A DNA stretch of 20,456 nucleotides from a virus. The DNA is taken from IMG/VR virus record IMGVR_UViG_3300040751_001251, positions 1 to 20,456 of that record; one strand, given 5' to 3'. Positions 1 to 20,456 of this stretch are shown one piece after another. The notes below the pieces were generated by a model. It saw only the letters and a program-made list of their open reading frames with translations. It searched no databases and was not told the origin of the DNA. The position numbers and the translations under genes are program-made. Numbering within the stretch: position 1 is the first letter of the stretch; every line of letters begins with the position of its first letter.

Positions 1-762
1 CAGCAAGGCTTGGAAAGTATTGGTATTGGTGGTGATGTTGCTGGCGCTGAGGCTACTCTAGAGAAATGGAAAGTTGAGATAGAGGCGCGAGACCAAAAAG
101 CAGATGCCGAAATACAAGCTCTTGAGCGAGAGAAGCAAGCTATTATAGAAAAGTTTGTTTTAGAGCAAGAGCTAGCTAACGAAGCAAGAGAAAATTACGC
201 TAATGACGCGCAAGCAAGAATTGATTTAGCAAACAAGGAATATGAAGAAGAAAAAAAGCGGCTAGAAGATAGGCGCAAAAATAAAGAAAAAGAAAACAAG
301 AAAGAAAAAAAGGAAGGAAAGGAAAAGGAAAAGGACAAAAAAGACGAGGGTAAACTCGAATCTGATTTGGCTAATCAATCAATACAGCTTGCAAACTACG
401 TCTTTGGAGAGAATAAAGCAATATCAGCAACAACGGCATTTATCAACACGGCACAAGGTGTCACCAAAGCATTGTCAGAGCAAAACTATGCAGGCGCTGC
501 GATAACTGCGGCAACTGGTGCTGTGCAAATATCATCAATATTGAGTGCTGAAAAAGGTAGCGGCGGAGCGCCAAGCGCACCTAGCGCAAGCGCACCACAA
601 CAGCAAGACTTTCAACCGGAAACAAGTACACTAGATGTAACCGAGCAAGTGGCTGGCGAAGTCGTTACAACTCAACGCTTAATACTTAGCACAGAAGATG
701 GTGAGGATATATTCTCAGGCTTTATTCGTGGCGTGCAGAGCGTGCGCGCAAGAGGTTTATAA
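1..762 (+). CDS. Tail length tape measure protein, C-terminal part (cut by window edge)
   Basis: The frame is open to the first base of the window; a TTG at position 10 is an internal codon rather than a credible start, so this is the end of a longer protein. The visible part has a charged coiled-coil stretch very rich in Lys and Glu (about residues 20-120), followed by an alanine-rich segment containing INTAQGVTKAL and a run of small residues ending in QISSIL. That succession is characteristic of the C-terminus of lambda-type tape measure proteins, which set tail length inside the tail tube. Its position directly before distal-tail and tail-tip genes supports the call. The stop codon overlaps the start of the next gene (TAATG), suggesting translational coupling. 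The family call rests on pattern and gene order, not on a search. Confidence 0.75.
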   Translation, partial: QQGLESIGIGGDVAGAEATLEKWKVEIEARDQKADAEIQALEREKQAIIEKFVLEQELANEARENYANDAQARIDLANKEYEEEKKRLEDRRKNKEKENKKEKKEGKEKEKDKKDEGKLESDLANQSIQLANYVFGENKAISATTAFINTAQGVTKALSEQNYAGAAITAATGAVQISSILSAEKGSGGAPSAPSASAPQQQDFQPETSTLDVTEQVAGEVVTTQRLILSTEDGEDIFSGFIRGVQSVRARGL

Positions 763-1529
763 TGATTATAACTTATACTAACGTGTTAAAAGGTGTGATT
801 CCAAGCGTTGTTGTTGGCGCTGGAACTGACTTACCGCAAAATTTAACTAGCGACGACTTTAGCACAAACTATGAAGCATCAACACCAAATTCAATGCAAG
901 TAAGTTTTGGTTCGACAGAAACTATAAATTACTTCGCTTGCGCTGGAATTGACTTAGCATCGCCAGATAAACAAAACGCGTTTATTCGTGTTTTTGATGG
1001 AATAGAATCAAGCGCAAACCTTGTTGCTAGCGTTGAGTTTAATCGAAATCGTCCTGTTGTTGTAACATTTGAGCCTCGCGCATTTACTGACTTGCGTGTG
1101 AAGTTCGAGTCTAGAGTAGGCAATCCACTGGTAACATACTGTGCGGCTGGTATGTCGTTTGAAGTGCCTAATAGCGGTGAAAATGCTGGCTATTCGCGTG
1201 CACCATATCGACGCGGAGTGAAGCAGAGAACAACAGTTAACAGCATTGCAGCACCAATAAGCACACTATCAAAAGCAGTACCGCTGAAAGGCTCACTATC
1301 ACTTGCAAATATGAAAAATGATTTTACATTTGGAGTATGGCAGGACTTTTTAGATTTTGCCGCTGATGGAAATTACTGGTTTGTGCAAGAGCGAGAATCG
1401 GAAGCTGACATATCAAACAACTCTGCTTATATGTGTTACAATCTCAAAGGTAATGATGTTAAAGCGCATCCGCAAACGCGCACATTGAATAACATTAACG
1501 CTAACTGGGATATTTACAACGGCTTATGA
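762..1529 (+). CDS. Phage tail protein, probable distal tail (Dit-like) component
   Basis: This 255-residue protein lies between the tape measure and the large tail-tip gene, the place held by distal tail proteins in siphophages. It is rich in beta-prone segments. The first half (about 1-130) looks like one beta domain, and the second half, with the Arg-rich stretch RAPYRRGVKQR near residue 150, like another. The C-terminal half contains aromatic motifs (FGVWQDFLDF, NYWFVQE). I recognise no sequence motif that fixes the family, so the Dit-like role is inferred from order and size. It starts at the ATG overlapping the upstream stop, and its own stop overlaps the next ATG (ATGA), so all three genes are probably translated as a coupled block. 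No signal peptide or membrane segment is seen. Confidence 0.5.
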   Translation: MIITYTNVLKGVIPSVVVGAGTDLPQNLTSDDFSTNYEASTPNSMQVSFGSTETINYFACAGIDLASPDKQNAFIRVFDGIESSANLVASVEFNRNRPVVVTFEPRAFTDLRVKFESRVGNPLVTYCAAGMSFEVPNSGENAGYSRAPYRRGVKQRTTVNSIAAPISTLSKAVPLKGSLSLANMKNDFTFGVWQDFLDFAADGNYWFVQERESEADISNNSAYMCYNLKGNDVKAHPQTRTLNNINANWDIYNGL

Positions 1530-3847
1530 CAGCAAAAAGACATTATACAATTGTTGAATTACAGCTACCAAAATCCAATAGCGGTTTTGGTACGCCTAAG
1601 AGCGGAAATGGCAATGTGTCTGGTGTTAATTTGTATATGTTTACAAATTACAATAAGCCAATACGTAAAAGTGACATTGCATATTTAAGCGATTCTGGCG
1701 CTGATGTTATAGGTGGCGTTAAAAAGTGCGTTGTTGGAATTAGCGAAAACACAACAAAGCTACAGCCAGAAGTTGGCCTTGCCATTCGGGCCAGCGGCTC
1801 AGTACAGCTTGTTGATGCTGTAAATTTTGGAGACCCAAATCCATTTGCTCCAGATGTGGATGAGGAAGTTGCGGCGCAGGGAACATTTTTTCAGAAATTA
1901 AAAGCCAGAAATTACTTTGCTAACAATCCAGTAAAAATACACAACTTTTGCGAAGTCGACGGTTATTTTGAGACCAGACACTATTTAACTGATGGTTTCA
2001 GTAGCGACGGCAAAGGGAAATGGACGCTAAAACTAAAAAGCGAATTAAGCCGCGTTGACATTGGCGAAGCTGTTTGGCCCAAAGAAGAATACGGATATTT
2101 ACGACAAGACATTGACGAAACAACAACTACTTTGTTGGTTGACCCAGACATTATCTATCAAATTGATGATGTTATACGCATCGGTGATGAGCTTTTTAAA
2201 ATAACCAACATAGCCAGCGTAGGAACTTCAAGCGCGCAGTTAACAGTGCAAAGTAGGGGTTCATCGATACAGTTCGATGGTGATACTTATTCTCGCACTA
2301 GAGCCGAAAGCCATAGCGCAGGAGATCAAATATTTAAATGCTACGTATCGCGTAATGAGCATATAGCAGACCTACTTTATAATGTGCTGCTTGATGTTGG
2401 CATACCATCAATAAGACTACCTTATGCTGAGTGGGTGGCAGAGATTGACACTTGGCTGGCTGGCGTAACTGTAAAAACGATATTTTATGAAAGCATGAGT
2501 GTTGATGCTGCTTTAAAAATGTTTTTAGAGCCTTACATGCTTAACACTTGGTATGACGAAGTGCAGCGCAAAGTCAAAGTTTCAGCCGTTAACGTTTGGA
2601 AAGAATCAGACGTTGTTTTGACAGAAGGTAATGAAATTGACTTTGAAAGCATAAAGGTAAAGGACGAAGAAAACCTTAGAAATACGCGCTCAGTAATTGT
2701 TTACAACAAAGATTACTTAACAGATCCAGAAGAAATACCAAGCTACAAAAATGCTTCGACGTTTATAAAACCTGAGCTTGAGCTTGATTCTGCTTTTGGT
2801 GAGTCAAAAATAAAAGATTTTGGCTTTAATTACATTATCAATAATACTGCAGCTGATTTGCTTGTTAACCGCACAACCAATAGATTTTCTGACCCGCGTA
2901 GATTTACTTGGAAAACGCAGGAAGTTAAGCTTAATTATAAAGTCGGTGATGTGGCAACAATAAACACTGAATCAATCGTTGACTTTAACGGATTGCCAAG
3001 CACAATTTCGCGCGCTCAAATATTGCAGATTAAACCAAAATATTCCGACTTTGGCAGAGAGTATCAAGTTGAAGCTCTTAGTTATGAACCGTCATTTGCA
3101 GACAATACCGAAATAGTTATCTCTGGCTCAGTGTCGAATATAAACCTTTATACTCAGTATGCAGGTGCGCCTGCCGGAGCTGTAACGATTACATTTATAT
3201 TTGACAATGTTACAGCTAAAAGTAACACAACATCGACACCATCTATTGTTGCGGGTAATTTTGCCGCAGGCTCTAAAATAATTATAATCATGGCAAACGG
3301 TAGCCCGTTGATGTCTAAGGGTGGTGACGGTGCTCAGGGTGAAAAGGCCAGTTATGATTACGAATACAATAGATGGCGCTTAACTCCAGTGTTACCCGGT
3401 GAAAATGGCGGCACTGTTTATGATGCTCAAGGAGTTGACACGGATATTTATTTTAGCGGCCCAACTCCAAGCGCAGCCTATCCAATTGCTGACGGTTATA
3501 TTATTGCTCCAAGCGGTGGTGATGGTGGATTTAAAAACACAATACCAGATTTAAACAGTGATTCACTTGACGGCGTTATTGCTGCTGATGGCGGTGACGG
3601 CGGTGACGGCAGTTCGCCTGGTATTGGTGGCGTAAATGGTCAAGTAATATCGCAGAAGGGTGGAAAGATTGGCTCTAACGGTAAGACTGGAACAAGCGAC
3701 AGATTGACTGGTAGCTTTGGGCAAAATGGCAAAGATAACGACTCTCAAGGCGGTATAGCTGGCAAAGGTGTTGTTGATAGTGGCGCTACAGTTCAATTCT
3801 TTGGCTCTAACTCGATTAGATACATAAACGGCACAGGAGATCATTAA
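1526..3847 (+). CDS. Large tail-tip protein (central fibre/Tal-like) with glycine-rich C-terminal domain
   Basis: This 773-residue protein follows the distal-tail-like gene, as tail-associated (gpJ/Tal-type) proteins do. The first roughly 540 residues are mixed alpha/beta and show segments usual in tail hub proteins, such as YMLNTWYDEVQRKVKVSAV and IEPxYMLN-like repeats of short beta strands. From about residue 590 the character changes: Gly, Asp, Asn and Ser dominate, with GGDGAQGEK, SGGDGGF and a GGDGGDG run, and the chain ends INGTGDH. Glycine-rich tips of this kind occur at the C-termini of tail-tip proteins and in T-even gp38 adhesins, where they pack as polyglycine helices and carry receptor-binding loops. 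The comparison with gp38 is by composition only. Four-base overlap with the previous gene implies coupling. Host recognition by the C-terminal domain is an inference. Confidence 0.65.
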   Translation: MTAKRHYTIVELQLPKSNSGFGTPKSGNGNVSGVNLYMFTNYNKPIRKSDIAYLSDSGADVIGGVKKCVVGISENTTKLQPEVGLAIRASGSVQLVDAVNFGDPNPFAPDVDEEVAAQGTFFQKLKARNYFANNPVKIHNFCEVDGYFETRHYLTDGFSSDGKGKWTLKLKSELSRVDIGEAVWPKEEYGYLRQDIDETTTTLLVDPDIIYQIDDVIRIGDELFKITNIASVGTSSAQLTVQSRGSSIQFDGDTYSRTRAESHSAGDQIFKCYVSRNEHIADLLYNVLLDVGIPSIRLPYAEWVAEIDTWLAGVTVKTIFYESMSVDAALKMFLEPYMLNTWYDEVQRKVKVSAVNVWKESDVVLTEGNEIDFESIKVKDEENLRNTRSVIVYNKDYLTDPEEIPSYKNASTFIKPELELDSAFGESKIKDFGFNYIINNTAADLLVNRTTNRFSDPRRFTWKTQEVKLNYKVGDVATINTESIVDFNGLPSTISRAQILQIKPKYSDFGREYQVEALSYEPSFADNTEIVISGSVSNINLYTQYAGAPAGAVTITFIFDNVTAKSNTTSTPSIVAGNFAAGSKIIIIMANGSPLMSKGGDGAQGEKASYDYEYNRWRLTPVLPGENGGTVYDAQGVDTDIYFSGPTPSAAYPIADGYIIAPSGGDGGFKNTIPDLNSDSLDGVIAADGGDGGDGSSPGIGGVNGQVISQKGGKIGSNGKTGTSDRLTGSFGQNGKDNDSQGGIAGKGVVDSGATVQFFGSNSIRYINGTGDH

Positions 3848-3848
3848 A

Positions 3849-4208
3849 ATGTGCGAACCAATTTACGACGTGTGCGTCATAGCTGGCACTGATTACTATA
3901 CAGACATTGAATTACTTATGGCTGATGGTACTCCGATTGATTTACTTGGCGCTACTGTAGAATCTCAGCTACTTGAAACTGATACATCATTAACAAAAGT
4001 TGCTGACGTAACTGTAACTATTTTGTCTGCGCTAGAGGGTAAGATTAGGCTTTCGCTAACAAAAACTCAAACTCAAGACTTACTACCAGTCGCGAGCGAA
4101 CTTGCAAGCAAAAACTTTGTTTCTGACGTACTTGTTAATTATCCAACTGGCACATCTGAGGTTTTTGTAAGAATTAACTATAAAGTTGAGCAGGGGCGTA
4201 CCAGATGA
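3849..4208 (+). CDS. Small beta-sandwich tail/baseplate protein (BppU N-terminal-like)
   Basis: The gene encodes 119 residues starting one base after the tail-tip stop codon. The pattern, an early strand pair, then IDLLGATVESQLLE, a variable hairpin, then GKIRLSLTKTQTQDL and a closing FVRINYKVEQG strand, matches the small immunoglobulin-like beta domain found in many siphophage tail fibre connectors and at the N-terminus of lactococcal baseplate protein BppU. That similarity is judged by eye. Placed between the tail tip and two fibre genes, it may dock the fibres onto the tip. Its stop overlaps the next start (ATGA). It is short for a complete structural protein, so it probably acts as an adaptor within a complex. 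Confidence 0.5.
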   Translation: MCEPIYDVCVIAGTDYYTDIELLMADGTPIDLLGATVESQLLETDTSLTKVADVTVTILSALEGKIRLSLTKTQTQDLLPVASELASKNFVSDVLVNYPTGTSEVFVRINYKVEQGRTR

Positions 4209-5836
4209 GAATTGTAAATGTTTACGAAGGTGAGCTTGGCGATACTGGCACAGCCGGAATTGATGGCGCTGGAGTTGATGACATTGGATACACAGAATTG
4301 TCAAATCCTGTTTTGGACTTGTTTCGAAACAATAAAAAATCTGTAATTGGTGACATAACAGCATCAAGAGCCAGTGCTGCTTCAATCATTGATAGATACG
4401 GTAACAACTTATACTTGCCAGCGTCAACAATTGACAATCAATTGACATACTCAGAAGATTTTAGTCAGTGGACTGATATAGCTAGTAGTTGGACATTGCT
4501 AGCAACTGGAATTTCAGATCCGCTGGGCGGAAGCAACGCATCAACAATAAGAATTGATCAAGATAACGGTCAATTAATGCTTGGTCTTCCGTACAGCGTT
4601 CCAGTTTCTGGCACTTATACAGGATCATTTTGGATTAAAAATAACACTGGAACTGTGACTGAAATATCAATCCAAAAAGACGCAAATGCAGAAATACAAG
4701 TAATACCAATTACTGTTACAGGCGCTTGGCAAAGAGTATCCATAAGCTATGCCGAGGACGCAAATGGCACTTTTTACATAAATGCTCGCGGAACAGTTGG
4801 TACAACTTTTGATTTATTTGGCGCTCAAGTTAACACTGGCTCAGCTCTAACTGATTATTTGAAAACAACAGGCTCTACAGTTTCACAGCCTTTTGCCGGT
4901 GAAGTTTTGCGACAAAATCAACTTGGTGCATTAATCGAGCCTCAGGAACAAAACTTACTAAAATATAGTGAGGACTTATCTCAGGCGTCGTGGGATATTG
5001 CCGGTGCTGATTTATCGGCATGCGATGAAGTTGATATATTCGGCAAGATAAATCAAAACACAAAACTAACATTTACAAGCACATCAGTAACAGTCGGGCA
5101 GTCAGCGACAATAACAGCTGGACAGCAATACACGCTAAGCTTTTGGGTTAAATCGCTAACAGCAAATATTGCTTCAATAGTTGCTAATGTTGGTGGAATA
5201 GTATCGGACATTGATATTGAAAATCTAACAACAGACTTTACAAGAGTATCGGCAACAATAACGGCTGGCAGTTTGCAAAGTTTTAGCGCATCAGTTACAG
5301 CGGAATCCGCTGGCGATATTGTTGTAACTGGTTTTCAGTTAGAGTTTAATTATTTATCAAGCTACACAGAGACAGCGCAATTTCCAACTACACGAGCAGC
5401 TGATATTGTATCGGTTGACTACGAAAGATTGCCGCTTGGCAATATGCCGTTTACAGTTGTTATGACGCTTAATGAGCCTTTTGAGTCAGCATCTGACAAA
5501 TTTGTATTCAGCAACGGTGATGCTGACGAGTTTAGTGCGAAAATATCTGGCGGTAATTTTGTTGTTACTAATGGTGCTACTACATTAAGCGTTGATGGTT
5601 CAAGGAAAAAATATGAAATAATTTCTGACGGCTCAACAATGATTGTTTACTCCAACTCAGAGTTGCTTGGTAGTGTTGCGCTTAATTCGCCGAATAGTAC
5701 AATTGTATCATCGCTATTCATCGGTTGTGACGGTTCAGCAAATCAGCTGGCTGGCTATTTGCAGCTATTTAAAATTTACGATAAGGCCCTAACATTTAAT
5801 CAAATTAGGAGCTTAAGAGGTTCAAGCTATGAGTGA
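4205..5836 (+). CDS. Tail fibre/receptor-binding protein 1: collagen-like N-terminus, two CBM-like domains, LamG-like end
   Basis: The protein has 543 residues. A short Gly-X-Y run (GELGDTGTAGIDGAG, about 9-23) resembles the collagen-like trimer connectors of phage fibres. A linker follows with NPVLDLFRNNK and IDRYG. Two similar beta-sandwich domains, about 80-220 and 250-395, each begin with a YSEDxSQ motif, contain a T(G/L)SFW(I/V)K strand and end with a DLFGAQ- or VTGFQLEF-type strand; these look like carbohydrate-binding modules. A third domain from about 405 to the end has the layout of a LamG/concanavalin A-like lectin, closing with GYLQLFKIYDKALTFNQIRSL. The likely role is binding host surface glycans. 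It overlaps both neighbours by a few bases and is a clear paralogue of the next gene. Which receptor it binds cannot be told from the sequence. Confidence 0.65.
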   Translation: MRIVNVYEGELGDTGTAGIDGAGVDDIGYTELSNPVLDLFRNNKKSVIGDITASRASAASIIDRYGNNLYLPASTIDNQLTYSEDFSQWTDIASSWTLLATGISDPLGGSNASTIRIDQDNGQLMLGLPYSVPVSGTYTGSFWIKNNTGTVTEISIQKDANAEIQVIPITVTGAWQRVSISYAEDANGTFYINARGTVGTTFDLFGAQVNTGSALTDYLKTTGSTVSQPFAGEVLRQNQLGALIEPQEQNLLKYSEDLSQASWDIAGADLSACDEVDIFGKINQNTKLTFTSTSVTVGQSATITAGQQYTLSFWVKSLTANIASIVANVGGIVSDIDIENLTTDFTRVSATITAGSLQSFSASVTAESAGDIVVTGFQLEFNYLSSYTETAQFPTTRAADIVSVDYERLPLGNMPFTVVMTLNEPFESASDKFVFSNGDADEFSAKISGGNFVVTNGATTLSVDGSRKKYEIISDGSTMIVYSNSELLGSVALNSPNSTIVSSLFIGCDGSANQLAGYLQLFKIYDKALTFNQIRSLRGSSYE

Positions 5837-7121
5837 TCCAATTGAGATTATAGACGCTAAAAGCAACAAAAACACACTGGTAATTCAGCGCGTTGGAATG
5901 AAAGGCGCGAAAGGCGATGACGGCGCTATTGGTACAGGGTTTAATAGCGTTAGGCGTGAAAAGATAGACAATCCTATCTTGTGGCTATTTAAAAAAAATA
6001 AAATAGCAGAAACAATATATCCTAATAATGACGCATCAGACCTATCAATATTAAGAACATCAGAAAAGCGCTATATTGATAAATACGGAGTTCTGAAAGT
6101 TGCCGCTAACAATGAGTTGCCAGAAACTATTGATGGTTATTTGATCGAGCCAGCAGGAACTAATCTTGTTTCGCGCTCGGAAGAAATACAAAACGCCGCA
6201 TGGACCAAGGGGGCTGATTACACAGTAACCGGTAATACTTTGGATATTGCAGATCCATACGGCACTAATTTAGCGACAAAATTTGAAGCTGGAGCAGCAC
6301 CTGGGACTTACGCCATTACACAAGCGATAACATCAACTGCAGGATTTCATAGCGGATCAATTTTCATTTACGTGCCAACCCAGGCCGGTTTAAATGACTT
6401 TGGTGTCAAGTTTTACTTTGGCAGCGACGAGGAAAGCGTGATCGGATTAACCGAATTTGATAAGTGGGTTAGAGTTTCCGCGCCTGTCGACTCAGTTTCG
6501 CCATTCGACTTTAAGTTAGGTATAGTTAAAAATGGTGTTGCCAAGCCTGATTTAATTGACTTTTATCTGTTTGGAGCGCAGGCAGAAAAAAGCATGATTG
6601 CAACAAGTTATATAAAAACAGCGGCAACAACAGCTGCAAGGACTGGCGACAGTGTTACGTGTGACGCTTATAACAACATGCCGAATATGGCAGAGCCATT
6701 TTCTTTTGGTTTAAATGTAAATGTAGACTCAAATCAAACAAGCTCGGCTGTATCTTATATAATCTCATTCGATGAAATAGGATCAGTATTTGCCTCATCA
6801 AGCCTGGTGAAGCAGACTGATGGCTCTTACTTGTTTAGATACGCGGACGAAACAAATATTAATGACATGGCATTTAATAGTCCATTTGACCAAATTGTAA
6901 CTCTGGTAATAACATTTGACGGATCAAACTTAAAAGCATACATGAACGGGCAGGAGGTTGGCGAGTTTCTTGGCGTCACAGCAAAGCCAATAAGCGATAC
7001 AGCATCAAAAGTATTTATTGGTAGACCAATAGGTGCAGCCAGCAATCAATACAACGGTAATTACAGCAACTTTCGAGTATGGGACTTTGCACTAACACCG
7101 GATGAGGTTAGGTACTTATAA
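5829..7121 (+). CDS. Tail fibre/receptor-binding protein 2, paralogue of the preceding fibre with one CBM-like domain
   Basis: This 430-residue protein shares the architecture of the upstream fibre. It has a Gly-X-Y stretch (GMKGAKGDDGAIGTG, about 23-37), the linker motif NPILWLFKKNK (compare NPVLDLFRNNK) and IDKYG (compare IDRYG), and one carbohydrate-binding-like domain (about 110-270, containing SRSEEIQNAAW and DFYLFGAQAE). A LamG-like domain runs from about 285 to the end, closing with NYSNFRVWDFALTPDEVRYL. It carries one binding module where its neighbour has two. The gene overlaps the upstream stop by eight bases and is the last of the tail operon, followed at once by a hairpin. Two related fibres in tandem suggest either a mixed fibre complex or alternative host specificities; this is inference. 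Confidence 0.65.
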   Translation: MSDPIEIIDAKSNKNTLVIQRVGMKGAKGDDGAIGTGFNSVRREKIDNPILWLFKKNKIAETIYPNNDASDLSILRTSEKRYIDKYGVLKVAANNELPETIDGYLIEPAGTNLVSRSEEIQNAAWTKGADYTVTGNTLDIADPYGTNLATKFEAGAAPGTYAITQAITSTAGFHSGSIFIYVPTQAGLNDFGVKFYFGSDEESVIGLTEFDKWVRVSAPVDSVSPFDFKLGIVKNGVAKPDLIDFYLFGAQAEKSMIATSYIKTAATTAARTGDSVTCDAYNNMPNMAEPFSFGLNVNVDSNQTSSAVSYIISFDEIGSVFASSSLVKQTDGSYLFRYADETNINDMAFNSPFDQIVTLVITFDGSNLKAYMNGQEVGEFLGVTAKPISDTASKVFIGRPIGAASNQYNGNYSNFRVWDFALTPDEVRYL

Positions 7122-7142
7122 AAAAGGCGCTTTAAGCGCCTT
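7122..7142. terminator. Hairpin between convergent genes, intrinsic terminator mainly for the minus-strand gene
   Basis: AAGGCGC at 7124-7130 pairs with GCGCCTT at 7136-7142 around a short AT loop. On the minus strand the hairpin is followed by a T-run (TTTTT), making a normal intrinsic terminator for the exported-protein gene, whose stop codon overlaps the stem. On the plus strand only TT follows, so termination of the tail operon here may be weaker. Confidence 0.75.
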
Positions 7143-8124
7143 ACTCTATTAAGTTAACTGTACGCCCATTAGGTGACGCGTTCTGACTTGCAACAAGTAG
7201 AGGTTGTTCGGAATGAAACTTAACAGCGATATGATAGTTGCCGGTTAATCCGCAATAGTCGAGAATATCTGCGCCAGTCAAATTAATTGCCTCATATTTA
7301 TTTAAATATCCGTAGTCATATTCGCACTTTTGAATATCAGATGCGCCAGGGCCAGACTTTGTAAACAGCGCCGTGATGATTAACTGCGAATCTTTTGGCG
7401 TGTTATTTTGCAGTTTATAAAAAGTATACCAGCTCGAATTGTCAGCAAAGGAATATCCGTAATTAACACTGTAAGTCTCATAGCTTGACTTAATGTTGAA
7501 AAGTACATCATTATCAATGTTTGCATTTAATCCGCGCTGAGTGGCGTTTGAGATTGTTACAACGTAATCTGTATGTTGCACTTCAATGTTTGGATAAAAT
7601 CGCACAGGTGAGTTAATTAAAGCCGTTCCGCTGTATCGCTCACGGTCTGAAATATCAAATGCAATTTCATGGTATCCGCCAAGGTAATAATCAGCATCGC
7701 TAACGAGCGTTACAAAGCCATCATCAGCATTAAAGCGCAATGAATCAATGGCTGTTATTTTGCGTTTAATATCGTTTATTTCTGTGTTGTTAATTTTAAT
7801 TATGCCGACATCAACATCACCATTAACGTTTACATTTTGCGAGCTTAGTACCAAGTTTGTTACTGGTGGAATAATTACATCATCGTGAGTCTTAAACACT
7901 ATTTCATTATCTGTCATATAAACAAAGTCAGACGCGGTTAATGTAAACTCAGGATAGTAGCTTAAATCAATGCCAGTTAATTTAATGTGAATGTATGAGT
8001 TTGGCTCAATGTCTAAATTGTGTGTCATCTCATGGTTAAACACCATTGATAACGGCATATGCTGGCTTTCAATTGTTTTTGCTAACAAATTAAAAGACAT
8101 AAGTAAGATTAATATATATTTCAT
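7141..8124 (-). CDS. Exported protein of unknown function, possible moron
   Basis: The 327-residue product begins with a typical Sec signal peptide: MK, a hydrophobic core ILILLMSFNLL, then a probable cut after LLA near residue 15. The mature chain is rich in beta-prone segments and Asn/Asp. It contains two cysteines near the C-terminus (in IQKCEYDYGY and ILDYCGLTG) that could form a disulfide in the periplasm. No known domain is recognised. The gene faces the tail operon, lies outside the coding direction of its neighbours on the left, and sits after the terminator of the leftward early operon, which is how lysogenic-conversion cargo (morons) often sits. The start ATG has a GAGAG site nine bases upstream. 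Effects on the host surface, phage exclusion or virulence are all possible; none is shown by the sequence. Confidence 0.65.
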   Translation of the reverse strand: MKYILILLMSFNLLAKTIESQHMPLSMVFNHEMTHNLDIEPNSYIHIKLTGIDLSYYPEFTLTASDFVYMTDNEIVFKTHDDVIIPPVTNLVLSSQNVNVNGDVDVGIIKINNTEINDIKRKITAIDSLRFNADDGFVTLVSDADYYLGGYHEIAFDISDRERYSGTALINSPVRFYPNIEVQHTDYVVTISNATQRGLNANIDNDVLFNIKSSYETYSVNYGYSFADNSSWYTFYKLQNNTPKDSQLIITALFTKSGPGASDIQKCEYDYGYLNKYEAINLTGADILDYCGLTGNYHIAVKFHSEQPLLVASQNASPNGRTVNLIE

Positions 8125-8144
8125 TTTAGATTACTCTCGTTAAT

Positions 8145-8164
8145 AAAAGGGGCTTTCGCCCCTT
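8145..8164 (-). terminator. Intrinsic terminator of the leftward early operon
   Basis: On the minus strand this reads as a GGGGC/GCCCC stem with flanking A:T pairs, closed by a GAAA tetraloop and followed by TTTTATT. It lies 36 bases past the stop of the coiled-coil gene and just upstream of the exported-protein gene, so that gene depends on read-through or on its own promoter, which I could not identify with confidence. Confidence 0.85.
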
Positions 8165-8199
8165 GGTTTGGTATACCGCATCCATGCTATTTTAAACTG

Positions 8200-9183
8200 T
8201 TAAAAATTAGAGTTTACAAAAAGAATTTCACCACCTGCAATTGCGTTGCAGATAGAAATTGCCTGCTCTTTTGTTACATTTGCAATATCAATCATTTGCT
8301 TTGCTGCTTCATTTCTGTTTTTTGTGCGCGTTTGACGGGCTTTTTGTTCAGCCTCTGCTTTTTCTTTCGCAATGCGCTCAGCATCTTCCTTTGCTTTTTG
8401 CTCTGCTTCGATTCGCTCGCGCTCTTGCTTTTCAGCTAGCAGCTTCATTTCTTCTGCGTGTTTTACTTCTGCTTCTTTACGCTCGATTTCACGCTGTCTT
8501 TCAAGCTCAAGCATTTCAATTCTTCTTTTTTCTTGTGCAGCTTCAAATTCAGCCTTTTCTTTTGCCTCTTGAATTTCGCGCTGCTGGCGCTCGATTTCAC
8601 GCTGCTTAGCTTCCATTTCTTCTTGTTGCTTTTTCATTTGCTCAAACTGAATCTTCTGAGTTAGTGATGATGATAACTGTGAAATTGTAACGTTAAGCTT
8701 ATCGATATAATTATCCAATCGCGCACCAAAGAAGTCAGGGCAAACATCAACATCTTGAAGAGAATCAATAACACCCTGAATTGAATCTGAGTTAACATCA
8801 GGGTTTGCGCTATAAATTAAATATTGATCTAACTCATCAAATCGAGCTTGAACCGCCTGCGCTGCTTCTTCTTTTTTACGCTTAATTTCTGCGTCATGTT
8901 CTTTGTATGCGTCCTTGTGCGGTTTCTCAACAGCTTCAATCAAAGTTAAAAGCTCTTTCTTTTTACCATCAAGGAATTTACACGCATCCCAAAACGGCGA
9001 CTTAATTTCCTTGTGCGCTGCTTCCAGCGCCTTTCTCATTGGCATAGTATTATCTAGTACGAATCGCTTTGATGCGTTGTAACCGTCTTTTGTTGACATG
9101 TCAGGGATAAAGTTACCAAGCTCTGCGACAGCATCAACATCAGCCATAACTTTATCAAATTTTGCTAAATCATAATTACTCAT
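8200..9183 (-). CDS. Coiled-coil recombination-associated phage protein (DUF1351-like)
   Basis: This is a 327-residue protein. Residues about 1-110 are helical, with KRFVLDNTMPMRKALEAAHKEIKSPF and a following Lys-rich helix, resembling the DUF1351-type proteins that accompany annealing proteins in phage recombination modules. Residues about 160-290 form one long, highly charged coiled coil rich in Glu, Lys, Arg, Gln and Ala, with TolA-like low complexity. A short C-terminal domain (ANVTKEQAISICNAIAGGEI) follows. It lies seven bases after the annealing-protein gene, with an AGGTGA ribosome binding site, so the two are probably co-expressed and may work together, for instance by supporting annealing or loading. 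The coiled coil alone would attract unrelated matches, so the family call rests on the N-terminal part and the neighbour. Confidence 0.55.
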   Translation of the reverse strand: MSNYDLAKFDKVMADVDAVAELGNFIPDMSTKDGYNASKRFVLDNTMPMRKALEAAHKEIKSPFWDACKFLDGKKKELLTLIEAVEKPHKDAYKEHDAEIKRKKEEAAQAVQARFDELDQYLIYSANPDVNSDSIQGVIDSLQDVDVCPDFFGARLDNYIDKLNVTISQLSSSLTQKIQFEQMKKQQEEMEAKQREIERQQREIQEAKEKAEFEAAQEKRRIEMLELERQREIERKEAEVKHAEEMKLLAEKQERERIEAEQKAKEDAERIAKEKAEAEQKARQTRTKNRNEAAKQMIDIANVTKEQAISICNAIAGGEILFVNSNF

Positions 9184-9190
9184 AAATCAC

Positions 9191-9913
9191 CTATTTGTTG
9201 TTTAGTTTATCAATTGTTTCTTGTGCTACAGCGTAAAGATTTTGCTGTAGTTCGCTTTTAGTATCATCACTAATATTCAAAATATTTAACTTTTGCATTA
9301 AGCGGTTATCAACACCGTTTGTGACAGTTGTAACGACGTTTGCATTGGTTAGCATCTTGATAGCTTCAATTTCTTTATTAAGCCAGCTCTGGCACTCAGT
9401 AAGCTTTATATCAATTGCTTTTTCTCGGTTTTCAGCATGCTCAATTTGAGATTCCATTTCACGAAGATTTTTGTAATCGTAATCATCAAACAGACCCATG
9501 AAAATATCAGCATTAAAACCAAGCTCAGAAAGCACCTTACTCACAGCTGATGTCCTTACCTTTTTATCCGCTTCATCATCAATTTTTAAATAACCTTTAC
9601 CGCCTTTTGTGATGTAAGCCATGGTTTCAGTTGCACCCATAGGCAGTTCACCACGCTCACCATTATGAATATAAAAGAAAGTAGCTCTGTAAATCAACAG
9701 TGTTGTACTACCTATTTCTTTATATTCAAAGCTTTCACTGCCTGGCACAGTTCCCCAAAACTTACCGCGCGGGCCAAATGCCTTTGTTGCCATCTTTTGC
9801 TGATACGTTGGTGTAATACTTGTAAAAGTACGCCCGTTTACGGTTGCTGGCTTTGTATACTTTGTGTTGGTTTTTTCAACCGACTCCCAAAGAGCCAAGT
9901 TATCATTACTCAT
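9191..9913 (-). CDS. Single-strand annealing protein, Sak/DUF1071 type (Rad52-like)
   Basis: The 240-residue protein shows the order of motifs typical of the DUF1071 (SSAP_Sak) family. LWESV is at the N-terminus, then FTSITPTYQQKMATKAFGPRGKFW (about 30-53), a central set of beta strands (TLLIYRATFFYIH), and DDEADKKVRTSAVSKVLSELGFNADIFMGLFDD (about 112-144), the helical segment ending in a characteristic Gly-X-Phe-Asp. Members anneal complementary single strands during phage recombination and are structurally related to Rad52. The C-terminal roughly 90 residues are helical and variable, as is usual. It is the second gene of the leftward early operon and precedes a DUF1351-like partner. No recombination exonuclease is visible in the operon, which is unusual for a complete recombination pair. 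An AGGTGA-like site (GGGTGA) precedes the start. Confidence 0.7.
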   Translation of the reverse strand: MSNDNLALWESVEKTNTKYTKPATVNGRTFTSITPTYQQKMATKAFGPRGKFWGTVPGSESFEYKEIGSTTLLIYRATFFYIHNGERGELPMGATETMAYITKGGKGYLKIDDEADKKVRTSAVSKVLSELGFNADIFMGLFDDYDYKNLREMESQIEHAENREKAIDIKLTECQSWLNKEIEAIKMLTNANVVTTVTNGVDNRLMQKLNILNISDDTKSELQQNLYAVAQETIDKLNNK

Positions 9914-9916
9914 AAA

Positions 9917-10123
9917 TCACCCGTTAATCGTATATTTTAATTCTTTACCAAATGCTTTAAACATTTCAGCGATAACAACACAGCTAACACCGCGACCTTG
10001 ATAATAGCTGTTTACTGTTGTTGGGTTAAACTTGATGCCTTTACTGCATAAAAACTTATGCAACTGCACAGCGCTAGTAATACCGTTTAATTCGCATTGC
10101 TCTCTTAATAATTCTAAATACAT
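9917..10123 (-). CDS. Small XRE-like HTH protein, likely regulator at the divergent promoters
   Basis: The 68-residue protein follows the pattern of a lambda-repressor-type HTH domain: a first helix LELLREQCELNG, the scaffold VQLHKFLCSKGI (helix 2), NPTTVNSYYQGRGV (recognition helix and turn), and VVIAEMFKAFGKELKYTI (closing helices). There is no room for an oligomerisation or cleavage domain. As the first gene leftward of the divergent promoter region it is placed like a Cro-type or minimal repressor protein and may bind the nearby palindrome at 10146-10157. It lies four bases before the annealing-protein gene and is probably cotranscribed with it. The HTH call is by eye; two cysteines and the poor match in some core positions leave doubt. 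Confidence 0.6.
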   Translation of the reverse strand: MYLELLREQCELNGITSAVQLHKFLCSKGIKFNPTTVNSYYQGRGVSCVVIAEMFKAFGKELKYTING

Positions 10124-10145
10124 ATAAACCTCGCTTGTTTGTGTT

Positions 10146-10157
10146 GCTAAATTTAGC
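10146..10157. promoter_or_regulatory. Perfect 12-bp palindrome, operator candidate
   Basis: GCTAAATTTAGC is a perfect palindrome lying 23 bases upstream of the minus-strand HTH gene and overlapping the -10 box proposed for its promoter. This is a usual arrangement for autorepression. No second copy was noticed next to the plus-strand promoter. Confidence 0.45.
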
Positions 10158-10178
10158 GATTATAAAAACCAGTGTCAA
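10150..10178 (-). promoter_or_regulatory. Leftward early promoter candidate
   Basis: On the minus strand a perfect TTGACA (10173-10178) is followed after 17 bases by TAAATT (10150-10155), a fair -10. A perfect TATAAT also lies between them (10159-10164), but it is only eight bases from the TTGACA, so it could only act with another -35. The candidate would drive the HTH, annealing and coiled-coil genes. Confidence 0.5.
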
Positions 10179-10214
10179 CCACTTTTTTAATAAATTAATT
10201 ATTTAATAAACTAG

Positions 10215-10242
10215 TTGACTTTATTTTTATATAGCTTATATT
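10215..10242 (+). promoter_or_regulatory. Rightward early promoter
   Basis: TTGACT at 10215-10220 and TATATT at 10237-10242 are separated by 16 bases, with a strongly AT-rich upstream stretch (10183-10210) that could serve as an UP element. Transcription would start near 10249 and give a leader of about 85 bases before the first gene. GTCAAC (10174-10179) and GTTGAC (10214-10219), belonging to the two -35 regions, form an inverted repeat. Confidence 0.65.
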
Positions 10243-10256
10243 CGTACTTGAACATT

Positions 10257-10280
10257 AACTAATAGAGCAAATTAGTTTTT
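10257..10280 (+). promoter_or_regulatory. Leader hairpin 1 with T-tract
   Basis: AACTAAT (10257-10263) pairs with ATTAGTT (10271-10277) around a seven-base loop and is followed by TTT. It lies right at the start of the predicted rightward transcript. The stem is all AT apart from one pair, so termination here would be weak; it may be a pausing or regulatory structure. Confidence 0.4.
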
Positions 10281-10293
10281 GTTATGTCGATTA

Positions 10294-10322
10294 GCCGCAG
10301 CTTACATAGTGCGGCATTTTTT
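10294..10322 (+). terminator. Leader terminator/attenuator before the first rightward gene
   Basis: GCCGCA (10294-10299) pairs with TGCGGC (10310-10315) around a ten-base loop and is followed by ATTTTTT. It has the form of an intrinsic terminator, yet sits between the rightward promoter and the first gene, whose AAGGTGAG ribosome binding site begins right after the T-run. It would attenuate the operon or release a leader RNA of about 75 bases unless overcome. Confidence 0.65.
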
Positions 10323-10333
10323 AAGGTGAGATT

Positions 10334-10639
10334 ATGATTTTAAAAGTGCAACAAGTTACAGAAGGGCAAATAGAAAGCCTGGCTAATCAGGTTATCTGCG
10401 ATGGCGCAACATTAATGGTTATTAAAAATCATCTTGGCGTACCGTCAACAGTGTGCGAGTTTGTTCGCAATGACGCTATAGGCGAAACCATCCACAAAGA
10501 TTACGCATCAGAAGTATTGCTCGGCGTTATGGATTATAGAATAGATATTCGCTCATCATACGAAGCCAGTTTGATTGATTACACAATAGAGCGTATTAAC
10601 CACTGGTTAAATGACGGTTATCAATTGGAGGTTAAGTGA
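10334..10639 (+). CDS. Hypothetical early protein, first gene of rightward operon
   Basis: The gene encodes 101 residues and is not recognised. It is mixed helical/beta, without signal peptide or membrane segment; the C-terminal part (YTIERINHWLNDGYQLEVK) is probably helical. The ribosome binding site AAGGTGAG lies directly after the leader terminator, so its translation start is close to the attenuator. The end carries GGAGG within the last codons, followed by a stop/start overlap (TGATG) that couples it to the next tiny gene. Early position right after the promoter is typical of host-takeover or anti-defence proteins in phages, but the sequence offers no direct clue. Confidence 0.7.
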   Translation: MILKVQQVTEGQIESLANQVICDGATLMVIKNHLGVPSTVCEFVRNDAIGETIHKDYASEVLLGVMDYRIDIRSSYEASLIDYTIERINHWLNDGYQLEVK

Positions 10640-10740
10640 TGGAATTTTTGGTTTATTTGTTAATTGGATTCGCTTCATCGCTTATTTTCCAGTGGTGCTT
10701 GTTCTTTTTGTTTGTAAAAATTAAAAAAGGCGCTAACTAA
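10639..10740 (+). CDS. Tiny single-pass membrane protein (33 aa)
   Basis: An ATG overlapping the previous stop (TGATG) sits seven bases after a strong GGAGG site. The 33-residue product starts MEFLVYLLIGFASSLIF, continues with a hydrophobic run through LFFLFV, and ends with the positive tail KIKKGAN, so it should span the inner membrane once with the C-terminus in the cytoplasm. The function is unknown; small membrane proteins near early phage promoters sometimes act in superinfection exclusion. The strong site, exact coupling and clear membrane segment support reality despite its size. Confidence 0.65.
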   Translation: MEFLVYLLIGFASSLIFQWCLFFLFVKIKKGAN

Positions 10741-10895
10741 TGGACTTACACGGCCTAGAAAAAGGCACTTTCACAATGCTTTGCTGGTGGATTGGATTGC
10801 TAACTATATACAGCAACATAGCAAGCTTTAATTTAACCGCTGGCGCTATTAGTGCGCTAGCTTATGTTTTTATAACCTGGAAATGGATGGATTGA
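10740..10895 (+). CDS. Small two-helix membrane protein (51 aa)
   Basis: The ATG overlaps the stop of the preceding tiny gene (TAATG). The 51-residue product begins MDLHGLEKGTF, then has two hydrophobic segments: TMLCWWIGLLTIY (about 12-24) and AGAISALAYVFIT (about 34-46), ending in WKWMD. This is a hairpin membrane protein with Trp residues at the membrane borders. Three bases separate it from the next gene. No clear ribosome binding site is seen, so translation probably depends on coupling. Function unknown: it could modify the host membrane or be a holin-like element in the early region, though the real lysis genes lie elsewhere. Confidence 0.6.
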   Translation: MDLHGLEKGTFTMLCWWIGLLTIYSNIASFNLTAGAISALAYVFITWKWMD

Positions 10896-10898
10896 ATT

Positions 10899-11258
10899 AT
10901 GAAATTAACAGATGAACAAATCGCAGAGTTAGCGCCGGAATGGGCTACGCATTATCGAGAAAGCATTACAGCAGTTGTGTTTGAGTCTGTTAGAAGGTAT
11001 CAAGTTTTCGCAGGTGGTGTATTTAGCCAAAGATACCCACAATACTGCGTAAGTGAAGATGCAAAACCGTTACCTAAAAAGAAGTTTGATATTACCGAGC
11101 ATGAATTTAGTGATATTTACAAGGACGCAGAAAAAGTAGATCCATCAATTTTAGATGTTAAATTCTGGCTTGCTGATAGGGAAGATTTAACCCTAAATAA
11201 AAAAGACGCAATAGCATTAGCAAAGCATTTTAAGCTAACTGAGGATGACTTGAAATGA
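10899..11258 (+). CDS. Hypothetical early protein, soluble
   Basis: The 119-residue product begins LTDEQIAELAPEWATHY, a style of N-terminus often seen in small phage proteins of unknown function. It is mostly helical and charged, with a basic patch PLPKKKFD near residue 60 and a C-terminal helix pair NKKDAIALAKHFKLTEDDLK that could be a small helix-turn-helix or protein contact surface. No motif identifies it. The last codons overlap the next start (ATGA). It belongs to a run of small coupled genes between the early promoter and the terminator at 11625. Confidence 0.7.
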   Translation: MKLTDEQIAELAPEWATHYRESITAVVFESVRRYQVFAGGVFSQRYPQYCVSEDAKPLPKKKFDITEHEFSDIYKDAEKVDPSILDVKFWLADREDLTLNKKDAIALAKHFKLTEDDLK

Positions 11259-11458
11259 ACCTAACAATACCAAACGCTGAAAAGCTATCTTTATTCGAGC
11301 TACAAGCTTGCGTAAGCGCATTTAAAACATCAGTTAAGGCAAAGACACCAAGAGGCGGCAAAAAGCTTTACAAGCGCGGCTCAGACTTTCAACATGAATG
11401 CGATGTATTAATTAAACGAACCACAGAGCGTGGTAATTATATAGCGGAGGTTAAGTGA
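11255..11458 (+). CDS. Hypothetical small basic protein
   Basis: The gene encodes 67 residues starting at an ATGA overlap. The product is basic and helical: an N-terminal helix LSLFELQACVSAFKTSVKAK, then a Lys/Gly loop (TPRGGKKLYKRGSDF) and a helix ending in RTTERGNYIAEVK. Basic loops like this could contact nucleic acid, but no family is recognised. Its end repeats, base for base over 15 positions, the junction at the end of the first gene of the operon (GGAGGTTAAGTGATG), which gives both the Shine-Dalgarno site and stop/start coupling for the next gene. Confidence 0.65.
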   Translation: MNLTIPNAEKLSLFELQACVSAFKTSVKAKTPRGGKKLYKRGSDFQHECDVLIKRTTERGNYIAEVK

Positions 11459-11637
11459 TGTACACGCTAGGAGAAATAAACCAAATTATTTTAGATGAAT
11501 ACCAAAGCATGGATTTAACAGAGGAGGAGTTAGTTAAAAGTGTTGGGGCAATATTCGCATCGATATGTCATAACCTTGAGATAGAGAAATTTGAGACCAA
11601 CGAAGTTTTAATAGAGATAAAAACAAAAGGCGCATAA
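11458..11637 (+). CDS. Hypothetical small acidic protein
   Basis: The start is placed at ATG 11458 rather than the GTG just before it, because GGAGG at 11446-11450 gives a seven-base spacing to the ATG and only four to the GTG, and the ATG overlaps the upstream stop. The 59-residue product is acidic and mainly helical (YTLGEINQIILDEYQSMDLTEEELVK), with a short C-terminal strand. The stop codon lies inside the loop of the terminator that closes the operon. No family recognised. Confidence 0.65.
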   Translation: MYTLGEINQIILDEYQSMDLTEEELVKSVGAIFASICHNLEIEKFETNEVLIEIKTKGA

Positions 11638-11650
11638 CAGCGCCTTTTTT
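11625..11650 (+). terminator. Intrinsic terminator of the early small-gene operon
   Basis: AAAAGGCGC (11625-11633) pairs with GCGCCTTTT (11640-11648) around a six-base loop and runs into T-residues to 11650. It is symmetrical in base composition and could also work leftward. The same GGCGC stem is used in the hairpins near 7124 and 16668. Confidence 0.85.
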
Positions 11651-11761
11651 ACTATCCGTTCACTTTCACTCATGTTTCACAACATTAGTTCAGTATTTGC
11701 TACTTAACGCTGTAGCGCGAGATTTATCACCAAACCTTAGTAACTAACTTCATTTCTGAAC

Positions 11762-11781
11762 ATTTGCCGTTATTGGCAAAT
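11762..11781. promoter_or_regulatory. Inverted repeat, operator or hairpin candidate
   Basis: ATTTGCC (11762-11768) and GGCAAAT (11775-11781) form a perfect seven-base inverted repeat with a six-base spacer. It lies in the 240-base non-coding stretch 11638-11877, which otherwise holds only the promoter of the RHH gene. No T-tract follows, so an operator is likelier than a terminator. Confidence 0.4.
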
Positions 11782-11820
11782 TTAATTATATACCTCTTGC
11801 ATAAAATAACAAACAACCTA

Positions 11821-11848
11821 TTGCGTACGTACAATATAAATGTATAAT
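11821..11848 (+). promoter_or_regulatory. Promoter of the RHH gene with GTAC-containing operator candidates
   Basis: TTGCGT (11821-11826) and a perfect TATAAT (11843-11848) are 16 bases apart. GTACGTAC (11825-11832) overlaps the spacer and -35, and GTAC recurs at 11849-11852, just after the -10, as part of TGTACTTACA. Repeated short palindromes around a promoter upstream of an RHH gene fit autoregulation. Confidence 0.6.
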
Positions 11849-11877
11849 GTACTTACAACTTAACAAAAGGATAAATT

Positions 11878-12075
11878 ATGAAACCGTTAAACGTTAGATT
11901 CCCTGACACAGCAAAGCTAAAAATTAATGACATTGGCGAAGCGTTGGATTTATTTAATTCAGATGTTGCACGAGCAGCTTTGATGATTGGCCTAGAAAAA
12001 ATACAGGCGCTTGGTTCTCGTGATAAGCAAGAGGCTATTAATTTAGTTATCAGTAAGAACCTAAAGTGCAAATAA
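11878..12075 (+). CDS. Ribbon-helix-helix (Arc/MetJ-like) DNA-binding protein
   Basis: The 65-residue protein has the RHH layout: an N-terminal strand KPLNVRFPD, then helix INDIGEALDLFN, the turn SD, and helix VARAALMIGLEKIQALG, followed by a short third helix. In Arc-like dimers the paired strands enter the DNA major groove. The gene has its own promoter flanked by GTAC repeats and is closed by a hairpin, so it forms a separate small transcription unit between the early cluster and the replication genes. It may repress its own promoter and influence the replication operon beyond. The start ATG follows AAAAGGAT at a suitable distance. Confidence 0.7.
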   Translation: MKPLNVRFPDTAKLKINDIGEALDLFNSDVARAALMIGLEKIQALGSRDKQEAINLVISKNLKCK

Positions 12076-12078
12076 AAA

Positions 12079-12099
12079 AGCCAGTGGGTCAGACTGGCT
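12079..12099. terminator. Hairpin after the RHH gene, stronger terminator on the minus strand
   Basis: AGCCAGT (12079-12085) pairs with ACTGGCT (12093-12099) around a seven-base loop. On the plus strand it is followed by AATTGTTT, a poor T-tract; on the minus strand a run of six T follows. It is probably a partial terminator rightward, letting some transcription enter the replication genes, and a block to leftward transcription. Confidence 0.6.
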
Positions 12100-12134
12100 A
12101 ATTGTTTGTAACAGTGCAACCGGAATTATAAACC

Positions 12135-12776
12135 ATGAAAGAGAAAAAATCATTTCTTTTGCATATTGATAGTTTGGATATATTGCAAAAGCTAACAGAT
12201 GAGCAGGCTGGAAAATTATTTAAAGCTATCGCATCGCATCACAATGGTTCTGATTATGAGCTTGATGATTTGCTTGACTTGGTATTCACGCCATTTAAGA
12301 ACCAATTCATAAGAGACCTTGAGAAGTACAAAAAAGTCAGTGAAAAGAGGGCTTTAGCTGGAAAGAAAGGCGGAAAGCAAAAGCAATCAAATCTAGCAAA
12401 TGCTAGCAAATGCAAACAAAACCTAGCAAATCTAGCAGATAGTGATAATGAAAGTGATAGTGATAGTGATAGTGATAAAGATATAAATACTTTAGATCAA
12501 TCAAAGATTGCTCGCGCACAACTGGAAGAAGATGCTTTCGAATACTGGTGGAAAGAATACCCGAAGAAGGTAGCCAAACAATCAGCCTTGAAAGCTTGGA
12601 AAAAAGTGATTAAGAAAATGGATGACGAAACTGTAACCGAATTAACCAATCACATTGTTAATGATGTTAAGTTAAGACTTGACGACCTGGCGACTGGAAG
12701 TGATAAGTTTATAGGCTTTGACAGACTTCACCCGACAACATATTTAAACCAAGAGCGATATAACGATGATATTTGA
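12135..12776 (+). CDS. Phage replication protein, initiator/helicase-loader type (lambda O/DnaT-like role)
   Basis: The protein has 213 residues. The N-terminal domain (about 1-75: SFLLHIDSLDILQKLTDEQAGKLFKAIASH, then a DLVFTPFKNQF helix) resembles the DUF6291-type domain common in phage replication proteins. A Lys/Gly-rich linker and a Ser-Asp repeat (about 80-120) follow. The C-terminal domain (about 130-213) contains EYWWKEYPKKVAKQSALKAWKKV and ends LHPTTYLNQERYNDD, a pattern I know from phage replication proteins next to DnaB-type helicases. Its gene overlaps the helicase gene by 11 bases. The linker-coding DNA contains iteron-like repeats, as the lambda O gene contains the lambda origin. 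The likely role is origin recognition and helicase loading; which of the two dominates is uncertain. Confidence 0.65.
   Translation: MKEKKSFLLHIDSLDILQKLTDEQAGKLFKAIASHHNGSDYELDDLLDLVFTPFKNQFIRDLEKYKKVSEKRALAGKKGGKQKQSNLANASKCKQNLANLADSDNESDSDSDSDKDINTLDQSKIARAQLEEDAFEYWWKEYPKKVAKQSALKAWKKVIKKMDDETVTELTNHIVNDVKLRLDDLATGSDKFIGFDRLHPTTYLNQERYNDDI
12393..12440 (+). repeat. Iteron-like direct repeats inside the replication gene, origin candidate
   Basis: CTAGCAAAT occurs at 12393-12401, 12403-12411 and 12423-12431, and a fourth copy with one change (CTAGCAGAT) at 12432-12440. Start-to-start spacing is 10, 20 and 9 bases, close to whole turns of the helix, so a protein could bind all copies on one face. 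A tandem hexamer tract and AT-rich DNA follow. The arrangement parallels the lambda origin in gene O. Confidence 0.55.
12454..12477 (+). repeat. Tandem hexamer GTGATA, four copies
   Basis: Four uninterrupted copies of GTGATA, with a fifth at 12442-12447, encode the Ser-Asp repeat of the replication protein linker. Changes in copy number would keep the frame. The tract may also be part of the origin, as it leads into the AT-rich sequence 12478-12500. Confidence 0.8.
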
Positions 12777-14085
12777 TAACGCAAACACGCTATTCAGCAC
12801 GGCGCTAATCAATGGAGTGTCACCGAGCCTGCGTGATGCCCTAGCAATGATTGATGCTGAAATGCTTGATAACCCAACTCAAGGGTTATTGTTAAACACA
12901 ATCAAGTCAATGGATAACTTCAACGTATCAATTAGCCTAATGTCTGTTGCCGAACAACTGGAAGGCAAAATAGACTTTGGCGATTTGGCGCAAATAACTA
13001 AAGATTACATACCAACACGCGACCCAATGCGCGAAGCTATGGCAATAATCAACATGCACAACGACAAACTTGCATTGATTGATTTAAACCAGATTATCAG
13101 CAAAGTTTCATCTGGCAGACCATTTGATCGCGAAGAAGTTAGTCACAAGCTAAATCAGTTAAGCTCGATTCTAGCGCCTCAGAGTCAATCTAAGCCGCGT
13201 TCTTTCCATGAGTATGCTGAATCGTACGTTAGTGTGCTAGAAAGCCGTCAGAGCGCACCACAGGACGCATATTTAGATATTGGCTTAGATGTTTTGATTG
13301 AAAAAATATCTTTGATTGTTCTTGGTGGTCAGCCTGGAATGGGTAAAACAGCACTAGCGCTCTACATAAATGACTACGTTGCAAAGCAAGGTAAAAAGGC
13401 GCTTATGTTCAGCCTTGAGATGGACGGCTGCCAATTGTTCGAGCGACAAGTAAGCGCATATTCAAAAATACCAACTGATAGGCTGATGCGTATTGATTTC
13501 GGTGAATATGATTTGTCCGATACTCAATGGGGCGTTATTGGCAGCTCGATGAAAGGCTTGTCAGAATTACCGATTTACATTGATGACGACCCTAAATTAA
13601 CCGTTCCTTTGCTTGTTAAAAAGTGCAAGGAATTTAAAGAGCAGCATCCAGACTTAGCGCTAATCACAATTGATTATTTAACGTTGATGAAAATGCCGGA
13701 CGCAGCTCGCAGGGATTTGGCAGTTGGTGAAGCAACGCGGATTATGAAAGTTTTGGCGAAAGAAATTAAAACGCCAATCCTGCTTTTATCTCAGTTAAAC
13801 CGTGACGCAGATAAAGCGTTAAGAGAGCCAAGAAATTCAGACTTGCGCGATTCTGGAAGCATTGAGCAAGATGCGGACGTGATTATATTCCCATACCGCG
13901 AAGAAGTTCATCAGCCAGACACAATAAACAAAGGTTTGGCTAAAATAATCAAATCAAAAGTTCGAAACGGAAAGGTGGGTAATTATATTCTCGGCTTTGA
14001 AAATGGATCATTCAAGCAACCGTTTAAGGAGTGGCAAGATGAAAAGCCAGAAGAAGAACAGAAGTTTGCAAGAAAGAAGTTTTAA
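12766..14085 (+). CDS. dnaB: Replicative DNA helicase, DnaB family
   Basis: The 439-residue protein has both DnaB domains: an N-terminal helical domain (about 1-100), a linker, and a RecA-like ATPase domain from about 165. The Walker A motif GGQPGMGKTA is at 187-196. The LFSLEM-type motif (ALMFSLEMD, 212-220) follows, then Walker B as LALITIDYL (297-305), the SQLNR motif (342-346), and KSKVRNGKVG (396-405) with the expected arginine finger. It unwinds DNA at the phage fork 5' to 3'. The length is slightly under that of bacterial DnaB (about 470), mainly in the N-terminal part. The start overlaps the upstream replication protein, which probably loads it. The last 50 bases contain the ribosome binding site and start of a possible tiny gene in another frame. 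Confidence 0.93.
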   Translation: MIFDNANTLFSTALINGVSPSLRDALAMIDAEMLDNPTQGLLLNTIKSMDNFNVSISLMSVAEQLEGKIDFGDLAQITKDYIPTRDPMREAMAIINMHNDKLALIDLNQIISKVSSGRPFDREEVSHKLNQLSSILAPQSQSKPRSFHEYAESYVSVLESRQSAPQDAYLDIGLDVLIEKISLIVLGGQPGMGKTALALYINDYVAKQGKKALMFSLEMDGCQLFERQVSAYSKIPTDRLMRIDFGEYDLSDTQWGVIGSSMKGLSELPIYIDDDPKLTVPLLVKKCKEFKEQHPDLALITIDYLTLMKMPDAARRDLAVGEATRIMKVLAKEIKTPILLLSQLNRDADKALREPRNSDLRDSGSIEQDADVIIFPYREEVHQPDTINKGLAKIIKSKVRNGKVGNYILGFENGSFKQPFKEWQDEKPEEEQKFARKKF

Positions 14086-14122
14086 CGGCACTAGACCAAA
14101 ACATTTAACAATAGATTTATAG
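14039..14122 (+). CDS. Possible 27-aa basic peptide overlapping the helicase gene end
   Basis: Inside the last codons of the helicase gene, in another frame, AAGGAG (14026-14031) stands seven bases before an ATG, an ideal initiation site and better than that of most neighbours. The frame runs past the helicase stop to a TAG directly before the AGGTGA site of the next gene. The predicted peptide starts MKSQKKNRSLQERSF and ends TRPKHLTIDL; it is strongly basic. Alternatively the ribosome binding site is accidental, as the same bases encode FKEW of the helicase. Filling the gap exactly favours a real gene. Confidence 0.5.
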   Translation: MKSQKKNRSLQERSFNGTRPKHLTIDL

Positions 14123-14129
14123 GTGATAT

Positions 14130-14447
14130 ATGTGTGAATGCGTAAAAGGTAAAAAATGCTATACGGTTGTTTTCGGTAAAATCACTGAAAGCGAGATTGT
14201 TAACGAAACACCGAAAGGCTACAGAGTGAAGAATGGTAAGAATAGATACGAGCATATGGTTTATAAGATCCGCACTTATTCTGGATGGTTGTCGGCTGAT
14301 GAGCGTTATTTTTACACCGAAAAAACAGTATTAAACCACGATGAAGCTTTGAAAATATGCAATGATCAAATTATGTGCATGGAAAACTATTACATGGCAA
14401 AGCTAAATAAAATACAAGCCCTTAAAAATAAATTTATAGGTGAATAA
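14130..14447 (+). CDS. Hypothetical phage protein
   Basis: The gene encodes 105 residues, with AGGTGA four bases ahead of the ATG. The N-terminal half is beta-prone (CYTVVFGKITESEIVNETPKGYRV, then KNRYEHMVYKIRTYSGW); the C-terminal half is helical with Lys and Asn. Four cysteines are present (C2, C4, C10 and two near residues 80-85), but their spacing does not make a clear zinc site. It sits between helicase and NinG, where small Nin-type genes of unknown role are usual. The stop lies one base ahead of the next gene's ATG. I do not recognise the family. Confidence 0.65.
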   Translation: MCECVKGKKCYTVVFGKITESEIVNETPKGYRVKNGKNRYEHMVYKIRTYSGWLSADERYFYTEKTVLNHDEALKICNDQIMCMENYYMAKLNKIQALKNKFIGE

Positions 14448-14448
14448 G

Positions 14449-15027
14449 ATGAAACAAGCAAAGCAAAAAAAGTGCAAGCAATGTAAATCACCATTCACAC
14501 CATTTAATTCAATGCAGAAAGTTTGTGGCGCTCAGTGCGCCCAAGCTTTTGCTGTATCTGAACGTGAAAAGAAAGAAGCCAAAGCAAAAAGCGATGAAGT
14601 TAAGCGAGTGCGCCAGAAGCTAAAACAGATAAGTATGAAAGATAGGCCAAAAGCCATGCGTGCGGCTCGTGAGGCGTTTAACGCATTCATTAGGTATCGT
14701 GACAAGGATTTACCATGTATAAGCTGCCAGAGGCACCACCAAGGTCAATATCACGCAGGGCACTACAAAACAAAGGGCGCTCATCCTGAGCTTGAATTCC
14801 ACGAGGATAATTGTCACAAGCAATGTGCTCCATGCAACAATTATTTAAGCGGTAACATTGTTAATTATCGCCCCAATTTAATTGATAAAGTCGGACTGGA
14901 AAAGGTTGAATGGATTGAAGGTTCTCACGAACTTAAAAAATACACAGTTGATGAGCTATGGCAAATACGCGACACATACAAAGCTAAATTAAAAGAGTTA
15001 AAAGCGCTTGACTGTGATATGAATTAA
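14449..15027 (+). CDS. ninG: NinG/Rap-like recombination protein
   Basis: The 192-residue protein has a double zinc-site layout. An N-terminal ribbon has KKCKQCK and VCGAQC (cysteines about 9, 12, 26, 30); a basic helical linker follows; then a C-terminal domain with LPCISC (90-93), a YHAGHY motif (101-106) and NCHKQCAPCNNYLSGN (121-136), the order typical of NinG. In lambda, NinG (Rap) is a structure-specific nuclease that resolves branched recombination intermediates, fitting the annealing protein of this phage. ATG 14449 is chosen over the GTG nine bases upstream because AGGTGA at 14438-14443 would overlap that GTG and is well spaced for the ATG. The stop lies in a hairpin just before the next gene. 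Confidence 0.88.
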   Translation: MKQAKQKKCKQCKSPFTPFNSMQKVCGAQCAQAFAVSEREKKEAKAKSDEVKRVRQKLKQISMKDRPKAMRAAREAFNAFIRYRDKDLPCISCQRHHQGQYHAGHYKTKGAHPELEFHEDNCHKQCAPCNNYLSGNIVNYRPNLIDKVGLEKVEWIEGSHELKKYTVDELWQIRDTYKAKLKELKALDCDMN

Positions 15028-15043
15028 ATATATATTTCATATC
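15016..15043 (+). promoter_or_regulatory. Hairpin across the ninG stop and ahead of the next ribosome binding site
   Basis: GATATGAA (15016-15023) and TTCATATC (15036-15043) form a perfect eight-base inverted repeat with an AT-only loop. The right arm ends immediately before AGGAGGT, so pairing could affect access to that site. No T-tract follows, which argues against a terminator. Confidence 0.45.
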
Positions 15044-15054
15044 AGGAGGTAGTA

Positions 15055-15225
15055 ATGGCAAAATATAAACAAATAGATTTTCAAAGCGAAGAATTAGTAA
15101 AAGCAATCCAGCTTTACGCTGACGAAAACACAGAGGGTAATTTTAATTTAGCGGTTCGCCAGTTATGCAAAAATGGCGTTGGATTTAACAAGAAATGCCG
15201 GTCACGTTGCCCGGTTGGTAAATAA
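15055..15225 (+). CDS. Small hypothetical protein (56 aa)
   Basis: An ATG follows a near-perfect Shine-Dalgarno site (AGGAGGT at 15044-15050), the strongest in the window. The 56-residue product starts MAKYKQIDFQSEELVKAIQLYADEN and continues NFNLAVRQLCKNG, two likely helices, with a basic Cys-containing tail KKCRSRCPVGK. The helical part recalls short RHH-type or CopG-like domains, but I cannot assign it. It lies between ninG and the next unknown gene in the same direction, 12 bases before it. Confidence 0.7.
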   Translation: MAKYKQIDFQSEELVKAIQLYADENTEGNFNLAVRQLCKNGVGFNKKCRSRCPVGK

Positions 15226-15237
15226 ATAGGTGGATGT

Positions 15238-15657
15238 ATGAAATTGATAAAAAACACCCAAAAAGAAGTTAGCTATAAATATCTGCAAGTAGATGTTGAT
15301 CCGCGATACTGGGAAGATGCAGAGATTAATGGCGAGTCAGATGAAGAAGGTAGTAACGTTCCGTTTAAAATTGGCTCTCAGTGGAAGCCATTGATAGATC
15401 TTGAAAGTGGCAGTGTTGTTGGTTGGCCTAACGGCGTTACTGCTTCATTTTATTTTAAAGTTTGTGATGCTGGTGACTATTACCTTTTAGACGAAAGTAA
15501 AAATGTTGTTGCAACACACAATAACTATTATGTACCTAACGGGTTACTTTGCTATGGCGATAATGGTTTTGGTGATTACATTATTTTTTCAGTCGATGAA
15601 AGTGGTAAAATTATCGGGTATGAAAAGCCAGATTTAGAGCCAGAACATTGGGATTAA
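15238..15657 (+). CDS. Conserved-looking phage protein of unknown function
   Basis: The 139-residue soluble, acidic protein has many aromatic residues. It contains the segments VDVDPRYWEDAEINGESDEEG (about 18-38), QWKPLIDLESGSVVGWPNGVTASFYFKVCDAGDYYLLD (about 48-85) and YVPNGLLCYGDNGFGDYIIFSVDESGKI (about 97-125). I have a sense of having seen this arrangement in uncharacterised phage and bacterial proteins, but can name no domain. Tandem beta strands suggest a compact beta fold. The ribosome binding site is AGGTGG, nine bases before the ATG. It lies in the nin-like region among recombination and DNA metabolism genes. Confidence 0.65.
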   Translation: MKLIKNTQKEVSYKYLQVDVDPRYWEDAEINGESDEEGSNVPFKIGSQWKPLIDLESGSVVGWPNGVTASFYFKVCDAGDYYLLDESKNVVATHNNYYVPNGLLCYGDNGFGDYIIFSVDESGKIIGYEKPDLEPEHWD

Positions 15658-15699
15658 AAAACTTCAAACTAACACCAGCTATGCTACCTGAGTTAAAAA

Positions 15700-16137
15700 A
15701 TGGCTAAATACAACTTAACAAAAAATGCTGGCGGGGTTTTCACGCCAGCTAGCGACCTAGAAGCTAAGCGCTTAGAGCGGTTAAAAACTGGTTGTGTGTT
15801 TGAGGTTGAGATAGTCCAGCGTAGGAATCCAAAATTCCACGGTAAAGTTTTTGCTTTTTTTAACTACGTTTTTGAATGCTGGCATCAAGGTCACGAGTTT
15901 CATGATGAAGATAAGCAATTTAACGAGTTTAGAAAGCAGTTAACTATACTGGCAGGTTTTCACGATGAGCTTTACGATATTGGTGGGAATCTAAAGTTAG
16001 AAGCGAAATCACTTGCTTTTGATAAAATGGAGCAAGAAGAATTTGAGCAATGCTATAACGCATTGATACGAGCTGCAATCGTTAATGTTCCAGCGGTTGC
16101 AGATGACGAAAACAGATTATTATCATTTTTTAATTAG
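15700..16137 (+). CDS. DUF1367 family phage protein
   Basis: The 145-residue protein shows the hallmarks of DUF1367: an N-terminal strand, a FTPASDLEAKRLERLKTGCVFEVEIVQRRNPKFHGKVFAFFNYVFECW stretch (about 14-62) including the conserved RNPxFHxKxFA core, and a helical C-terminal part. Members are found in the nin-like regions of many gammaproteobacterial phages; their role is not established, though the neighbours suggest recombination or DNA binding. The ribosome binding site is poor (GAG at about nine bases). A separate eight-codon frame starting at 15681 runs into this start and may help re-initiation. Confidence 0.75.
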   Translation: MAKYNLTKNAGGVFTPASDLEAKRLERLKTGCVFEVEIVQRRNPKFHGKVFAFFNYVFECWHQGHEFHDEDKQFNEFRKQLTILAGFHDELYDIGGNLKLEAKSLAFDKMEQEEFEQCYNALIRAAIVNVPAVADDENRLLSFFN

Positions 16138-16146
16138 GATATAAAA

Positions 16147-16662
16147 ATGGCATCAAGAGGAATTAATAAGGTTATACTTGTTGGTAATGTAGGGCAAGAT
16201 CCAGAAGTGCGCTACATGCCAAATGGCGGCGCGGTAGCAAATCTTACACTAGCAACAAGTGAAAGCTACAAAGATAAAAACACAGGCCAGCAAGTTGATA
16301 AAACCGAATGGCACAAGGTTTCCTTCTTTGGCAAGCTGGCGGAAATTGTAGGCGAGTATGTCCGAAAGGGATCGCAAATTTACATTGAAGGTAAATTGCA
16401 GACTCGCAAATGGCAAGACCAGCAAGGTCAAGACCGCTACACAACTGAAATTATTGTTGATGGCTTTAGTGGTGTTATGCAAATGTTAGGTGGTAAAAAT
16501 GAACAGGCAAATCAAAACAACCAGCGGCAAAACCAGCAGCAACAAGGAGGCTTTAACAACCAGCAGCAAGGTGGCTTTAACCAACAACAAAACCAAGGCT
16601 TTGCGCCGCAGCAACAGCAAGGTGGATTTGCACCGCAGCAAGGTCAAAGCCAGCAATTTTAA
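16147..16662 (+). CDS. ssb: Single-stranded DNA-binding protein lacking the acidic C-terminal tip
   Basis: Residues 1-115 are a full OB-fold [67 protein letters not shown] and [10 protein letters not shown] are all present and close to bacterial SSB. The tail (116-171) is rich in Gln, Asn, Gly and Phe, with repeated QQQGGF units. It ends in GQSQQF, not in the DDDIPF-like acidic tip through which bacterial SSB recruits PriA, RecO, DNA polymerase III chi and others. The reading frame shows no sign of a frameshift, and no such tip is encoded just after the stop. It probably coats phage single strands during replication and annealing without recruiting the host partners in the usual way. Confidence 0.92.
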
Positions 16663-16667
16663 TTAAA

Positions 16668-16681
16668 GCGCCTTCGGGCGC
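16668..16681 (+). promoter_or_regulatory. GC hairpin with TTCG tetraloop after ssb
   Basis: GCGCC (16668-16672), TTCG (16673-16676) and GGCGC (16677-16681) form a very stable hairpin six bases after the ssb stop and just ahead of the AGGTGA site of the next gene. Without a T-tract it is more likely an mRNA-stabilising or processing element than a terminator. Confidence 0.55.
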
Positions 16682-16693
16682 AATAGGTGAATT

Positions 16694-17275
16694 ATGAAAT
16701 TTAGTGAAATTGTTGAAAAATTAAAACCAGTTTACGCAAAGATTGATGAGCAGCGCTTAAATATTATATTTGAGTTTTTTATCTTGCCAAAAGAGTGTGA
16801 GACGGCTCAGCGAGGCGCTAAGATTATAAAAGACAAGTACGGCATAGTTATTGGTCATCGCCAGCTATCAAGGTGTTTAAGTGCGTTAAAAAAGATGGGC
16901 TACGAAGTCGCTCCGCCGATTAATCGAACAATGACTAAGCAGCAATATATTGATGAGGTCAGTAAAACGTCACGGTCATCTATTGAGGTTATAACTGCAA
17001 TCTACAGCAATCTAGCTAGTAACACTCGCAAGAGTAACCACTTAATGGCTAAGTCTCTAAGTACAGATACAAAGGAGTTTAATGTTCAAACTGTCAAGAA
17101 TATTAACCATCTTTTCATTGGTTTGGGATTAAAAGTTAAACCAGTTAGAAATCAAAAATTGGACGGCGTAAAAGGGCGAAAGCTTGGAACTGTTGAAGGT
17201 GATGGCGTTGTTAGATGGAATCCAGAGCACAAGCTAATGCCAGAAGCATTTAAGCATCTTGATAATGCGTGGTAA
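16694..17275 (+). CDS. Winged-helix-like protein, candidate late regulator
   Basis: The 193-residue protein is not recognised as a named family. Two segments look like winged-helix DNA-binding units: AQRGAKIIKDKYGIVIGHRQLSRCLSALKKMGYEV (about 38-73) and NHLMAKSLSTDTKEFNVQTVKNINHLFIGLGLKVKPV (about 115-151), each with a probable recognition helix followed by a wing. The last 19 residues, WNPEHKLMPEAFKHLDNAW, share a motif with the ends of the next protein and of a tiny downstream frame. It lies after ssb and before the lysis genes, the place where lambda has the Q antiterminator, so a late-gene regulator is plausible; this is inference from position and fold alone. The AGGTGA site is correctly spaced. 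Confidence 0.6.
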   Translation: MKFSEIVEKLKPVYAKIDEQRLNIIFEFFILPKECETAQRGAKIIKDKYGIVIGHRQLSRCLSALKKMGYEVAPPINRTMTKQQYIDEVSKTSRSSIEVITAIYSNLASNTRKSNHLMAKSLSTDTKEFNVQTVKNINHLFIGLGLKVKPVRNQKLDGVKGRKLGTVEGDGVVRWNPEHKLMPEAFKHLDNAW

Positions 17276-17280
17276 TAACT

Positions 17281-17592
17281 ATGAATCGTTTAGAGGCAAT
17301 AGAAAAGGCGGCAGGCAAAAAAGGTAATGAGCTAATAGCTGAATTTGTTTTTGATGTATGCGTTGACCGCCCTGAACGATTATCCACGGCAGAGATAGTA
17401 GATAGACTTGAGTGCGTTGATGTATTCACTAATAAAGAAACCGTAAATATATTTATCAGGAAGTATATCGAATACGGCTTTTGCGTTGGTGAGCAACCAG
17501 AGACTAGAGATAATGATTTTACTGGTTCATTAAACTGGAATCCAAAACCAATAAACTTCTCTGGTATTAAAAACTTAAAAGGAACATGGTAA
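17281..17592 (+). CDS. Small winged-helix-like protein related to the C-terminal half of its neighbour
   Basis: ATG 17281 is preferred to an in-frame GTG at 17269 that overlaps the upstream gene; neither has a good ribosome binding site. The 103-residue product contains LSTAEIVDRLECVDVFTNKETVNIFIRKYIEYGFCV (about 35-70), similar in layout to the second winged-helix-like unit of the preceding protein. It ends WNPKPINFSGIKNLKGTW, sharing the WNPxx...W tail. It therefore looks like a shortened tandem paralogue. The codons for the LKGTW end (AAAAGGA) also provide the Shine-Dalgarno site of the next gene, nine bases before its ATG. Function unknown; DNA binding is likely. Confidence 0.6.
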   Translation: MNRLEAIEKAAGKKGNELIAEFVFDVCVDRPERLSTAEIVDRLECVDVFTNKETVNIFIRKYIEYGFCVGEQPETRDNDFTGSLNWNPKPINFSGIKNLKGTW

Positions 17593-18036
17593 ATGAGTGA
17601 TTTAAATATAAAACCAATTTTGGAATGGTTTCAACAGGCAAAGCCAGAGCCAGACATTGAGGACATCTGCGTTCAAATTGGTTGTCATTATGAAGAAGTT
17701 GCAGAGATGTCTGAATCTTTTGGGTGTTATGGTTTATCTAGTCATATCTCGCAAATATCAAATCAATTTAAAGATAGATATAGCGGAATGGTTTACAAAC
17801 TTGATTGCAATAATGATTTTAACAGAGTTAAGGTTCTTGATGACTTATGCGATCAAATTGTAACTGCAATCGGCGTGGCTTATATGCTTGGTTTTGATAT
17901 TGAAAAAGCGCTAGCAGAAGTTAACCGCTCTAACTGGTCTAAGTTTGTTGATGGCAAGCCTGTATTTAACGAGCAAGGCAAGATTGCAAAACCTGATAGT
18001 TATTCGCCACCTGAATTAAAGGAGTTTATCAAGTGA
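17593..18036 (+). CDS. MazG-like nucleoside triphosphate pyrophosphohydrolase
   Basis: The 147-residue all-helical protein has the metal-binding pattern of the MazG/PRA-PH superfamily: EEVAE at 34-38 in one helix and LDDLCDQ at 82-88 in another. The C-terminal section ALAEVNRSNWSKFVDGKPVFNEQGKIAKPDSYSPPEL is typical of phage members. Such enzymes hydrolyse (d)NTPs to monophosphates and pyrophosphate; phage forms may clean or adjust nucleotide pools or lower ppGpp, though the substrate here cannot be read from sequence. The ATG directly follows the stop of the upstream gene, and its own stop overlaps a possible tiny frame. The gene is framed on both sides by copies of the WNPxx...LKGxW tail motif. 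Confidence 0.75.
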   Translation: MSDLNIKPILEWFQQAKPEPDIEDICVQIGCHYEEVAEMSESFGCYGLSSHISQISNQFKDRYSGMVYKLDCNNDFNRVKVLDDLCDQIVTAIGVAYMLGFDIEKALAEVNRSNWSKFVDGKPVFNEQGKIAKPDSYSPPELKEFIK

Positions 18037-18089
18037 ACCCAAAGCCGTTAACTAAAAATCAATTTAAACATTTAAAGGGAGCTTGGTAG
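18033..18089 (+). CDS. Possible 18-aa peptide consisting only of the shared tail motif
   Basis: A GTG overlapping the upstream stop (GTGA) sits eight bases after AAAGGAG (18018-18024). The 18 predicted residues, starting from the GTG as Met, read NPKPLTKNQFKHLKGAW after the start, matching the ends of the two winged-helix-like proteins upstream. The codons for LKGAW include AAAGGGA, which is the ribosome binding site for the next gene, whose GTG overlaps the TAG. It may be a coupling leader peptide, or the remnant of a third paralogue whose body is lost. Confidence 0.45.
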   Translation: MNPKPLTKNQFKHLKGAW

Positions 18090-18481
18090 TGAAGCGAATA
18101 AACATTAAAACGATGCACTTGCCAGACTGTACTGTAGGTGTACTGTCTTTTTGCGGATTGCGGTTATTCACTCTTGAATTGCCATGGATTGATAATGAAA
18201 AAAATGTGAGCTGCATACCTCGCGGAATTTACAGGGCGTACATTAGAAACTCACCAGCTAATGGTTACGTTTTAGAGCTTCTAGAAGTGCCAAACAGAAC
18301 TCACATTCAAATTCACTCAGGCAATTTCACTCATCAAATAAAAGGCTGCATACTTGTTGGTGATTCTATAAAAGATATAAATCAAGATGGTGTGCCAGAC
18401 GTAACAAACAGCAAGACCTCACTTGCTAAGCTGTTAAATAAAATTGGCATTGATGAGCAGGTCGAAGTTTGCATTGAGTAA
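18089..18481 (+). CDS. DUF5675 family protein, lysis-region
   Basis: The start is placed at GTG 18089, which overlaps the upstream stop and is eight bases after AAAGGGA; an earlier in-frame TTG has no better support. The 130-residue product matches the DUF5675 pattern: MHLPDCTVGVLSF, LFTLELPWIDNEKNVSCIPRGIYRA (about 25-50), then VLELLEVPNRTHIQIHSGNFTHQIKGCILVGDSI and DGVPDVTNSKTSLAKLL. The block with conserved His, Gly and Cys (about 70-92) recalls L,D-transpeptidase-like folds, which would fit a role on peptidoglycan, but activity is not established. No signal peptide is seen. It precedes the small membrane protein and the holin, so it probably belongs to the lysis cassette. Confidence 0.75.
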   Translation: MKRINIKTMHLPDCTVGVLSFCGLRLFTLELPWIDNEKNVSCIPRGIYRAYIRNSPANGYVLELLEVPNRTHIQIHSGNFTHQIKGCILVGDSIKDINQDGVPDVTNSKTSLAKLLNKIGIDEQVEVCIE

Positions 18482-18500
18482 ATATAGAGAGCGTGAAAAA

Positions 18501-18623
18501 ATGCTAGTTAAGCAATATAGAAACAAAAAGACAAAGCAGAGTAAGTTTAAATTTACTTTGTTTTGCATCGCGGCTTTTGTTGTTGTAAGCCTGGTTGTTT
18601 TATTTGGGTTTATTGGGGGTTAA
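18501..18623 (+). CDS. Small basic single-pass membrane protein in the lysis cassette
   Basis: A 40-residue frame starts at ATG 18501 with GAGAG nine bases upstream; an in-frame TTG at 18474 (giving MSKYREREK before it) is an alternative and would overlap the upstream gene. The N-terminus is strongly basic (VKQYRNKKTKQSKFKF), followed by one hydrophobic helix LFCIAAFVVVSLVVLFGFIGG. The basic end should stay in the cytoplasm. Between DUF5675 and the 3TM holin it could be an antiholin, a second holin or an inner-membrane lysis partner; the sequence does not decide. The stop lies two bases ahead of the holin ATG. Confidence 0.65.
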   Translation: MLVKQYRNKKTKQSKFKFTLFCIAAFVVVSLVVLFGFIGG

Positions 18624-18625
18624 AT

Positions 18626-19126
18626 ATGGACTGGAAAAACACACTAAACAGCATTGCACCGACAATAGCCACAGCTTTAGGTGGGCCATTAGCTGGTGCT
18701 GCTACAAAGTTTATTGGTGATAAGTTGCTAGGCAATGAAAATGCAAGCGAGCAAGATATTAGCGATGCTGTATTGAGTGCTAGTTCCGCTGACTTAGCCA
18801 AGCTAAAGCAAATGGATTTAGAATTCAAAGCTGAAATGAAAAAGCTTGATGTTGATGTCTTTGAGATTGAAGCAAAAGACAAGCAGGATGCTAGAAAGAA
18901 TCACAAACGCTCTAACATGCCAGCAATTCTTAGTATTGGATTAACGGTTATAGTTTGCGTGATTGTATTCTTATTGTTTTGGCTAGAGCCGCCAGAGGGT
19001 GCGCGTGAGGTGCTTTACATGCTTCTTGGTATGGTACTGAAAGAATGGGGCGGTTCAATGCAATACTGGTTTGGTACAACTCGAAGCAGTAGTGATAAGA
19101 CAGAGTTAATAAAAGGTTCAAAATGA
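18626..19126 (+). CDS. Holin, 3TM family (GTA holin type)
   Basis: ATG 18626 with GGGGGT about five bases upstream is taken as the start; a longer frame from a TTG upstream merely reads through the small membrane protein in another frame. The 166-residue product has an N-terminal small-residue helix (IAPTIATALGGPLAGAATKFIGDKLLG, about 9-35), a long charged helix (about 45-95, with LKQMDLEFKAEMKKLDVDVFEIEAKDKQDARK), then two membrane helices: ILSIGLTVIVCVIVFLLFW (about 103-121) and LYMLLGMVLKEWGGSMQYWF (about 131-150). This matches the three-TM phage/GTA holin family that permeabilises the inner membrane for lysis. No endolysin is obvious in the window apart from the DUF5675 candidate. The stop overlaps the next start. 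Confidence 0.8.
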   Translation: MDWKNTLNSIAPTIATALGGPLAGAATKFIGDKLLGNENASEQDISDAVLSASSADLAKLKQMDLEFKAEMKKLDVDVFEIEAKDKQDARKNHKRSNMPAILSIGLTVIVCVIVFLLFWLEPPEGAREVLYMLLGMVLKEWGGSMQYWFGTTRSSSDKTELIKGSK

Positions 19127-19299
19127 GCGATAACGTAGAAAGTGTAGACTTTGGCGTAAAGACTGGTGCAGTTGCAGACTTTGAGCGAGAAATGGAAAAG
19201 GTTATTTGGCAATACGCAGAACATATGACAGTAGCGGAGTTGCTTGGAACGATAGAGTGTGTAAAATACAAAGTAATCAACACCATTGACTACTGTTGA
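19123..19299 (+). CDS. Small hypothetical protein (58 aa), last gene of the lysis operon
   Basis: An ATGA overlap with the holin stop and an AAAGG site seven bases upstream support this frame. The 58-residue product is acidic and helical: MSDNVESVDFGVKTGAVADFEREMEKVIWQYAEHMTVAELLG, ending in a strand or helix with Cys. No membrane segment or known motif. Coupling to the holin suggests co-expression at lysis; a cytoplasmic lysis modulator is possible. The terminator follows 26 bases later. Confidence 0.65.
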   Translation: MSDNVESVDFGVKTGAVADFEREMEKVIWQYAEHMTVAELLGTIECVKYKVINTIDYC

Positions 19300-19325
19300 T
19301 GTCCTAAAAATATACTTGATCAAAC

Positions 19326-19352
19326 AAAGCGCTGCGCTAACAGCGCTTTTTT
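19326..19352 (+). terminator. Intrinsic terminator after the lysis operon
   Basis: AAAGCGCTG (19326-19334) pairs with CAGCGCTTT (19341-19349) around a six-base loop, with six T residues at 19347-19352. It is a strong terminator and separates the lysis genes from the clamp-like gene unit. Confidence 0.9.
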
Positions 19353-19368
19353 ATTGCACAAAATAAAG

Positions 19369-19395
19369 TTGCAATGTTAAATATATAGGTATACA
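19369..19395 (+). promoter_or_regulatory. Promoter candidate for the clamp-like gene unit
   Basis: TTGCAA (19369-19374) and TATACA (19390-19395) are 15 bases apart; shifting the -35 by one (GTTGCA) gives 16. The preceding terminator makes a new promoter necessary, which supports an otherwise moderate match. Confidence 0.45.
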
Positions 19396-19432
19396 CTCAG
19401 TAAAAATACACAATAAACAAACAAGGTGAATT

Positions 19433-19981
19433 ATGAAAATAGATACGTGCAAATTGAGAGCTGCGGACGCATTTAGAGCGAAAGGCGATATTAGGAATTA
19501 CTTAAACGGAATTAGAATAAACAATAATTACATACAAGCAACAAATGGGCATATTGCAATACAAATGGATAGCGGAGTAAAAACAAGGCTTGACGTTATC
19601 GTTAGGTTTAAAGGGAAAATCCCACCCAAGTCTCAAAAAACAAAGCTTGAGTTTAGTAAGGGTAAAAATATTGCATACCATTATGATTCGCTAGGTGAGT
19701 TAATATCAGCTCAGGTTTTTGATATTGAGGATGGTAAGTACCCGCAATTTGAAAGAATAATTCCTGAAAAAATGGTTAAAGGTAGCCAATTCCCACCGCT
19801 AAATATAGATTACATGGCAGTAATAAAAAAAGCTTTTCCAAGAGAAAGTTTCATGGCTGTTAGGCCTATTAATTACGATAAAAACAAAGCGGTAATTTAT
19901 GAAGTGACAGAGTTTCAAAAGCACCTTTACGGAAACCCAGTTATCATAATTATGCCTACTAGATGGGTGATGAATAAATGA
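19433..19981 (+). CDS. Miniature DNA polymerase III beta-clamp-like protein
   Basis: The 182-residue protein carries several sliding-clamp signatures in the right order. DIRNYLNGIRINNNYIQATNGHIAI (about 19-43) matches the DVRYYLNG...VATDGHRLA region of E. coli beta domain 2. VFDIEDGKYPQFERIIP (about 95-111) matches its DGRFPDYRRVLP loop. NIDYMAVIKKAF and the final VIIIMPTRW match the end of domain 3 (YVVMPMRL). It is half the length of a bacterial clamp (about 366), lacking domain 1 and much of domain 3. It may form a smaller or higher-order ring, act as a processivity factor for a phage polymerase, or compete with the host clamp for partners. It opens a new transcription unit with an AAGGTGA site. 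Confidence 0.7.
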   Translation: MKIDTCKLRAADAFRAKGDIRNYLNGIRINNNYIQATNGHIAIQMDSGVKTRLDVIVRFKGKIPPKSQKTKLEFSKGKNIAYHYDSLGELISAQVFDIEDGKYPQFERIIPEKMVKGSQFPPLNIDYMAVIKKAFPRESFMAVRPINYDKNKAVIYEVTEFQKHLYGNPVIIIMPTRWVMNK

Positions 19982-20154
19982 CACCATCACAATACATAAA
20001 ATCAAAAACCAGCCACCTAAAAGCTAACGTAACTATTCAAATGGTAGCTGATAGCGTAGATAAAAGCCGTCAAACGGTGGCTAACTGGTACAAAACAAAC
20101 CCCAAGCTATTAGATGCTTGCATATTAAAAACAATTAAAGATTTAAGTGAGTGA
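19978..20154 (+). CDS. Small helix-turn-helix protein (58 aa)
   Basis: The frame starts at an ATGA overlap with the clamp-like gene. The 58-residue product contains VTIQMVADSVDKSRQTVANWYKTNPKLLDACI (about 18-49): the helix-turn-helix pattern of small Cro-like proteins, with QMVADSVDKSRQTVANWY as helix-turn-recognition helix. It could regulate its own unit or the genes beyond the window. Coupling to a clamp-like gene is unusual for a repressor. Confidence 0.65.
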   Translation: MTPSQYIKSKTSHLKANVTIQMVADSVDKSRQTVANWYKTNPKLLDACILKTIKDLSE

Positions 20155-20157
20155 ATT

Positions 20158-20208
20158 ATGATTAACTGGCTAATAACTAACATGCTAATGGGTGGATATG
20201 ATGAATAA
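20158..20208 (+). CDS. Very short frame (16 aa), doubtful
   Basis: ATG 20158 lies three bases after the previous stop, with a weak GTGA site, and the frame MINWLITNMLMGGYDE overlaps the next start. It may only help ribosomes to reach the following gene; there is no independent sign of function. Confidence 0.25.
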   Translation: MINWLITNMLMGGYDE

Positions 20209-20456
20209 GAACGCAATTACAGTAATAGACCAAGAGCTTATTGATAATATTGAATTATCAATCAATAGAAATGACGGCTATTTTGATAGCTCAAAAGTAG
20301 AAGAACTGATTACCATGGCTAAAGACCTAATAGAGATTAACGAAGAGCTAACTAAGCGTGAGCAGAAGGTGTTAAGTTTAATTAATGATGGCTCATGGAA
20401 TGGATATAACGCAGTTGATGTTATTGATGCTCTATATGTAATTTTAAGAGGTGAAT
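20201..20456 (+). CDS. Hypothetical protein, cut by the window edge
   Basis: The frame starts at ATG 20201 (an adjacent in-frame ATG at 20198 is also possible), after a GGTGG site, and is still open at the end of the window. The 85 visible residues are helical and acidic: MNKNAITVIDQELIDNIELSINRNDGYFDSSKVEELITMAKDLIEINEELTKREQKVLSLINDGSWNGY. No domain is recognised. It belongs to the same unit as the clamp-like and small HTH genes. Confidence 0.6.
   Translation, partial: MNKNAITVIDQELIDNIELSINRNDGYFDSSKVEELITMAKDLIEINEELTKREQKVLSLINDGSWNGYNAVDVIDALYVILRGE

Follow-up and report, generated by a model that had tools for sequence, protein, structure and literature searches.

Exchanges at gene ends in other phages

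Site-specific elements integrate into the 3' ends of genes and restore them: the gene is given a new 3' end, and its former end is pushed downstream. In the Cluster I mycobacteriophages, Island3 has a gene 68 that is absent from Brujita and in which the last 18 residues, over ~60 bp, are a repeat of the 3' end of gene 67 just upstream; Brujita (gene 66) possesses one recombinant copy (PLoS One 2011 6:e16329, PMC3029335). The authors attributed this to recombination between ~50-bp sequences, gain of the gene being indistinguishable from its loss, and short conserved boundary sequences in mosaic phages are discussed in the same article (PMC3029335).

The locus described here is found in a window of 20,456 nucleotides (the whole stretch of DNA analysed, positions 1 to 20,456 of IMG/VR record IMGVR_UViG_3300040751_001251) from a phage described as marine-type. 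Its anatomy is nearly identical to that of Island3 and Brujita: the 3' end of a gene occurs twice, on either side of an extra gene, and relatives without the extra gene have one copy. In Island3, however, the extra gene itself (gp68, 85 aa) has the second copy as its own C-terminus, whereas in the window the extra gene ends earlier and the second copy is a separate 18-codon frame (C18) with its own Shine-Dalgarno (SD) site and a start overlapping the stop of the extra gene. The repeated sequence also resembles short conserved boundary sequences in being conserved at junctions with different adjoining genes on one side in each phage, but it is coding, forming the C-terminus of a protein (hereafter the tail), and it holds the SD of the next gene. 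The replacement of a gene end and downstream displacement of the old one are shared with 3'-end-integrating elements, although here there is no integrase and no exact core repeat, and one gene of 444 bp lies between the copies. A further likeness is to the gp28-gp27 pair of Pseudoalteromonas phage TW1, in having a MazG-like gene (69% protein identity to gp28, the closest in phage records), a 4-nt overlap and a next gene start of ATGAACCCA; unlike in the window, the next gene in TW1 is a complete lysozyme-like gene, and there is no tail motif. By analogy, the event in the window appears to be of the same kind as that of Island3 and Brujita, in an unrelated phage group, and it would add a second phage group to the anatomy reported from mycobacteriophages.

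Genes and tails of the locus

The features of the locus are as follows (coordinates of the window).

16694-17275, + strand: gene A, ORF of 193 aa, no family match
17216-17272 (stop 17273-17275), + strand: tail of gene A, WNPEHKLMPEAFKHLDNAW, read from the sequence
17281-17592, + strand: gene B, ORF of 103 aa, or 107 aa with GTG 17269 as the start, no family match
17521-17592, + strand: linker and tail of gene B, a patch diverging from the relatives
17533-17589 (stop 17590-17592), + strand: tail of gene B, NWNPKPINFSGIKNLKGTW, read from the sequence, upstream copy of the repeat
17577-17583, + strand: SD for the MazG-like gene, AAAAGGA, inside the LKG codons of B
17593-18036, + strand: MazG-like nucleotide pyrophosphohydrolase, 147 aa (phrog_671, E=7e-33)
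18018-18024, + strand: SD for C18, AAAGGAG, within the 3' end of the MazG-like gene, 8 nt before GTG
18033 (GTG) to 18087-18089 (TAG stop), + strand: C18, MNPKPLTKNQFKHLKGAW, i.e. M followed by NPKPLTKNQFKHLKGAW
18074-18081, + strand: SD for the DUF5675 gene, AAAGGGAG, inside the LKG codons of C18
18089-18481, + strand: DUF5675 protein, 130 aa (PF18925, E=9e-25)

An initial annotation of this DNA had described three tails of NPxx...W type, at the ends of A, B and the 18-codon frame, and these were found at the same positions. Alignment of the tails with one another gave scores of 23 (A-B), 37 (A-C18) and 45 (B-C18), each of which exceeds the maximum of 15 obtained with 290 other C-terminal 22-mers, drawn from the remaining ORFs of the window and from the fetched loci, a likeness far above chance. 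Since the B tail and C18 are identical at only 35 of 60 DNA positions, the longest repeat reported across them being 12 nt with two mismatches, the pair was not recovered by a direct-repeat search with a 24-nt minimum. The tails were seen to bracket the MazG-like gene, as had also been claimed, with the B tail (17533-17592) on one side and C18 (18033-18089) on the other, and this is the only gene between the two copies.

Within one phage group, proteins A and B both have this tail as a conserved C-terminus. The two were rejected as full-length paralogues, the alignment between them being significant in the tail only. Profile searches of A and B gave no significant Pfam, PHROG or NCBIfam match, and a profile of the two found no further members. 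The suggestion that they are winged-helix proteins was judged on these family profiles and on AlphaFold2 models whose mean pLDDT of 45-46 is too poor for assessment of a fold. The MazG-like protein is a member of a common phage family and has a weak match to DR2231 structures; a cyanophage MazG is described in one report as a pyrophosphohydrolase unable to hydrolyse magic-spot nucleotides (PMC6850273).

Translation signals

The LKGxW codons of the last two tails had been proposed to contain the SD of the following gene, with the next start abutting or overlapping the stop. This holds for both: the ATG of the MazG-like gene at 17593 abuts the B stop, and the GTG of the DUF5675 gene at 18089 overlaps the TAG of C18 by one base. 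The broader idea of the tail doubling as a ribosome binding site applies to B and C18 only, as the tail of A (LDNAW, with LDN codons) holds no SD; the start of gene B has a weak one. C18 also possesses an SD of its own, absent from the initial annotation, with a duplex of -8.2 kcal/mol compared to a 5% quantile of -6.1 for random sequence, so that at most one other SD of the region is as strong, and its GTG at 18033 overlaps the stop of the MazG-like gene by 4 nt (GTGA). Judged by its start and SD signals, C18 is probably translated and probably serves as a translational coupler from the MazG-like gene to DUF5675; no evidence of a function of the C18 peptide itself was found. The combination of tail and coupling is better taken as the end of one gene with the SD of the following gene inside it, seemingly duplicated by recombination.

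Relatives and their gene order

Homologues of gene B were identified in only three other IMG/VR contigs. One of these, IMGVR_UViG_3300040806_001299 (loci L004 and L005), differs from the window at only 2 of 7,763 bases, which lie at the extreme end of the match, and by this measure is the same virus. The match of this 37.3-kb contig extends over positions 12694-20456, and the window appears to be a fragment of that virus. The two informative relatives are L006 (IMGVR_UViG_3300005920_000050) and L007 (IMGVR_UViG_3300040751_001900), which count as nearly one independent lineage because they are close to each other at the locus.

In both relatives A and B occur in the same order as in the window, with B homologues of 78-79% identity which end in NPKPLDKNQFKHLKGAW, i.e. 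NW[N/S]PKPLDKNQFKHLKGAW, and with the next gene starting at the B stop. The gene that follows the B tail is MazG-like in the window, DUF5675 in L006 and lysozyme-like (MNPEQL...) in L007, and all three have an SD within the tail; the lysozyme-like label was taken from distant relatives, which are annotated as endolysin or murein transglycosylase, there being no Pfam match. The MazG-like gene and C18 are absent from L006 and L007, records that are possibly incomplete and that cover the locus itself, and these have one tail copy of B compared to the two flanking the MazG-like gene in the window. Where the initial annotation had proposed a comparison of relatives for different genes between the copies, the phages compared have a single tail and lack the MazG-like gene. 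C18 was seen in one viral lineage only, the second contig that contains it being the same virus.

The sequences of L006 and L007 diverge from the B stop and converge again after the next gene, and L007 rejoins the window at 18483, after the lysozyme-like gene. The DUF5675 gene (L006 4312-4704) and the lysozyme-like gene (L007 4312-4824) swap exactly, from the B stop to a gene for a small membrane protein. This exact swap suggests a possible role of DUF5675 in lysis by these phages.

Evidence for a probable recombination scar

The repeated tail is likely to be a recombination scar, namely a duplicated B tail at a mosaic junction, and the MazG-like gene appears from these alignments to lie at that junction. 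With BLASTN, window 17200-17591 (the A tail and B) matched L006 3920-4311, and window 18035-18634 matched L006 4258-4857 at 89.8%, as one 600-bp block running from inside the B tail through DUF5675 into the next gene; the DUF5675 DNA itself is 89% identical to that of L006. The single B tail of L006 (4258-4311) is used twice by these alignments and, since both blocks cover it, both window copies map to that one tail.

Over the last 48 nt of the tail, C18 is identical to L006 at 43 positions and to L007 at 42, compared to 31 and 30, respectively, for window B. Being nearer to the B tail of the relatives and still joined to DUF5675, C18 is therefore taken to be the true counterpart of their tail, i.e. 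the 3' end of a B gene that has been orphaned. The copy at present on window B is more distant from the relatives. Similarity between window B and L006 drops from 206/241 in the body to 44/71 in the linker and tail (Fisher p = 4e-5). The end of the relatives' single tail matches C18 (42-43/48), and of its first 24 nt 14-15 are shared with B versus 12-13 with C18, a slight gap.

A similar break was found in gene A. On comparison of window 16694-17275 with L006 3387-3995, 56 of 173 residues of the body are identical (about 32%, a figure that holds for the L006/L007 homologue) as against 17 of 20 (85%) in the tail, the switch occurring at the RWNP codons, and the DNA from the A tail into B is 92-95% identical to the relatives; A therefore also changes history at the tail. 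Given this break and the split between L006 and L007 after B, more than one point of exchange coincides with the tail, in the manner of short conserved boundary sequences, and its copies bracket the MazG-like gene because genes have been exchanged there. The earlier view of the tail as a cassette for gain or loss of genes stands to the extent that the copies flank an exchanged gene and that three different genes follow the same tail, but it fails as regards a portable element.

Possible routes to the arrangement

A single crossover is put forward tentatively as the route. The first parent would have carried gene B directly followed by DUF5675, an arrangement that exists in L006. The second would have carried a diverged B, a MazG-like gene and a lysozyme-like gene beginning ATGAACCCA (MNP...); this order is hypothetical as a whole and was not found in any collection searched, and its MazG-lysozyme half exists in TW1. 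If the two had crossed over where the lysozyme-like gene has its MNP start codons and the B tail its WNP codons, the MazG-like gene, along with the SD and start signal left by the downstream neighbour it lost, would have been fused to the orphaned B 3' end and DUF5675, so that one event would yield the whole arrangement including the start, SD and overlap of C18. C18 would have kept its start, would probably be translated and would pass ribosomes to DUF5675, and it would persist because it holds the SD of that gene and hands over ribosomes. Exchange of neighbouring genes would take place at the tail, which would act here as a short conserved boundary.

In TW1 the MazG-like gene is followed by the lysozyme-like gene with a 4-nt ATGA overlap (CAAATGAACCCA, compared to CAAGTGAACCCA in the window), and the TW1 lysozyme-like protein is 56% identical to that of L007. 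The start of the TW1 lysozyme-like gene reads CAAATGAACCCACAA, the window CAAGTGAACCCAAAGCC and the B tail of L007 AATTGGAATCCAAAGCC; the window matches TW1 up to CCCA and then the B tail. Since the geometry of the C18 start (GTGA overlap, strong SD and "TGAACCCA") is like that of the MazG/lysozyme-like junction of TW1, the MNP/WNP crossover would be the likeliest cause. Only about 7 bases of microhomology occur at the right junction, and the tails of L006 and L007 also have GAAYCCA-like letters, so that the origin of the first three codons of C18 is tentative.

It is possible, though rather unlikely, that two exchanges took place instead, a donor segment of B-type tail and MazG-like gene having entered the 3' end of B in an L006-like phage, given B the donor's tail in place of its own and displaced the old tail downstream, i.e. 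a gene gain with replacement of the 3' end. This competes on the route only, the scar being common to both. The patch-like divergence of the B linker and tail from the relatives fits such an insertion, as does C18 with DUF5675 being the relatives' arrangement, but two exchanges are required, and by itself the insertion leaves unexplained why C18 begins like a normal gene, with a start codon, an SD and a 4-nt overlap.

Loss in the relatives appears unlikely. Here the two-copy state would be older, with L006 and L007 having dropped the MazG-like gene by recombination between the tail copies. The single tail of L007 does look somewhat recombinant, sharing TGGAATCC with window B and its remainder with C18, and the published Island3/Brujita pair is equally ambiguous (PMC3029335). 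However, the identity between the copies is only 35/60 bases, window B has a linker unlike that of the relatives, and the origin of a frame consisting of the tail only would go unexplained.

A doubtful reading is that the tail serves as a coding "docking site" for exchange, its codons giving both homology for recombination and the SD of the next gene so that both genes stay working. In this phage group it would have served at more than one junction, namely those of the A body, the B linker, the MazG-like gene and DUF5675/lysozyme-like, with C18 as a retained coupler peptide.

It is improbable that C18 is a functional micro-protein gene, maintained independently because its peptide has a binding partner in common with the A and B tails. 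The open frame with its strong SD and the conservation of the A tail but not of the A body would agree with this, but the latter is accounted for at the DNA level by a mosaic boundary, and C18 is confined to one viral lineage.

Distribution of the tail

The search for the tail pattern in phages that the initial annotation had proposed gave matches only in the related contigs: of the IMG/VR sequences, three related contigs matched the tail DNA patterns, and none of the genome contigs did. No meaningful match to the tail peptide was obtained by tblastn in phage records, where A and B also have no homologues, and B has none in plasmids or genome contigs. A general tie between the tail and MazG-like genes was rejected, as 16 other MazG-like loci of IMG/VR and TW1 have no tail upstream. 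Among DUF5675 relatives elsewhere, one distant locus was informative, and there is no tail before it.

No integrase, transposase, terminal repeat or exact att core repeat was identified with the tail copies. An integrase-borne element in a gene 3' end was rejected, only the MazG-like gene lying between the copies. The promoter-gene-terminator structure of a moron was also not seen, a consensus scan giving no + strand terminator and no clear promoter-like excess over shuffled sequences.

The claim that the tail is portable was not borne out, with the tail confined to one small phage group, other MazG-like genes without it and no recombinase. A portable tail-plus-coupling cassette, i.e. a module selected for insertion with translation intact, is accordingly very improbable. 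The presence of three different genes after the same tail in three phages, each time with an SD inside it, and the break of gene A at the tail would suit such a module, but its restriction to one phage group, the lack of a recombinase and of element-type repeats, and the A tail without an SD speak against it. Chance resemblance with a short spurious frame can be dismissed as extremely improbable, for although short frames are common, the tail scores lie above all 290 nulls and the DNA block matches the gene end of the relatives.

Implications and neighbouring exchanges

Taken as a probable scar, the locus offers a readable case of gene swapping without broken expression, the join being placed within a conserved gene end with the following gene's SD inside it, and the leftover of the swap would have become a micro-frame, C18. 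It also advises caution, as tiny frames beside accessory genes can be recombination debris.

The genes at the SSB position (window 16147-16662, L006 2962-3318 and L007 2809-3318) are also exchanged, with L007 possessing the SSB type of the window and the L006 protein being shorter and of another kind. A second frame, which overlaps the end of the SSB-position gene in L006 and L007, reads ...PPIDFDDDIPF, a typical SSB C-terminus; the SSB of the window ends in QSQQF.
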